Shown piece by piece: positions 1 to 64,000 of a stretch of 64,000 bases of DNA. The first letter of the stretch is position 1; each line of letters starts with the position of its first letter. The stretch is from Sulfurovum sp. (GTDB lineage Bacteria; Campylobacterota; Campylobacteria; Campylobacterales; Sulfurovaceae). The notes below the pieces were generated by a model. That model searched no databases and had not been told where the DNA came from. It saw nothing but the letters and a program-made list of their open reading frames with translations. Made by a program: the position numbers and the translations under genes. The DNA lies in contig JALXCZ010000035.1 of NCBI GenBank assembly GCA_026990595.1, positions 1 to 64,000 on the forward strand. The letters run 5' to 3'.

Positions 1-113
1 TATAATGTTATTAGAAAAGGTGACCATCTCCCTTTCAAGAGAATTTGTTTTACTCCTTGTCCAAATTTGTAAACTTCCTTGTTTTTTCTCTCTTGATCCG
101 GTTATCTTTTACA

Positions 114-175
114 GAAGAGCCTTTCTTTCTTATCTCCCCTAGATATAACTTCCTTTTAAGGCTCTTCGTTTTTTT
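114..175 (+). terminator. Probable Rho-independent terminator upstream of argH
   Basis: A perfect 10-bp inverted repeat (GAAGAGCCTT at 114-123, AAGGCTCTTC at 158-167) is followed at once by G and seven T. The 34-nt loop is long for a terminator, but the T-run placement fits the end of a plus-strand gene lying before the window. Confidence 0.5.
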
Positions 176-303
176 ACTCTTTATCATCACTTAATCAGTC
201 ATAATCATTGTATTCATGAGCATTCCAAAAAATCATCAAAAACCTTCTCATATTTACTTTACGATAAAATACCAACAATCAATTACTATCTAGGAATATA
301 ACT
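176..303 (+). promoter_or_regulatory. argH leader with probable promoter and RBS
   Basis: Positions 1-303 contain no convincing gene. Positions 1-113 are pyrimidine-rich with no clear feature, then comes the terminator. The stretch before argH is AT-rich, with a GATAAAAT box near 263 that could be the -10 element and AGGAA just before the ATG at 304 as ribosome-binding site. No operator was recognised. Confidence 0.35.
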
Positions 304-1692
304 ATGGCTAAAAAAATAGCGTCTGCTAGAATTTCACAGAAGAGTTCTCAACTGCTTCAGGATCTCAACAACTCATTGCCTTTTGATAAGGTGCTTTACC
401 GCGAGGATATTGAAGGGTCACGTGCACATGCGTATATGCTTTGTGAGCAGGGTATCATAAGTAAAGAGGATTATGAGCAGATAGAGTCTGGTCTTTATGA
501 GATACTGGGTGAAGTGGAGTCTGGTGCCTTTATGCTTGATGGTGATGATGAAGACATCCATATGGCGATAGAGGGTAGACTGACTGAAAAAGTAGGTGAT
601 GCAGGGAAACGTCTGCACACAGCCAGAAGTCGTAATGACCAAGTAGCACTTGACTTTAGACTCTACGTACAGAACAACACCAAAGCCATAGCAGAGCTAC
701 TTTTAGAAAACATAGAGACTTTGGTAAAAGTAGCAGAAGAGAATGCTGATACAATGCTTCCTGGTATGACACACTTACAGCATGCACAGCCTATTAACTT
801 CGGTTACCATATGCTCGCATATGCAAGTATGTTTAAACGTGACTATGAGCGTTTTATGAGCTCTTATGAGCGTAATAACTACTCTCCTATAGGTTGTGCA
901 GCATTGGCTGGTACGCCACACCCTATCAACCGTCAGATAACCTCTGACAAGCTAGGGTTTAATGCACCGACACTCAACTGTCTGGACACGGTGAGTGACC
1001 GTGACTTTGCTTTGGAGATACTCTTTAACATCAGTACGATGATGATGCATATGAGCCGTTTGAGTGAAGAGCTCATCTTGTGGTCTGCTGCTGAGTTTAA
1101 ATGGGTGACGCTTAGTGACAGACATGCTACAGGCAGTTCCATCATGCCACAAAAGAAAAACCCTGACATTCCAGAGCTTCTACGTGGAAAAACTGGACGA
1201 GTGAACGGTAACCTAGTGGCACTGCTTACTGTGATGAAAGGCTTACCACTTGCCTACAACAAAGACATGCAAGAGGACAAAGAGGGTGTCTTTGACTCTG
1301 TACGCACAGCAACACTCAGCCTGCAAGTACTGGAAGAGATGATAGCAGACATGACTGTAAACAAAGAGGCGATGGAACGTGCCTGTATGGTAGGACACCT
1401 GAGTGCGACAGACTTGGCAGACTACCTCGTAAAAGAACAGGGCTTACCTTTCCGTGATGCCTACCACATCACAGGCAATGTCGTCAACCTGGCAGAAGAG
1501 AAAGGCTTAGACATCTCAGAGCTTAGCTTGGTAGACCTGCAGAGCATCGATGCACGCATCGGTGAGGGTGTGGTGGCACTGCTCGACAACCGAGCTTCTA
1601 TGAATGCCCGTCAGTCTGAGGGTGGTACTGCTACGGTTAGGACTCTGGAGCAGGTGGAGAGTTTGAAGGGTTGGCTTAAAGAGCAAAAGTAG
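304..1692 (+). CDS. argH: Argininosuccinate lyase
   Basis: This enzyme cleaves argininosuccinate to arginine and fumarate, the last step of arginine synthesis, in the cytoplasm. At 462 aa it has the usual length. The family signature [11 protein letters not shown] is near residue 277, the HTARSRNDQ substrate motif near residue 104 and TxLQHAQP near residue 157, so the active-site elements are present. The ATG at 304 has an AGGAA ribosome-binding site. The last 33 codons (1594-1692) are repeated in diverged form at 2766-2864, beyond a toxin-antitoxin cassette. The present 3' end may therefore have been swapped during an insertion. The gene itself is intact. Confidence 0.96.
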
Positions 1693-1693
1693 G

Positions 1694-1699
1694 TATAAT
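1694..1699 (+). promoter_or_regulatory. TATAAT -10 box at the argH stop codon
   Basis: A consensus TATAAT begins two bases after the argH stop codon and six bases before the ATG at 1705. If used, it would drive the 75-aa/mntA/hepT cassette from its own promoter. The short distance means either a near-leaderless start for the first gene or a chance match. Confidence 0.3.
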
Positions 1700-1704
1700 A
1701 ATTT

Positions 1705-1932
1705 ATGAAGTTTGAATACGATTTAACAAATACTGAACAGAGTAAATTTTATAGATCTATGGATGCGTTGGATTTACCGACTAATCTTTATAGTTTTGAG
1801 GTATCTACTATGGATGAAATTTCAAATCGTATAGATAAAGCTGAAGAGAATGCAGATTATATTGAGCATGAAATTTTTTGGAAAGAACTAGATAATCAGT
1901 GTTTGAAAAAACAAATATGGAAAGGAGTTTAG
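1705..1932 (+). CDS. Small protein of unknown function, first gene of the MNT/HEPN cassette
   Basis: I do not recognise this 75-aa protein. It is acidic and predicted mostly helical, with the stretch MDEISNRIDKAEENADYIEHE in its middle and no membrane segment or metal-binding motif. It starts 12 nt after argH. Its TAG stop abuts the GTG start of the nucleotidyltransferase gene, and AAAGGAG inside its last codons can serve as that gene's ribosome-binding site, so the two are probably co-translated. Its place ahead of a MntA/HepT pair suggests an accessory role in that system, which is inference only. Confidence 0.6.
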   Translation: MKFEYDLTNTEQSKFYRSMDALDLPTNLYSFEVSTMDEISNRIDKAEENADYIEHEIFWKELDNQCLKKQIWKGV

Positions 1933-2352
1933 GTGATATTGAAAAAATTAGATAAGCAACTGATTATTGATACTCTAAAACAAGAGATACCTAAACTCCA
2001 AGCACTCTATCTGTTTGGTAGTCAGAATAATGGTTCTGCTACGAAAAAGAGTGATGTGGACATTGCTTATTTGAGTCAAAAGCCTCTTAGCTCTTTGGAA
2101 CGTTGGGATATTTCTCAAAAATTGGCTTCGTTACTTTCTCTTGATGTTGATTTGATAGAACTCTCTACTACCAATACTATTTTTAGATACCAGATTCTCT
2201 CTACTGCTGAACGTATTTATGGAACAGGATATGAGGTAGAGAGTTTTGAGACTTTGGCGTATAGTTTTTATCTTCGTTTTCAGGAGGAGCGTCAGCCTAT
2301 AGTGGATGAAATTTTGAAAAATAAATCTGTTTTTGGAAATGCCCATGCCTGA
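1933..2352 (+). CDS. mntA: MntA-type minimal nucleotidyltransferase antitoxin
   Basis: This 139-aa protein has the minimal nucleotidyltransferase core: LFGSQNNGSATKKSDVDIAY (around residues 27-46) fits GSX10DXD exactly, with two metal-binding Asp. Characterised MntA proteins AMPylate a tyrosine of the partner HEPN ribonuclease and so neutralise it. The start is GTG at 1933, placed well after AAAGGAG. The 3' end overlaps the start of the HEPN gene, the standard layout of these modules. The combination of motif and partner makes the call firm; activity on this partner is inferred. Confidence 0.85.
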   Translation: MILKKLDKQLIIDTLKQEIPKLQALYLFGSQNNGSATKKSDVDIAYLSQKPLSSLERWDISQKLASLLSLDVDLIELSTTNTIFRYQILSTAERIYGTGYEVESFETLAYSFYLRFQEERQPIVDEILKNKSVFGNAHA

Positions 2353-2761
2353 TGTCGTTCTTAATAAAATTCAGAGTATTGAAAAGTGCTTGAAGCGCAT
2401 ACGTGAAGAGTATGTAGGTTTTGAAGAGAGTTTTGAAGAGAATTATACTAAACAGGATTCTGTGATACTCAACTTAGAACGTGCTTCACAAGCGAGTATT
2501 GACATTGCAACACACATAGTAAAAACTAAAAATCTAGGACTACCAAATACTAGCCGTGAGTTATTTAGTATGCTTTTGGATGCAGGTATTATTAGTGAAA
2601 ATATTTGTAAACAGATGCAAGGAATGGTTGGGTTTCGTAATATTGCTGTGCATGATTACCAAAATCTTAATATTGAGATAGTGGTGGCTATAGTTGAGAA
2701 GCATCTTGGGGATTTTGAAGGGTTTGTTAGAGAAGTTTTTGAGGAGTATTTGAATGTTTGA
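2339..2761 (+). CDS. hepT: HepT-type HEPN ribonuclease toxin (DUF86 family)
   Basis: A helical protein of about 140 aa containing RNIAVHDY near residue 104, an exact match to RX4HXY, the HEPN ribonuclease active site. The Tyr is the residue that MntA modifies in studied pairs. The frame is open from a TTG at 2333; ATG at 2339 or 2345 is the likelier start, overlapping the end of mntA. HEPN toxins of this class cut RNA, including tRNA, when released from the antitoxin. Five bases after its stop begins the duplicated argH tail. Confidence 0.85.
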   Translation: MPMPDVVLNKIQSIEKCLKRIREEYVGFEESFEENYTKQDSVILNLERASQASIDIATHIVKTKNLGLPNTSRELFSMLLDAGIISENICKQMQGMVGFRNIAVHDYQNLNIEIVVAIVEKHLGDFEGFVREVFEEYLNV

Positions 2762-2765
2762 TTTT

Positions 2766-2864
2766 GCTTCTATGAATGCTAGGATGTCTGAGGGTGGTAC
2801 AGCTACGGTTAGGACTTTGGAGCAGGTGGAGAGTTTGAAGTTGTGGATGGGAGAATTGAATTAA
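2766..2864 (+). pseudogene. Duplicated 3' end of argH (remnant)
   Basis: This stretch encodes, in frame and with its own stop, a 32-residue copy of the ArgH C-terminus beginning ASMNAR. The matching part of argH is 1594-1692; both are 33 codons including the stop. By hand count the first 75 nt differ at 7 positions, and the last 8 codons have diverged. It has no start of its own and follows the hepT stop by 4 nt. It is best read as the displaced 3' end of argH, left when the preceding cassette arrived with a replacement end, or the reverse. Confidence 0.8.
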
Positions 2865-2883
2865 ATAATTTAAAGGAAAACAA

Positions 2884-3810
2884 ATGGGGATATTTGATCT
2901 ATTTTCTAAACGCAAAAAAAGACTTAGTGGAGAGATACATGATGTATATCAATATGACGATATTAATGATACATTTCGTGTTCAAATAGTTCATATAATT
3001 CGTGATACTTTAGGAAAGGATCAGTATTATTCAAATCAATCTTCTAAGGCTTTTAGGTTCATACATAAGACCTTATGTAAAGAATATGGTATGTTTTCTT
3101 TAGATCAGCATGCTAATTCTGACGTAGATGCAATTTATAATTTTTTTCTTTCAGTAGATGATTATGAAAAAGCTCTTGATATTATTGAATTAAGCTTTAG
3201 AGTAATCAATACAATTGTTAGAGAAGATAATTATCAATATAATACTGCTAGTATTGTGCAAAAACCAGATGATGCAATTAATGAATTAAATGAAAGATTT
3301 AAAGAACATGGTACAGGATATCAATTTGAATCAAATAAATTAATTAGAATCGATTCTCAAGTTATTCATTCTGAAATAGTAAAGCCTGTTTTAGTAATTT
3401 TACATAATAAAATATATTCTGGTGCTAACGAAGAATTTTTAAAAGCTCATGAACATTATAGAAATAGTAGGTATCATGAATGTTTAAATGAATGCCTAAA
3501 GTCATTTGAAAGTACTTTAAAAACTATATGTGATAAAAATAAATGGGTATACCATAACAATGATACAGCTAATAAATTAATCAAGATTTGTTTTGATAAT
3601 AAACTTATTCCAGATTATATGCAAGCACAATTTACATCATTACAATCTTTATTTAGTAGTGGTGTACCAACAATTAGAAATAAAAATTCTGGGCATGGAC
3701 AAGGCGTAAAGCAAAATAATATCACATCTGAAATGGCAAGTTATATGCTACATTTAACAGCAACGAATATTTTATTTTTAGCAGAACAAGATAAAACAAT
3801 TAATAATTAG
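2884..3810 (+). CDS. AbiJ/STM4504-like abortive-infection protein with HEPN-like C-terminus
   Basis: The 308-aa product starts MGIFDLFSKRKKRLSGE and continues DVYQYDDI...RVQIVHI, which I recognise as the N-terminal domain of the STM4504/CBY_0614 (AbiJ-NTD4-like) family. The C-terminal part, helical with IRNKNSGHGQG near residue 272, resembles the Abi C-terminal HEPN fold; Arg followed five residues later by His fits the RX4-6H nuclease motif. The gene is much more AT-rich than argH and follows AAAGGAAAA. Known relatives are linked to phage defence, so a defensive RNase is likely but not shown. Confidence 0.7.
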   Translation: MGIFDLFSKRKKRLSGEIHDVYQYDDINDTFRVQIVHIIRDTLGKDQYYSNQSSKAFRFIHKTLCKEYGMFSLDQHANSDVDAIYNFFLSVDDYEKALDIIELSFRVINTIVREDNYQYNTASIVQKPDDAINELNERFKEHGTGYQFESNKLIRIDSQVIHSEIVKPVLVILHNKIYSGANEEFLKAHEHYRNSRYHECLNECLKSFESTLKTICDKNKWVYHNNDTANKLIKICFDNKLIPDYMQAQFTSLQSLFSSGVPTIRNKNSGHGQGVKQNNITSEMASYMLHLTATNILFLAEQDKTINN

Positions 3811-4066
3811 TACACGCCACTTTTTAGGACAAAAAGTATATATCGATTTAAACTTTAAATAGAATTTTAATTTCCTCTCGTTACTACGTTATACGTGGTA
3901 ATGGATACTTCCTTAAATCACTAAATAAACTTTTCTCTGGAAATAACTTCTCATATTCATTCTCACACAGAGCATGGGAACGAAAGCAACATTTTATTTA
4001 GTTATTGAATGTTTTTTTGTGCGTATCAAAGGTGCGTTGGTAAATGTACCTTTGAATATGATAGGG
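3811..4066. other. Intergenic region between convergent genes
   Basis: No open frame of note. It holds an imperfect palindrome near 3893-3915 (TTACTACGT / ACGTGGTAA), a REP-like hairpin at 3958-3983 and an inverted repeat CAAAGGT...ACCTTTG near 4028-4055 that may end the minus-strand CYTH gene transcript. Confidence 0.5.
3958..3983. repeat. REP-like palindrome with GGGAACGA end
   Basis: TTCTCA (3960-3965) pairs with TGGGAA (3975-3980), with one G-T wobble, around a CACAGAGCA centre. It ends in GGGAACGA, the layout of widespread REP-type intergenic palindromes. A second unit of the same type lies at 41083-41109. Confidence 0.45.
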
Positions 4067-4531
4067 TTACCAATTAGAATACGGATGCTCCACAAGATTT
4101 GAATTAAAATATCTAACATCATCGGTGACCTCTTTGGTTACCCAGCTAGGCAAAGTGAAGGCTTCTTCTTCACTGTCTAGCTCTACTTCTGCCACAACCA
4201 ACCCTTTGTTACTCCCCTCAAAAACATCAACTTCCCATGTATGTCCCTCATACTCTACCAAATAACGCATCTTCTCTATGACAGAGCTTTGACAAAGTGC
4301 TTCTAGCATGTCGTTGGCATCTTGCAGTGGGATGGGGTACTCAAACTCTAGCCTGCTTGCACCCACACTTTTACCTTTGATGGTAAGAAAGGCATCTTGA
4401 TCGCGTATGCGTACTCTGACGGTGGTGTGGTCTACCGTTTGGATGTAGCCTTGTTTGATGGTGTAGCTATTGGTCAGCGGTGGTAGCTTGTCTGTGTCTA
4501 TAAGAAATTTACGTTCGATTTCGATGCCCAT
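4067..4531 (-). CDS. CYTH domain protein (triphosphate tunnel metalloenzyme)
   Basis: The 154-aa protein begins MGIEIERKFLI, carrying the ExExK signature of CYTH/TTM enzymes, followed by the basic and acidic strands expected of the tunnel (VRVRIRD, FLTIKG, LEFEYPI, WEVDVFEG, VAEVELDSE). Bacterial relatives hydrolyse inorganic triphosphate or cyclise ATP; which applies here cannot be told from sequence, although short single-domain proteins are usually triphosphatases. It is transcribed alone, divergently from the universal stress protein gene. Confidence 0.85.
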   Translation of the reverse strand: MGIEIERKFLIDTDKLPPLTNSYTIKQGYIQTVDHTTVRVRIRDQDAFLTIKGKSVGASRLEFEYPIPLQDANDMLEALCQSSVIEKMRYLVEYEGHTWEVDVFEGSNKGLVVAEVELDSEEEAFTLPSWVTKEVTDDVRYFNSNLVEHPYSNW

Positions 4532-4674
4532 GGGTTGCCTTATTGTCTTAAATGGTTTATTATAGCGTTTGGAAGATTGAGTAGTGATAGAAAAATTTGA
4601 TATACTTGAAAATGTAAATGTCTAAAAGGCACAGCATCAAAGAAAGTGAAACCAATTTATATAGAGGAGTAAAT

Positions 4675-5115
4675 ATGCATTATCTGGTAGCAGTAGATTT
4701 GACAGAACCAACACAAAAGATCATTGATACGCTTATAAAATGTGTGAATAAAGAGAAAGATCGGGTGTGGTTACTGCATGTGGCAGAACCGGAACCTGAT
4801 TTTGTAGGTTATGATGTCGATACCCCGCCCATAAGAGAAGCAATCGCCAAGCATTATCATGAAGATATGTGTGATCTGGAAGCGTATGAAGCACAGATAA
4901 AAGCGCAGGGAATACGCTGCCAGTCACGGATCATACAGGGGGTTACCGTTGATACTGTTTTCAAAAAGGCAGAAAAGTGGGCAGTAGATATGCTGATAAT
5001 CGGCTCTCACGGAAAAGGTCTTTTACGAGAAGTACTGTTGGGAAGTGTGAGTGAAGAGATAGTACGGCGATCGACATTGCCTGTTTTAATAGTGCCTGTG
5101 CATCAGGATGTATAG
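4675..5115 (+). CDS. Universal stress protein, UspA family
   Basis: A 146-aa single-domain Usp. After the N-terminal strand HYLVAVDLTEP, the C-terminal part has IIGSHGKGLLREVLLGSVSE, the G-x2-G-x9-G-S ATP-binding pattern, so it is probably an ATP-binding type. I prefer ATG 4675 over an upstream ATG at 4618 because AGAGGAG lies just before it and the family starts with this strand. It stands alone between a CYTH gene and an exported-protein pair. Its specific stress role is unknown. Confidence 0.88.
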   Translation: MHYLVAVDLTEPTQKIIDTLIKCVNKEKDRVWLLHVAEPEPDFVGYDVDTPPIREAIAKHYHEDMCDLEAYEAQIKAQGIRCQSRIIQGVTVDTVFKKAEKWAVDMLIIGSHGKGLLREVLLGSVSEEIVRRSTLPVLIVPVHQDV

Positions 5116-5240
5116 TTTTTAATGTATCTGCCATATTTGTAGCTGAATATTGATGTACCATGGTTGGCGGGAAAAGTAATGTAATATTAATATTGGAGTA
5201 ATGAAGATATATTACTATCGTATTTATTGAAAGGATAGGC

Positions 5241-7016
5241 ATGTTAAAAAAGATCATCTTGCATGGAGTACTCTTAGGACTTTCTCTTTTTATGTTCGGA
5301 TGTGGAGGTTCCAGTACCGGGAATACGCAAACAGAAACCCAACCTGTAGCAGGGGGAGATCCCGGGAATGATACCAATACAACCGTATCGGTTTCGCATA
5401 AAGTAACATCACAGCAGGAAGCCTCTTCTTTTTTGTCTCGGGCGACGTTTGGAGCCACTGAAGAGGAGATAGCGAGTCTGGTCAAAGCAGGGGATTATGA
5501 TACATGGCTTGATGCACAGTTCGCCAAAACACCCAGCTATCATGTGGCATGGGCACACAGCCATGCCAAGGGGGTCAATGGTATTGCCGATCTTAATAGC
5601 AGTAGAGAGGATTGGAAAAAATACAGTGATGGCTTAGGTGTACTGCAGCGGGATGCCTGGTGGGACATTGCAGTCAACGGGGAAGATCAGCTTAGGCAAC
5701 GGGTGGCGTTTGCTCTGAGTGAGATACTGGTCATTTCCAGAAATGGTCCGCTGCTGACCTTCCCCGATGCAAGGATATCGTACTATGATGTGCTGGTCAA
5801 GGATGCTTTTGGCAACTTCGAGACATTGCTTCAGGATGTGACCTACCATCCGGCGATGGGAAGGTATCTGAGTTACCTCGGCAATGCAAAAGGTGATCCG
5901 AAAGTAGGTTCTCATCCGGATGAGAACTATGCCAGAGAGGTAATGCAACTCTTTACAATCGGTCTGTATGAGCTAAATATGGATGGAAGCAAAAAAACAA
6001 AAAAGGGCAAGCCGATCCCTACCTATACTCAAGCCGATATACGCCAGATGGCGAAGGTTTTTACCGGACTGAGTGATGACAACGGACAGTTTGAAGCTGA
6101 AGCATATTTTAACAGTTTTCATGCCAGAACGGCACCGATGGCAGCCTTTGAATCAGAGCATGATAGCTCAGAGAAAAAGATACTGCATGGACAAAAAGTG
6201 ATCGCAGCGGGTGGTGATACCAAAACAGATATTAATGCAGCACTGCATATACTTTTTATGCATCCCAATGTGGCACCATTCATTTCAAAACAACTGATTC
6301 AACGATTGGTGACAAGTAATCCGTCACCTGAATATATGGAAAGAGTTTCCAAGGTCTTTGCCGATAACGGCAAAGGTGTCAGAGGAGATCTTAAAGCAGT
6401 GGTCAAAGCGATCCTTTTGGATGATGAGGCACTGCGCGGCAAACATGATCCGGACACTTTCGGTAAATTCAGAGAGCCGCTGCTGTATGTCTCTCACCTT
6501 TTCAGAGCCTTTCATGCAAAAAATGGTGAACACACGCTTCAGCAGGGAGACACCAAACTGTACCGATACCAATCATTTAACTTTAACGGTACTGGGATGA
6601 TGAAACAGGAGGGGCCGCTGGAGGCGCTGACGGTCTTTAACTATTTTAGCCCTGATGATGCACCTTCTGTTCTTAAAAAACAGGGACTTGCAGCACCAGA
6701 ACTGGAGCTCTACGGTAAGGAGGGTATTGATGATGTGCTGATGGGGCTGATTACCAAAAATGGCTTTGTGTATCGACTCTACAACATCACAGCAGAGTTG
6801 CAGCTTGACACAGAGAAAGCGCTTGTGCATGAGAAAAAATACGATGCGCTACTTGATCGGCTCGATTTAGTACTAACTGCCGGAGATCTCAGTGCCGATA
6901 CGAGGAAAGCCATCAAAAAGTATATGCAGGAGCATGCAACGCTTGATGATGAAAAGCTCGTACGCTATACGATTGGTCTGGTGATGACTTCACCTGACTA
7001 TGCATTGCAGCAATAA
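5241..7016 (+). CDS. Exported DUF1800 family lipoprotein
   Basis: A 591-aa protein of the DUF1800 family. It begins with a lipoprotein-type signal (hydrophobic run ending MFGCGG, Cys near residue 21), followed by a low-complexity Gly/Thr/Asn linker. The family core starts around residue 60 with ASSFLSRATFGATEEEI; the segment DENYAREVMQLFTIGLY is typical of it. The molecular function of DUF1800 is unknown. The next gene encodes a DUF1501 protein, the usual partner in many phyla, so the two probably act together at the cell surface or in the periplasm. Confidence 0.85.
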   Translation: MLKKIILHGVLLGLSLFMFGCGGSSTGNTQTETQPVAGGDPGNDTNTTVSVSHKVTSQQEASSFLSRATFGATEEEIASLVKAGDYDTWLDAQFAKTPSYHVAWAHSHAKGVNGIADLNSSREDWKKYSDGLGVLQRDAWWDIAVNGEDQLRQRVAFALSEILVISRNGPLLTFPDARISYYDVLVKDAFGNFETLLQDVTYHPAMGRYLSYLGNAKGDPKVGSHPDENYAREVMQLFTIGLYELNMDGSKKTKKGKPIPTYTQADIRQMAKVFTGLSDDNGQFEAEAYFNSFHARTAPMAAFESEHDSSEKKILHGQKVIAAGGDTKTDINAALHILFMHPNVAPFISKQLIQRLVTSNPSPEYMERVSKVFADNGKGVRGDLKAVVKAILLDDEALRGKHDPDTFGKFREPLLYVSHLFRAFHAKNGEHTLQQGDTKLYRYQSFNFNGTGMMKQEGPLEALTVFNYFSPDDAPSVLKKQGLAAPELELYGKEGIDDVLMGLITKNGFVYRLYNITAELQLDTEKALVHEKKYDALLDRLDLVLTAGDLSADTRKAIKKYMQEHATLDDEKLVRYTIGLVMTSPDYALQQ

Positions 7017-7026
7017 GGAGAAGAGA

Positions 7027-8397
7027 ATGAAAACGAACGGAAACAGAAGAGATTTTCTTAAACAGACTTTGGCAGGAGTTGCCGGTATCTCTCCTCTGAT
7101 GGCAATGCTTGGTTCTATAGAAAAGCTGGAAGCTGCAAATATCGGGAATGAGTACAAGGCGATCGTCTGTGTGCTGCTCGAGGGTGGCGCTGATGTGTGC
7201 AATATGATCGCACCAGTAGAGGATGATGCCTATGCCAAATATAAAGCAGTGCGAAAAAATATCGCGTTACCGCAGGTGAGTCTGCTGAAGATCACCGATG
7301 CTTACGGAATGCGTGAGAACATGGGGGCGATGCAGAAGCTTTACCTCGAGAAAAAGCTTGCGCTTGTTGCCAATGTCGGCACGCTTGTAGAACCCGTTAC
7401 GGCGGAGGAGGTCAGAAGTGGAGCAAAGCCGGTGCCTTTTGAACTTTTTGCACACAATACCCAACGGGATCAGTGGATGCTTGGAGATGCCGCTGGCAGC
7501 AGCAATAGTGGATGGGCCGGGCGTACAGCAGACCAGTTCTATGCCGCAGGAGATACAGCATCTGCCTACTGCAATGTCAATGCAGCAGATGTCAATACAC
7601 TGCTTCTTTCCGGAGGCAGAGAAGAGGCGATACATTTCAGTGATGCCAGTATCTCTCCGGATACGATGAAACGCTATGGGTTTGGACCCGAATCCGGTGG
7701 CAGTGATCTGGGTGAAGTCTATCAGAAGATATATGAAGAAAAGCGTGCAAACAGCCATAAAATGATGGCAGAATTTTCTAAAAAAAGAGTAGCAGAGCTG
7801 GATCGTCCAGATAAACTGGAAGGGCTTTTTGACGGGGTAAGGGAATTTGAACCATTCAGTACCGGTGTCCATGAAGTAGGCAAGCCGCTCGGTTCACAGC
7901 TTGAGCTGGTTGCCAAGATACTTTCTGTCAAAAATAACTTCCCGGGCTCTATAAAACGGCAGATCTTTTTTGTCAATCAGCACGGCTGGGATACCCACGA
8001 CAGTGACAATGCGCATCAGGTAGGGTATCTGAGTGAGTGTCTGGGGACTTTCCAGGCTGCGCTTGAAGAGATGGGGATCGCTGAGAGCGTGACTACTTTT
8101 ACCATCTCAGACTTTGGTCGTTCGCTCAGTCCCAATGGTGCCGGTACCGACCACGGCTGGGGCTCGCACGCCTTTGTGATGGGTGGCGCCGTTAAGGGAG
8201 GTGAGATCTACGGCAGTATGCCAAGTATAGAAATGGATTCCCCCGATGCCTGGTACGACAGACTGGTACCGACCACCTCCATGGAGAGTTATCTTTCGAC
8301 GATAGTAAAATGGTTCGGTGCAACTACAGATGAATTGAACATGATCTTCCCGAATTTACATACTTTCAAGACAAATGGCATGGAATATATGGCATAA
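7027..8397 (+). CDS. DUF1501 family protein with Tat signal
   Basis: A 456-aa DUF1501 protein. The start at 7027 follows AAGGAGAAGAG and gives a twin-arginine leader (NRRDFLKQ, then a hydrophobic run), so it is exported folded by Tat. DUF1501 belongs to the alkaline-phosphatase/sulfatase-like superfamily; TISDFGRSLSPNGAGTDHGWG near residue 360 and FFVNQHGWDTHD near residue 317 are the conserved segments with likely metal ligands. It starts 10 nt after the DUF1800 gene, giving a two-gene operon. Substrate unknown. Confidence 0.87.
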   Translation: MKTNGNRRDFLKQTLAGVAGISPLMAMLGSIEKLEAANIGNEYKAIVCVLLEGGADVCNMIAPVEDDAYAKYKAVRKNIALPQVSLLKITDAYGMRENMGAMQKLYLEKKLALVANVGTLVEPVTAEEVRSGAKPVPFELFAHNTQRDQWMLGDAAGSSNSGWAGRTADQFYAAGDTASAYCNVNAADVNTLLLSGGREEAIHFSDASISPDTMKRYGFGPESGGSDLGEVYQKIYEEKRANSHKMMAEFSKKRVAELDRPDKLEGLFDGVREFEPFSTGVHEVGKPLGSQLELVAKILSVKNNFPGSIKRQIFFVNQHGWDTHDSDNAHQVGYLSECLGTFQAALEEMGIAESVTTFTISDFGRSLSPNGAGTDHGWGSHAFVMGGAVKGGEIYGSMPSIEMDSPDAWYDRLVPTTSMESYLSTIVKWFGATTDELNMIFPNLHTFKTNGMEYMA

Positions 8398-8420
8398 GTA
8401 AGCTATTTTTCAAGACATGC

Positions 8421-8426
8421 TATAAT
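8421..8426 (+). promoter_or_regulatory. -10 box (GCTATAAT) before the DUF190 gene
   Basis: TATAAT preceded by TGC lies 21 bases upstream of the preferred ATG at 8448. It would serve the DUF190/crcB pair. The distance to the ATG leaves only a short leader. Confidence 0.5.
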
Positions 8427-8447
8427 AACATGAATGTATGTGAAGGG

Positions 8448-8789
8448 ATGATTTTGAAACGTTATATCGGTAAAAAAAAGATCGCTAGAATCTATATAGA
8501 TAATCAGGATAAATTTGAAGGTAAAGCGCTCTGGGAAGAGATATTGTTTAAAGCCAAGGCTTATGGTCTCTCCGGTGCTACTGTTTTTAAAGGTGTTGCA
8601 GGCATGGGTGTGCATAGCCAGATAAGAAGCTTTAGTGTGTTGACCATTTCGCAGATTCTGCCGGTAGTCATAGAGATCATTGATGATGAAGACAAGATCA
8701 TCGGTTTTCTTGAAGAGATAGACTTTATGATAGAAGAGGGTCTGACGACCATGAGTGACACTGAAGTCATTACCTATAAACACAAGTAA
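8448..8789 (+). CDS. DUF190 family protein (PII-like fold)
   Basis: A 113-aa DUF190 protein, a family with a ferredoxin-like, PII/CutA-related fold. The pattern KAKAYGLSGATVFKGVAGMG around residues 35-54 is the family hallmark, followed by LPVVIEIID. I prefer ATG 8448 over ATG 8430, because MILKRYIGKKK is the usual beginning and 8430 lies right on the promoter. It sits directly upstream of crcB; the DUF190-CrcB pairing is common and suggests a role in fluoride export or its control. Confidence 0.88.
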   Translation: MILKRYIGKKKIARIYIDNQDKFEGKALWEEILFKAKAYGLSGATVFKGVAGMGVHSQIRSFSVLTISQILPVVIEIIDDEDKIIGFLEEIDFMIEEGLTTMSDTEVITYKHK

Positions 8790-8795
8790 CAGACC

Positions 8796-9176
8796 ATGAA
8801 TGTAACACTTTTATTGATTATTGGAATGGGTGGATTTTTTGGTGCGATCTCACGCTTTGTGATAGCAAGTTTTGTACAAAATGCTTCAGGTACACTTTTC
8901 CCTGTGGGTACTTTGAGCGTCAATGTTCTTGGCAGTTTTATTATTGGATTTGCAGCCATGTTCTTTGCACAGATGGTGGAACCGGAATATAAAGCTTTTG
9001 TAATGACCGGTTTTTTGGGGGCATTGACAACTTTTTCAACTTTCTCTCTGGAAAATGTGAATATGCTTCAAGATGGGGATTACTCCAAAGTGGCACTCAA
9101 TATATTTCTCAATGTGGTACTGACTATCTCTGCGACTCTTTTGGCGATTATGCTATTTAAGAAGATATACACATAA
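8796..9176 (+). CDS. crcB: Fluoride channel CrcB/Fluc
   Basis: A 126-aa, four-helix membrane protein. It shows GGFFGAISRFVIA near residue 11, the NVLGSFIIGF segment with the conserved Asn near residue 43, and TGFLGALTTFSTFS near residue 71, the Phe-rich track that lines the fluoride pore. CrcB works as a dual-topology dimer that lets fluoride leave the cytoplasm. It begins 6 nt after the DUF190 gene, in one operon. I saw no fluoride riboswitch upstream. Confidence 0.95.
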   Translation: MNVTLLLIIGMGGFFGAISRFVIASFVQNASGTLFPVGTLSVNVLGSFIIGFAAMFFAQMVEPEYKAFVMTGFLGALTTFSTFSLENVNMLQDGDYSKVALNIFLNVVLTISATLLAIMLFKKIYT

Positions 9177-9184
9177 CCTTTCGC

Positions 9185-9190
9185 TATAAT
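9185..9190 (+). promoter_or_regulatory. -10 box for the ABC-F gene
   Basis: TCGCTATAATCGCG is a strong extended -10 element 33 bases upstream of the ATG at 9223. The same GCTATAATCGCG string recurs at 20757-20768. Confidence 0.6.
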
Positions 9191-9222
9191 CGCGTCAAAA
9201 TATATATGACGGAATAGCAACT

Positions 9223-11058
9223 ATGATACAACTTACCAACCTCTCCAAAAGCTTCGGTGGACAAACACTCTTTAACGATGTAAACTTTAAAATGCAGGCA
9301 CAGCAGAAGATAGGCTTTGTCGGGCGTAACGGATCTGGGAAATCAACCCTGTTTAAAATGATACTGGATGAAGAAAGTCATGACAGTGGCGATATCAGTA
9401 TCCCTAAGAACTACCGTATAGGGACACTTAAACAGCACCTTGTTTTTACAGAAAAAACAGTAAGAGAAGAGTGTGCACTGGTACTACCTGAAGATGAGCA
9501 GTGGAACTTTTACAAAATAGAAAAACTTCTTTTTGGACTAGGGTTTACAGAGGCAGATTTAGACAAAGATCCTTTGAGTTTTTCTGGTGGGTATCAAATA
9601 CGTATTAACCTCGTAAAACTTTTGGCAACAGAGCCTAATATGCTCTTGCTTGATGAGCCTACCAACTACCTGGACATTCTTTCTTTGCGATGGCTTAGAA
9701 GCTTCATTAAAGAGTTTGACGGTGAAGTGATACTCATTACGCATGACCGTGATTTTATGGATTCTGTAACCACACATACGATGGGCGTGCAGAGAAAAGG
9801 GCTTCGTTTGGTGCAGGGTGACTCACATAAATACTACGCTACCCTTGAGATGGAAGATGAAACCTACGAAAAGACCAAAGCCAATCAGGATAAGAAACGT
9901 AAAGAGTTAGAAGAATTTGTAGCACGAAATAAAGCAAGAGCTTCTACTGCAGCACTTGCACAGTCCAAACAAAAAGAGTTGGATAAGATGGGTGAGATGG
10001 AGGATTTAGCAACCGATACGAACCTCTCTTTTCATTTTAACTATAAGGATACCCCTGCAAAGATCCTTTTTCGTGCAGAGGAACTGGGTTTTGGCTATAA
10101 CCCGGATGAACCGCTTTTTCAAGGTGTCACTTTTGCGATGGAGAAGGGCAAGAGGCTTGCTATCATTGGAAAGAACGGTAAGGGTAAATCGACTTTGCTT
10201 AACTATATTGCCAAAGAGCTGGAACATCAGCAGGGTAAGCTTGAGTATCATCCTTCAACTGTATTTGCACACTTTGGACAGACGAATATTGAGAGATTAA
10301 ATGTAAAAAATACGATCGTAGATGAGATTGTTTCTATGAGTAAAGAGATAGGCATCCCTCAGGCGCGCAATATTGCAGGGCGTATGATGTTCAGCGGAGA
10401 GCTTGGAGATAAGAAAATAGAGGTACTCTCCGGTGGAGAGAGAAGTCGTGTGATGCTTGGGAAGATTATTGCAACCCCTGCGAACCTGCTTTTCCTTGAT
10501 GAGCCGACCAACCACCTTGATATGCAATCCATTGATGCATTGGCTGATGCCATCGATGAATTTGAAGGTTCACTCATCATGGTCACGCACTCGGAGATGC
10601 TTTTAAGACGTCTGGCGGATGCACTGATCATTTTTCATAAGGGAGGGGCTGAGTATTTTGACGGGACATACGATGAGTTCCTTGAAAAAATAGGCTGGGA
10701 AGAGGAAGAGGGAAGCAAACCTAAAAAGAAAAAGCCGAAAATTGACTATAAAGAACGAAAAAAACTTCGTAAGGCTGTGACAAAAGAGAGAAATGAACTG
10801 AGAAAACCCTATACGTCAGAAATTAAAACGTGTGAAGAGAAGATAGAAGTTTTGGAAGAGGAAATGGCTGTAAAAAATGAGGCTTTGGATAAGGCTTCAA
10901 ACTCAGGTGACAATGATGCCATTATGGAGCTTTCCAAAGAAGTCGGGCTTGTACAGCAGGAGATTGATGCTTTGTTTGAGAAGTTGGAGATTGCTTCTGA
11001 GATAGATGAAGAGATAGTGGCGAAGTATGAGTTGAAATTGCAGGAGATTGACGAATAG
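9223..11058 (+). CDS. ABC-F family ATPase
   Basis: A 611-aa soluble protein with two ABC cassettes and no membrane segment. Walker A motifs are GRNGSGKST near residue 34 and GKNGKGKST near residue 317; signature motifs are LSFSGGYQ and LSGGERS; both Walker B segments read LLDEPTN or FLDEPTN. A Lys-rich, coiled-coil tail follows residue 500. ABC-F proteins bind the ribosomal E site and relieve stalled translation. The tail is reminiscent of Uup, but subfamily assignment needs phylogeny. It is a single-gene unit, convergent with the HIT gene. Confidence 0.9.
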   Translation: MIQLTNLSKSFGGQTLFNDVNFKMQAQQKIGFVGRNGSGKSTLFKMILDEESHDSGDISIPKNYRIGTLKQHLVFTEKTVREECALVLPEDEQWNFYKIEKLLFGLGFTEADLDKDPLSFSGGYQIRINLVKLLATEPNMLLLDEPTNYLDILSLRWLRSFIKEFDGEVILITHDRDFMDSVTTHTMGVQRKGLRLVQGDSHKYYATLEMEDETYEKTKANQDKKRKELEEFVARNKARASTAALAQSKQKELDKMGEMEDLATDTNLSFHFNYKDTPAKILFRAEELGFGYNPDEPLFQGVTFAMEKGKRLAIIGKNGKGKSTLLNYIAKELEHQQGKLEYHPSTVFAHFGQTNIERLNVKNTIVDEIVSMSKEIGIPQARNIAGRMMFSGELGDKKIEVLSGGERSRVMLGKIIATPANLLFLDEPTNHLDMQSIDALADAIDEFEGSLIMVTHSEMLLRRLADALIIFHKGGAEYFDGTYDEFLEKIGWEEEEGSKPKKKKPKIDYKERKKLRKAVTKERNELRKPYTSEIKTCEEKIEVLEEEMAVKNEALDKASNSGDNDAIMELSKEVGLVQQEIDALFEKLEIASEIDEEIVAKYELKLQEIDE

Positions 11059-11092
11059 AGCTAAATTTATAGTTGTATTTTAAAGTTTTGTT

Positions 11093-11184
11093 GTTGTCAG
11101 GGGACAACACCCTTACGTTTTTATGACAAGTTTAAAAAATAAATATATTTCAATTTCTGTAGGGTGTTGTACCCTTACAACACC
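11093..11184. terminator. Paired REP-like hairpins between convergent genes
   Basis: Two short hairpins face each other: GTTGTC-AGGG-GACAAC (11093-11108) and GGTGTTGT-ACCCTT-ACAACACC (11163-11184). The outer parts also match each other inversely (ACAACACCC at 11104-11112, GGGTGTTGT at 11162-11170), so one long stem-loop can form. Location between convergent genes suggests bidirectional termination. There is no clear T-run. Confidence 0.5.
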
Positions 11185-11198
11185 AGAAATATGAAGCC

Positions 11199-11552
11199 CT
11201 ACAAACTCTTATGCGGATCCTCATGATGGTGATCCCATACCAGTTTTCCTCCGCCAAGCATGTGGAAATGAAGATGATCTACTTCTTGCCCTCCGTCCTT
11301 ACCATTATTGGTAACAAGTCTGTATCCAGTTTTGTCAATACCTAATTTCGTTGCTACTTCCTGAGTAAACTCTGTGAGTCCTGCCATAGTTTCAGGGCTG
11401 ACATCCTGAAAACAGTCTACATGGTTTTTTGGGATGATAAGCACATGAACAGGTGCTTTGGGATAGAGGTCATGAAATGCCAGAAAATGGTCACTCTCGT
11501 GCACCGTATTGTTAGGGATCTCTCCGTTTACGATCTTACAAAATATACACAT
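11199..11552 (-). CDS. HIT family nucleotide-binding protein
   Basis: A 117-aa Hint/PKCI-type histidine-triad protein. MCIFCKIVNGEIP opens the protein with a zinc-type Cys pair, and HLHFHMLGGG near residue 94 is the catalytic HxHxH triad. Relatives hydrolyse adenosine phosphoramidates and AMP-lysine. It is divergent from pheS, and the same adjacency (HIT, pheS, pheT) is found in Campylobacter. Confidence 0.93.
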   Translation of the reverse strand: MCIFCKIVNGEIPNNTVHESDHFLAFHDLYPKAPVHVLIIPKNHVDCFQDVSPETMAGLTEFTQEVATKLGIDKTGYRLVTNNGKDGGQEVDHLHFHMLGGGKLVWDHHHEDPHKSL

Positions 11553-11674
11553 AAAAATTTCCTTTAAATTTCTTTGATATATTTAATTATAACACAGAAG
11601 AGGAACAATAAATCCCCTTATTATAAAATTTTAGATAAAATCACGATTATTATCATGCTAGATATAGAGGTTTT

Positions 11675-12667
11675 ATGAAAGAATTAGAAGAGAAGATCAT
11701 TCAGGCAGATTCGCTTGAGACACTGGAAAAAGTGCGTGTAGAACTTTTCGGTAAAAAGGGTATTTTATCGGCTCAGTTCGCGAAGATGAAAGATGTCCCC
11801 GGCCCCGAGAAAAAGGCATTTGCAGAGGGACTTAATAAAAACAAAGCTGCTTTACAGGCAAGTTTTGACGCACATTATGAAGTGTTGAAAGCTGAAGAGA
11901 TAGAGCGTTTACTTAAAGCAGAGGCGATCGATGTGTCACTCTATGGGACAATTGCACACAAGGGTGCACTGCATCCTGTCATGGAGACAATGGATAAGAT
12001 CATTGACTATTTTGTGGCACTGAATTTTGCAGTAGAGAGTGGTCCGATGGTCGAAGATGATTTTCATAACTTTGAAGCATTGAACCTTCCCAAATATCAC
12101 CCGGCACGTGATATGCAGGACACTTTTTACTTTAAAGACGGCGGATTGCTGCGTACACATACCTCTCCTGTACAAATACGTACGATGCTTGAGAGAAAAC
12201 CTCCTATTCGTATGATTGCTCCGGGTACGGTTTTCAGACGAGACTATGATCTTACCCATACACCGATGTTTCATCAGGTAGAGGGACTTGTGGTTGATGA
12301 AAAAGGCAGAGTAAGTTTTGCGAATCTTAAGTCCATTTTGACGGATTTCCTACAGTATATGTTCGGTGAGGTAGAAGTACGTTTCAGACCGAGTTTTTTT
12401 CCATTCACCGAGCCTTCGGCGGAGGTAGATATCAGCTGTATCTTCTGTGAGGGAAAAGGATGTCGTGTCTGCTCCCATACAGGCTGGCTGGAAGTACTTG
12501 GATGCGGGATCGTTGATCCTAATGTCTTTAAGTCAGTTGGCTATGAAGATGTAAGTGGCTATGCCTTTGGTCTGGGTGTGGAGCGTTTTGCAATGCTGAT
12601 GCATAAGATACCGGACTTAAGAAGTCTGTTTGAGGGAGATATAAGATTGTTGGAGCAGTTTAGATGA
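11675..12667 (+). CDS. pheS: Phenylalanyl-tRNA synthetase alpha subunit
   Basis: The 330-aa catalytic subunit that forms Phe-AMP and charges tRNA-Phe. A short N-terminal coiled coil (first 85 residues) is followed by the class II core: [11 protein letters not shown] near residue 160 (motif 2 region with [18 protein letters not shown]) and [10 protein letters not shown] near residue 306 (motif 3). The last bases overlap the start of pheT (ATGA). An AT-rich, GATAAAAT-containing region upstream probably holds the promoter. Confidence 0.97.
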
Positions 12668-14994
12668 TAGTCACAAGAAGTTGGTTAAATGAATTTATAG
12701 ATCTAAGTGGTATCTCAAATGAGAAACTCTATGAAACATTCAATGCTATAGGGTTGGAAGTTGACAGTATCAATGAGATCAAAATTGCTGAAAAAGTGCT
12801 TGTGGGGAAAATAGTCTCTTGTGAGAAGCATCCGGATGCAGACAAACTGAATGTCTGTCAGATCGATGTAGGTACGGGTACGCGGCAGATCGTTTGTGGC
12901 GCTGCCAATGTGGTAGATGCAGAGTATGTGGCAGTGGCAACTATTGGTGCTGTACTTCCGGGTAATTTTGAAATCAAACATGCTAAACTTCGCGGTGTAG
13001 AGTCTGAGGGAATGGTCTGTGCCTCTTCTGAGCTTGGACTACCCGATACAGGCAAGGGGATCATGATACTGGATGAGAGTATCGGTGAACTGGAGGTTGG
13101 GCGTGAATTCGGCTCTTATGAAAAAGTGGCTGATACGATCATAGAGCTTGAATTGACAGCCAACAGAGGAGACTGTCTTTCTGTGTATGGTGTGGCAAGA
13201 GATCTGAGCGCTGCACTTGACCTGGAAATGAAGCCGTTTGAATATAAACAGGCGGAAAAAATGAAGCTTGGTATTGCCAGAGAGGCAGAACTTCATACCA
13301 AAGGTGATATTGCTGCTGATCTGTACTATAAACTGGCAACAGTCAGTGCATATGAAAATAATTTTCTCATTCAGTTGCGTTTGGCAATGGTTGGTGTGGA
13401 AACTGAAGGCAAACTGGCTTCCATGTTGGCATATGCTACCCATACAACAGGAGTGATACTGCGTGCCTATGACAGCAGTATGTTTCGTAATGATGAAGGC
13501 AAGGTTGTTGTAAAACCTACTGCTGTCTCTGAAGGTATCATTGAGATACGCAACCATGAAACATTGAGTGTTGTCGGGGTGAATCAGAAAGAAGAAGCGA
13601 TCGCTACAGACAAGACTGGAACTATTCTTATTGAAGCAAGCTATATCAATCCTGATCTTTTGGTTGAAGCGGTTGCATCAACGAAGCTTAAAACAGATGA
13701 ACTTTACTATAAAACATCAAGAGGAAGCAACCCTGATCTGCCGTTCGGTCTTACATTTTTGGCTTCACTGCTTGACAGCTACAGTGACATTAACTGTTAT
13801 GAAGGGTCACTGAATGTTGATGTGGACAGAGAGCATGAGACTGTAGGCGTCTCGGCACGTGAGATATCTTCTATTATCGGTATGGATGTAGAGCTTGGCA
13901 GGATCGCCACGATCTTGCAGAAACTTGGATTTGAGATCAGTTCTATGGGTGATGATGCCATTGCAGCCATAGTACCTTTGTTTAGACATGATATTAAACA
14001 TATTCAGGATATTGCTGAAGAGATTGTCCGTATTATCGGGATCAACAATATTGAAGCTAAACCTCTGACATTTGTAGAAAAAAATCGTCTTAATGATACA
14101 ACAGACAGATACAAAGCAAAAAAATCATTTAAGGGGCGTGCTGTAGGTGCAGGATTCTATGAGAATGTCTCTTATGTATTCTCACAAAGAGCCGATCTGG
14201 AAAAGTATGGTTTTCCTGTAGTAGAAGAAGCACTTGATCTTGCCAATCCTATTGCCGAAGAGCTCAATACACTTAGAAGTACAATTTTGGTAAACCTGCT
14301 TAATGCAGTAAAACGTAATGTGAGTTATACCCAAAAGTCCATTCCTCTTTTTGAGATCGGTGCTGTATTTGGCAGGAAAAGAGAACAGTCAGAAGTACTT
14401 TCTTTGGTCTTCTCAGGACAGGTAAGTACAGAAAATGTAAGCAATGCAGGGAAACCGAAAACAATAGATTTTGCTGCATTTACCCAAAAAGTAGGGGCAG
14501 TCATAGGCAGCTTCGAACTGGTACCTTGTACGCAAAAGAATGGTTTGATCCATCCTTACCAGTCTGCTGATATCATTATAGATGGAAAAGTATGTGGATT
14601 TATGACAAAACTGCATCCTACAGTACAGGAAGCATACGGTATTCCGGAGACATTCGTGGCAGAGTTGGATTTTGATGCATTGCTTCCTAATCATATCAAT
14701 GCAGAACCTATCTCTAAATTTCAAGGGGTATATAAAGATCTATCTGTCGTAATAGATAAATCCATAAGCTATTATGAAGTGGCTGAAGTACTGAATTCTC
14801 TTGATCTGTCTATGTTAAAAGACAGTTATCCTGTAGATATTTATGAAGATGAGAAACTGGGAGATAGAAAGTCTCTCACGGTACGTTTCTTCATACAGTC
14901 TATGGAAAAAACATTGGAAGACAGTGACATAGAAGCGGTCATGAGCCAGATCATGGGAGCACTTGAAAAAGAGTGCCGTGCAGAATTGAGATAA
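12664..14994 (+). CDS. pheT: Phenylalanyl-tRNA synthetase beta subunit
   Basis: At 776 aa it has the usual length for the beta subunit of the alpha2-beta2 enzyme. The N-terminal OB-type tRNA-binding domain carries [20 protein letters not shown] near residue 46; B3/B4 editing, B5 and a C-terminal anticodon-binding FDX-ACB domain ([13 protein letters not shown] near residue 685) follow. The ATG overlaps the pheS stop, so the two are translationally coupled. ispH begins 1 nt after its stop. Confidence 0.97.
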
Positions 14995-14995
14995 G

Positions 14996-15832
14996 ATGAA
15001 GATACAGTTAGCATCAAGTTACGGATTTTGTTTCGGTGTCAAAAGAGCCATTAAGATAGCAGAAGAACATCAAGGGTCAGTAACCTACGGCCCTCTTATT
15101 CATAATAAAGATGAGATCAATCGTCTACAGGAGGGGTTCGGGATAGGTATTGCAAGAAGTATTGATGATGTCAATACTGATGATGCAGTTGTAATACGTA
15201 CACATGGTATTCCAAAGAATGAACTCTCTCAGCTTAAAGCACAGGATAACAAGATTATTGATGCGACCTGCCCCTATGTGACCACTCCCCAGAATATTGT
15301 CTCCAAGATGAGTGAAGAGGGCTACAGTATCGTGATCTTCGGTGACAAGAATCACCCTGAGATCAAAGGAGTTGTCAGTTATGCAAAAGATCTGAGAAAC
15401 GCCTTCATTGTAGAAGATGAAGAAGCGCTGGAAGGTTTGCCGATACTTTCTAAAGTGGCACTGGTTGCACAGACTACAAGAAAACCTGAAGATTTTTTAA
15501 AAATAGTAAATGCCCTTATTTTAAAACATAAAGAAGTCAGGGTATTCAATACCATCTGTAATGCAACCTTTGAAAACCAGGATGCAGCAGCAGAACTGGC
15601 GAAAGATGCAGATGTTATGATCGTCATAGGGGGAAAACACTCTTCCAACACGAAACAGTTGCACTCTATCTGTAAAAGTTACTGTGATGATAGTTACTTG
15701 ATAGAGAATGAGAATGAACTTGAATCTTCATGGTTTGAAGATAAAACGCTTTGCGGTATCTCGGCGGGTGCTTCCACACCGGACTGGATCGTACAGAATG
15801 TTATTGATAAAATCCAAGAGATAGTTAAGTAG
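14996..15832 (+). CDS. ispH: 4-hydroxy-3-methylbut-2-enyl diphosphate reductase
   Basis: The last enzyme of the MEP isoprenoid pathway, making IPP and DMAPP from HMBPP with an iron-sulfur cluster. The 278-aa protein has the three cluster Cys in GFCFGVKRA (residue 12), IDATCPYV (near residue 94) and NTICNAT (near residue 188), plus THGIP and [10 protein letters not shown] substrate-binding segments. It lies between pheT and aroA with gaps of 1 and 7 nt, in a long housekeeping operon. Confidence 0.97.
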
Positions 15833-15839
15833 AATACCG

Positions 15840-17123
15840 ATGAATCAATTGACGTTGAAGCCCATTAAAAAAGTAGAAGGCACTATCAATCTTCCCGGGT
15901 CAAAGAGTCTTTCAAACAGAGCTTTGCTTCTTGCCAGTCTGGCAAAAGGCACAACGAAGATCACAAACCTTTTAGAAAGTGATGATACCCGGCATATGCT
16001 GAGCGCATTGAAGCAACTGGGTATACAATATTCGCTATCAGATGATAAAACAGTATGTACCATTAGAGGTAACGGAGGAGCTATCTTTTGTGAAGAACCC
16101 CAGAAGCTCTTTTTGGGAAATGCAGGAACTGCCATGCGTCCGCTTTGTGCAGCACTCTGTTTGGGTAAAGGCTCCTACCTGCTTACGGGTGAACCCCGTA
16201 TGAAAGAGAGACCTATTGGGCATTTGGTAGATGCATTGAGACAGGCAGGGGCAAAGATCACTTACAAAGAGACAGAAGGGTACCCTCCCATTATGATAGA
16301 AGCTGATGGATTAAAAGGCGGAAATGTAGAGATAGACGGTGCCATCTCCAGTCAGTTCCTCACAGCACTGCTTATGGCTGCACCTTTGGCAAAGGAAGAT
16401 ATGCATATTACCATACTGGGGGATCTTGTCTCCAAACCCTATATTGATATTACGCTTGATATGATGAAAACCTTTGGAGTTGAGGTGAGCCATGACAACT
16501 ATAGGCAGTTTCACATTAAAGGCGGACAGTATTACAGAGCGGTCGATTCATTCTTGGTAGAGGGAGATGCCTCTTCAGCCTCTTACTTCCTTGCTGCTGC
16601 AGCAATAAAAGGTGGAACGGTTAAAGTCACAGGTATCGGTAAAAAAAGCATACAGGGTGATGCAGTCTTTGCGGAGGTACTGGAAAAGATGGGTGCCAAG
16701 GTAGAATGGGGAGATGATTTTATTGCTGTGACAAAAGGTACGCTTCACGGGATCGATATGGATTTCAATCATATACCCGATGCGGCAATGACCATAGCTA
16801 CTACAGCACTGTTTGCCAAAGGTACGACTACTTTGCGTAACATCTACAACTGGCGTGTCAAAGAGACAGACAGACTTTATGCGATGGCAACAGAACTTCG
16901 AAAAGCAGGAGCGACAGTGGAAGAGGGAGAGGATTATCTGAGTATTACTCCGCCAAAACAGATCAAACATGCTGCGATAGATACCTACGATGACCACAGA
17001 ATGGCAATGTGCTTCTCACTTTTGGCTCTTGATCCGGTCTCTGTAACTATTAATGAACCTGAGTGTACGGCTAAGACTTTTCCAACCTATTTTGATGTGC
17101 TTGAGACAATAAGTCTTTTTTGA
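15840..17123 (+). CDS. aroA: 3-phosphoshikimate 1-carboxyvinyltransferase (EPSP synthase)
   Basis: Joins shikimate-3-phosphate and phosphoenolpyruvate in aromatic amino-acid synthesis. The 427-aa protein has [19 protein letters not shown] at residues 20-38, [11 protein letters not shown] near residue 91 (GNAGT PEP-binding loop; the Ala in the NAGTA segment fits glyphosate-sensitive class I but was not tested) and RVKETDRL near residue 339. The frame is complete and ends just before a terminator. Confidence 0.96.
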
Positions 17124-17136
17124 TGGGTTATATCTG

Positions 17137-17170
17137 AAAACATCGTACTTTCTTCCTGTGCGATGTTTTT
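17137..17170 (+). terminator. Terminator after aroA
   Basis: AAAACATCG (17137-17145) pairs with CGATGTTTT (17161-17169) over a 15-nt loop, ending in five T. It separates the pheS-aroA unit from rpsA, and the A-run and T-run symmetry may let it work in both directions. Confidence 0.65.
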
Positions 17171-17213
17171 CATTTCTTCTTTCCAAAATTCAACTACTTT
17201 AAATAAAAACAGG

Positions 17214-17219
17214 TATAAT
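17214..17219 (+). promoter_or_regulatory. -10 box of rpsA
   Basis: AGGTATAATAACGC lies 33 nt before the rpsA ATG at 17252, directly after the aroA terminator, so rpsA has its own promoter. AAGGATAGGT is the ribosome-binding site. Confidence 0.6.
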
Positions 17220-17251
17220 AACGCAAAATTTGTGTACACATAAGGATAGGT

Positions 17252-18904
17252 ATGAAGTTCGAAGATATCGAAATAGAAGAAGTAGATTTTGAGGCGATGC
17301 TCGAGGAGTCGTTCAAAAAATCAGAGTCAAGAAGTGATTTGGTTACAGGTACGATCGTTAAAATAGATGAAAAAGACAATCTGGTAGTTGTTGACATCGG
17401 TGGTGGCAGAGATGCAAACCTTTCTCTTGATGAGATCAAGGATGAAGAGGGAAATGCTACATTTAAAGTAGGTGATGAAATAGTAGTTCTTAACCAGGGA
17501 AGAGGACGTATTTCATACAAAGCTGCACAGGCCAGAGCAGCATTGAATGAGTTTATCGAAGAATACGATGAAGAGCAGGAATATATCATCGAAGGTGTGG
17601 TCACCAAGAAGAATAAAGGCGGATATGTTGTTGAGGTTGACGGTCTTGAATTCTTTATGCCAAGAACACTTTCCTACCTCTCTTCCAAAATAGACCCGAT
17701 CGGTAAAAAAGTAAAAGCTGTTATCGTTAAAGTAGATAAAGAGAAAGGAAGCGTTGTTGTTTCCAGAAAAGAACTTATTGAACGTGATAAAGCTAAAACA
17801 GATGAGATCGTAGGTGCGTTGCTTGAAAATAAAGAGCCGGTAGTCGGTACGATCAAAAAGATCACTTCTTACGGTATGTTTGTAGATGTAGGTGGAATGG
17901 ACGGTCTTGTTCACTATTCACAGATCTCTCATAAAGGACCGGTAAATCCTTCTAAATATTTCCAAGAAGGTGATGAAGTCAATGTTATCGCACTTGAGTA
18001 TGATAAAAAGAAAAGACATCTTTCTCTTTCCATAAAAGATGCAAATCCTGATCCTTGGGCTGACATTGATTCTATTATTGGTGTAGGCGATACAGTTACT
18101 GCTACAGTTTCCAATATTGAGCCATACGGTGTATTTGTTGATCTTGGTGAAGATCTTGAAGCATTCCTTCATGTATCTGAAATTTCATGGGATAAAAATG
18201 TGAAGCACCCTAAAGATTACTTAGAGAATAATCAAGAGATCAATGTTGAAGTGATCGAGATCGATAAAGAGGGAAGAAGGCTCAGAGTAAGTCTTAAAAA
18301 TCTTCTTCCAAAACCGATGGATGCATTTACAGCTGAAAACAGAGTCGGTGATGTTGTGACAGGTACTGTGACATCTATTACTGACTTTGGTGCATTTGTA
18401 AGAGTAGGAGCCGTTGAAGGGCTTCTTCATAACCAGGAGATCTCTTGGGATAAATCCAAAAATGCCAAGTCAGAGCTTAAAGTGGGTGATGAAGTAGAAG
18501 TGAAGATCATTAAGATCGACAGAGATGCAGGTAAAATTTCACTCTCTAAAAAAGCACTTGAAGACTCACCGGTAAAAGCATTTGCACAAGATCATAAAAA
18601 CGGTTCTATCGTAACAGGTACAGTAAAAGATAAGAAAGATTTCGGTGTATTTATTTCACTTGAAGACAATATTGATGCACTCATCAGAACAGAAGACCTT
18701 CATCCTCTTAAATTTGATGAGATAGAAAAAGGTCAAGAGATCAAAGGTGTGATCAGTTTTATCGATGCTAATTCTGACAGAATCAGAGTTTCTGTAAAAA
18801 GACTTGAGCGTCAAGAAGAGAGAGAAGCCATGGAGCAACTTAACCTGGATCAAGATGACAGCATGACTTTAGGTGATGCATTTGGTGACAAATTCAAAAA
18901 ATAA
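17252..18904 (+). CDS. rpsA: 30S ribosomal protein S1
   Basis: A 550-aa S1 protein with six S1 (OB-fold) repeats. The repeats are easily seen from recurring segments such as GTIKKITSYGMFVDVGGMDG, VSNIEPYGVFVDLGEDLEA and TSITDFGAFVRVGAVEG. It binds mRNA and brings it to the small subunit. Length and repeat number are normal for proteobacteria. It is flanked by a promoter and by palindromes, so it is probably transcribed alone. Confidence 0.97.
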   Translation: MKFEDIEIEEVDFEAMLEESFKKSESRSDLVTGTIVKIDEKDNLVVVDIGGGRDANLSLDEIKDEEGNATFKVGDEIVVLNQGRGRISYKAAQARAALNEFIEEYDEEQEYIIEGVVTKKNKGGYVVEVDGLEFFMPRTLSYLSSKIDPIGKKVKAVIVKVDKEKGSVVVSRKELIERDKAKTDEIVGALLENKEPVVGTIKKITSYGMFVDVGGMDGLVHYSQISHKGPVNPSKYFQEGDEVNVIALEYDKKKRHLSLSIKDANPDPWADIDSIIGVGDTVTATVSNIEPYGVFVDLGEDLEAFLHVSEISWDKNVKHPKDYLENNQEINVEVIEIDKEGRRLRVSLKNLLPKPMDAFTAENRVGDVVTGTVTSITDFGAFVRVGAVEGLLHNQEISWDKSKNAKSELKVGDEVEVKIIKIDRDAGKISLSKKALEDSPVKAFAQDHKNGSIVTGTVKDKKDFGVFISLEDNIDALIRTEDLHPLKFDEIEKGQEIKGVISFIDANSDRIRVSVKRLERQEEREAMEQLNLDQDDSMTLGDAFGDKFKK

Positions 18905-18924
18905 TCATTTTATTATGATGCTAC

Positions 18925-18966
18925 ATGAACCTGCTTTGTGTGTAGGTTCATACGACCAGGTCGTAT
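18925..18966. terminator. Two adjacent palindromes between rpsA and serA
   Basis: The first hairpin is ATGAACCT (18925-18932) with AGGTTCAT (18944-18951). It is followed directly by the 17-bp palindrome ATACGACC-A-GGTCGTAT (18950-18966). The first probably ends the rpsA transcript. The second, compact and centred on one base, has the form of a repressor site upstream of serA; that role is a guess. Confidence 0.45.
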
Positions 18967-19022
18967 ACTCTTCAAATAGTTACTATTAGGGATTCCCTAA
19001 AATTTTACAAAAAGGTTTTACC

Positions 19023-20612
19023 ATGTCAAAAAAGACAATCGTCGTTTGTGACCATATTCATCAAACAGGATTAGATATTCTTGCAAATGATAATGAAATA
19101 GAACTTATAAATGCAGCAGATGAGCCAAAAGACAAACTTATCTCTGAGATCATTCCATTGGCAGATGTAGCGATCACCCGTTCTTCTACGGATGTAGATG
19201 AAGCATTTTTGGCTTCAGCACAAAAGATCACAGCGGTGGTTCGTGCAGGTGTCGGTGTAGATAATGTTGATATTCCCGGTGCCAGTAAACAGGGGATCGT
19301 AGTTATGAATGTTCCTACTGCCAATACTATTGCCGCAGTGGAGCTTACTATGGCACATATGCTCTCTTGTGTCAGACAGTTCCCGTATGCACATAACAAC
19401 CTGAAACTTGACCGTGTATGGAGAAGACAGGACTGGTACGGAACTGAGCTGAAAGAAAAAAAACTCGGGATCATCGGTTTTGGTAACATTGGTTCACGTG
19501 TAGGTAAACGTGCAAAAGCATTTGAAATGGATGTTATTGCCTATGACCCGTATATTGATTCAAGTAAGGCGACTGATCTTGATATGGGATATACAAAGAA
19601 TTTTGAAGATATTCTGGCGTGTGATATTATCACTATTCATACACCAAAAACAGAAGAGACCATTGGTATGATTGGAAAAGAAGAGATCGCCAAGATGAAA
19701 GATGGTGTGATCCTGATCAACTGTGCAAGAGGCGGTCTTTATGATGAAGATGCACTGCTTGAGGGATTAAAATCAGGCAAGATAGCTATGGCCGGGATTG
19801 ATGTATTTAATAAAGAACCTGCTACGGATCATCCGTTGCTTGATCTGAATAACGTAACCGTTACTCCACATCTTGGTGCCAATACCAAAGAGTCACAACG
19901 AAATATTGCGATTCAGGCAGCAGAGAATGCGATCTCTGCAGCTAAAGGTATTGCCTATCCAAATGCATTGAACTTACCGATTAAAGAAAATGAACTTCCT
20001 GACTTTGTCAGACCTTATCTTGAATTGGTGCAAAAAATGGGGCATCTCTCATCTCAGGTCACCAAAAGTGCAGTTAAATCTATTAAGGTCGCAGCCAAAG
20101 GCCCGATCGCTGATTATCTTGCATCTATGCAGACATTTGCTACGGTTGGTGTACTGACTGAGTCACTTGCTGACCAGGTGAATTATGTCAATGCTGAGTT
20201 TGTAGCAAAAGAGCGTGGCATTGAACTTGGCACAGAAGTAAAACCAAATACCAGTGGATTTACCAATAAGGTCTCAGTCAAGCTGACGACACAAGATGGT
20301 ACGATCACTATTGCCGGTACGGTGTTTGATGATACGGTACAGCGTATTATCGAGATCGATGATTACATTTTGGATGTTGAACCAAAAGGTACTATGATAT
20401 TCTTTAGAAATACAGACACTCCGGGTGTGATCGGTAATGTCGGACAGATCATGGCTGAGAACAGTTTGAATATTTCTGATTTCAGACTGGGACGTGACAG
20501 TAAGCAACAGGCACTTGCTGTTGTCAGGGTTGACGGACAGGTAACAAAAAAGGTATTGGATGCCCTTGCTTCATTAGAAGCATGTATCAGCGTCAGTCAT
20601 GCTACGCTCTAA
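19023..20612 (+). CDS. serA: D-3-phosphoglycerate dehydrogenase
   Basis: First step of serine synthesis: oxidation of 3-phosphoglycerate with NAD. At 529 aa this is the long form. It has a Rossmann NAD motif GIIGFGNIGSRVGKRA near residue 147, the catalytic segment ARGGLYDEDAL near residue 236, TPHLGANTKESQ near residue 281 with the catalytic His, an intervening ASB domain and a C-terminal ACT domain (residues 455-529, FFRNTDTPGVIGNVG) that usually senses serine. AAAAAGG precedes the ATG. Confidence 0.96.
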   Translation: MSKKTIVVCDHIHQTGLDILANDNEIELINAADEPKDKLISEIIPLADVAITRSSTDVDEAFLASAQKITAVVRAGVGVDNVDIPGASKQGIVVMNVPTANTIAAVELTMAHMLSCVRQFPYAHNNLKLDRVWRRQDWYGTELKEKKLGIIGFGNIGSRVGKRAKAFEMDVIAYDPYIDSSKATDLDMGYTKNFEDILACDIITIHTPKTEETIGMIGKEEIAKMKDGVILINCARGGLYDEDALLEGLKSGKIAMAGIDVFNKEPATDHPLLDLNNVTVTPHLGANTKESQRNIAIQAAENAISAAKGIAYPNALNLPIKENELPDFVRPYLELVQKMGHLSSQVTKSAVKSIKVAAKGPIADYLASMQTFATVGVLTESLADQVNYVNAEFVAKERGIELGTEVKPNTSGFTNKVSVKLTTQDGTITIAGTVFDDTVQRIIEIDDYILDVEPKGTMIFFRNTDTPGVIGNVGQIMAENSLNISDFRLGRDSKQQALAVVRVDGQVTKKVLDALASLEACISVSHATL

Positions 20613-20628
20613 GGAATAAATCTGCATT

Positions 20629-20683
20629 ATACAATCTCTATTGTATGATCTGCGATAAAATTTTTCATAGGTTTCCACCTATG
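20629..20683. other. Two short hairpins downstream of serA
   Basis: ATACAAT-CTCT-ATTGTAT (20629-20646) and CATAGGT-TTCC-ACCTATG (20666-20683) follow serA closely. Neither has a good T-run directly after it; they may end transcription or stabilise the 3' end. Confidence 0.4.
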
Positions 20684-20759
20684 GAGAGATATCATCTTAA
20701 ATATTCAAAAAAATTGATACAAATCACCATTTTTAATCATTAAATTAAATTCAATTGGC

Positions 20760-20815
20760 TATAATCGCGTTATTATTACAGTAGCGTAAGGCAGTGCCAT
20801 ATCTTGTGCTATAAT
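20760..20815 (+). promoter_or_regulatory. Tandem -10 boxes of the efflux operon
   Basis: Two TATAAT elements, at 20760-20765 (GGCTATAATCGCG) and 20810-20815 (GTGCTATAATAAAC), lie 50 bp apart upstream of the TolC-like gene. The downstream one is 24 nt before the ATG at 20840. Two start sites would allow separate control of the efflux operon. Confidence 0.5.
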
Positions 20816-20839
20816 AAACCTTTTATATCAGGAGTTTAT

Positions 20840-22282
20840 ATGATGTTTGTCAAAAGAGCCTTTTTATTATTGATCATTACGTTACCTCTTTTTGCGGGGG
20901 TAAAGCATTTAACATTGAATCATGCGATCAATATTTTGAAAAAAGACAATCTGGAGCTGAAGGTAGCACGCTTCAATGAACAGATGAAAGCGTATGAAGC
21001 AAAAGCTGCCAAAGGGCATAACTACGGCAAACTGGATGTAACGCTCATGGGTATGCGTTCCAATGATGCAGGAAATGTCTTTGGCTTTAAACTCCAGAGT
21101 CGTGAAGCGAATTTCGGAGATTTTGGAGCGCAGGAGTTTTTCGAGAACTTCAATGCCGGAAGAGATCCGTTCACTCCACCTCCAAGTCGACTGAACTACC
21201 CGAAAGCAAGAAACCATTTTCAAACCAAATTCTCTTACATGTTACCGCTTTATACGGGGGGTAAGTTGACAGAATACGGACATATTACAAATTCTTTGTA
21301 TCATATGAGCAAATTCGATACAAAAAAGTTACTGAATGAGAAGATATTTCAAACCAAAAAAGCTTTTTATGATATCTCTTTGGTGGAACATTATATTACA
21401 AATCTCTCTAAGATCATTCGTAATATCGGAAAGCTGGAATCCATTGTAAGGAATATGCAAAAAGAGGGCTATGCAAAAAACATAGACCTTCTTGAAGTAC
21501 AGGCACGTAAAGCTGAGGCACAAAGTATGTATAATCAGGCAAAGCTCAATAAAGATCTTGCCTATCAATTTCTCTCATTTTTGCTTAATACAGAAGTAAG
21601 TTCTATTAAAAGAATGAATGATACAGCACCAATGCCACGTGTCACAAAAAACAGCCTTGAATCAAACAATATTGATATTCAGAAGGCACTTTTGGGGCTG
21701 CAGATCACAAAAATGGCAGTCAATGTAGAAAAAGCCAACTTTCTTCCGACTGTAGGTGCATTTGCAGAATACAGCAGTGCAGACAATGTACTGTGGAATG
21801 AATTTTTGGACAAAGATGCCTATACAGTAGGGGTGCAGGTCAAATGGAATCTTTTCAATGGCGGTATTGATGCTGCAAATCTTGAAAAGGCAAAAGTGCA
21901 TTACCTCATGGTCAATGATCAGGTAGAATTGGCGAAAAAAGGTATTGCTTTAAAGGCAAAGAAACTTAAAACAGAGATATTAAGTGCCAATGCAGATATT
22001 CAAAGTTATAAAAAACAGCTAAGATTTGCCAAAAAAGTATATGAAAACTACAGAGCACGCTATAAAGAAGGGATGGTTTCCATTTCAGATGTATTGATAA
22101 AACAGTCCAAAGAACTTGAAGTACTTCTAAAATCGTTGACTGCAAAAAATACTAGAAATACAAAAATATTTGAACTTGAAGCATTGATCAACAAGCAAAA
22201 GAGTGCAAGTGTTTACAATGTTGAAAAAATAGTAAAACCAACAGAGACGAACAGTACGATAACCAAAGGAGAGAAAATATGA
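20840..22282 (+). CDS. TolC family outer-membrane efflux protein
   Basis: About 480 aa with a signal peptide (VKRAFLLLIITLPLFAGVKH) and the long helical, tandemly repeated structure of TolC channels; GVQVKWNLFNGG near residue 345 is the typical beta-strand segment. I place the start at 20840 (ATGATG, after CAGGAG), not at an earlier ATG at 20804 that lies inside the promoter region. It is the first gene of a four-gene operon with an adaptor and a split RND pump, and its stop overlaps the adaptor ATG. Confidence 0.88.
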   Translation: MMFVKRAFLLLIITLPLFAGVKHLTLNHAINILKKDNLELKVARFNEQMKAYEAKAAKGHNYGKLDVTLMGMRSNDAGNVFGFKLQSREANFGDFGAQEFFENFNAGRDPFTPPPSRLNYPKARNHFQTKFSYMLPLYTGGKLTEYGHITNSLYHMSKFDTKKLLNEKIFQTKKAFYDISLVEHYITNLSKIIRNIGKLESIVRNMQKEGYAKNIDLLEVQARKAEAQSMYNQAKLNKDLAYQFLSFLLNTEVSSIKRMNDTAPMPRVTKNSLESNNIDIQKALLGLQITKMAVNVEKANFLPTVGAFAEYSSADNVLWNEFLDKDAYTVGVQVKWNLFNGGIDAANLEKAKVHYLMVNDQVELAKKGIALKAKKLKTEILSANADIQSYKKQLRFAKKVYENYRARYKEGMVSISDVLIKQSKELEVLLKSLTAKNTRNTKIFELEALINKQKSASVYNVEKIVKPTETNSTITKGEKI

Positions 22283-23076
22283 AAAAGATCATTGTATTAT
22301 TTGCCATGCTACTGCTGACAGTGGCAGGTGCGATAGAGATAGACTTGAGCGGATCGGTAGTTTCAGATAATCAGAAAATGATGACCAGCCGTTATATGGG
22401 ATTTGTGAAAAATATGGCTGTGAGTGAGGGGGATATCGTTAAAAAAGGACAGCTGCTTTATGAGATAGACTCCAAAGAGATAGAATCTGCAGAGAGACAG
22501 GTAGACCTTGCTATATCTCAGGCAAGACTGGCACTTCAGATGAACAGGAACCAGTACAACAATGTGTTGACAAACCTTGCACGTCACCAAAGACTCTATA
22601 AAAAGAAGATGGTTTCCAAATATGAATTGGAAACACTGCAGCTTGCAGCCAAAAACCTGAAAGACATGGTAACAATTGCACAAGAGCAGGTAAAACAGGC
22701 ACTGGCAAAAAAGCAGGAAGTACTTAATCAGTATAACTATTTAAAGATAAAAGCACCCAATGACGGTGTGATCGTTGCAAAAAAACTCAATGAAGGGGAA
22801 ATGGCGATTCCCGGTATGCCTGCTGTGATCCTTACAGATCTTAGCAAATTAAAAATCGTTGCTGAAATTTCAGAGACACAGCTTAAATATATTAATTTAG
22901 GTAAAAAGGTAAAAGTTGAGATTCCTTCACTTGGATTCGCTACTACCGGAAAAATAAGCTCTATTATCCCAAGTTCCAATCCTATGACGCATAAATTTAA
23001 GATAAAGATCACATTCGATCATAAAGGTAAATCTGTTTATCCTGGAATGTATGCCAAAATCTTTATTAGGTCATAA
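22279..23076 (+). CDS. Periplasmic adaptor of RND efflux pump (membrane fusion protein)
   Basis: A 265-aa adaptor with a signal peptide. It has the split lipoyl half-motifs SRYMGFVKNMAVSEGDIVKKGQLLYEID (seen near residues 38-65) and IKAPNDGVIVAKKLNEGEM near residue 157, flanking a short alpha-hairpin, then a beta-barrel part. At this length it is shorter than AcrA-type adaptors. It links the pump to the outer-membrane channel. It overlaps both neighbours by 1-4 nt. A paralogue without a pump lies at 32063-32863. Confidence 0.88.
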   Translation: MKKIIVLFAMLLLTVAGAIEIDLSGSVVSDNQKMMTSRYMGFVKNMAVSEGDIVKKGQLLYEIDSKEIESAERQVDLAISQARLALQMNRNQYNNVLTNLARHQRLYKKKMVSKYELETLQLAAKNLKDMVTIAQEQVKQALAKKQEVLNQYNYLKIKAPNDGVIVAKKLNEGEMAIPGMPAVILTDLSKLKIVAEISETQLKYINLGKKVKVEIPSLGFATTGKISSIIPSSNPMTHKFKIKITFDHKGKSVYPGMYAKIFIRS

Positions 23077-24686
23077 TGATGGAAACTAAAAATGAATACC
23101 ACGTAACGGATTATGCGGGTAAATTAGCCAAAGGATTTTTACGGAATCCTTTAACCCCTGTACTAGGCGTATTTCTTCTGATCATGGGATATCTTGCATT
23201 GAATATTATGCCAAGAGAAGAAGATCCTCAGATCGCTATTTCGGGTGGAGCAGTGATCGTTGCTATGCCCGGAGCCAGTCCACGTGAAATAGAAAATATC
23301 ATTGTTAACCCGTTGGAGCGTAAATTGAGAGAGGTAAAGGGTATAGAACATATTTACGGTATGGCTATGGATAATGTAGGGATCGTTAATGTTATGTATT
23401 ATATTGGGGAAAATAGAGAAGATTCCAACCTTAAACTTTACGATAAAGTAATGCAGAATATGGATAAGATGCCAAAAGGTGTGATGCAGCCACTGATCAA
23501 ACCGTTTGATATTGATATTGATATCCCTATTATTACTATAGCTTTCTATCCCAAAAAAGGAAGTAAAGTTGATGATATTAAACTTTTTGATATTGTACGT
23601 AAAATGCAGCAGAAATTGAATGCTGTAGACAATGTGGCAAAAACTACACTAAAAGGTGCAAGAAAAGCACAATACAATATTGAAGTGGATATGGGAAAAC
23701 TTTCAGCCTATCATCTCTCTATGGGACAGATCATGAAGGCAGTACAGTCGGTAGCGGTTGATGTACCGGATGTAAAAGGCAGAACAAAAGAGAACAAACT
23801 GGTCATATTCGGTGTAAAAAACGCCATAGAGAGTGTTGAAGATGTCGGTTCGGTGATTGTTGCCCAATACATGGGTTCACCGATCTATTTGAGAGATGTA
23901 GCCTCTGTGACAGAAGGTGTAGATATACAAAATTTCCAAACTGCTGAAATTCGTTTTAAAAAAGATGAAAACAGGTCGACGTTAGGCGATGAGAAAAGTC
24001 AGATTACACTTACTGTGGCCAAACTTGCAGGGACCAATGCAGTATTTGTTGCAGACGACGTAGTAAAAGTCCTCAAAGCACATGAAAAAGAATTTGCAAA
24101 AGAAGGTGTAGGCTATTTAATCACAAGGAACTATGGAGTAAGAGCAGATGAAGCGGTCAATGAACTCATGCATCACCTTATGATCACTATTGTAATTATT
24201 GCACTGATGCTTGTTTTTGCTTTAGGATGGAAAGAGTCTCTCATTGTTACTTTTACGGTACCGGCCATTTTGGCAATCACTCTTTTCATTGCGTATCTTT
24301 CCGGTCAAACGATCAACAGGATCACCCTTTTTGCTTTCCTTCTTTCACTGGGATTGCTGGTGGATGCTGCGATCATTGTGATAGAGAATATTCATAGGCA
24401 TTTGCATAGTCATGATGCAGAAAATAAGGAGATGGGTGAACTATTGGTTGAAGCAACCGATGAGATCGGTGCACCGACAAATGTGGCTACACTTGCGATC
24501 ATCTTAACAATGGTACCTATGGCATTTGTAGGGGGGATGATGGGATCATTTATGAAACCGATCCCTTACAATGTTCCTGTTGCCCTTGTTGCATCACTCT
24601 TTATTGCTTATATCTTTACCCCATATTTGAGTTTGAAACTCTTGAAAAAACCCAAACACAGACATCATCAGAAAGGAGGTAAGTAA
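23076..24686 (+). CDS. RND efflux transporter, N-terminal half
   Basis: This 536-aa protein corresponds to the first half of an RND permease. It has one N-terminal helix (VFLLIMGYLALNIMP), a periplasmic porter region with FPGAS-like MPGASPREIENIIVNPLE, then five helices; VDAAIIVIEN is the TM4 proton-relay segment, with Asp then Ala as in metal-type RND pumps instead of Asp-Asp. It ends after TM6 with a His/Lys-rich tail. The stop overlaps the ATG of the second half (TAATG), with AAAGGAGG just upstream, so the split looks deliberate and not a frameshift. Confidence 0.85.
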   Translation: MMETKNEYHVTDYAGKLAKGFLRNPLTPVLGVFLLIMGYLALNIMPREEDPQIAISGGAVIVAMPGASPREIENIIVNPLERKLREVKGIEHIYGMAMDNVGIVNVMYYIGENREDSNLKLYDKVMQNMDKMPKGVMQPLIKPFDIDIDIPIITIAFYPKKGSKVDDIKLFDIVRKMQQKLNAVDNVAKTTLKGARKAQYNIEVDMGKLSAYHLSMGQIMKAVQSVAVDVPDVKGRTKENKLVIFGVKNAIESVEDVGSVIVAQYMGSPIYLRDVASVTEGVDIQNFQTAEIRFKKDENRSTLGDEKSQITLTVAKLAGTNAVFVADDVVKVLKAHEKEFAKEGVGYLITRNYGVRADEAVNELMHHLMITIVIIALMLVFALGWKESLIVTFTVPAILAITLFIAYLSGQTINRITLFAFLLSLGLLVDAAIIVIENIHRHLHSHDAENKEMGELLVEATDEIGAPTNVATLAIILTMVPMAFVGGMMGSFMKPIPYNVPVALVASLFIAYIFTPYLSLKLLKKPKHRHHQKGGK

Positions 24687-26407
24687 TGAAAGGATTACAA
24701 AAATTCATCTATACGATCCTCAGCAGTAAAACAAAGAAAACTTTGGTCATTGTCTTGACGGCTGTTGCATTTTTTGCTTCGCTGATGATGTTTCCTACCA
24801 AGTTGGTACTTGCAAAAATGCTTCCAGGGAAAAGTGATAATACCTTTTCTGTCTATATTGATACTCCGACAGGCAGTTCTATTGAGCAGACCAAGAAAGT
24901 CAGTCAATGTGTTATTAATATACTTAAGGATGAAAAAGAGATCATGAACCTCGAACTCTTTTTGGGACAGGGCATTCCGCTTGATTACGCCGGTCTTGTC
25001 AAAGGTGCGAGTATGAAGCGTACCGAAAATGTATCAGAGATCGCAGTAAATCTGACAGATAAGCATGAAAGAGAAGAGCCTTCATTCCTTATGACACAGA
25101 GATTACGACCGATTGTCAAAGAAAAATGTCTTCCTGTGGTTAAAGGTACCAATATTAAATTCGTGGAACAACCTGCAGGTCCTCCTACTTTGGCATCGAT
25201 TGTGCTTGAAGTGCATGGAGACAATCTTAAAAAAGTGCGTGAAATATCTACAAAGGTAGCAAATATTTTTGAAAAAACAAAGGGTTTGGTGGATGTAGAT
25301 GTAATGGCAGATGATATCTTTGATAAGTATGAACTTATTCCTGATAAAGAGAAGATCGCACGAAGCGGTTTGAGTGTCAAACAGGTGAATAATATTCTTT
25401 ATTTATCATTTGAAGGTATGGTGATCGCACATAAAAATTCAAAGAATGCACCGGATCAAATACCGATGTTTTTAGTATTGGACAAAGAGACAAAGCGTTT
25501 GAACTCATCTAAGGAAGATGCATTAAGAAGTAAACTCTCTTCCTTGAACCTGATGAACCAACGGGGGATGATGGTACCGTTAAGTGAAGTGGTAACGATC
25601 CGTAAAGTCAAATCTAATCCTATGATCATGCATAAAGATCTTTCCCGTATGGTTAATGTTATAGCAGAGACAGATATGGTCTCCCAAGTCTATCCATTGC
25701 TTGCGGCAAGAGATGTAATGATCAAAGAATTTTCCAAAGAGTATAAGATAGAAAAAGCAGGATTTACTACCTATATGTTTGATCTTTACCTGACAGACAA
25801 AAAGACAGGAGAGAAGTTTCTGCTTCGCTGGGATGGAGAGATGAAAGTAACACTTGATACCTTTAGAGATCTGGGTGGTGCGTTTATTGCCGCCTTGGTA
25901 TTGATATTTCTTCTACTGGTGATCTACTACAAGAGTTTTGCGATCAGCGGTATTATTCTGCTTGGTTCTTTCCTCTCGTTGATCGGAGTGATAGTCGGGC
26001 ACTGGGTAGCCAACCTCTTTACGAGCGAAACTTTCTTTCTGACGGCAACATCACTTATCGGCTTTATTGCCCTGATGGGGATCAGTTCGAGAAACTCACT
26101 GCTTCTAATAGACTTTGCCAAGTCACTGATGGAATGTCACGGGATGGAGAAAAAAGAGGCGATTGCTACAGCGGTGGCGACGAGAGCCAAACCGATCGCA
26201 CTGACAGCAGTTGCGATCATTTTAGGTTCAGCATTGCTTGCAAGTGACCCTGTCTTTGGTGGTTTGGGTGTTGCACTTATCTCCGGTACAGTTGCAGCGG
26301 TGTTTGTATCATTGATTTTTGTACCTGTACTTATGCATAATACCAAAGCAATGGATTTTGATATGGCTGATCATTGTGAAATGAATAATATCGCTATTAC
26401 AAAATAA
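24686..26407 (+). CDS. RND efflux transporter, C-terminal half
   Basis: The 573-aa second half: one N-terminal helix (TLVIVLTAVAFFASLMMF), a porter/docking region with VEQPAGPPTLASIVLEVHG, and five C-terminal helices, including LIGFIALMGISSRNSLLLIDF where other pumps have the TM10 Lys. Together with the preceding protein it makes the twelve-helix pump. The order TolC, adaptor, half-pump, half-pump is one translationally coupled operon. Substrate unknown; the TM4 pattern hints at metal or small-molecule export. Confidence 0.85.
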   Translation: MKGLQKFIYTILSSKTKKTLVIVLTAVAFFASLMMFPTKLVLAKMLPGKSDNTFSVYIDTPTGSSIEQTKKVSQCVINILKDEKEIMNLELFLGQGIPLDYAGLVKGASMKRTENVSEIAVNLTDKHEREEPSFLMTQRLRPIVKEKCLPVVKGTNIKFVEQPAGPPTLASIVLEVHGDNLKKVREISTKVANIFEKTKGLVDVDVMADDIFDKYELIPDKEKIARSGLSVKQVNNILYLSFEGMVIAHKNSKNAPDQIPMFLVLDKETKRLNSSKEDALRSKLSSLNLMNQRGMMVPLSEVVTIRKVKSNPMIMHKDLSRMVNVIAETDMVSQVYPLLAARDVMIKEFSKEYKIEKAGFTTYMFDLYLTDKKTGEKFLLRWDGEMKVTLDTFRDLGGAFIAALVLIFLLLVIYYKSFAISGIILLGSFLSLIGVIVGHWVANLFTSETFFLTATSLIGFIALMGISSRNSLLLIDFAKSLMECHGMEKKEAIATAVATRAKPIALTAVAIILGSALLASDPVFGGLGVALISGTVAAVFVSLIFVPVLMHNTKAMDFDMADHCEMNNIAITK

Positions 26408-26474
26408 AATATATGCCAGGACATTATTTGTGTGTCCTGGATACGTTTCTATAACCTTTTAATCAACCATTTGC

Positions 26475-26480
26475 TATAAT
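26475..26480 (+). promoter_or_regulatory. -10 box of efp
   Basis: TTTGCTATAATCATTC lies 27 nt before the efp ATG at 26508. TTAAGGAA is the ribosome-binding site. Confidence 0.6.
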
Positions 26481-26507
26481 CATTCAATTTATTTTTAAGG
26501 AACAATC

Positions 26508-27074
26508 ATGGCTACAATAGGAATGGGTGATATCAAAAAAGGTGTAAGACTCGAGATTACAGGCAATCCTTATAAGGTTACAGAGTTTCAACATGTGAAA
26601 CCAGGAAAAGGTGCAGCATTTGTACGTATGAAGATTAAGAACCTTGAAACAGCAAAAACTATAGAAAAAACAGTGCACGCTGGAGATAAATTTGAAGTAC
26701 CTGAACTTGAAGAAAAAACCATGCAGTTCCTCTATGATGATGGTGAATTTTTGCAATTTATGGATACCACAACTTTTGATCAAATAGGACTTACTCATGA
26801 GCAGGTAGGTAAAGAGACATTTGACTACATGGTTGATGGTATGGAGACGGAGATTCTTTTTCATAACGGCAAAGCTATCACAGTTGAGATTCCTGTAACA
26901 TATGTATATGAAGTAGTAGAGACACCACCTAACTTTAAAGGTGATTCCCAGGGGGGCAAAAAGCCAGCAACTCTTAACAGTGGTGCTGTGGTGCAAGTAC
27001 CATTTCATGTACTAGAGGGTGATAAAATTAAAGTAAATACTGTCGAGGGTGAATATTTGGAGAAAGCAAAATAG
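26508..27074 (+). CDS. efp: Elongation factor P
   Basis: A 188-aa EF-P with three beta-barrel domains: KOW-like N-terminus, OB middle ([16 protein letters not shown]) and C-terminal OB domain ending GEYLEKAK. It relieves ribosomes stalled at proline stretches. The tip of domain I reads KPGKGAAF near residue 33, so the residue to be modified is Lys, as in the EpmA (beta-lysylation) branch. Transcribed alone from its own promoter. Confidence 0.96.
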
Positions 27075-27161
27075 TTCTTTATCGTATTACAGCGTTGAAG
27101 AAGATTACTTGACTACTTACGTTAAGTAAGCTCTCTTATAGGTATCTTCAAATCCACAACG

Positions 27162-27193
27162 AAATAAAAGGCTATTTCTGTAGCCTTTTATTT
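27162..27193. terminator. Bidirectional terminator between efp and the DUF302-repeat gene
   Basis: A perfect 13-bp stem, AAATAAAAGGCTA (27162-27174) with TAGCCTTTTATTT (27181-27193), and a 6-nt loop. T-runs on both strands make it fit both convergent genes. Confidence 0.85.
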
Positions 27194-27195
27194 TC

Positions 27196-30100
27196 TTATT
27201 TAAACACTCTTTCACAATCTTTAATAACAGCTCCCGGTACAGTTGCAATGGTCATGAACTCTGACATTTGAAGCAGCGGGTACATGACTGAGATATAATA
27301 TTTCGGATCTAGTATTTTTGCTTCTCCATTTTCTATAAGCACAGGGTAGGGAAGTAAGGCAGCATTGTTCGTACCGATACGCCCTGTGAATTTACTGGTT
27401 CTTTTACCCAGTTTTACACCTATTAATGTTGCCCCATTTTCAAGTTTTTGGCTAAAGACCACCTTTTTATTGTTCTTTATTTTTGAGAGAAGATCATTTC
27501 CCCGTGCCACGACAGTCATCTCTTCATAATGAGGCATACCGCTCATGAACTGATATTTTGGAAGCAGTTGGAACTTGAGCATATCTTTTGAGTTGAGCAT
27601 CCCTGTAAATACAGCAGTCAGTTTTGCCAAAGTGGCTTTTGCTTTTTTCTCATCAAAGTCTTGCTGCATGAATGCTTTTGCCATATAGAGCGGATTGGTA
27701 ATACTGATATGGTTGTCTTTTTTATTGACAAGAAGACGTAAAGATGCCATGAATCCCCGGTTCGGTTTGCTTGCCATTTTTATGAGTGCTTTGTCAGTAA
27801 AGACAATGGAGACAAGCTTGCCTTTTTTGTCAACCGGTGTAGTTGCAACGATCTCAAATCCTGCTTCTTTGAGTTTTGCTTTGGCAGCTTTTACATCCAT
27901 AAATCTTCCTCTTAAATAGGCGGATATCTTTCCTTTGTTAACTCCTCCGATATTGGTATCGGTATTTTTAGGTTTAGCTTCCTGTGTACGTTTTTCAGGC
28001 GGCACATAATTTGGTGGAACACGTTTTGAGAACTTGATCGATCTGGTGTCACCATTGACTTCACCGTTAGTGATGGTTCTCACCTGAATCACAGAAGGTA
28101 CTTTTGGTGGTGTTGGAATAGTGATCTCTACAGTATCTCCGCCAGTTTCTATTTTGATACTTGCATTTTTTTCTTTGGATGCTTTTTGCCTTTTAGGTGA
28201 TGTTGCAGTATGCTGTTGTGTAGCACTTTTCTGTTTTTGTTTAGATGCAGTTTTAACCGGTGTAAGAGCAACTTTTACAGGATTTGGTGTCTTTTGGCTT
28301 TCCTTCTTAGGCAGAGCTTTTGGTGTCTCTTTGAGCGGATTAACATTGGTAATGGCTTTCATGCCTAATGAAGTTAATATCTCAGGTATCTCGTTATCAA
28401 GTTTGTTGACCAGAGCTACGCGTTTTTTATCGGTAATATCCAGTGTATCTGACCAGTTATGTAGTCTTAACATGCCTACAACCAATTTATTGGAACCTTT
28501 TTTAATGTACATATACATAGTACACGGAGCAAAGAGCCCTGCATTTGGCTGCGCACCTTTATTGTCGAACATATTATATGAGAATTCCAAATGACATAGA
28601 GAGTAGGTCCAGAAAGCATCATATCCTTCTAAAATATCTTCTGCATTATCTGTGGCATCCATAAAGTTATGGTATCCGGCAATGAGGTACTGTTTCCCAA
28701 TAAAAGCCAGTTCAAACTTGTTTTGGAATTCATCGATGAAATCTTCCAGATCATCGGGTATTTCAAATTTGTATTCAAAGTTCATCATACGTGTTTGGGG
28801 TAAATTTTTGTATGGCAAATATGATTTAGTATATTCTATACCGTTCTCTTTGAATTTCTCTTCCAGTTTTGCATTGAGGGGAGCAAATGATGCAGTAAAG
28901 GTATCTCTTACTTTTTGATCTTTTATCCCTATCATATCAAGGAAAGCAGCAGGTACCAGATGACCAACATGCGTTACTTTTTCATCAAGCTTTTTTTGTA
29001 TGAGCATATTGAATGGTGCAGTAGAAGCAATACGCGGATCGATATTTAACAGAGGTAATATCATTTTGTCATTGGCAACGGAAAGGAAACTAAGTAGATC
29101 AAGTACGGTGGAACCGTATTTCTTTTTATACTGATCATTCACACGAAGATGAGGATCAGTGACTTTAAAATTAATCTTCTTTAGCTCTTCTTCTATGATC
29201 TTGTTATATTTTTTTTCAACATTCTCTCCTTTTAATGTATACATAAGTGCCAATGTACCTTTTGGTGCAGTATTAGTCACTTTTGCATGTATGTTTGGCA
29301 TGTTTGTTGTTGCTGCAACTTTTGTTTGTGTTGGGCTCTCATGTGTCTCTTTTTGTGCCAAAGTATTGACATTTGCAATAGCCTTCATACCCAGAGAAGT
29401 GAGTATTTCAGGAATCTCTTTGTCTAGCTTTTCTACAAGTGCTACTCTTTTTGCATCCGTAATACCCAGAGTATCTGTCCAATTGTGCAGTCTGTACATA
29501 CCTACAACCAATTTATTTGAACCTTTTTTAATATACATATACATGGTACACGGAGCAAAAAGTCCTGCTTCCGGATGTGCATCTTTATTGTCAAACATAT
29601 TGTATGAGAATTCCAAATGACATAGAGAATAGGTCCAGAAAGCATCATACCCTTCCAGTATATCTTCAGCATCATCTGTGGCATCTATGAAATTATGGTA
29701 TCCGGCAATGAGGTATTTCTTATCAATAAAAGCCAGTTCAAATTTATTTTGGAATTCATCGATGAAATCTTCCATATCATCAGGTATTTCGAATTCATAT
29801 TCGAAATTCATCATTGTTTTTTCCGGCAGTTTTTTAACAGCTATGTAACTCTTCTCTCCACCAAGGTCTTTTTCTATCAGTGCATCAAGTGATTTAAATG
29901 TTGCAGTAAATTTCTCTCGAACTTCCTGGTCTTTAATACCGAGAATATCAAGCATTACTTTAGGCATAAGATGACCTACGTGGGTTTTATTTTCATCAAG
30001 TTTTTTTGTAATAAGCATATTGAACGGTCCAAATCCGGCAATACGTGGGTCTATGTTCAGTAAAGGGAGTATTGCTTCATCATTGACAACGGGCATAAAA

Positions 30101-30375
30101 CTGAGTACATCCAGTACAGTAGAGCCGTATTTGGCTTTGTATTGGTCATTTACACGTTTATGGGGGTCAGTCAGGTTAAAACCGATTGTTTTTAATTTTT
30201 CCTCTACGAAAGCATTATACTTATCCTGTATATCGCCTTCAATTGTATAAAATACTGCCAGGGAATCTTTTTCAGATGCAGCTGTTGTATTTATCGTCTG
30301 TGGTATTGTCGCCAAAAGCAGTGAGGGAATAAAGAGAAGCAAACTATGAAGAATGATTTTTTTCAGGGTGTGCAT
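27196..30375 (-). CDS. Large exported protein with two DUF302-like repeats and a C-terminal module
   Basis: A 1059-aa protein of unknown function with a signal peptide (residues 1-22). Residues 37-336 and 373-676 are two near-identical repeats. Each contains an internal segment (LCHLEFSYNMF, then GLFAPCTMYMY and a basic, strand-rich stretch) that matches the DUF302 pattern of a Cys, a short helix and a GxxxPC strand. A Lys/Pro/Thr-rich linker (about 680-815) leads to a C-terminal module (820-1059) that is homologous to the separate protein at 51613-52608. DUF302 function is unknown; a periplasmic binding role is plausible. It follows the 11-mer-repeat protein gene on the same strand. Confidence 0.75.
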   Translation of the reverse strand: MHTLKKIILHSLLLFIPSLLLATIPQTINTTAASEKDSLAVFYTIEGDIQDKYNAFVEEKLKTIGFNLTDPHKRVNDQYKAKYGSTVLDVLSFMPVVNDEAILPLLNIDPRIAGFGPFNMLITKKLDENKTHVGHLMPKVMLDILGIKDQEVREKFTATFKSLDALIEKDLGGEKSYIAVKKLPEKTMMNFEYEFEIPDDMEDFIDEFQNKFELAFIDKKYLIAGYHNFIDATDDAEDILEGYDAFWTYSLCHLEFSYNMFDNKDAHPEAGLFAPCTMYMYIKKGSNKLVVGMYRLHNWTDTLGITDAKRVALVEKLDKEIPEILTSLGMKAIANVNTLAQKETHESPTQTKVAATTNMPNIHAKVTNTAPKGTLALMYTLKGENVEKKYNKIIEEELKKINFKVTDPHLRVNDQYKKKYGSTVLDLLSFLSVANDKMILPLLNIDPRIASTAPFNMLIQKKLDEKVTHVGHLVPAAFLDMIGIKDQKVRDTFTASFAPLNAKLEEKFKENGIEYTKSYLPYKNLPQTRMMNFEYKFEIPDDLEDFIDEFQNKFELAFIGKQYLIAGYHNFMDATDNAEDILEGYDAFWTYSLCHLEFSYNMFDNKGAQPNAGLFAPCTMYMYIKKGSNKLVVGMLRLHNWSDTLDITDKKRVALVNKLDNEIPEILTSLGMKAITNVNPLKETPKALPKKESQKTPNPVKVALTPVKTASKQKQKSATQQHTATSPKRQKASKEKNASIKIETGGDTVEITIPTPPKVPSVIQVRTITNGEVNGDTRSIKFSKRVPPNYVPPEKRTQEAKPKNTDTNIGGVNKGKISAYLRGRFMDVKAAKAKLKEAGFEIVATTPVDKKGKLVSIVFTDKALIKMASKPNRGFMASLRLLVNKKDNHISITNPLYMAKAFMQQDFDEKKAKATLAKLTAVFTGMLNSKDMLKFQLLPKYQFMSGMPHYEEMTVVARGNDLLSKIKNNKKVVFSQKLENGATLIGVKLGKRTSKFTGRIGTNNAALLPYPVLIENGEAKILDPKYYISVMYPLLQMSEFMTIATVPGAVIKDCERVFK
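28348..28788 (-). repeat. Second copy of the internal 0.45-kb coding repeat
   Basis: This stretch encodes residues 530-676 of the 1059-aa protein and matches the DNA at 29368-29814 (residues 188-336) with long runs of identical bases, for instance around the GSNKLVVGM and YDAFWTYS segments. The weaker match extends to about 29259 and 30267. Confidence 0.8.
29368..29814 (-). repeat. First copy of the internal 0.45-kb coding repeat
   Basis: Encodes residues 188-336 of the 1059-aa protein. It is the partner of 28348-28788. The conservation at the DNA level suggests recent duplication or ongoing gene conversion within the gene. Confidence 0.8.
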
Positions 30376-30468
30376 GAGTATCCTTTTTCAATGAATATTA
30401 ATATACTAGGATAGCATAAAGTTTATATATTAAATAAATTAAAATTATGATTTTTAATCAATAGAAGT

Positions 30469-30500
30469 GAAAAGCTACCAAAAGTGACGGGCAGCTTTTC
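30469..30500 (-). terminator. Terminator of the 11-mer-repeat protein gene
   Basis: GAAAAGCTACC (30469-30479) pairs with GGCAGCTTTTC (30490-30500), one mismatch in eleven (a G-T wobble on one strand). It lies directly after the minus-strand gene ending at 30522 and ahead of the next minus-strand gene, which would then need its own promoter in 30376-30468. Confidence 0.55.
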
Positions 30501-30521
30501 GAAAGAAGAAGTGATTTTAAA

Positions 30522-31430
30522 TTATTTTTTAGCAGCTTCTTTTAGTTTAAGGTATTCATCGTACTCATCTTTTGAAAGTGTTCTGTCTCCAACATTGTCA
30601 GAGACATCTTTGACTGAATCTCTTGTATCATTTGAAATAGTCTTAGTTGAATCATTTGCATTGTCAGAAACATCTTTTACAGAATCTCTCGAATCGTTAG
30701 AGATTGTTTTGGTGGAATCATTGACATTATTCGATATTGTTTTAGTAGAATCATTTGCATTGTCTGACACATCCTTTACAGAATCTCTTGAGTCATTCGA
30801 GATAGTTTTAGTTGAGTCATTGACATTATCGGAAATGGTTTTAGTAGAGTCATCCATATCATTTGAAACTGTCTTTACAGAATCTCTTGAGTCATTCGAA
30901 ATTGTCTTAGTAGAGTCATTGACATTGTCGGAAACATCTTTCACTGAATCTCTTGAATCGTTGGAAACTGTTTTTACTGAATCTCTCGAGTCGTTAGAAA
31001 CGGTTTTTGTTGCATCGGTTACATCGTGAGAAACCGAAATGGCAGAATCTTTCATGTCTTTTGAAGCAATCGTGGTAGAGTCTTTAAGATCTTTTGTTGT
31101 ATTTGTAATGGAATCTTTTGTGTCTTCTGCAAGTTCAACAGTAGCATCTCTGGTATCTTTACTTGTTGATACTTCAGCAGTTTTAAGATCATCTGATACT
31201 TTTACCGCAGAATCTTTTGCATCTTTACTTACATTGGTTACGGTTCTTTCCGCACTTTTACTTGTTTCGACCGCACCATCTTTCATAGATTCCACAGAGT
31301 CTTTTGCATCTTTACTCATACTGATAGCAGCTTCTTTCATATCTTTGAACATGTCTCCGAAACTAAAATCTGCCTGAGCACTTGTAAACAGTGCAGCAGC
31401 AGCTACACATGATAGTAAGGTTTTTTTCAT
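30522..31430 (-). CDS. Exported 11-residue-repeat protein, LEA-like
   Basis: A 302-aa protein with a signal peptide (MKKTLLSCVAAAALFTSAQA) and then roughly two dozen tandem 11-residue units such as DSVKDVSDNAN and DSTKTISNDSR, rich in Asp, Ser, Lys, Thr and Val. Hydrophobic residues fall at positions 3, 6 and often 10 of each unit, a hendecad pattern that gives an amphipathic helix or right-handed coiled coil. Such 11-mers characterise group 3 LEA and related desiccation or envelope-stress proteins. The C-terminus (LSKDEYDEYLKLKEAAKK) is non-repetitive. Exact function is unknown. Confidence 0.7.
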   Translation of the reverse strand: MKKTLLSCVAAAALFTSAQADFSFGDMFKDMKEAAISMSKDAKDSVESMKDGAVETSKSAERTVTNVSKDAKDSAVKVSDDLKTAEVSTSKDTRDATVELAEDTKDSITNTTKDLKDSTTIASKDMKDSAISVSHDVTDATKTVSNDSRDSVKTVSNDSRDSVKDVSDNVNDSTKTISNDSRDSVKTVSNDMDDSTKTISDNVNDSTKTISNDSRDSVKDVSDNANDSTKTISNNVNDSTKTISNDSRDSVKDVSDNANDSTKTISNDTRDSVKDVSDNVGDRTLSKDEYDEYLKLKEAAKK

Positions 31431-31603
31431 CTTTTCATCCTTTGTATTTAATTAAGATAATCCAATCTTAGCACTAACTATTTGAAATAAAACTTAAATT
31501 ATATAAAAAAAAGTAATTATTCTTTATGATGATTATCAATGAAACTGTTTTATTAAAGTTAATTTGTTACAATGTGTTGATAATTATATAAAAGGAATGT
31601 ATT

Positions 31604-32014
31604 ATGAAAAGATTACTTATAGGCTTAACGGTTGCAGCAACATTCGCTTCAGCAGAGGGTTATTCGCAAGGTGACAGAATACTCGATATGCAAAAAATGG
31701 CACAGGCAATGCAGGATATACAGTCCGGATTGCTTTATAATAATGAAGATATTATCAAAGCCGGAACAAAGGTGCTCAAAGAGACGATCGTAAAGATACG
31801 TCCGATAGATTCGGAAGTGAACAATAAAGATATTTATGAAAAGTGGCTGCAAAATGATTTGAAAATGACCAATAAAATACAGAAAAAGATCAGAAAAAAA
31901 GCAGAAATAGTAGAAGATCGTTTTTCTACAGGAGATGCAGTACAGGCACTGCAGGCATATACAAAGATCATCGGTCAATGTATGAAATGTCATGTACGTT
32001 TAAGAAAGTGGTAG
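31604..32014 (+). CDS. Cytochrome c'-like (class II) periplasmic protein
   Basis: A 136-aa protein with a signal peptide (cleavage near residue 18) and a helical body. A single haem-binding CMKCH lies close to the C-terminus (QCMKCHVRLRKW), the placement typical of class II cytochromes c such as c' and c556, which form four-helix bundles. The fold assignment rests on length and motif position. It is followed at 48 nt by an efflux-type adaptor gene. Electron-transfer partner unknown. Confidence 0.7.
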   Translation: MKRLLIGLTVAATFASAEGYSQGDRILDMQKMAQAMQDIQSGLLYNNEDIIKAGTKVLKETIVKIRPIDSEVNNKDIYEKWLQNDLKMTNKIQKKIRKKAEIVEDRFSTGDAVQALQAYTKIIGQCMKCHVRLRKW

Positions 32015-32062
32015 TATAACTATATATGATAAAAAACAGAATTCAACACAGGAAACATTTGA

Positions 32063-32863
32063 ATGTTCAGATTTAAAAAAATAGTGACTGTCACATTTTT
32101 ACTCATGACATCATTGTGTGCAAGCAATATTACACTGACGGGTACGGTAGTTTCAGATGGTCAGAAAATGATCGGAAGCCGCTATATGGGATATGTGAAG
32201 AAAGTGTATGTGAAACTGGGGGATAAAGTAAAACGTGAGGATGATCTTTACGAAATGGAATCAGCAGAGTTTGATATTATGAAAACACAAGCCAATCTAA
32301 TGCTTGAACAGTCTCAAATCGCTTTGGAATATTGGAGAGATCGTCTTCACGCGATCAATAAAAAGAAAGAAAATGTAAAAAAGAAATTTGGTATGATGGG
32401 TTTTGACTGGGACGATTTAGAGAGTCAGGTTGAAAATATCAAAGCGATGTTCGAGTCAACCAAGATCATGGTCAAACATGCTGCAGAGCAGGTAAAGCAG
32501 ATGGCAGTGGTATTTAACTATCTGAAGATGAAAGCCCCGGCAGACGGTGTTGTGGTGCAGAAAAATATCAAAGTCGGTGATATGGTAATGCCTGGTATGC
32601 TTACGATCATGATCGTAGATACGGAACATCTTGAGATCGATGTTTCTCTCTCCGAAGGTATCATTGGTAAAGTAAGAGAAGGGATGAAGCTGGCGGTTGA
32701 GATCCCCTCTATAAAATACAGAACCGTTGGACGTATCAAAGCAATTATTCCTGATGCCAATCCTATGACACACAAAATTAAAATGCGTGTCAGTTTTGAT
32801 AAGGGTAATAAGAATATTTTCCCCGGAATGTATGCAAAAGTAGTCATTCCGAACAAGAATTGA
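32063..32863 (+). CDS. Orphan periplasmic adaptor (membrane fusion protein)
   Basis: A 266-aa paralogue of the adaptor at 22279-23076: both have VVSD-QKM--SRYMG-VK near the N-terminus, a lipoyl-type MKAPADGVVVQ segment and a shared C-terminal IIPDANPMTHKIK and FPGMYAKV barrel part. A signal peptide is present. No permease or TolC gene is adjacent; the neighbours are a cytochrome c'-like gene and an oxidoreductase. It may serve the split RND pump 6 kb away or act with another transporter. Confidence 0.82.
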   Translation: MFRFKKIVTVTFLLMTSLCASNITLTGTVVSDGQKMIGSRYMGYVKKVYVKLGDKVKREDDLYEMESAEFDIMKTQANLMLEQSQIALEYWRDRLHAINKKKENVKKKFGMMGFDWDDLESQVENIKAMFESTKIMVKHAAEQVKQMAVVFNYLKMKAPADGVVVQKNIKVGDMVMPGMLTIMIVDTEHLEIDVSLSEGIIGKVREGMKLAVEIPSIKYRTVGRIKAIIPDANPMTHKIKMRVSFDKGNKNIFPGMYAKVVIPNKN

Positions 32864-32937
32864 GTTTTTTTGCATTTTCTATAGATTTGTATTCCTAAAG
32901 ATGATAAAATAATTTATATCATCTCAAAGGAAAAGTC

Positions 32938-33900
32938 ATGGAAAATGTTTACGACCTGATTATTATAGGTGGAGGACCCGGAGGTATCGGGGCTGCGGTA
33001 GAAGCAAAAGTACTTGGGCTTGACAAAGTACTCATGATCGAAAAAACGGACAACCACTCCTATACGATCCGAAAATTTTACAAAGATCAAAAACGTGTCG
33101 ATAAGGATTGGCAGGGTCAGGAAGTAGAACTGGAAGGTAATGTTGCTTTTGTTGACGGTACCAAAGAGAGTACGTTGGACTACTTTGATAAGCTTTTGGA
33201 TAATGAAGTGATAGAAGCACGTTTCAACTGTGCCGTTGAGAAGGTTGAAAAAGAAAATGATATTTTTCTTGTAAGCTCAGGCTGCGGAGTGGATAAGGCT
33301 AAAAATATCATTGTCAGTATCGGACGTATGGGCAAACCGAATAAACCTTCCTATAAAATCCCACCTTCCATCAGAACCCAAGTGAATTTCAATTTGGATA
33401 AATGCAGCAATGGAGAAAAGATTCTGGTTGTAGGTGGTGGTGATTCTGCTGTTGAGTATGCCTGTGAACTCAGCCAGACCAATGAAGTGACACTGAACTA
33501 CAGAAGAGATGAACTTACACGACCCAATCCGACCAATCAGGAGATGATCGCCAGGTATGCAGAAGATGATGCAGTACGATTAAAACTTGGCGTAGATATA
33601 GAGAGTTTGGAGAGTGAGCATGGACAGATCAAGGTGAATTTTACCGATGGCGCAGAATTCTATGACAGGATCATCTATGCAATCGGTGGTACGACACCGA
33701 AAGATTTCTTGAAGAGTTGCGGTATCACCCTCGATGATACGGGTGAACCTATTTTTGATGAGAATTATGAGAGTGAGGTCAAAGGACTTTATATTGCAGG
33801 AGATATCGCGTTTAAGAGTGGCGGGAGTATAGCCATTGCACTCAATCACGGATATCGTATTGTGACACATATACTAAAGGGCACCTCTAACAATAGGTGA
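32938..33900 (+). CDS. FAD/NAD(P)-binding oxidoreductase, thioredoxin-reductase-like
   Basis: A 320-aa flavoprotein: FAD-binding IIGGGPGGIGAAVEA at residue 8, NAD(P)-binding ILVVGGGDSAVEYA near residue 163, and C-terminal YIAGDIAFKSGGSIAIALNHG. It lacks the redox CxxC of thioredoxin reductase and so resembles the YpdA or ferredoxin-NADP reductase-like group. AAAGGAAAAGTC precedes the ATG. The last six codons and the stop lie inside the left arm of a palindromic element (33879-34144), so the C-terminus (GTSNNR) is probably supplied by that element. Confidence 0.85.
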   Translation: MENVYDLIIIGGGPGGIGAAVEAKVLGLDKVLMIEKTDNHSYTIRKFYKDQKRVDKDWQGQEVELEGNVAFVDGTKESTLDYFDKLLDNEVIEARFNCAVEKVEKENDIFLVSSGCGVDKAKNIIVSIGRMGKPNKPSYKIPPSIRTQVNFNLDKCSNGEKILVVGGGDSAVEYACELSQTNEVTLNYRRDELTRPNPTNQEMIARYAEDDAVRLKLGVDIESLESEHGQIKVNFTDGAEFYDRIIYAIGGTTPKDFLKSCGITLDDTGEPIFDENYESEVKGLYIAGDIAFKSGGSIAIALNHGYRIVTHILKGTSNNR

Positions 33901-34144
33901 TACCCACAACATCACTAGCTCTTCTCTAGGCTAGGCACTCTTTTGCAACCCTAGCCGTAGCTAAGGTAAAAAAGAGTAACAACGCATAGAGGAAAGCTAG
34001 TGATGCCCGAAGGGTGGGCTTTGCAAACGCAATCTTGCACAAGATATTTACTTCGTCTTAGCTAAGGCTAGGACTCATAAATCTCTTGCACAATCTTACA
34101 TTTGCAAAGCCCATTGTGGGTATTACCTATTATTAGAGGTGACC
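33879..34144. mobile_element. 266-bp multi-arm palindromic element (MITE-like)
   Basis: The ends form a 28-bp inverted repeat with two mismatches (33882-33909 against 34114-34141). Inside are two further arms: CATCACTAGCT (33910-33920) with AGCTAGTGATG (33995-34005), and GGGCTTTGCAAA (34016-34027) with TTTGCAAAGCCC (34101-34112); smaller pairs such as ACTCTTTT/AAAAGAGT lie within the first arm. The sequence could fold into a cloverleaf-like RNA or DNA structure. A possible 4-5 bp target duplication, (C)TAAA, flanks it at 33875-33878 and 34145-34148. It has no ORF and covers the whole gap between the two genes. Confidence 0.65.
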
Positions 34145-34167
34145 TAAATAACAGATAGGAGATTATA

Positions 34168-34731
34168 ATGGCAAGTGTATTGATCCCTTTAGCAGAAGGA
34201 TTTGAAGAGCTTGAAGCGGTGGCACTCATTGATGTGATGCGTCGTGGTGGGATAGAGGTGAGAGTAGCCTATATAGAAGATGAACTGCATCACACAGGGG
34301 TGGTCACCGGTGCCAACGGCATTGGGATGCAGGCAGACACTTCGTTAAAAAATATCATCTCTGATGATTTTGATATGATGGTACTTCCCGGAGGTTGGGG
34401 CGGGACATATGCATTGGCTGAAAATGCACGTGTGCTGGAACTTCTTAAAGAATTTAAAGCCAACAAAGCGGTAGGTGCCATGTGTGCTGCACCGTATGCA
34501 TTGAAAAAAGCAGGAGTACTTGGTAACAACTATACCTGTTACCCAGGTGCCAAAGAGGAGATAGACCAACCGGGGTACAGAGATGACTTAAAAGTGGTGG
34601 AAGATGGAAATGTGATGACCTCCCAAGGACCAGGAACTGCTGTCTGCTTCGGTCTGGCTATTGTTAAACGCCTTGTGGGTGAAGAGAGTATGCAGACAGT
34701 TAAAGAAGGGATGCTTCTTAGTTATTGTTAA
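34168..34731 (+). CDS. DJ-1/PfpI family protein (YajL-type)
   Basis: A 187-aa DJ-1 superfamily protein: EGFEELEA near residue 10 holds the conserved Glu, and GAMCAAPYAL near residue 106 holds the reactive Cys at the nucleophile elbow. This is the DJ-1/YajL clade, which acts in protein protection or deglycation and oxidative stress (debated). Ribosome-binding site is GATAGGAG. The following small membrane protein gene begins 1 nt after its stop. Confidence 0.9.
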   Translation: MASVLIPLAEGFEELEAVALIDVMRRGGIEVRVAYIEDELHHTGVVTGANGIGMQADTSLKNIISDDFDMMVLPGGWGGTYALAENARVLELLKEFKANKAVGAMCAAPYALKKAGVLGNNYTCYPGAKEEIDQPGYRDDLKVVEDGNVMTSQGPGTAVCFGLAIVKRLVGEESMQTVKEGMLLSYC

Positions 34732-34732
34732 G

Positions 34733-35056
34733 ATGAGAGAAAAAATAAAAGATATTCAAGCACATATTGAAAACGACCCTAAACTTAAAGAAGCAGTTGC
34801 ACGTATAAAGCCCAAAAGGAATTTTTGGGGTATTGCAGGGGTGATACTTTTCTTCTTTGTTCCAGAATTAGTGACTTACATCTGGCAGGATGAGCTTGTT
34901 TCATGGTGTCATTTGCATAGTTTAACAGAACCCCTGGAGATGCAACGTTGGTTGTATACTAAACTTGAGGAAATGTTCCGCAATGGTGTAAGCTGGCTCA
35001 ATATCTCGATCGGTGTACTCCTGCTTATCTGGGTGTGGAGACCCAACAGATCCTAG
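34733..35056 (+). CDS. Small membrane protein of unknown function
   Basis: I do not recognise this 107-aa protein. ATG 34733, immediately after the DJ-1 stop, is preferred to an in-frame upstream TTG at 34661 inside that gene. A charged N-terminus (KIKDIQAHIENDPKLKEAVARIK) is followed by one helix (FWGIAGVILFFFVPELVTYIW), a loop, and a second helix near the C-terminus (SWLNISIGVLLLIWVW). Co-transcription with the DJ-1 gene is likely. Confidence 0.6.
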   Translation: MREKIKDIQAHIENDPKLKEAVARIKPKRNFWGIAGVILFFFVPELVTYIWQDELVSWCHLHSLTEPLEMQRWLYTKLEEMFRNGVSWLNISIGVLLLIWVWRPNRS

Positions 35057-35159
35057 TATATCCATCTTAAGGATACAATAGAAATACATCCGGGTAGTTG
35101 CACAGCAAATACACACATTTTTTCTATACTTTTCATAGCTTCTTATAAAAGGAGATGCT

Positions 35160-36908
35160 ATGAACACCCGTTTCAGACATTTCGGTGAGCTTTACACTTA
35201 CCTTGAAACACAACCTCCCAAAGAAGATTTTTTACATCATCGTATCGGTGCGGGATGGGAAACATTTTCCAAAGCAGAATTTCTTCTGACTATACGTTAT
35301 CTTACTTTGGCAAGTCATGAAAATGGCTGGAGAGACAAACAGGTAGCCATCGCAGTATCTCCTTCTCCCTACTGGCTCATGCTTGATTATGCGCTTATAC
35401 TCTCAGGCGCTGTAACCGTACCTCTTTTTACAAATATCTCTTCGAAAAATCTTCTTTTTGAATTCCTTGATGCCTATATCCATACCGCTTTTATAGAATC
35501 AAAAGAGCAGGAGAATATTATTCACAGGTCCGATAAGAGTATAGAGGTTATCTATCTTGGAGAACATAAGAGTGGCTACAGGGCATTTGGGGAACTGGTA
35601 AAAAAAGGCAAAGAGATCGACAAGGGCAATCCAAAGCTTTTTGAAGAACTGCTTTGCCGTATAGAAGAGAATGATCTAGCTACCATTGTCTATACTTCAG
35701 GAACATCCGGTACACCCAAAGGTGTGGAACTTACCCATAAGAATCTTATTTCACAGATACATGCCATAGAAAAGCAATACCATTTTGACAGAGAATCTGA
35801 TATTGCCTTTAGTTTTCTGCCTCTTGCACATATTTTTGAACGTACGATCATGCATTTTTATCTTTCTCAGGAGTTGCGTATCTATTTTGCAGATGATGTG
35901 AAAAATGTAGGTTTGCTGCTTAAAGAGGTGAATCCTACTGTAATGACAGTGGTTCCCCGACTGTTGGAAAAAGTTTTTTTCAAGATGAAACTTAAAGCAT
36001 TGGAGGGCAATATCGTCAAACAGCTTTTGGTTCGTCTGGCATTCTACCGGGCAACAACCAAGAACCCCGAAAGCACGAAGAATATGCTGGATAGAGGATT
36101 GGATGCTCTTGTCTATAAAAAACTGCGACAGGCACTGGGAAGCAGAATGCGTATGATGATAAGCGGCGGGGCAGCTTTGTCCGATATGCTTTACTGCTTC
36201 TACCTCAATATAGGTATTCCGCTTTACCAAGGGTACGGATTGACAGAATCCAGTCCTGTGATATGTGCCAATACCCCCAAAGCAAACAAAATAGGTACTT
36301 GTGGAAAAGCATTCCCCGGTGTGGAAGTTCAAATTAGCCAAGAGGGCGAACTGCTGGCACGGGGTGACAATATCATGAGGGGGTACCACAACAACAAGGA
36401 AGCGACTGATCAAGTCATAGATGCTGACGGATGGCTGCATACGGGTGACCTTGCAACGATAGATGAGGAAGGATTTATTACAATCACCGGACGTAAGAAG
36501 GAACTTTTAAAAACGTCTACGGGAGAGTATGTCTCTTCTGTCTATATAGAGCAAAAACTGGTCAGTAACGGATGGTTTGAACATGCACTTATTGTAGGAC
36601 ACGGCAGACCTTTTGTCGTGGCACTTTTGTTCGTGGATGCTGACTTTCTGGGACGTTTGGCCACCAAAATGAAAAGTACACCGAGAAAAGCACTTGAATC
36701 AGAGAAATTTCGAAAAATGACGGAAAAGTTTATTGCTAAATTCAATAAAAAACTGAACCATTGGGAAAAAGTACGTGATTTCAGAGTGCTGGCAGAACAT
36801 CCGACCATTGAAGCGGGTGAGCTTACCCCTTCCATGAAACTGGCAAAGAAACAGCTTATAGAACGTTACGGCTATGAGATAGATGAGATGTATAAGGATC
36901 ACCTATGA
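35160..36908 (+). CDS. Long-chain fatty-acid-CoA ligase (AMP-binding)
   Basis: Activates fatty acids to acyl-CoA with ATP. The 582-aa protein has the AMP-binding signature YTSGTSGTPKGVELTHKN near residue 178, GYGLTESSPV near residue 358 and HTGDLATIDEEGFITITGRKKE near residue 427, with the catalytic Lys region close to the C-terminus. It belongs to the FadD15-like long-chain group. AAAAGGAG precedes the ATG. Its last codons overlap the thiolase gene start, so it leads a beta-oxidation operon. Confidence 0.92.
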   Translation: MNTRFRHFGELYTYLETQPPKEDFLHHRIGAGWETFSKAEFLLTIRYLTLASHENGWRDKQVAIAVSPSPYWLMLDYALILSGAVTVPLFTNISSKNLLFEFLDAYIHTAFIESKEQENIIHRSDKSIEVIYLGEHKSGYRAFGELVKKGKEIDKGNPKLFEELLCRIEENDLATIVYTSGTSGTPKGVELTHKNLISQIHAIEKQYHFDRESDIAFSFLPLAHIFERTIMHFYLSQELRIYFADDVKNVGLLLKEVNPTVMTVVPRLLEKVFFKMKLKALEGNIVKQLLVRLAFYRATTKNPESTKNMLDRGLDALVYKKLRQALGSRMRMMISGGAALSDMLYCFYLNIGIPLYQGYGLTESSPVICANTPKANKIGTCGKAFPGVEVQISQEGELLARGDNIMRGYHNNKEATDQVIDADGWLHTGDLATIDEEGFITITGRKKELLKTSTGEYVSSVYIEQKLVSNGWFEHALIVGHGRPFVVALLFVDADFLGRLATKMKSTPRKALESEKFRKMTEKFIAKFNKKLNHWEKVRDFRVLAEHPTIEAGELTPSMKLAKKQLIERYGYEIDEMYKDHL

Positions 36909-38218
36909 AAACAGAAAAAACGAATACTCTAAAAGAACGTATCGCCATTGTGAACGGGTTGCGGACACCTATGGCAAAAGCAGGTGGCAAGTTTGCCCGT
37001 ATGCAGGCAGACCAGTTGGGTGCGGTACTTTTTCGTGAACTGATGATGCGTTCACCTGTAGATGTGGATGAGGTAGATGAAGTGATCATAGGCAATGTCG
37101 CCCAACCCATACATGCAGCGAACATAGCAAGGGTTATTGCTTTGCGTGCAGGGTTCCCGGAGCATACACCTGCACTCACGGTACATCGTAACTGTGCTTC
37201 GGGGATGGAGTCCATTACTACGGCTGTTTCTCGTATACATGCGGGTGAGGGGAAAATATATGCTTGTGGCGGAGTAGAATCTATGTCAAACATTCCCTTG
37301 GTTTATAGTGAAAAGATGACAAATTTGTTTTCTAAACTTGCAGGTTCTAAAACAGCGCTTGATAAAGTACGTGCACTCTTTGGATTCAGACCCGGTTTTT
37401 TAAAACCCATCGTTGGACTCATGTCTGGACTGACCGATCCGGTGAGTGGACTGCTCATGGGGAGTACGGCAGAAGTATTGGCACAAGACTTTGGCATTAG
37501 TAGAGAGGAACAGGATGCATTTTCTCTTGCCTCACACCAAAAAGCATCTGCAGCCAAAGCCTCAGGACGTTTTGCCAAAGAGAGTATGGCAGTGGTGTAT
37601 GATGAATATATCGGAGAGTATCTGGATTATGATGATGGCATACGAGATAATCAAACCATAGAAAAACTCGCACGTTTAAAACCGTTCTTTGACCGTAAAA
37701 ACGGGACAGTGACTGCAGGTAATTCTTCTCAGATAACCGATGCCGCAGCTGGTGTGCTCTTAATGAGTGAGAGCGAAGCAAAGAGCCGAGGGTTAGAGCC
37801 TTTAGGGTATTTGAGAGATTATGCCTATGAAGGGTTGGATCCTAAGCGTATGGGCTTAGGTCCTGTATTTGCTACCCATACACTTTTGAAGCAGACGGGA
37901 CTTGGCATGAAAGACATAGAGATCATGGAGATCAATGAGGCTTTTGCCGCACAGGTCATTGCCTGTGAGAAGGCATTTGCTTCCAAAGACTTTGCTGAAA
38001 TGCACTTTGGAGAGCGTAAAGCGGTAGGTGCCATAGACCCTGAGATACTCAATGTCAATGGTGGTGCCGTAGCACTTGGTCACCCCGTCGGGATGACAGG
38101 AACAAGACTTGTGCTTACTGTTTTACATGAACTACGAGAACGAGGGTTACAGAGAGGTCTGGCAACCTTATGTATAGGTGGTGGGCAAGGTGCTGCGCTG
38201 CTACTGGAGGTAGAATAA
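36905..38218 (+). CDS. Acetyl-CoA acyltransferase (3-ketoacyl-CoA thiolase)
   Basis: Cleaves 3-ketoacyl-CoA to acetyl-CoA and a shortened acyl-CoA. In this 437-aa thiolase the nucleophile is in HRNCASGMES near residue 98, NEAFAAQV near residue 345 and GGAVALGHPVGMTG near residue 385 give the active-site Asn and His, and CIGGGQGAA near the C-terminus gives the second Cys. Length and sequence fit the FadI branch. The ATG overlaps the ligase stop. Confidence 0.93.
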   Translation: MKTEKTNTLKERIAIVNGLRTPMAKAGGKFARMQADQLGAVLFRELMMRSPVDVDEVDEVIIGNVAQPIHAANIARVIALRAGFPEHTPALTVHRNCASGMESITTAVSRIHAGEGKIYACGGVESMSNIPLVYSEKMTNLFSKLAGSKTALDKVRALFGFRPGFLKPIVGLMSGLTDPVSGLLMGSTAEVLAQDFGISREEQDAFSLASHQKASAAKASGRFAKESMAVVYDEYIGEYLDYDDGIRDNQTIEKLARLKPFFDRKNGTVTAGNSSQITDAAAGVLLMSESEAKSRGLEPLGYLRDYAYEGLDPKRMGLGPVFATHTLLKQTGLGMKDIEIMEINEAFAAQVIACEKAFASKDFAEMHFGERKAVGAIDPEILNVNGGAVALGHPVGMTGTRLVLTVLHELRERGLQRGLATLCIGGGQGAALLLEVE

Positions 38219-38333
38219 TGTATAGTACATGCTTTAATGTGACTAGTCACATGAGCCAACTGCTGAAGTTGACACAGCGTCAGCGTAGCAAAATGGACTT
38301 TGTTCATTTTACGTCCTATGAAAGGTAGGTAGA
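38219..38333. promoter_or_regulatory. Palindrome-rich gap between thiolase and FadB-like genes
   Basis: This 115-nt gap holds a perfect 16-bp palindrome ATGTGACTAGTCACAT (38237-38252), a short hairpin CAACT-GCTGA-AGTTG (38257-38271) and AAAATG/CATTTT (38290-38310). The first has the form of a dimeric repressor site; as it lies inside the beta-oxidation operon, a fatty-acid-responsive regulator is one possibility. mRNA processing or a small repeat element are alternatives. Confidence 0.4.
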
Positions 38334-38336
38334 GTG

Positions 38337-40445
38337 ATGAAATATTTTAATTTGAAAAAAGATGACAGAGGTATTGCAACTTTAACGTTTGATACGCCTG
38401 ATTCAAATGTCAATGTGCTCTGTTTTGACGCACTGTATGAGCTCAAACACCTGCTCAGTGAAATACAAATCCAAAAAGAGATAAAAGTACTGTTCATAGA
38501 GAGTGCCAAAGAAGATATTTTCATTGCAGGTGCGGATATAAATGAGATCAAAGCGTTTAAAGATGAGAGTATCGTTAAAGAGATGCTCTCCAAAGGTCAG
38601 GAGATATTCAATCTTTTGGAATCTCTGCCTTTTATTACGATCGCTGTCATAGACGGTGCCTGTCTTGGAGGCGGTTTGGAGCTTGCTTTGGCATGTGATT
38701 ACCGTATCGCTACGAATGATGTACATACACGCATCGGACTGGTTGAAGTGAGTCTTGGGATCATCCCCGGACTTGGAGGAACACAGCGTCTCATGCCTTT
38801 GGTTGGTTTTACCAAAGCCATTGAACTCATTACTGCTTCCAAACGTCTCAAGGGGGATAAGGCATTGAAGCTCGGAGTGGTAGATGCTTCAGTACCAAGC
38901 GGATATCTGGAGTTCAAGAAAGAGGAGTTTGTCAAAGAGATCTTCTCAGGTATGCTGGACCATAAGATACAACAACGCAGAAAAGGTGTGAAGTGGTATG
39001 AGAAATTCTTGGTTGTCAGAACCTTTATTGCCCAAATGGCATGCAGGCAGATAGAGAAGAAAACGGGTGGACACTACCCTGCACCGTTAAAGGCGGTAGA
39101 TGTACTTGAAGAGAGTTTTGACAAAACGCTGAATGAAGGTCTGCAGATAGAGCTTCGTGAGTTCCTTACGCTCTCTACGGGTAAAATATCGAAAAATCTC
39201 ATAGAACTTTTCTTCACTTCTGAAAAACTCAAAAAAGAGACCTTCTCCAAAGCAAAATCAAAAACCATCCACACTGCCGGGGTCATAGGAGTAGGGACTA
39301 TGGGATCAGGGATCGCATGGGCACTGTCTGCAAAAGATATCCCCGTAAGGCTTAAAGCAAGAAAAATGAGCAGTATTGCCAAAGCAACGGCGAAAATGAT
39401 GAAAAACTTTGAAGCGCTCAAAAGAAGAGGACGACTCAGTGACAGAGAGATCGGGCTTAAAATGGACAGAGTGACCTACACAACAGGTGTTGATGGATTG
39501 TCGAATATTGATATGATGATCGAAGCGGTCAGTGAAGACCGTACTGTTAAACATAAAGTTTTTGAAGAACTTGAAGCAGTTTTGGGCAAAGATGCCATTA
39601 TTGCTACAAATACCTCTTCTCTTGGCATCACTGAGTTGGTCAAAGAGATGAAGTATCCTAAACGTTTTGTGGGGATGCACTTCTTTAATCCGGTTGCAAA
39701 GATGCCGTTAGTTGAGATCATTGCTGGGGAGAAAACGAGTGGAAAAACTGTTGCAACGGTGGTGCAGCTTGCAAAAAGGCTGGGTAAAACACCCATTAAA
39801 GTAGGAGAGTGTGCAGGATTCCTGGTCAACCGCATACTTCTGCCGTACCTGAACGAATCGGCAAAAATGTTTGAAGAAGGAGAGAGTGTTGAACGTATAG
39901 ATGCATTGCTGGAAGCATTCGGTATGCCTATGGGACCATTTACGCTCGCCGATGAAGTGGGTATAGACATCGGCGAAAAAGTCTCAGCTATTCTCTATGA
40001 GGCATATGCAGAGCGTATGAAACCCTCAGCACTCTTAGAGCAGATGACCGCCAAAGAGTGGCTGGGTAAAAAAACAGGTACCGGTTTTTACACCCATAAA
40101 GGCAGAAAAAAGACACTCAACTCCCAACTGGAAATGCTCAGAAGCAAAAAAGTTGAACTGAAAGAAAATACCATTCTTGACCGAGCCATACTCATTATGG
40201 TCAACGAAGCAGCCCGCTGTCTAGAAGAGGGTGTCGTAGACAATGCTCGCTACCTGGACATGGCAATGGTCATGGGTACAGGCTTCCCTGCCTTTAGAGG
40301 TGGGTTGTTACGGTATGCCGATGCCGAGGGCTTAGAGAGCATCGTCTCAAGACTGAGCACACTGGAGACAGAGTATGGTGAACGCTTTGCTCCTGCTAGC
40401 TCTTTGGTGGAGATGGCAGAAAATAATAAAAGGTTTTATCCGTAG
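38337..40445 (+). CDS. Bifunctional enoyl-CoA hydratase/3-hydroxyacyl-CoA dehydrogenase
   Basis: A FadB/FadJ-type alpha subunit of 702 aa. The N-terminal crotonase domain has oxyanion-hole IAGADINEIKAF near residue 62 and GGGLELALACDYR and GLVEVSLGIIPGLGG, the two Glu-containing catalytic segments. The C-terminal dehydrogenase begins with VIGVGTMGSGIAWAL near residue 319 and includes GMHFFNPVAKMPLVEI and the paired helical domains. I prefer ATG 38337 to GTG 38334. With the thiolase it should form the beta-oxidation complex. Confidence 0.94.
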   Translation: MKYFNLKKDDRGIATLTFDTPDSNVNVLCFDALYELKHLLSEIQIQKEIKVLFIESAKEDIFIAGADINEIKAFKDESIVKEMLSKGQEIFNLLESLPFITIAVIDGACLGGGLELALACDYRIATNDVHTRIGLVEVSLGIIPGLGGTQRLMPLVGFTKAIELITASKRLKGDKALKLGVVDASVPSGYLEFKKEEFVKEIFSGMLDHKIQQRRKGVKWYEKFLVVRTFIAQMACRQIEKKTGGHYPAPLKAVDVLEESFDKTLNEGLQIELREFLTLSTGKISKNLIELFFTSEKLKKETFSKAKSKTIHTAGVIGVGTMGSGIAWALSAKDIPVRLKARKMSSIAKATAKMMKNFEALKRRGRLSDREIGLKMDRVTYTTGVDGLSNIDMMIEAVSEDRTVKHKVFEELEAVLGKDAIIATNTSSLGITELVKEMKYPKRFVGMHFFNPVAKMPLVEIIAGEKTSGKTVATVVQLAKRLGKTPIKVGECAGFLVNRILLPYLNESAKMFEEGESVERIDALLEAFGMPMGPFTLADEVGIDIGEKVSAILYEAYAERMKPSALLEQMTAKEWLGKKTGTGFYTHKGRKKTLNSQLEMLRSKKVELKENTILDRAILIMVNEAARCLEEGVVDNARYLDMAMVMGTGFPAFRGGLLRYADAEGLESIVSRLSTLETEYGERFAPASSLVEMAENNKRFYP

Positions 40446-40447
40446 GT

Positions 40448-40465
40448 CGGGGTGTCCCCACCCCG
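40448..40465. terminator. GC-rich hairpin after the FadB-like gene
   Basis: CGGGGTG (40448-40454) and CACCCCG (40459-40465) form a 7-bp stem over a 4-nt loop, 2 nt after the stop codon. No T-run follows. Likely a transcript end or REP-type unit. Confidence 0.5.
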
Positions 40466-40674
40466 CCATTAATTTGCATAAGAGAAAAGCTTTTATTTAA
40501 TATACAAGTTCTACGAAAGGGTTAAATGTATTGATGTTCAGATTATAAAAAATGTTTGACAAGGGGGATCACATACAATAATGTCTTAATAAAATATTAA
40601 GATGTAAAAATGTAAAATGTTGGAAAGGGTACACAGAAATGATAGGAAGTCCTAATTCCTATCATCTTGTGAGA

Positions 40675-40791
40675 CTATTTTGTCTTAGTCTGTGTTTCTT
40701 TCGCTTTCTTACATTCTTTAAACTTCAACCACATTACTATGATTTTCACTATAGAGACTATAAGTGCGAGTACTGAAATAATATATTCCAT
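40675..40791 (-). CDS. Single-helix micro-protein
   Basis: A 38-aa frame reading MEYIISVLALIVSIVKIIV in its first half and then a Lys-rich tail ending KTK, read on the minus strand and too short to be a normal gene call. AAAGGG lies 8 nt before the ATG at 40791; an in-frame ATG at 40806 would add five residues. One hydrophobic helix with a strongly basic cytoplasmic tail is typical of membrane micro-proteins. Function unknown; expression unproven. Confidence 0.45.
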   Translation of the reverse strand: MEYIISVLALIVSIVKIIVMWLKFKECKKAKETQTKTK

Positions 40792-41082
40792 AGCGTACCC
40801 TTTCATCTGAGATAACCCTGCCTATGCCTGAAGCATCATATCTGTCAAGCCCACCCACTCAATGAAAAGAAGAACACTACCCTATAACCTAAAAGGGTAC
40901 GAGAGATTATAACTAGGTTTTGTATTTGAGTTAAAAAATATTGCATATTGACATATTTTGTAGGGATTTACTTTTAGTCTACCACATAGGGAAATATGCA
41001 TATAGTCACAGGTTTACTATGAAAGGCTTAAAGAAGTTGGCACATAGATTAAAGGTGCGGTAGCAACCTACCCTACAGAATA

Positions 41083-41109
41083 TTCCCACCGAGGACGGAT
41101 GGGAACGAG
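41083..41109. repeat. REP-like palindrome with GGGAACGA end
   Basis: TTCCCA-CCG-AGGA-CGG-A-TGGGAA is a nearly perfect stem-loop (one bulged A), ending GGGAACGAG. It is the same type as 3958-3983. It lies directly downstream of the small minus-strand gene at 41118-41252. Confidence 0.5.
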
Positions 41110-41117
41110 TTATAGGA

Positions 41118-41252
41118 TTATTTTTCTTTAATATTTTTAGGCTGTGGTTTTCTATCTATTGGTCTTTTTATTGGTTCAGCACTATTTTCAACAATTTTCC
41201 CAGTTTCTACAGGTCTAGGATTTATAGGTTTTTTACTTGATTCTTCTGCCAT
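41118..41252 (-). CDS. Pro/Lys-rich micro-protein next to the membrane protein
   Basis: A 44-aa frame beginning MAEESSKKPINPRPVETGK and ending KPQPKNIKEK, with no hydrophobic stretch and probably disordered. It has a textbook ribosome-binding site (AAAGGAG, 5 nt before the ATG) and begins 11 nt after the stop of the three-helix membrane protein, so the two form an operon. I do not recognise a family. The good signal and tight spacing are the reasons to accept it. Confidence 0.6.
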   Translation of the reverse strand: MAEESSKKPINPRPVETGKIVENSAEPIKRPIDRKPQPKNIKEK

Positions 41253-41263
41253 TTATACTCCTT

Positions 41264-41761
41264 TCATAGGTTGATTTCTTTTATAAAAAAGCTAATAATA
41301 ATAAAAAACATGGAAATAACGGTAAATATTGTAGATAAATGCATAAGTTCTGCACGTTTAATAATAATATTTTGATTGTTGGTTACAGCAATATTTGCTG
41401 CATTAAGCATATCTAGTATAGCTTGTGAAATAGTTGATTTATTATCTTCATATGTACTCATATGTAAAATATCGGATGGAACACCATAGTATTTAGTTCT
41501 ATTCGTAAGTATTGCCATCATTATTGATAATATCGCACAAAGTGAAAGTATAAAAAAGCCTATCATTGTATCTGGAAGAGGAAACTTTTTAATCAACTGA
41601 AGCATTAATCCAATCATTAAAAAGTTCATCCATAATAGAGTTTTCATATTAGATAATTGTTGAGGCATAGAACTTGTCAAAAGTATATCTAATTCTTTAC
41701 ATTTCGCTTCATAGTGCATTTTTAGATTGTGTTCATAATTTTTAATTTCCAAATCTTGCAT
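41264..41761 (-). CDS. Three-helix membrane protein, SLATT/Pycsar-TM-like topology
   Basis: A 165-aa protein. An amphipathic N-terminal helix is followed by two membrane helices (TLLWMNFLMIGLMLQLI; MIGFFILSLCAILSIMMAIL), a cytoplasmic helical region of about 50 residues, and a C-terminal helix (LSTIFTVISMFFIIISFFI). This 2TM-lobe-1TM plan recalls the SLATT and Pycsar-TM effector families used in phage defence, but I cannot confirm family membership by eye and no cyclase gene is near. The gene is AT-rich and opposite to its neighbours, suggesting acquisition. Confidence 0.55.
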   Translation of the reverse strand: MQDLEIKNYEHNLKMHYEAKCKELDILLTSSMPQQLSNMKTLLWMNFLMIGLMLQLIKKFPLPDTMIGFFILSLCAILSIMMAILTNRTKYYGVPSDILHMSTYEDNKSTISQAILDMLNAANIAVTNNQNIIIKRAELMHLSTIFTVISMFFIIISFFIKEINL

Positions 41762-41909
41762 ATTTCCCTCTATATGTGAGTGTTAGTTGATGATATATTA
41801 TATCACAAGATACAATGCAGTATCTAAACCTAAAAACTCCACACCAACCCCACACCCAAAAAGCTATCATAAACTATACATAAAATAAACAAATTTTAGG
41901 AGGCACGGT

Positions 41910-44249
41910 ATGGGACTTTTACTCTTTATTGTGGTGGCAGTGGCTTTGGCGTATTTTGCAGCGCCTTTGTGGGCTTGGTTTGCGGCTTTGGCTCTGTTTT
42001 TACTGGGCTGTGGGGCTTCATGGCTGTGGTTTGTGCCTTTGGTAGCAGTGGGTGTTGTGTTCTTGCACAAACCTACACGAGTAAAGCTCATTACACAAAA
42101 CCTCTTTAATCTCATAGAAAAAAAAGGACTCCTCCCCAAGATCTCCGATACCGAAAAGACAGCCCTTCGCGCAGGGGATGTGTGGGTAGAAGGCGAACTC
42201 TTTTCTGGGAAGCCTGACTTTGAGAAAATCTTTGCCAACCCTTACCCAGTACTGAGTCAAGAAGAACAAAACTTCATAGACAACGAGGTAAACGAAGTCT
42301 GTGCCATGACTTCTGACTGGGAAGTCTTTGAGAGTAGAGACTTGCCAAAAGAGGTGTGGAAGTACATCAAAGAGAAGAAGTTTTTTGGGATGATCATCCC
42401 TAAAGAGCAGGGTGGTCTTGGGTTCTCTGCCTATGGACATTCCTGTGTCATAGAAAAACTCGCTTCACACTCACAAGTGCTTGCCATTACCGTCATGGTA
42501 CCTAACTCACTTGGTCCTGCGGAACTACTCCTGCACTATGGGACAGAGGCACAAAAAGAGCACTACCTACCTAGACTGGCAGATGGACGTGACATCCCTT
42601 GTTTTGCTCTGACTGAACCTGAAGCAGGTTCTGATGCAGGCTCGATTCAGTCTGAGGGTGTGGTGTTTAGAGATGAGGACGGAGAGATAAAGATACGTCT
42701 GAACTTTGAGAAGCGTTACATTACCCTCTCTGCCATCGCTACAGTGATAGGACTGGCTTTTGTGCTCAAAGACCCTGAAAATATCTTGGGTAAAGGCAAA
42801 GAGTGGGGAATTACCTGTGCTTTGGTGGATGCTAAGCTTAAAGGGGTAGACCAAAGCAGACGGCATGACCCTCTGAATGTGCCTTTTGTCAATGCACCGC
42901 TCATAGGTAAAGATGTCATCATCGGTATAGACGATGTCATAGGTGGAGAGTCTGGATTGGGTAACGGCTGGCGTATGCTTATGGAGTCTCTGGCTGTGGG
43001 ACGTGGTATCTCACTTCCCAGTACAAGTACAGGCGGCTCTAAACTGGCAACCTATGTGGCTTCAACCTATGCAGTGGTACGCTACCAGTTTGGACTGAGC
43101 ATTGCCAAGTTTGAGGGGATAGCAGAAGTGCTTGGACGTTTGGGTGCAAGTACCTATATGCTCGATGCAGCCAAGACCTTTACGCTTGGTGCTATCAACG
43201 CAGGCAAAAAGCCTGCTGTTGCCAATGCCATCATGAAGTACCAAAGTACAGAAATGTTTAGACGCAATGTAATGGATGCGATGGATATACAAGGAGGGGC
43301 AGCCATCAGTAGAGGGCCTCGTAACTTGCTTGCCCATGCGTACTTTGGTGCACCTGTTGCCATCACGGTGGAGGGAGCGAATATTATGACGAGAACACTC
43401 ATTATGTTTGGGCAGGGGATGATACGTTGTCATCCCTATGCCTATGCCCAAATAGAAGCACTCGAAGCTGGAGATGTAAAAGCCTTTGATAGCTTACTTT
43501 TTTCTCATGTAGGACACGTGCTACGCAACAAGGCAAGAGCATTGGTGCTTGGCGTTACAAGAGGGTATGCACATATGCCTGTAACCTCTGGTGTGGCAGG
43601 ACGCTATGAACAGAAACTTGCCTGGGAATCTGCGAAGTTCGCCTTTCTCTCTGATGTTGCTTTAGGACTCATGGGAGCAAGCTTAAAACGTAGAGAGTCA
43701 GTCTCAGGTCGTTTTGGAGATATCTTGGCACAGATGTACCTCATAACTGCAGCACTTAAACGGTATGAGCAAGAGGGTAGAAGGCAGAATGATGTCCTGT
43801 TTTTAGAAGTAGCAGTCGAAGATGCTTTTGGAAAAATAGACATCGCTTTTAGAGGGATCTTGAAAAATTTAATGCCAGGAGCGATGGGGATTCCTTTGAG
43901 AGTATGGAGTTATATGTCACGTATCAACCCTATGGGGGAAACGACAAAAGATAAAAGTTTACATCACATCGCTACGTTACTCAGTGAATATGATGAAGTA
44001 CGGGAGCATATCTGTGGAAACATCTATATGGGTGAACGTGCAAGACAACTCCTCGAAGCAACCCATCAAATGCAGGCAGCCAAAGAGAGTTTGAGTAAAG
44101 AAAAAAATGAAGAAAGACTCACAGAAGGTGAGAAAAAAGAACTAGAAAAAGCGAGGGCTTTACAGCATGAAATCATCACAGTAGATAGTTTTAAACATGA
44201 GGACTATTTCCGTAAACCCAAAAAGAGAAAAGATAAAAAGGCTGAATGA
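41910..44249 (+). CDS. fadE: Acyl-CoA dehydrogenase, FadE type
   Basis: Carries out the first oxidation of acyl-CoA, passing electrons to the membrane chain. The 779-aa protein starts with two or three hydrophobic helices (residues 1-55), as in E. coli FadE, followed by the acyl-CoA dehydrogenase core: CFALTEPEAGSDAGS near residue 232, MDIQGGAAISRGPRN near residue 463, and a long C-terminal extension of the FadE type. It completes the beta-oxidation set after the minus-strand interruption. The stop overlaps the next ATG. Confidence 0.92.
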   Translation: MGLLLFIVVAVALAYFAAPLWAWFAALALFLLGCGASWLWFVPLVAVGVVFLHKPTRVKLITQNLFNLIEKKGLLPKISDTEKTALRAGDVWVEGELFSGKPDFEKIFANPYPVLSQEEQNFIDNEVNEVCAMTSDWEVFESRDLPKEVWKYIKEKKFFGMIIPKEQGGLGFSAYGHSCVIEKLASHSQVLAITVMVPNSLGPAELLLHYGTEAQKEHYLPRLADGRDIPCFALTEPEAGSDAGSIQSEGVVFRDEDGEIKIRLNFEKRYITLSAIATVIGLAFVLKDPENILGKGKEWGITCALVDAKLKGVDQSRRHDPLNVPFVNAPLIGKDVIIGIDDVIGGESGLGNGWRMLMESLAVGRGISLPSTSTGGSKLATYVASTYAVVRYQFGLSIAKFEGIAEVLGRLGASTYMLDAAKTFTLGAINAGKKPAVANAIMKYQSTEMFRRNVMDAMDIQGGAAISRGPRNLLAHAYFGAPVAITVEGANIMTRTLIMFGQGMIRCHPYAYAQIEALEAGDVKAFDSLLFSHVGHVLRNKARALVLGVTRGYAHMPVTSGVAGRYEQKLAWESAKFAFLSDVALGLMGASLKRRESVSGRFGDILAQMYLITAALKRYEQEGRRQNDVLFLEVAVEDAFGKIDIAFRGILKNLMPGAMGIPLRVWSYMSRINPMGETTKDKSLHHIATLLSEYDEVREHICGNIYMGERARQLLEATHQMQAAKESLSKEKNEERLTEGEKKELEKARALQHEIITVDSFKHEDYFRKPKKRKDKKAE

Positions 44250-46366
44250 TGCGATTGACACTGAAATTCAGCTCTTTTCTAATCTACCTCATACGTAAAT
44301 TTTCAGGTGCGAACATTACTGTTTCGGGAGAAAATATCCCTGATTCTCCTGTGCTTTTTGTCGCCAACCATTTTACACGTTTTGAGACTTTTGTCGTGCC
44401 TCATATGCTTTATGAAACTTATGGAAGAACATCACGATCTTTGGCAGATGACGGTGTATTTGTCGGGCTGTTGGGCAAGTATATGCGCTGGGTAGGAACT
44501 ATTTCCAATAAAAATAAAGCCCGTGACTGTATTATCATTGAAGACCTTTTAAAAGGGCGTTCAGATTGGGTGATTTACCCTGAGGGGTATATGGTAAAAA
44601 ATAAAAAAATTACCTTTGATAAGGGGGAGTTTTGTACCCACTCCCCTGAGTATGAAGGTCCTGTGCATACAGGTGCAGCTGTGATGGCACTGAAAGCAAG
44701 AATGGCACAATACAGAGCCAAGTACCATAGGAAAGATGAACTCAAACGTTTTTGTTCTTCTATGGGAGTAGATTCTACGGGGATAGACAATACTTTGGAA
44801 GTCAAAATGGTACCTATCTCCATCACCTATTATCCTATACGTCCGGGGAAAAATCGATTTTTAACATGGATAGACAGTAAAGTCCATCAACGTAATACTA
44901 GACTGTTTGAAGAACTGGAAATAGAAGTCAATCTTCTCATGGATGCGCATATGAATATACGTTTTGGTAAAGCAATCTCTTTAGATGGGTATTTAAAAGA
45001 ATTTATGGCAGATGAAAAAACACTTTATGATAAGCAAAAGATTAATGAAACCATCGATAAGAAACGTAAAACTTTAACCAATGATACGATGAAAAGGGTC
45101 TATTCCCAAATGCAAATACATTTTGACCATATTTTCATTTTAAGTCTGGTTACTATGCCTACGGTGAAAGTCTGTCCTTCTTATCTGAAAACACTTATTT
45201 ACAAAAACGGACGTTCCTTGAGAAATTTTGAAGATTACAATCTTCATGAAGAGCTTCAGAAAGAACTTTTCAAACTGATACTCGATGAGAACTATGAACC
45301 TTTTGTCTCAGCCATTGAACTTGCGACCAAGCAGCACATTCTCTATCAGGACAGTGACGGAGAATATTTGTTTGACAGATCACTTCTTGAAAAAGCATAC
45401 CCTTTTCATAAAGTCAGAGTAAAGAATACCCTTCAGGTGATACTCAATGAGATAAAATGGCAGAAACCCATTGTTAAAATGGCAAAAGAGAACAGTCTTT
45501 ACAGTGAAAAGGAGTTAAGAGAAGATAACTTTGAACATTTGAAAAAAAGTGACTGGGGGTATTATGAAACGGAGTACAGACTCTATCATGAAGACACACC
45601 CGCGAAAGAAGATAAAGGTGCACCCATTGTACTGTATGATGACAAAAATGAAACAGGTCTGGTTTTTTCCCACGGGTATATGGCAGCACCCAAAGAGATA
45701 CGTACATTGGCTGAGTACCTGTTTGCCAAAGGTATCAATGTCTATGTGCCAAGACTGCGAGGGCACGGAACTGATCCACAGGCGCTTAAAAATGTCAGTG
45801 CCAAAGATTGGGAGACAGATTTTGAACGGGCATTTACGGCTATGAGACAGGTATGTACGAAAGTTTTTATAGGAGGATTCTCCACAGGCGGATTGCTTGC
45901 CCTTTTACATGCTGCACAGTACAAAGTCGATGGTGTCATCGTGATCAATTCTGCTTTGAAACTACATGATCTTCGTGTGAGTTATGTAGTACCGACACTG
46001 CAGCTCTTTAATGAAATGGTAGGGTATTTACATGCCAAAGGTATCATGGAATGGATAGACAATTCCCATACGGAACAGCCGGCTGTCAATTATCACAGGC
46101 ATCCTCTCTCTTCTGTGGCACAGCTTGAAAAAGTCATGTCCAAAGTAGAACTGATCGTGAAAAATGTTACAGCTCCTATACTCATTATACAGGGGGACAA
46201 TGACCCGACTGTAAAAGCAGAGAGTGCACAACTCATTTACAACAATGTAGGATCCAAAGATAAAAAACTGCTTCTTCTTCCGCGAAACAGACATAGTATT
46301 CTGGCAGATAAAGGACATGATGAGGTGTTTGCGTCCATAGAGAGATTTATACAAAATCATCTCTAA
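44246..46366 (+). CDS. Acyltransferase (PlsC-like) fused to alpha/beta hydrolase
   Basis: A 706-aa two-domain protein. Residues 1-270 form a glycerolipid acyltransferase domain: NHFTRFE near residue 36 (motif I, here with Glu in place of the usual Asp) and YPEGYM near residue 111 (motif III). Residues 460-706 are an alpha/beta hydrolase: GFSTGG near residue 548 (nucleophile Ser), DNDPTVKAES near residue 649 (Asp) and NRHSILAD near residue 679 (His), resembling monoacylglycerol lipases. The two parts would transfer and remove acyl groups on lipids. It is coupled to fadE. Confidence 0.82.
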   Translation: MMRLTLKFSSFLIYLIRKFSGANITVSGENIPDSPVLFVANHFTRFETFVVPHMLYETYGRTSRSLADDGVFVGLLGKYMRWVGTISNKNKARDCIIIEDLLKGRSDWVIYPEGYMVKNKKITFDKGEFCTHSPEYEGPVHTGAAVMALKARMAQYRAKYHRKDELKRFCSSMGVDSTGIDNTLEVKMVPISITYYPIRPGKNRFLTWIDSKVHQRNTRLFEELEIEVNLLMDAHMNIRFGKAISLDGYLKEFMADEKTLYDKQKINETIDKKRKTLTNDTMKRVYSQMQIHFDHIFILSLVTMPTVKVCPSYLKTLIYKNGRSLRNFEDYNLHEELQKELFKLILDENYEPFVSAIELATKQHILYQDSDGEYLFDRSLLEKAYPFHKVRVKNTLQVILNEIKWQKPIVKMAKENSLYSEKELREDNFEHLKKSDWGYYETEYRLYHEDTPAKEDKGAPIVLYDDKNETGLVFSHGYMAAPKEIRTLAEYLFAKGINVYVPRLRGHGTDPQALKNVSAKDWETDFERAFTAMRQVCTKVFIGGFSTGGLLALLHAAQYKVDGVIVINSALKLHDLRVSYVVPTLQLFNEMVGYLHAKGIMEWIDNSHTEQPAVNYHRHPLSSVAQLEKVMSKVELIVKNVTAPILIIQGDNDPTVKAESAQLIYNNVGSKDKKLLLLPRNRHSILADKGHDEVFASIERFIQNHL

Positions 46367-46396
46367 AATTTCAATCTGTTTTTACCTAAACTCTGC

Positions 46397-46402
46397 TATA
46401 TT
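46397..46402 (+). promoter_or_regulatory. -10 box of dnaE
   Basis: CTGCTATATTAAAAG is 28 nt before the dnaE ATG at 46431, and AAGGTAGCC is a plausible ribosome-binding site. Confidence 0.45.
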
Positions 46403-46430
46403 AAAAGCCTATTATTCGTAAAGGTAGCCT

Positions 46431-49400
46431 ATGTCAGAAGAACCAAAGTCAACCCCGTCATTTACCCATTTACACCTTCATACGGAGTACTCTCTGCTTG
46501 ATGGTGCAAACAAGATCAAAGCTTTGGCAAAGAAGGTAAAAGAGTTGGGCATGACCTCTGTAGCCATGACTGACCACGGTAATATGTTCGGGACGATCGA
46601 CTTTTATAATACGATGCGAAAAGAGGGTATCAAACCTATCATAGGTATGGAAGCCTATGTGCATAACCAGGAAGAGTTGGGTGACAAGTCTGTACGTCAG
46701 CGTTTTCACCTCTGTCTGTATGCAAAGAATGAAACAGGGTATAAGAACCTAATGTATCTCAGCTCTAAAGCCTATATTGAAGGATTCTACTACTATCCGC
46801 GTATCAACTGGGACTTACTCAAAGAGAATGCAGAGGGGCTTGTCTGTTCTTCTGCCTGTCTGCAAGGTGAAATCAACTGGCACATGAACCTCAGTGATCG
46901 AAATAAAAAGTTCGGTGCAAAGGGCTATGAAGAAGCAAAACAGGTAGCACTCAAATACAAAGAAGTCTTTGGTGATGACTTTTATCTGGAACTTATGCGT
47001 CACGGGATCGGTGATCAGCACCGTATTGACAAGCAGATCATTCAACTCTCCCAAGAGACAGGCATTAAGATCATTGCAACCAATGATACGCACTACACAG
47101 TACAAAAAGATGCCGATGCTCATGAGGCATTCATGTGTATTGCGATGAACAAACTCTATGATGACCCAAACCGTTTGCGTCACTCTGTGCATGAGTTCTA
47201 TGTCAAGTCACCCCAGCAGATGGCAGAACTTTTTGCGGATATTCCCGAAGCACTTGAGAATACGCAGGAGATAGCAGACAAATGTAACCTTGAGATAAAA
47301 CTGGGGAATCCGACACCGCCTAACTTTAAGTTTGCCAGAGAGAGAGCGGCAGAATCCGGTATTGAACTTCCTGAACCGGATATGGAATATTCATTGGAAA
47401 ACGATAGGATTCTTTTTGTAGAAGAGTCCAAAAAAGGCTTGGAAAAACGTCTTAAAATTGTCCCGGAAGAGAAGCATCAGGAGTATAGAGATAGACTAAA
47501 AGTTGAAATGGACATTATTAATTCTATGAAGTTCCCAGGTTATATGCTGATCGTTTGGGATTTTGTGGATGCAGCAAAGCAAATGGGTATTCCTGTGGGA
47601 CCGGGACGTGGTTCTGCCGCAGGTTCTCTTGTGGCTTTCTCTCTTGAGATCACCGATATTGACCCGATGCCTTACGGATTGCTTTTTGAGCGTTTTTTGA
47701 ACCCTGAACGTATCTCTATGCCGGATATCGATATGGACTTCTGTCAGGCACGCCGTCAGGAGATACTGGACTATGTGGTAGAGAAATACGGACGAGTGAA
47801 TGTGGCACAGATCATTACTTTCGGTAAGTTGCTTGCCAAAGGGGTCATTCGTGATGTGGCACGTGTGCTTGATATGCCTTATGCCAAAGCAGATGCCATG
47901 GCAAAGCTTATTCCTGATGAGTTGGGGATAGATCTTAAAAACTCATATGCAAAAGAGCCCAAGATCAAAGAGCTGCTTGAGAGTGATCCTCAGGCAAAAC
48001 GTACCTGGGAATATGCTTTGGCACTGGAAGGACTGAACCGTAATGCAGGAACGCATGCCGCAGGGGTGGTTATATCGAATGAACCGCTTTGGCAGAAGAC
48101 ACCGCTTTTCAAACCTTCTGGACTGGATACACTGGCAACGCAGTACAGCGGGAAATATGTAGAAGATGTTGACCTGATCAAGTTTGACTTCCTTGGGCTT
48201 AAAACATTGACGGTCATTGAAGAAGCACTGCAGCTTGTAGAGCGTCGTCACGGTAAACGGATCAACTTTGTTGAAGAGAATATTGAAGATCCTGCTGTGT
48301 ATGAGTATATAGGCACAGGTGAGACACTTGGACTTTTCCAGATAGAATCGGCAGGAATGCAGGACTTGGCGAAAAAGCTCAAACCAAACGGTTTTGAAGA
48401 TGTTATTGCAATGCTTGCACTCTACCGTCCCGGACCTATGGAATCAGGAATGCTTGATGATTTTGTGGAACGTAAGCATGGACGCGCAGAGATCACTTAT
48501 GCGTTTCCTGAACTGGAGCCTATACTCAAGCCTACGTATGGGGTCATTGTCTATCAGGAACAGGTCATGCAGATCGTGCAGACCATCGGCGGGTTCAGCC
48601 TTGGTGGTGCTGACTTGGTGCGTAGGGCAATGGGTAAAAAGATTAAAGCTGAGATGGATAAACTTCAAGGAGAATTTGCTGACGGTGCAGTTAAAAAGGG
48701 CTTTGACAGACAAAAAGCCTTTGATCTGTTTGACCTTATTGTAAAGTTTGCCGGGTATGGTTTTAACAAATCCCACTCTGCAGCCTATGCAATGATCACT
48801 TTTTATACCTCTTATCTTAAGTATTACTATCCTACGGAATTTATGGCGGCGATCTTGACATTGGAGAAAAATAATACAGATAAGGTTGTCCGGTATGTCG
48901 ATGAACTAAAACGTATGGGTATCAAACTTCTTCCACCGGATATTAATAAATCAGGACTTATGTTTGAAGCACGTAATATAGATGGTGATGAAGTTGTTAT
49001 GTTCGGTATGGGTGCTGTCAAAGGGGCAGGGGATATTGCCATCAATACTATGCTGGAGGCTAGAGGCAATGAGGAGTTTAAAGACTTTTCAGACTTTGTT
49101 TCACGTATTGACTCCTCTAAAGTTAATAAAAAAGTCATTGAATCACTCATCAAAGCAGGGGCATTTGACAGTTTTGGCTATAGTCGTAAAGCGATGCTTT
49201 CTCAGATAGAAGATATCATAGAAATGGCAAAAAAAGCCGGAGATGCCAAAAAGCAGGCAGTGAATTCTCTCTGGGGTGATGATGAGGAAATGACTTCTGT
49301 AACACTGGAACTTGCAGATATGCCGGAATTTGAACCTATGGAGATATTGGAGATGGAAAAAGAGTCCTTAGGCTTTTATGTTTCAGGGCATCCTCTGGAC

Positions 49401-50000
49401 AAATACCGTGAAACCTTGACAGGTATCAACTATACGTTAAGTTCAGAGATAGATGATCTGGCAGATGGTTCACAGGCAATGTTCATAGGGAAGATAGAGA
49501 ATATTACGGAGAAGATAAGTAAGAAAGGAAACAAGTTTGGTATTGCCAATATCATGGATCTGCATGGGAATATTGAACTCATGCTCTTTGAAAACCGCCT
49601 CAAAGAGCTGGAGGAGGACTTTGACCTTACAAAACCTATAGCTTTTAAAGTCAAAATCAGTAAAGATGGTGACTTTACACGTATGAATATTTTAAAAATC
49701 TCTAACATAAAAGATGCCAAAAAAACCAAAGTCAAAGTAGAAAAAGAGGTCAAACACATCCCTGAATCTGATCAACCACCACTCATTCTTTCACTTAATC
49801 TTAGTAAAGATACAAAAATAATTAGAGATTTGAATGTTTTAATCAAAGAGTGTCATGGAAAACGACCATTGGAGTTACGTATTAAATCTAAAAATGCCGA
49901 TGTCATCATAGAATCAAAACTTAAAGTGAGTGAAATGATCCTGGAAGAGGCGAAAGAGCTTGGGGTTTACCTGGAAGAGAGTCTGGCTGTCGTAGATTAG
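46431..50000 (+). CDS. dnaE: DNA polymerase III alpha subunit
   Basis: The 1189-aa replicative polymerase. An N-terminal PHP domain (HLHLHTEYSLLDGANK near residue 12) is followed by the C-family palm, with PDIDMDF near residue 431 giving two of the catalytic Asp and GRGSAAGSLVAF near residue 391. The FNKSHSAAYA thumb/finger region is near residue 780, and an OB-fold (FIGKIENITEKISKKG) near residue 1020 precedes the tail. Length and order are normal. Confidence 0.97.
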   Translation: MSEEPKSTPSFTHLHLHTEYSLLDGANKIKALAKKVKELGMTSVAMTDHGNMFGTIDFYNTMRKEGIKPIIGMEAYVHNQEELGDKSVRQRFHLCLYAKNETGYKNLMYLSSKAYIEGFYYYPRINWDLLKENAEGLVCSSACLQGEINWHMNLSDRNKKFGAKGYEEAKQVALKYKEVFGDDFYLELMRHGIGDQHRIDKQIIQLSQETGIKIIATNDTHYTVQKDADAHEAFMCIAMNKLYDDPNRLRHSVHEFYVKSPQQMAELFADIPEALENTQEIADKCNLEIKLGNPTPPNFKFARERAAESGIELPEPDMEYSLENDRILFVEESKKGLEKRLKIVPEEKHQEYRDRLKVEMDIINSMKFPGYMLIVWDFVDAAKQMGIPVGPGRGSAAGSLVAFSLEITDIDPMPYGLLFERFLNPERISMPDIDMDFCQARRQEILDYVVEKYGRVNVAQIITFGKLLAKGVIRDVARVLDMPYAKADAMAKLIPDELGIDLKNSYAKEPKIKELLESDPQAKRTWEYALALEGLNRNAGTHAAGVVISNEPLWQKTPLFKPSGLDTLATQYSGKYVEDVDLIKFDFLGLKTLTVIEEALQLVERRHGKRINFVEENIEDPAVYEYIGTGETLGLFQIESAGMQDLAKKLKPNGFEDVIAMLALYRPGPMESGMLDDFVERKHGRAEITYAFPELEPILKPTYGVIVYQEQVMQIVQTIGGFSLGGADLVRRAMGKKIKAEMDKLQGEFADGAVKKGFDRQKAFDLFDLIVKFAGYGFNKSHSAAYAMITFYTSYLKYYYPTEFMAAILTLEKNNTDKVVRYVDELKRMGIKLLPPDINKSGLMFEARNIDGDEVVMFGMGAVKGAGDIAINTMLEARGNEEFKDFSDFVSRIDSSKVNKKVIESLIKAGAFDSFGYSRKAMLSQIEDIIEMAKKAGDAKKQAVNSLWGDDEEMTSVTLELADMPEFEPMEILEMEKESLGFYVSGHPLDKYRETLTGINYTLSSEIDDLADGSQAMFIGKIENITEKISKKGNKFGIANIMDLHGNIELMLFENRLKELEEDFDLTKPIAFKVKISKDGDFTRMNILKISNIKDAKKTKVKVEKEVKHIPESDQPPLILSLNLSKDTKIIRDLNVLIKECHGKRPLELRIKSKNADVIIESKLKVSEMILEEAKELGVYLEESLAVVD

Positions 50001-50337
50001 GTTTTCTATTCTATAAGACAGCAAATACTTCTCACCTTTGGAGGGAAGGTGAGGATAAGGTTTTTAGTAAAAAGGGACCGTACTTAAAACTTATATATAA
50101 AACTACTTAACATAAAGAGGGAGTAATATGGTATAACTGCCTTTTATTTATTGAGGGTAGACCCAATATCTTCCTCCCAAGATATTTCGGTTCAAATAGA
50201 AACCATTTGAACACTTAAAGTATAAACAACTTACATTACCAAAATGTTAAAGACACAAAATATTACCGCACTAAGTAAATACACATATATTTCACAGTGA
50301 AAAGTGTACACTTCATTATGACTGAATGGAGATAAGT
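50001..50337. other. Intergenic region after dnaE with several hairpins
   Basis: No gene was found. CTCACCTT (50031-50038) with AAGGTGAG (50046-50053) is probably the dnaE terminator. Further palindromes are AATATCTT-CCTCCC-AAGATATT (50165-50186) and TTCAAAT-AGAAACC-ATTTGAA (50191-50211), adjacent to each other and possibly operators or a structured leader for the next operon. Confidence 0.5.
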
Positions 50338-50781
50338 ATGAAAAGACTCTCGCTTGAAACCCTGCAAAACAAGATCATTACCTATCAAGTCATAGTCATG
50401 CTCAGTTTTGTATTCGGTGTTCTCGGTTTTATGTATAACAACTGGCGATACGAGCATAATGAAAACAATAACAATATACGTATTGCAAGTTTTCAGATAC
50501 TTAAGGAACTCTCCACGTTGGAGCAGATCATCTATGCCAACCATTATGACCATGACAGCATTAAAGGCAGCCCCCGTGACGGTTGGGTAAAAGTAGGGCT
50601 CATCGGTGATCTCTCTTTGTTCATTTCACCTGAATGCGAAGAGGCTTCAAAGGAGCTTACCATGCTTTGGAAAAAGAGTTGGCATAAGATACATACAGAT
50701 GATAAGATCACAAATAGACTGATAGAAAAAATAGATAAGGTAAAAAGTGTTACACGGAATGTCTTAAAGATCCTGTATTGA
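50338..50781 (+). CDS. Single-helix membrane protein of unknown function
   Basis: A 147-aa protein with one N-terminal membrane helix (VIVMLSFVFGVLGFMY, residues 18-33) and a mostly helical extracytoplasmic domain. ATG 50338 is chosen because GGAGATAAG lies before it. No conserved motif is recognised. It is the first gene of a small plus-strand envelope group with the DUF302 gene and its partner. Confidence 0.65.
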   Translation: MKRLSLETLQNKIITYQVIVMLSFVFGVLGFMYNNWRYEHNENNNNIRIASFQILKELSTLEQIIYANHYDHDSIKGSPRDGWVKVGLIGDLSLFISPECEEASKELTMLWKKSWHKIHTDDKITNRLIEKIDKVKSVTRNVLKILY

Positions 50782-50922
50782 GTAAGAGAATAGCTATAAA
50801 TTAAAATTATATATTTTATAATCATAAGTTAATCTTAATATTAATCTTAATTTTAACTTAGAATAATATAATTAGAGTAATAAACAGTAACGTAGTTACA
50901 AATAAATATATGAAGGAAAAAA

Positions 50923-51507
50923 ATGAAATTCTTAAAAACGATTTTAGCATTAATTGGAGCAGTGGTCATTGCCGCTATGATCTTGATAGGTGTAAAGTAT
51001 GGCGGTATGCTTAAGCAGTTTGACCCTGAGGCAATAGGTGCTTTTTCGAATATGGCAAAACTAGTACTCGAGACCGGAGATCCGGCAAAAGGGATGATCC
51101 TCAAGAAAAAAATGGTTATTCCTGAAGGGATGACAAAACAAGAGGCAATAGATAATGCGATCGAAGTGATGGATGAAGTTGCCAGTCAACATGGTTTAGC
51201 TATGGTAGATCATAAGGTGATGCCTAGAAAAACAGGTATCTATACACAGATCCGTTCCTATTGTTCTCCTACTATCGCAGATGTATTTTTAACCTATTCT
51301 GCAGAGTATGTCGGATTTATGCCTTGTAGAATAGGAATTATTGAAGAGCCTAACGGTGATATATATCTGTATACTATGAATTTGGATCTTATGATACACG
51401 GTGGTAAAAAACTACCGCCAAAGCTACGTGAACTTGCAATGGAAGTCAATGCGGGTATGATGGGTATGTTTGAATCTGGAGCCGCAGGTGAAGAGTTGGA
51501 AGAATAG
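50923..51507 (+). CDS. Membrane-anchored DUF302 protein
   Basis: A 194-aa protein with an N-terminal membrane helix (residues 4-23) and a DUF302 domain. IRSYCSPTIADVFLTYSAEYVGFMPCRIGIIEE near residues 106-138 shows the family pattern of a Cys, a helix, and a conserved PCR strand, followed by a Tyr/Met-rich strand. The domain resembles the internal segments of the 1059-aa protein at 27196-30375. DUF302 domains bind or sense an unknown ligand; none is established. It lies one gene upstream of the C-terminal module gene. Confidence 0.82.
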   Translation: MKFLKTILALIGAVVIAAMILIGVKYGGMLKQFDPEAIGAFSNMAKLVLETGDPAKGMILKKKMVIPEGMTKQEAIDNAIEVMDEVASQHGLAMVDHKVMPRKTGIYTQIRSYCSPTIADVFLTYSAEYVGFMPCRIGIIEEPNGDIYLYTMNLDLMIHGGKKLPPKLRELAMEVNAGMMGMFESGAAGEELEE

Positions 51508-51612
51508 ATAAAGATATTCATACATCCTTTAAACATAAATATTAATTATATATTTTATTAAGATTAATCAGTTAGAATATAATTACTATTATTAATGTTT
51601 AAAGGATTTGTT

Positions 51613-52608
51613 ATGAAATTAAACAGGTTTATATTAGCAATTGTATTCATGATCGGGGTTATATTTGCCTCAGAATTAAATATAGAAGAAAGTATCTCTG
51701 AAAAAGTATCTCTTCAGGATGAAAATAAACATCTTAAAGAGAAAATAAAAAAACTTGAAGTACAACTGCAAAGATTTACTCAGGTAAAACCTGTAGTAAG
51801 TTCTGCCGTACTTCCTCTCCAGTCAGCAAGAGAAAAAAAGACAGTAAGGGGAGCAAAATTTGTTCTGAGTACTACTGCTCCAAAAATATTAACTGCCTAT
51901 TATGTAGCTGATTATCAAACGGTAGATAAAGTAAAAAAGAAACTAGAAACAAATGGTTTTTTACTTCTTTCTGTCAATGAAATACTTCCCCATAAAACAG
52001 TACTGACTTTTACGAATGCTGAACTTCAAAAAACCAACAGTTTTTTGTCAGCTTTACACTTATTGGTAAATGATAATAGTGAAATACGTGTACAGAACCC
52101 ATCTTATTTTGGAGCAGCTTTTCTTCAGGATAAATACAAATATGGTCAATTTAAAGAAACACTTTTGAATTTAAAGACAGTCTTGGGAGAGATGTATGAA
52201 TCAGAAGATAAATTTGAATTCGATGAGCTTGCAGATTACAACTTTATGTTTGGTATGCCGGATAAGAATGATATGATCACTGTAGCCAAAGGCAATAGTC
52301 TTCTTAGTAGACTTAGGGAAGAGAATGCAACACAATATATAGCCTATTCTCTGCAACTTTCTAACGGAACAACACTTGTAGGACATAAACTTCAGCATAA
52401 GACATATGCATATCTAAAAACAATAAAAGAAGAACATAATGTACAACTCTTTCCTTATGAGGTGATTATTAGGGAAAATAAAGCAGTGATGCTGCATCCC
52501 AAATATTATCTGGCACTCTCTCTTCCTTTGTTAAGTATGACAGATTTTATGAAAATCGCATCTGCACCTGCTGAGATAGTAAAAGATATAGAAAAAGCAT
52601 ATAAATAA
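51613..52608 (+). CDS. Exported protein homologous to the C-terminal module of the 1059-aa protein
   Basis: A 331-aa protein with a signal peptide (MKLNRFILAIVFMIGVIFAS), a coiled coil (about residues 35-60) and a C-terminal domain from about residue 82. The domain matches residues 820-1059 of the large protein at 27196-30375: both share the order NPxYxxxAF, GMPxxxxMTVxAxGNxLLS, LENG-or-LSNG-TTLxGxKL, LxPYxVxI and DPKYY, ending xFMxIAxxPxxxxKD. Start at 51613 follows AAAGGA. Function unknown. Confidence 0.72.
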   Translation: MKLNRFILAIVFMIGVIFASELNIEESISEKVSLQDENKHLKEKIKKLEVQLQRFTQVKPVVSSAVLPLQSAREKKTVRGAKFVLSTTAPKILTAYYVADYQTVDKVKKKLETNGFLLLSVNEILPHKTVLTFTNAELQKTNSFLSALHLLVNDNSEIRVQNPSYFGAAFLQDKYKYGQFKETLLNLKTVLGEMYESEDKFEFDELADYNFMFGMPDKNDMITVAKGNSLLSRLREENATQYIAYSLQLSNGTTLVGHKLQHKTYAYLKTIKEEHNVQLFPYEVIIRENKAVMLHPKYYLALSLPLLSMTDFMKIASAPAEIVKDIEKAYK

Positions 52609-52623
52609 GAAGATTCTAAAAGT

Positions 52624-52656
52624 ATCTCTCTCCTTTGGAGTTAGGAGGAGAGAGAT
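52624..52656 (+). terminator. Hairpin downstream of the 51613-52608 gene
   Basis: ATCTCTCTCC (52624-52633) and GGAGAGAGAT (52647-52656) form a perfect 10-bp stem. A second stem, AAGATATAT (52674-52682) with ATATATCTT (52698-52706), is followed by a T-run and probably completes termination. Confidence 0.55.
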
Positions 52657-52673
52657 GGTGGGTTCTGGGAATA

Positions 52674-52714
52674 AAGATATATTAACTTGGGGACAAGATA
52701 TATCTTATTTTTTA
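52674..52714 (+). terminator. Terminator with T-run
   Basis: A 9-bp perfect stem (52674-52682, 52698-52706) is followed by ATTTTTTA. It lies 65 nt after the preceding gene's stop codon and reads in its direction. Confidence 0.55.
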
Positions 52715-52792
52715 AAATGATATGTAGTTATTCTAACTATTTGAAGGAAGGGGATCATATTTCCCAAAACCCGAAATTGTTACTATATAAAT

Positions 52793-52817
52793 AAGGACGT
52801 CAGTATAGGAACGTCTT
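52793..52817 (-). terminator. Possible terminator of the small exported protein gene
   Basis: AAGGACGT (52793-52800) and ACGTCTT (52811-52817) pair with one bulge, downstream of the minus-strand gene that ends at 52828. The flank in the reading direction is ATTTATA, so termination would be weak. Confidence 0.35.
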
Positions 52818-52827
52818 AGTTATGAAT

Positions 52828-53040
52828 TTATTTTTCTTCAGCAGTACCTCCTTCTGGTCGGGTTTCTTCAGTTGAAGCATTTTTATCTTCTTCAGACCCT
52901 GCTTCAGCTGCTTTGTCATTTGCAGCATCCAGAGCTACCTGAGTAACGGTAAACTCAGCAGTTACCGGTTCCTGATTTGCCTGTATGCCCAAGGTACTCA
53001 TGAACATTATAGTAATAAATAACATAAGATTTTTTGTCAT
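52828..53040 (-). CDS. Small acidic exported protein
   Basis: A 70-aa protein with a clear signal peptide (MTKNLMLFITIMFMSTLGIQA) and a mature part rich in Glu, Ala, Thr and Gly, including GSEEDKNASTEETRPEGGTAEEK-like low-complexity sequence in its last third. The ribosome-binding site is AAAAAGGA, on the minus strand. It is probably intrinsically disordered in the periplasm. No family recognised. It converges on the preceding plus-strand genes. Confidence 0.65.
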   Translation of the reverse strand: MTKNLMLFITIMFMSTLGIQANQEPVTAEFTVTQVALDAANDKAAEAGSEEDKNASTEETRPEGGTAEEK

Positions 53041-53235
53041 TTTTTATCCTTTTTCGTGTGAGATATTTGGAGAATCTCTTTTTGTCTCAAATATGAACAA
53101 AATGTCACAGTTGAACAGTCAAATTGTAATTCATTTCTATTACCGCATTATTACCTTGGAGAAATTTGTGTAATAAAGAAACAAATAATAAAGATAACTT
53201 TTTGGTAACATGTACTTTAAATAGCTTAACGCTAA

Positions 53236-53252
53236 AAAAGTGTTACACTTTT
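53236..53252. promoter_or_regulatory. Palindrome upstream of idh
   Basis: AAAAGTG-TTA-CACTTTT is a perfect 7-bp inverted repeat 31 nt before the idh ATG at 53283. The compact symmetrical form suits a regulator site at the start of the TCA-type gene block. Confidence 0.4.
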
Positions 53253-53282
53253 ATCACTAATCAATCAAATTAAGGAAAATAT

Positions 53283-55466
53283 ATGTCAAAACTACCAAAG
53301 ATCATATGGTCAAAAATTGATGAAGCGCCGGCACTGGCAACCTATTCATTGTTACCAATCGTAAATGCCTTTACAGGGGCAGCAGGTGTTACTGTAGAAA
53401 CTTCAGATATTTCATTGGCAGGAAGAGTACTTGCTGCAATGGGTCTTGCAGAAGACAATCTTGCAGAACTCGGAAATGTGGTCCAGCAACCGGATGGAAA
53501 CATTATTAAACTTCCAAATATTTCAGCTTCTATCGGTCAGCTTAAAGAGTGTATCTCTGAGCTTCAAGAACAGGGATATGATATTCCTGATTTTCCTGAG
53601 AATCCTGAAACAGAAGAAGAAAAGGCTGTCAGAGCTAAATATAACCCTTGTTTAGGTTCGGCGGTAAACCCGGTGCTAAGAGAAGGAAACTCAGACAGAC
53701 GTGCAGCCAAAGCAGTTAAAAGATTTGCACAAAACCATCCACACAGACTTAAAGCATTTGAAGAGAACTCAAAAGCGTATGTTGCCCACATGAATGGTGA
53801 TGGTGATTTTTATGCGAATGAAAAATCAGTAACTATGGATAAAGCACAAAAAGTGACGATTGCACTTAATGGTAAAGAGTTAAAAACTATTGATGCTCTT
53901 GAGGGTGAAGTTTTGGATGGTACATTTATGTCTATTAAAAAACTGAGAGCATTTATCCAAAAAACAATTGATGAGGCAAAAGCAAATAATGTTTTATGGT
54001 CTATTCACCTTAAAGCGACCATGATGAAAGTTTCTGACCCAATTATGTTTGGTCATGCTTTTGAGGTATTCTTTCAGGAGGTATTTACAAAATATGCAGA
54101 CCTGTTTGCAGAGCTTGGGGTAAATGCCAGATTGGGAATGTCTGATTTAGAGAAAAAAATAGCAGGTCATGAAAAAGAAGCAGAGATCAAAGCTGCATTC
54201 CAAGCTGTTGTTGACAGTGATAGTCCAAAAATTGCAATGGTTGACTCAGACAAAGGTCAGACGAACTTCAATGCTTCCAATGATGTGATCATTGATGCTT
54301 CTATGCCTGTAGTGATTCGTGAAGGTGGTAAGCAGTGGGATAGAAATGGTAATGCTGTTGAATGTGTAGCTGTGATTCCTGATGCCTCTTATGGTCTTTT
54401 TTATGAAGAGATGGTTAACGATTGTGTAAAGCATGGTCAGTACGATGTTGCAACTATGGGTTCTGTTGCCAATGTTGGGCTTATGGCTCAAAAAGCAGAG
54501 GAATATGGTTCTCATCCAACAACATTTGAAATGGCAGAAGATGGAAAAGTAACCGTTACAGCAGAAGATGGAACAGAGCTTATGAGCTTCAATGTTGAAA
54601 AAGGTGACATTTGGAGAATGAGTAGAGCCAAAGACATTCCTATTAAAGACTGGGTAAGACTTGCTGTTGAGAGAGCGAGTATTGAAAAAGTACCTACAAT
54701 CTTCTGGCTAGATTCTAAAAGAGCACATGATTCTGAAATGATTAAAAAAGTAAACAAATATCTTGCAGATCATGATACAGATGGTTTAGATATTCAAATT
54801 ATGGATGTGGCAGCAGCAACAAGATTTACAAATGCAAGAGTAAGAGAAGGGAAAAACACTATCTCTGTGACAGGTAACGTATTAAGAGACTACCTCACAG
54901 ATATGTATCCTATTCTGGAGCTTGGAACATCAGCAAAAATGCTTTCAATCGTTCCGTTGTTGGCAGGTGGTGGTCTTTATGAAACTGGTGCTGGCGGGTC
55001 TGCCCCAAAACATGTTGACCAATTTCTAAAAGAAGGTCACTTGAGATGGGATTCACTTGGTGAATTCTTGGCATTGGCTGAATCCCTAAGATTTATCGGT
55101 CAAAAACACTCAGATGAGAAACTCCAAGCGCTTACAGAGGCACTTGACGAGGCAAATGACGGATACCTTGATAACAATAAGGCCCCATCTAGAAAATGTT
55201 GTGAACCAGATAACAAAGCCTCTCATTTTTATGTAGCACAATACTGGGCAGAGGCACTTGCAAATGGAAAGAATACAGCGTTAGCGGAAAGGTTTGCCCC
55301 TGTAGCAAAAGCACTTCAGGAGAATGAAGACAAGATTATTGAAGAGCTTCTTGCGGTAGAGGGTAAAGCACAAGATATAGGTGGCTATTATCATCCTGAT
55401 GATGCAAAAGCAGAAGCTGCGATGAGACCATCAGCTACACTTAATGCTATAATAGACGCGATATAG
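53283..55466 (+). CDS. idh: Isocitrate dehydrogenase, monomeric NADP type
   Basis: Interconverts isocitrate and 2-oxoglutarate with NADP. The 727-aa protein is of the large monomeric type (about 740 aa), unrelated in length to the 420-aa dimeric enzyme; segments such as RREGNSDRR-like VLREGNSDRRAAKAVKRFA near residue 136 and GTSAKMLSIVPLLAGGG near residue 552 are characteristic. In autotrophic Campylobacterota this enzyme can run in the reductive direction. It opens a series of TCA-cycle genes on the same strand, with its own upstream palindrome. Confidence 0.95.
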   Translation: MSKLPKIIWSKIDEAPALATYSLLPIVNAFTGAAGVTVETSDISLAGRVLAAMGLAEDNLAELGNVVQQPDGNIIKLPNISASIGQLKECISELQEQGYDIPDFPENPETEEEKAVRAKYNPCLGSAVNPVLREGNSDRRAAKAVKRFAQNHPHRLKAFEENSKAYVAHMNGDGDFYANEKSVTMDKAQKVTIALNGKELKTIDALEGEVLDGTFMSIKKLRAFIQKTIDEAKANNVLWSIHLKATMMKVSDPIMFGHAFEVFFQEVFTKYADLFAELGVNARLGMSDLEKKIAGHEKEAEIKAAFQAVVDSDSPKIAMVDSDKGQTNFNASNDVIIDASMPVVIREGGKQWDRNGNAVECVAVIPDASYGLFYEEMVNDCVKHGQYDVATMGSVANVGLMAQKAEEYGSHPTTFEMAEDGKVTVTAEDGTELMSFNVEKGDIWRMSRAKDIPIKDWVRLAVERASIEKVPTIFWLDSKRAHDSEMIKKVNKYLADHDTDGLDIQIMDVAAATRFTNARVREGKNTISVTGNVLRDYLTDMYPILELGTSAKMLSIVPLLAGGGLYETGAGGSAPKHVDQFLKEGHLRWDSLGEFLALAESLRFIGQKHSDEKLQALTEALDEANDGYLDNNKAPSRKCCEPDNKASHFYVAQYWAEALANGKNTALAERFAPVAKALQENEDKIIEELLAVEGKAQDIGGYYHPDDAKAEAAMRPSATLNAIIDAI

Positions 55467-55647
55467 TCAGTCTAAACACTTCACACGGGGCATTTTGCCT
55501 TGTGTATCACTTCTTTGCATCTAGTGTAAAAAGATGCACATAGAACGGTTGTTGCCTTATTGGCTGCAAAGCATAATTGATAACTGACATTATGATTTAT
55601 GTTTTGCTTTTGAAGTGTTCTATGATACTTATATACAAAGGATTGAA
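55467..55647. other. Structured gap between idh and mdh
   Basis: A long-range inverted repeat, AACACTTCA near 55476 and TGAAGTGTT near 55610, encloses a smaller imperfect stem around 55484-55506 (CACACGGGGC / GCCTTGTG) and CATAAT/ATTATG near 55571-55593. The layout permits a branched mRNA leader or transcript end; no gene is present. Confidence 0.4.
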
Positions 55648-56598
55648 ATGGGAAAAGGTAAAAAAGTATCGATCATCGGTGCAGGAAATGTCGGAGCTAC
55701 GGTAGCGTACTCTTTGGCAATGAAGGGTGTCTGTCATGAAATTGTACTGAGAGACAGAAATATAGATGTAGCAAGAGGTAAAGCTTTAGATATGTCCCAA
55801 GCAGCAAATGCTGCACGTATGCATACCATAGTTTCTGTAGCAGAAGATGCTTCAGGTATGGCAGGTTCAGATGTAGTGGTTATTACTGCAGGAAGTCCAC
55901 GAAAGCCTGGAATGAGCAGAGACGATCTGCTTATGATCAATGCTGAAATTACCAAAGAGGTAGTACAGGATGTAAAAGAACATGCTCCTGATGCAGTGAT
56001 CATCATGGTATCTAATCCGCTTGATGTTATGACTTACGTAGCACTCAAGGCATCAGGTTTCCCCAAAGAGAGAGTGATAGGCATGGCAGGGATACTGGAT
56101 TCAGCCAGAATGGCACATTTTATTCATGAAAAGATTGGTTATGGTGCAGGACAGATCCGTGCATCAGTTATGGGTGGTCATGGTGATGACATGGTACCGC
56201 TTCCTAAATTTTCAACGGTTGCCGGCGTACCTTTGACAGATGTGTTGGATGAAGAGGAGATCATTGAGATCGTGGAACGTACCAAGCATGGCGGAGCAGA
56301 GATCGTAGGGTATCTTAAAACAGGTTCAGCCTACTATGCTCCTGCAAAATCTACAGCGATCATGGCAGAAGCGATCCTGAAAGATACAAAACAGATCCAT
56401 CCGTGTGCAGTCTATCTTGATGGTCATTACGGACATTCAGATGTGGTTTCGGGTGTACCTGTGGCACTTGGTGCAGGAGGGGTAGAGAAACTTTTTGAAA
56501 TGACATTGAGCGAAGGTCAGAAGAGAAGATTTGCAAAAAGTGTTGCGTCGGTAAGAGATATGATTGACGTACTTAGAGAAAAAAAATTTTTTGATTAA
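55648..56598 (+). CDS. mdh: Malate dehydrogenase (first copy)
   Basis: Interconverts malate and oxaloacetate with NAD. I use ATG 55648 (after AAAGGATT), giving 316 aa. It has the Rossmann motif IIGAGNVGATVAYSLA, the NAD-selecting Asp in LRDRN, Arg in KPGMSRDDLL (the malate-versus-lactate selector), and catalytic His in GGHGDDMVP near residue 173. fumC follows 6 nt later, and a second mdh-like gene comes after fumC. Confidence 0.94.
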   Translation: MGKGKKVSIIGAGNVGATVAYSLAMKGVCHEIVLRDRNIDVARGKALDMSQAANAARMHTIVSVAEDASGMAGSDVVVITAGSPRKPGMSRDDLLMINAEITKEVVQDVKEHAPDAVIIMVSNPLDVMTYVALKASGFPKERVIGMAGILDSARMAHFIHEKIGYGAGQIRASVMGGHGDDMVPLPKFSTVAGVPLTDVLDEEEIIEIVERTKHGGAEIVGYLKTGSAYYAPAKSTAIMAEAILKDTKQIHPCAVYLDGHYGHSDVVSGVPVALGAGGVEKLFEMTLSEGQKRRFAKSVASVRDMIDVLREKKFFD

Positions 56599-56604
56599 GG
56601 AGAA

Positions 56605-58005
56605 ATGATGGAATACAGAATAGAAAAAGACACAATGGGAGAGATGAAAGTCCCTGCCGATAAATATTGGGCAGCTCAAACACAACGATCTGTACAGAAC
56701 TTTCAGATCGGTAATGAAAAAATGCCGATTGAGGTTGTTTACGGATTTGCCAATCTTAAAAAAGCATGTGCGTTGGTCAACCATGAGTTAGGTCGTCTGG
56801 ATGATGACAAAACTTCAGCTATTACAAAAGCATGTGATGCAGTGCTTGCAGGGGAACTCGATGATAACTTTCCGTTGGTTGTATGGCAGACCGGTTCAGG
56901 TACACAGTCAAATATGAACATGAATGAAGTGATCGCGAACAAAGCAACAGAGATCCTTGGCGGAGATTTTACCAAAGAGAATCTTGTGCATCCCAATGAT
57001 GATGTCAATAAAGGACAAAGTTCCAACGATACCTATCCGACAGGTATGCGTATTGCTGAAGTGGTTGCAGTGACTGATAATCTTATTCCTGCATTGGAAC
57101 AGCTTAAAGCTACACTGGAGAGTAAAGCAAAAGCTTTTTCTGATATTGTAAAGATCGGTAGAACACACCTTCAGGATGCTACACCGTTGACACTTGGGCA
57201 GGAGATAAGCGGCTATGTTGCTATGCTTGAAACAAATCTGAAGCAGATCAAGGATGCACTTGTCTATTGTAAAGAGCTTGCTATTGGTGGTACAGCAGTA
57301 GGTACAGGGTTAAATTCCCATCCTGAATTTTCACAAAAAGTAGCAGCAACACTGAATGACTTTATGGCTAAAAACTATGGTTTTGTCTCTCAGCCGAACA
57401 AATTCCATGCCTTAACAGGTCATGATGCGGAAGTGGTACTCTCCGGTGCTCTAAAAGCACTTGCCGCAAACCTTATGAAGATCGCCAATGATGTGAGATG
57501 GTTGGCATCAGGACCAAGATGTGGTTTGGGCGAGATAGAGATCCCTGCAAACGAACCGGGCTCATCCATTATGCCTGGTAAAGTAAATCCTACACAGGCA
57601 GAAGCAATGACAATGGTTGCAGTACAGGTGATGGGAAATGATACAACAGTAGGGATCGCTGCAAGTCAAGGAAACTTTGAATTGAATGTATTTAAACCAG
57701 TGATCGCTTATAATATTTTACAGTCAACAAAGCTGCTTGCAGATACCATGAGAAGTTTTGATACAAATTGTGCTGTAGGTATTGAGCCGATTAGTGACAA
57801 TATAGATAAATTTCTTAATGATTCGTTAATGCTGGTAACAGCATTGAATCCGCATATAGGCTATGAGAATGCTGCTAAGATCGCTAAAACAGCCCATATA
57901 AACGGTACAACACTTAAAGAAGAAGCAATCACCTTAGGTTTATTGACTTCTGAAGAGTTCGATGCCTATGTCAAACCTGAAGAGATGATCTCGCCTAAAG
58001 CCTAA
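56605..58005 (+). CDS. fumC: Fumarate hydratase class II
   Basis: Interconverts fumarate and malate without an iron-sulfur cluster. The 466-aa protein has the lyase-superfamily signature [13 protein letters not shown] near residue 319, [10 protein letters not shown] near residue 96 and [16 protein letters not shown] near residue 185. AAGGAGAAATG leads into ATGATG; either ATG is possible. It is placed between two malate dehydrogenase genes. Confidence 0.96.
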
Positions 58006-58010
58006 AAATT

Positions 58011-58045
58011 TGTGTATGTCTGGAATAGTGTTCTTTGCATACACA
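58011..58045 (+). terminator. Hairpin after fumC
   Basis: TGTGTATG (58011-58018) pairs with CATACACA (58038-58045) over a 19-nt loop, 5 nt after the fumC stop. No clear T-run; a weak terminator or attenuating hairpin. Confidence 0.4.
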
Positions 58046-58125
58046 GGTTAATAGCGTAAACTTGGAATATGCAAAAGGAATCAGCTATCTTTTGTAGTGA
58101 AACTTAATCAAAAACAAGGAAAGAT

Positions 58126-59070
58126 ATGCCAGCTAGAAAAGTAGCAATTGTAGGGGCAGGAGCAGTAGGGGCAAGTGCTGCCTATGCGCTGGCATTAAGT
58201 GGTACATGCCATGAAATACTACTTTATGATATTGTCCCTGAAATGGCAATAGGTAAAGCGATAGATATTGCACAGTCAACAAACTATTCTCCAAGAGGTA
58301 CCGTTGTCAGAGCAGCAATAAAACCTGAAGATCTTGAAAATTGTGATCTTGTTGTCATTACCGCAGGTGTTCCCAGAAATAAAAAAATGACAAGAGCGGA
58401 CCTGCTATATATTAATGCGGATATTGTTAAAGAGGTTGCCGAACATATTAAGAACTACTCTCCAAATGCAGTTATTCTCTGTGTTTCAAATCCATTGGAT
58501 GTGATGACGTATGTTGTGCACCGTATTACAGGTTGGGACAGAAATAGAATTATTGGTATGGGTGGTGCACTTGACAGTTTACGTATGGCATATCAAATCC
58601 ATGAAAAAATAGGATTTGGTGCAGCACAGACCAGAGCAATGGTGATAGGTGAACATGGTGAAAATATGATCCCGTATCCGGAGATCACAAATGTAGGTGG
58701 TGTCCCACTGTCACAAATTGTATCAAAAGAAGATATGGAAGAGATTGCTGCAAAAACAAAAGACGGTGGTGCCCAGATCGTAAGATATCTTAAAACATCA
58801 GCATTTTATGCGCCCGGACGAGCAATATCAGTTATGGTAGAGTCTATCTTAAGTGATGAGGAAAAAGTTATTCCAAGTTGTGCTATGCTTAACGGTGAGT
58901 ATGGTTATACAGATGTGGCAGTGGGGGTTCCCTGTGTGATCGGTGCCGGAGGGATCAAAAAGATAATTGAACTTGATCTGGATGAGGTTACTGAAATAAA
59001 GTTTGCCAAAGCAGTAGAATCTATTAAAGAGAATATTGTAATTTTGAAAGACGGTGGTTTTTTTGACTAA
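58126..59070 (+). CDS. Malate dehydrogenase paralogue (second copy)
   Basis: A 314-aa protein homologous to the mdh at 55648: IVGAGAVGASAAYALALSG, Asp in LLYDIVPE, Arg in NKKMTRADLL (malate-type) and catalytic His in GEHGENMIP. It differs from the first copy throughout, so it is an old duplicate or an acquired homologue, not a recent copy. Keeping both with fumC between them suggests different directions, partners or conditions. A lactate-type activity cannot be excluded, but the Arg argues against it. Confidence 0.88.
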   Translation: MPARKVAIVGAGAVGASAAYALALSGTCHEILLYDIVPEMAIGKAIDIAQSTNYSPRGTVVRAAIKPEDLENCDLVVITAGVPRNKKMTRADLLYINADIVKEVAEHIKNYSPNAVILCVSNPLDVMTYVVHRITGWDRNRIIGMGGALDSLRMAYQIHEKIGFGAAQTRAMVIGEHGENMIPYPEITNVGGVPLSQIVSKEDMEEIAAKTKDGGAQIVRYLKTSAFYAPGRAISVMVESILSDEEKVIPSCAMLNGEYGYTDVAVGVPCVIGAGGIKKIIELDLDEVTEIKFAKAVESIKENIVILKDGGFFD

Positions 59071-59085
59071 GGACTAATCTTCTTT

Positions 59086-59107
59086 ATCGGTGGGATTTCC
59101 CACCGAT
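59086..59107. terminator. Strong hairpin after the second mdh
   Basis: ATCGGTGGG (59086-59094), loop ATTT, CCCACCGAT (59099-59107): a perfect 9-bp, GC-rich stem, 15 nt after the stop codon. It lacks a T-run, so it may be Rho-linked or RNA-stabilising. Confidence 0.55.
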
Positions 59108-59232
59108 GAAATACCTTTCAACTGTGTAGATATTTACCACTTTTTTAAAATCACTCCTTATAATAATTCAATTAACCAAATATTATCTATGATAGACGTA
59201 TAATATTGGAACTTATTGTAAAAGGAGTGCAC

Positions 59233-60408
59233 ATGAATATTCATGAGTATCAGGCGAAACAAATATTCCAAAAGTATGGCGTACCTACACCAAAAGGTAT
59301 CATTGCTCATTCTGTAGATGAAGCAGTAGAGAATGCAAAAGAACTTGGAGGACCTGTTTGGGTAGTTAAGGCACAGATCCATGCCGGAGGACGAGGTCTT
59401 GGCGGCGGAGTGAAGCTTGCTAAATCATTGGATGAAGTCAGAACATTGGCAGATGAGATCTTGGGAATGACGCTTGTAACGCATCAAACAGGACCAGAAG
59501 GGAAATTGGTTCAAAAAGTCTATATTGAAGACGGGGCAGATATTAAAGATGAACTTTATCTCTCTGTTGTACTTGACAGAGCAGCTGAGATGCCTATCAT
59601 TATGGCTTCGACTGAAGGTGGTATGGATATTGAGACGGTAGCAGAGAAAACACCTGAGAAGATCATTAAAGTAGCAGTTGATCCGGCATTCGGTTTTCAA
59701 GGATATCATGGAAGAGAATTGGTATTTGGTCTAGATATTACAGATAAAGCTGAACAAAAAAAGATGATCCAATTTGCTCAAAAACTCTATAAACTTTATA
59801 TGGAAAACGATGCAGAGATGATCGAAATCAATCCTCTTATTAAAACAGGCTCGGGGGATTTTCTTGCACTTGACGGAAAAATGGGCTTTGATGACTCTGC
59901 ACTTTACAGACATCCTGAGATCGAAGCGATGAGAGATATTACGGAAGAGGATCCAGACGAGAGAGAAGCAAGTCAGTATGGACTCTCCTATATTGCTCTT
60001 GATGGTGAGATCGGTTGTATGGTGAACGGTGCCGGTCTTGCAATGGGTACGATGGATACGATCAATTATATGGGTGGAACACCTGCAAACTTCCTTGATG
60101 TGGGTGGTACAGCCAATGCTGAGACAGTAGCAAAAGGGTTTGAGATTATTCTTAAGAACCCGAATGTAAAAGCGATCTTTGTAAACATTTTTGGTGGAAT
60201 CGTAAGATGTGACAGAATTGCAAATGGTATTTTGGAAGCAACAAAACTGGTAGATGTAAATGTACCGGTCATTGTAAGATTGGATGGAACCAATGCACCT
60301 GAAGCAGCAGAGATTCTTAAAAATGCAAATATAGATAATGTGATTGCCGCAACCGATCTTGGTGATGGTGCAGCAAAAGCAGTAGCAGCAGCAAAAGGAG
60401 AGTTATAA
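59233..60408 (+). CDS. sucC: Succinyl-CoA synthetase beta subunit
   Basis: The nucleotide-binding subunit of the enzyme linking succinate and succinyl-CoA. From ATG 59233 (after AAAGGAG) it has 391 aa and starts [12 protein letters not shown], as usual. The ATP-grasp domain includes [18 protein letters not shown] near residue 44 and EMIEINPLI near residue 198; [12 protein letters not shown] and [10 protein letters not shown] lie in the C-terminal flavodoxin-like domain. It is coupled to sucD by a TAATG overlap. Confidence 0.96.
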
Positions 60409-61277
60409 TGAGTATTTTGGTAAACAAAGATACAAAAGTAATCGTGCAGGGATTTACAGGTGGTGAAGGTACATTCCATGCTGAGCAGTGTATGGCATAT
60501 GGCACAAATATTGTAGGTGGGGTAACTCCGGGTAAGGGTGGACAGGTACATCTTGGCAAACCGGTATTCAATACAGTAAAAGAAGCAGTTGCCGCAACAG
60601 GTGCTACAGTTTCTATGGTATTTGTACCACCTGCATTTGTCGGTGATGCAGTAATGGAAGCAGCAAGTGCCGGAATTGATCTGGCAGTGATCATTACTGA
60701 AGGTGCTCCTGTACGTGATATGCAGGCAGCCAAAGCATGTGCTGTGAAAAACGGGATGATGACAATTGGGCCAAACTGCCCCGGTGTCATTACTGCTGAA
60801 GAGTGTAAGATCGGTATCATGCCGGGTAACATTTTCAAAAAAGGAAATGTGGGACTTATTTCAAAATCAGGAACACTTACTTATGAAGGTGCAAATCAGG
60901 TTTGTAATGAAGGATATGGTATCACTACGGCAGTAGGTATCGGTGGTGACCCGATCATTGGTCTTAGCTACAAACAACTTCTTCCTATGTTTGAAGCAGA
61001 TCCAGAGACAGAAGCAATCGTGATGATCGGTGAGATCGGTGGAGATCTTGAAATTCAGGCTGCAAAATTCATTAAAGAGAATATCACTAAACCTGTCGTG
61101 GCATTTATTGCCGGTCAATCAGCACCTCCTGGTAAAAGAATGGGACATGCAGGAGCGATTATCTCCGGTTCGGCAGGAACAGCAAAAGAGAAAATGGATG
61201 CACTTGAAGCAGCAGGTGTAAAAGTAGTTATATCTCCGGCAGAAATAGGAAAAGCAGTCAAAGAAGTTCTTTCTTAA
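60408..61277 (+). CDS. sucD: Succinyl-CoA synthetase alpha subunit
   Basis: The CoA-binding, phosphohistidine-bearing subunit, 289 aa. A CoA-binding Rossmann domain opens with [17 protein letters not shown] near residue 11, GPNCPGVI lies near residue 125, and the catalytic His is in [14 protein letters not shown] near residue 246. Together with sucC it supplies succinyl-CoA to the adjacent 2-oxoglutarate:ferredoxin oxidoreductase when the cycle runs reductively. Confidence 0.96.
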
Positions 61278-61289
61278 ATCCCTTTTCCT

Positions 61290-61323
61290 TAACTGCATTC
61301 ATCTTATGGGGTGAATGCAGTTA
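61290..61323 (+). terminator. Hairpin after sucD
   Basis: TAACTGCATTCA (61290-61301) and TGAATGCAGTTA (61312-61323) make a perfect 12-bp stem with a 10-nt loop, 12 nt after the sucD stop. No T-run follows. The rest of the 287-nt gap up to 61564 holds the promoter region of the kor operon, with no gene. Confidence 0.55.
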
Positions 61324-61564
61324 GCTACCTCATAGAGTTCTTTTTTACTCAAATTTATAAAGTCCAAAGCACACATAACTCAAATCCAAATTTAGAAAAA
61401 TAGCATATAAATTATGACGCTTTTTGTTGCTTCAAAAGGTAACAACCCCTCTTATAGTAACAATAATTCCACGTTATTCATACCAACATTACAAAAAGTA
61501 AGCTATCCTAATTTTAGTGAATAACAAATCTCACTTAATATTTCAAAAATAAAAAGGGGAAAAT

Positions 61565-61897
61565 ATGGCAGTAATGGCAGCTCCGGAGAATACTCCAGTT
61601 TGGGTAAATACGTCAAGATGTAAAGCCTGTGATATCTGTGTGGATGCATGTCCTGCAGGTGTGCTTTCTATGCAGCAGGAACCAACTTCAACTTTAGGTG
61701 CAATGATCAGTGTTATTGAACCTGATGCATGTATCGGATGTCAGGAATGTGAACTCTCATGTCCTGATTTTGCTATTTATGTAGCGGAGAGGAAAGAGTT
61801 TAAATTTGCAAAACTCACTGACTCTTCGAAAGAAAGACAAGAGGCAATTCGAAATAACGGGTATAGAATCCCTACAGATTATAAGGAGGCTAACTAA
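61565..61897 (+). CDS. korD: 2-oxoglutarate:ferredoxin oxidoreductase, delta (ferredoxin) subunit
   Basis: A 110-aa protein with two 4Fe-4S motifs: CKACDICVDACPAG near residue 20 and CIGCQECELSCPDF near residue 59, each CX2CX2CX3C. It passes electrons between the catalytic subunits and ferredoxin. AAAGGGGAAAAT is the ribosome-binding site. First gene of the korDABC (oorDABC) operon; its stop overlaps korA. Confidence 0.93.
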   Translation: MAVMAAPENTPVWVNTSRCKACDICVDACPAGVLSMQQEPTSTLGAMISVIEPDACIGCQECELSCPDFAIYVAERKEFKFAKLTDSSKERQEAIRNNGYRIPTDYKEAN

Positions 61898-63036
61898 TGT
61901 CAAACAAAAGAGAAGTAATATCTAGTGGTAACGAACTCGCTGCAAGAGCAGCAGTAGATGCCGGATGTAAATTTTTTGCCGGATATCCGTTGACACCATC
62001 AAGTGAGATCATGCATGTGGTTTCTGACTTGCTCCCTAAAATAGGCGGAGCAGCGATTCAGATGGAAGATGAAATTGCAGGTGTTGCAGCAGCAATTGGA
62101 GCTTCTATGTCAGGAGTAAGATCATTTACAGCGACATCAGGTCCCGGTATTTCATTGAAAGCGGAAAACCTTGGTCTTGCTCAAATGGTAGAGAACCCGC
62201 TGGTTGTTATCAATGTTATGAGAGGTGGTCCATCTACAGGTCTTCCGACACGTGTATCTCAGGGGGATGTAGCTCAGGCTAAAAACCCAAGTCACGGCGA
62301 CTATAAATCTATTACAGTTTGTGCGGGTAACCTTGAAGAGTGTTATACTGAAACAGTCAGAGCGTTTAACCTGGCGGACAGGTTTATGCAACCGGTTTTT
62401 GTGTTACTTGATGAAACAATCGGACATATGCATGCCAAAGCTGAGATTCCAGCACTGGAAGAGGTGCAGGCAGGTATTAAATTAAGAAAAACATTTGACG
62501 GTGCTCCTGAAGAGTATCAACCCTACGGTGTAGGGGAAGATGAACCTGCGGTACTTAACCCAATGTTCAAAGGGTATAGATACCATATGACAGGACTTCA
62601 CCATGGACCAACAGGTTTCCCGACTGAAGAGATCGAGACATGTAGAAAATTAATCGATAGACTCTTTAAGAAAGTGGAAGCACATCAAGATGAGATCGAA
62701 TCCAATGAAGAGTATATGGTTGATGATGCAGATATTCTCATTATTGGTTATGGTTCAGCTTCATTAGCTATTAGAGAAGCGGTCAATACACTGAGAGCAG
62801 AGGGTGTAAAAGTGGGTATGTTCAGACCAATTACACTTTGGCCGTCTCCGGAGGCAAGAATGCATGAGCTTGGACAGAAGTTTGACAAAGTACTTTCTGT
62901 AGAACTGAATCAAGGGCAGTACCTAGAAGAGATTCAGAGATCAATGGGTAGACTGGATATTGAAAAATTGACTAAAACAAACGGTCGTCCTTTCTCTCCT
63001 GCAGATATTATAGAAAAAGTTAAGGAGGTATTTTAA
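61897..63036 (+). CDS. korA: 2-oxoglutarate:ferredoxin oxidoreductase, alpha subunit
   Basis: A 379-aa subunit with the pyruvate-flavodoxin-oxidoreductase N-terminal domain (GYPLTPSSEIMH near residue 28; QMEDEIAGVAAAIGASMSG near residue 54) and a transketolase-like C-terminal part. With the beta subunit it carboxylates succinyl-CoA to 2-oxoglutarate in the reductive TCA cycle or does the reverse. The gene order, and the adjacent sucCD genes, support 2-oxoglutarate and not pyruvate as substrate. Confidence 0.93.
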   Translation: MSNKREVISSGNELAARAAVDAGCKFFAGYPLTPSSEIMHVVSDLLPKIGGAAIQMEDEIAGVAAAIGASMSGVRSFTATSGPGISLKAENLGLAQMVENPLVVINVMRGGPSTGLPTRVSQGDVAQAKNPSHGDYKSITVCAGNLEECYTETVRAFNLADRFMQPVFVLLDETIGHMHAKAEIPALEEVQAGIKLRKTFDGAPEEYQPYGVGEDEPAVLNPMFKGYRYHMTGLHHGPTGFPTEEIETCRKLIDRLFKKVEAHQDEIESNEEYMVDDADILIIGYGSASLAIREAVNTLRAEGVKVGMFRPITLWPSPEARMHELGQKFDKVLSVELNQGQYLEEIQRSMGRLDIEKLTKTNGRPFSPADIIEKVKEVF

Positions 63037-63038
63037 CC

Positions 63039-63896
63039 ATGGCATTTAATTATGATCAATATTTAAGAGTAGACAAGATGCCAACACTGTGGTGTTGGGG
63101 GTGTGGTGATGGTGTTATTTTGAAGTCATTCATCAGAGCGATTGACAAATTGGGTATCAACAAAGATGACATGTGTTTGGTGTCCGGTATCGGATGTTCA
63201 GGAAGATTCTCTTCTTATGTTGATATGAATACCGTACACACTACGCACGGAAGAACCATTGCATTTGCAACAGGTATTAAATTGGCTAACCCTGATAAAT
63301 ATGTCGTTTGTGTGGCAGGTGACGGAGATGCATTGGCGATCGGTGGTAACCATACGATCCACGGATGTAGAAGAAATATCGATATTACGTTGATTCTTAT
63401 CAATAACTTTATCTATGGGTTGACAAATTCTCAGACTTCTCCTACCACACCAAGAGGGTTCTGGACAGTCTCTCAAAAAGCAGGTAACATTGATCCTACT
63501 TTTGATGGATGTAAACTGGCAGAAGCGGCAGGTGCCTCTTTTGTGGCTAGAGAGTCAGTGAATGCTCCTAAAAAACTTGAAAAAGTCATTGTTGAAGCAC
63601 TTAAACACAAAGGTTTCTCTTTTGTTGAAGCACTTTCTAACTGTCATATCAACCTGGGTAGAAAGAACAAGATGCAATCTGCTATGGCAAACCTAGACTG
63701 GATTGACAGCATTACTGTTTCAAAAAGAAAATGGGATGAAATGTCAGAATTAGATAAAGAAAATCATCTTCCACTGGGTATTCTTAAGCAAGATACAGAA
63801 GCATTGGAATACTGTGCTATGTATGATGAAGTTAAAAAAGCGCAACAAGGTCAAAGAGGGGTGATTACCCAAGATGACTTTGAGAAAAAATTATAA
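63039..63896 (+). CDS. korB: 2-oxoglutarate:ferredoxin oxidoreductase, beta subunit
   Basis: The 285-aa thiamine-diphosphate-binding subunit. LWCWGCGDG near residue 17 holds cluster Cys, with SGIGCSGR near residue 48 and the TPP/Mg motif GDGDALAIGGNHTIHG near residue 92, followed by NNFIYGLT. It starts 2 nt after korA. The combination of alpha, beta, gamma and delta genes makes the heterotetrameric enzyme. Confidence 0.95.
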   Translation: MAFNYDQYLRVDKMPTLWCWGCGDGVILKSFIRAIDKLGINKDDMCLVSGIGCSGRFSSYVDMNTVHTTHGRTIAFATGIKLANPDKYVVCVAGDGDALAIGGNHTIHGCRRNIDITLILINNFIYGLTNSQTSPTTPRGFWTVSQKAGNIDPTFDGCKLAEAAGASFVARESVNAPKKLEKVIVEALKHKGFSFVEALSNCHINLGRKNKMQSAMANLDWIDSITVSKRKWDEMSELDKENHLPLGILKQDTEALEYCAMYDEVKKAQQGQRGVITQDDFEKKL

Positions 63897-63907
63897 GGAG
63901 CTGCCAG

Positions 63908-64000
63908 ATGAGTAAAATTGTAATGAGATTTACCGGTGTTGGTGGGCAGGGTGTACTTCTTGCCGGTGAGATATTTGCTGCGGCAAAGATCAAAGATGGC
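63908..64000 (+). CDS. korC: 2-oxoglutarate:ferredoxin oxidoreductase, gamma subunit (cut by window end)
   Basis: The first 31 codons are visible, reading MSKIVMRFTGVGGQGVLLAG, with the GxGGQG motif that opens the gamma subunit of this enzyme family. It starts 11 nt after korB with AAGGAG in front and runs off the window. The rest of the gene is not seen. Confidence 0.88.
   Translation, partial: MSKIVMRFTGVGGQGVLLAGEIFAAAKIKDG

Follow-up and report, generated by a model that had tools for sequence, protein, structure and literature searches.

A small DUF302 gene and a neighbouring C-module gene of Sulfurovum as possible members of a Sox-linked family of envelope proteins

A pair of neighbouring genes in Sulfurovum sp., one encoding a small DUF302 protein and the other a protein with a domain here called the C-module, may belong to a family of Sox-linked DUF302 envelope proteins that serve sulfur-oxidising Campylobacterota as sulfur-handling accessories of Sox. 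This reading is tentative and is held with somewhat less than even confidence. It is drawn from the co-occurrence of the small DUF302 protein with SoxC, the presence of double-DUF302 genes in sox clusters, the invariant cysteine pairs of these proteins and the FadL-type genes beside them. DUF302 is a widespread domain of unknown function, for which the near-complete dependence of one subfamily on SoxC and the double-DUF302 genes in both sox clusters of this genome offer a concrete, testable function. The uptake and oxidation of elemental sulfur by Campylobacterota of vents and sediments is an open question (PMC10045233). The DUF302/C-module envelope proteins, which are absent from the text of that paper, are candidates for a part in these processes.

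The pair lies in the 64,000-nucleotide stretch of DNA that was analysed (the window; Table 1). The stretch comes from a sulfur oxidiser whose closest named relatives belong mostly to Sulfurovum. Its two genes run in the same direction, are separated by 105 bp and are flanked by dnaE (46431-50000) and by the genes for isocitrate and malate dehydrogenase, names that are a reading of the sequences. The C-module gene was taken to start at the ATG at 51613 rather than with the longer open reading frame from 51595, because an AAAGGA lies close by and a signal-peptide-like sequence begins there. A clear terminator-like hairpin follows dnaE on its 3' side (50029-50055, plus strand), and the pair is therefore probably free of read-through from dnaE. 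An Rfam search of the window gave no match. The initial annotation had the pair preceded by a single-helix protein, and a gene for a protein of 151 aa does exist there. Relatives of this protein were found in only 7 of 150 family genomes, and it was rejected as a conserved part of the system on account of this rarity. A remnant of it, with in-frame stops, occupies the corresponding dnaE-icd slot of another genome (G126:C7:47402-47527).

Table 1. Coordinates of the gene pair, its upstream elements and the large fused protein in the window.
Feature	Position	Strand	Description
1059-aa fused paralogue	27196-30375	-	signal peptide, two double DUF302, linker, C-module
C-module of the 1059-aa protein	27199-27945	-	
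Second double DUF302 of the 1059-aa protein	28300-29289	-	
First double DUF302 of the 1059-aa protein	29341-30291	-	
Gene for the 151-aa protein	50326-50781		upstream of the pair
AT-rich promoter-like element, small DUF302 gene	50826-50870		two TTAAGATTAA repeats (minus strand, 50829-50850) before a TATAAT-like box
Small DUF302 gene	50923-51507	+	194 aa, intact
Similar promoter-like element, C-module gene	51556-51590		one TTAAGATTAA (51558-51567)
C-module gene	51613-52608	+	331 aa, intact

The two genes probably have separate promoters, since the C-module gene has a similar promoter-like element of its own. The exact 10-mer TTAAGATTAA, counted on either strand, occurs at three sites in the window, all of them directly upstream of the two genes, where TTAGAATA-TATAAT boxes of similar form follow it. 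Upstream of the small DUF302 orthologues in two other genomes (G014 and G098), the corresponding element is partly conserved. When one mismatch is allowed, the window contains TTAAGATTAA no more often than chance would give, and control shared by the separate promoters is therefore only a lead. The motif was not found in the sox stretches of the same genome, which ruled it out as a shared regulator motif at sox loci.

The small DUF302 protein has been found almost exclusively in genomes with SoxC. It is present in 31 of 298 good Campylobacterota genomes and true SoxC in 51; SoxC accompanies it in 30 of the 31 (p 2e-26), the sole exception being a weak partial match. Fisher tests ignore kinship, a concern that is lessened by the within-family results and by matching absences in several genera. 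The link between the small DUF302 and SoxC amounted to 10/10 versus 1/10 within family f1 and to 19/19 versus 1/7 within f7, the latter comparison covering only genomes that appear in at least one result list. Many of the family genomes are incomplete metagenome assemblies. The dependence is one-way, of the small DUF302 on SoxC, because SoxC is often present without the small DUF302. Sox-located and slot-located small DUF302 proteins form separate clades, and the clade of the dnaE-icd slot alone shows a weaker association with SoxC (30/32 versus 37/56 good genomes, p 0.002).

The location of the genes has also been connected to Sox. A distance of at most 7 kb separates soxC from a small DUF302 gene in 11 genomes of f1 as well as in G195, and from a double-DUF302 gene, mostly its direct neighbour, in at least 27 f1 genomes; the probabilities attached to such gene proximity are crude. 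In the window's own genome, contig C44 carries a double-DUF302 gene beside soxCDYZ, and contig C32 carries two of them beside soxX, soxA, soxB and the gene for a SoxH-like hydrolase. The small DUF302 gene of the window is located outside the sox clusters, between dnaE and icd on contig C35, with soxC on C44. Neither gene of the pair is near sox genes, and it is the relatives of the small DUF302 in other genomes that are sox-linked. C-module genes were found in sox clusters of three f1 genomes (G043, G047, G062) and of three f7 genomes (G320, G334, G418), and in the latter three the double-DUF302 and C-module genes adjoin soxCDYZ. A gene for a FadL-type outer-membrane protein adjoins the double-DUF302/C-module unit in six genomes. 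The C-module does not track SoxC within families, and 14 good genomes have it without true SoxC; the within-family comparison thus ruled it out as a SoxC-dependent gene. Control genomes showed DUF302 to be present in many organisms without Sox.

The small protein consists of an N-terminal membrane anchor and one DUF302 domain. It exceeds the Pfam gathering cut-off for DUF302 (PF03625), weakly (25.9 versus 23 bits). Two of its cysteines, C114 and C135, are invariant in 24 of 24 relatives and line up with those of the DUF302 structure 1q9u, to which the PDB match is weak (E 0.035). The initial annotation had proposed that the two separate genes encode the modules joined in the 1059-aa protein; this is borne out for the C-module (E 3e-42) and fails for the small DUF302, for which BLASTP detected no similarity to the large protein (E 0.42). 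A profile-profile comparison matched the small DUF302 very weakly to the large protein's DUF302 domains, yet paired the two cysteines. BLASTP and the profile comparison together ruled out that the small DUF302 is a module split off from the large protein. The same genome also encodes two single-domain DUF302 proteins of canonical type, distant from sox genes (G000:C1, L109 7925-8389 and 13427-14008).

The DUF302 part of the large protein is of a different form. It consists of two copies of a domain of about 300 aa, each built of two DUF302 repeats and here called the double DUF302. The double domain scores 39.5 bits against the Pfam DUF302 cut-off of 23, which it passes as the small protein does. 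Its model (pLDDT 93.9) has 1q9u as best PDB match (TM 0.82 on target, E 1.1e-5). Its cysteine pair, C252/C276 and C594/C618 in the large protein, is invariant in 25 of 25 double domains and located in the second repeat. The known DUF302 structures (1q9u and 1j3m, the latter being TT1751) are single soluble domains. In contrast, one form described here is membrane-anchored and another is a tandem with cysteines only in its second repeat. The same model matches a 131-residue chain of PDB entry 7tj1 (TM 0.78 on target), whose title names a CrcB fluoride transporter and may be wrong.

The C-module protein contains a signal peptide or anchor, a coiled coil (residues 30-58 or so) and the C-module itself (about 85-331). 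Aligned with BLASTP, as the initial annotation had suggested, residues 817-1059 of the large protein and 93-331 of the 331-aa protein share 35% identity over 247 residues (E 3e-42). Profile searches of Pfam, NCBIfam and the PDB returned no relatives by sequence, which ruled out assignment to a known family on that basis; none of 29 C-module members matched Pfam DUF302. The C-module also differs from known DUF302 structures in having no sequence match and no conserved cysteine. Its predicted structure (pLDDT 95.1, pTM 0.92) nonetheless suggests a relationship. Foldseek placed the DUF302-fold entries 1q9u, 7tj1 and 1j3m among the top 15 matches of the model (TM 0.47-0.54 on target, probability near 0.9), with E values of only about 0.1-0.2 and roughly half of the model length aligned. 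The order of strands and helices repeats twice, in agreement with the double-DUF302 model. Judged by fold alone, the C-module is probably a degenerate tandem DUF302 fold. Its kinship to DUF302 is supported by fold only, since the profile-profile comparison of the two families with hhalign was insignificant.

The partner of the C-module is the double DUF302. Among 66 distinct C-modules, whose neighbours were judged within the stretch seen, 21 share a protein with one double-DUF302 domain or two, and 16 follow immediately on a separate double-DUF302 gene of the same strand, with gaps of -16 to +64 bp and a 4-base overlap in nine cases. Two have only a small DUF302 upstream, and the remaining 27 have neither a double nor a small DUF302 in the stretch seen. 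In its true split form the pair consists of a C-module gene and the double-DUF302 gene just before it. Across 150 family genomes the presence of the two is strongly associated (81/97, odds ratio 11.7, p 9e-11). The idea that fused and split DUF302 and C-module domains act together in the envelope thus stands for the protein family, and does not extend to the pair in the window. In the tree of C-modules, the 331-aa protein falls in a clade rich in fused proteins, and the coiled coil at its N-terminus is similar to the linker region of one fused protein (45% identity, 39 bits). On these two grounds it most likely descends from a fusion whose double DUF302 has been lost. The tree is mixed, with the root and some forks unsupported, and suggests that several such losses have occurred. 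Repeated fusion to, separation from and loss of the double DUF302 by the C-module identify a partner domain that has no Pfam entry.

Is the pair, then, a two-component envelope system in which the domains of the large fusion are divided between two dedicated proteins, as first proposed? Of the 67 family genomes that contain a small DUF302 and a C-module, 4 have the small DUF302 gene immediately before the C-module gene. The window and G014 show the two as separate genes, and in G043 and G130 the neighbour is the fused form. This count exceeds a crude chance estimate and the G043 case lies in a sox cluster, so that an occasional functional link between the two may exist; the similar promoter elements upstream of both genes also speak for the proposal. 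However, the small DUF302 has no sequence similarity to the large protein, adjacency was seen in only those four of the 67 genomes, and other relatives have just one of the two genes at the dnaE-icd slot. What the slot contains varies: only one of the small DUF302, the C-module and the fusion, the small DUF302 with the fusion, or combinations with other genes. The adjacency in the window is thus one arrangement out of several. The small DUF302 and the C-module occur together in 67 genomes where 56 are expected (150-genome family sample), a weak excess, and their co-occurrence within f1 and f7 is not beyond expectation (p 0.85 and 0.96). An obligate two-protein system is not supported, because the C-module tracks the double DUF302 rather than SoxC or the small protein, and the small DUF302 for its part tracks SoxC. 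A dedicated system in the proposed sense is therefore considered very doubtful.

Two other explanations have to be weighed against a sulfur-handling role in Sox. The DUF302 and C-module proteins could be general envelope or stress proteins, which act with the products of FadL-type and RND transport genes, for instance in binding lipids or hydrophobic ligands, their position in sox clusters being secondary. The large protein is encoded among RND pump genes, efp and the gene for an apolipoprotein-like repeat protein, an arrangement that is conserved across genera, and the C-module genes in genomes without SoxC and the FadL-type neighbours are in keeping with such a role. This explanation is unlikely, though of appreciable weight, in view of the near-exclusive occurrence of the small DUF302 in SoxC genomes and the repeated presence of double-DUF302 genes in sox clusters. 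Alternatively, the cysteine pair, which is able to bind metal, could hold a metal or haem, and the proteins could serve the maturation of Sox cytochromes or of the SoxC cofactor. Genes for cytochrome c, thioredoxin-like and MOSC-domain proteins do occur in the same clusters. No CxxCH haem motif was found, though, and the columns that are invariant in the small family or in the double domain include no histidine, which leaves a role in maturation improbable.

Returning to the role as Sox accessories, the cysteine pair of DUF302 would be a thiol/disulfide or sulfane-sulfur site, a chemistry that is a guess, and would help supply SoxYZ and SoxCD with zero-valent or polysulfide sulfur. The C-module, as a part of the double-DUF302 protein, could serve for docking or for holding the substrate and take no part in catalysis. 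The C-module protein of the window may still serve double-DUF302 proteins encoded elsewhere in the genome. A more specific version can be envisaged, in which the small membrane-anchored DUF302 is a dedicated partner of SoxCD and the double-DUF302/C-module protein, with its FadL-type neighbour, is a periplasmic carrier that takes up elemental-sulfur chains and delivers them to SoxYZ. The degenerate C-module would be its half for docking or for holding the chain. This version is speculative and, in its full form, unlikely.

DUF302 genes have been reported in sox clusters of other bacteria. In the parts of the sources consulted, they are described in sox clusters of Acidithiobacillia, with a guessed role in trithionate oxidation (PMC5037610), and of Sulfitobacter (PMC11034169). 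Compared by these descriptions, the likeness is that a sox cluster includes a gene for a DUF302 protein of about 191 aa. The Acidithiobacillia genes, as described there, are tied to clusters that lack soxCD (PMC5037610), whereas the small DUF302 of Campylobacterota goes with SoxC; the double DUF302 and the C-module found here do not figure in those descriptions (PMC5037610, PMC11034169). In Sulfurovum indicum, a soxCDY2Z2-SoxH2 cluster is raised during elemental sulfur oxidation (PMC10045233). It is of the same type as the cluster with the SoxH-like hydrolase seen here, and the text of that study does not mention DUF302 proteins. The literature searched held no earlier report of a small DUF302 near-exclusive to SoxC genomes in Campylobacterota, of a double-DUF302/C-module unit that has repeatedly undergone fusion and loss, or of the C-module family, as yet unnamed. 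A search for FadL with cyclooctasulfur found nothing, and one for FadL with Sulfurimonas gave no title on the topic.

Several observations were made around the large protein and its relatives. Beside its gene, a secreted protein with repeated amphipathic units and weak apolipoprotein-like Pfam matches is encoded (30522-31430, minus strand), relatives of which adjoin the large C-module protein in several genomes. The large C-module protein and a membrane-fusion protein have a further conserved neighbour, a small protein (31604-32014, plus strand) that is secreted, carries a CxxCH haem motif and matches cytochrome c' weakly. In G024 (C1:1763642-1772226), three copies of the double DUF302 score identically, are evenly spaced at 3883 bases and represent either a tandem triplication or an assembly effect. 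A still longer fusion is present in G125 (C11:12861-16895), where an open frame of 1401 aa contains three double-DUF302 domains and a C-module.
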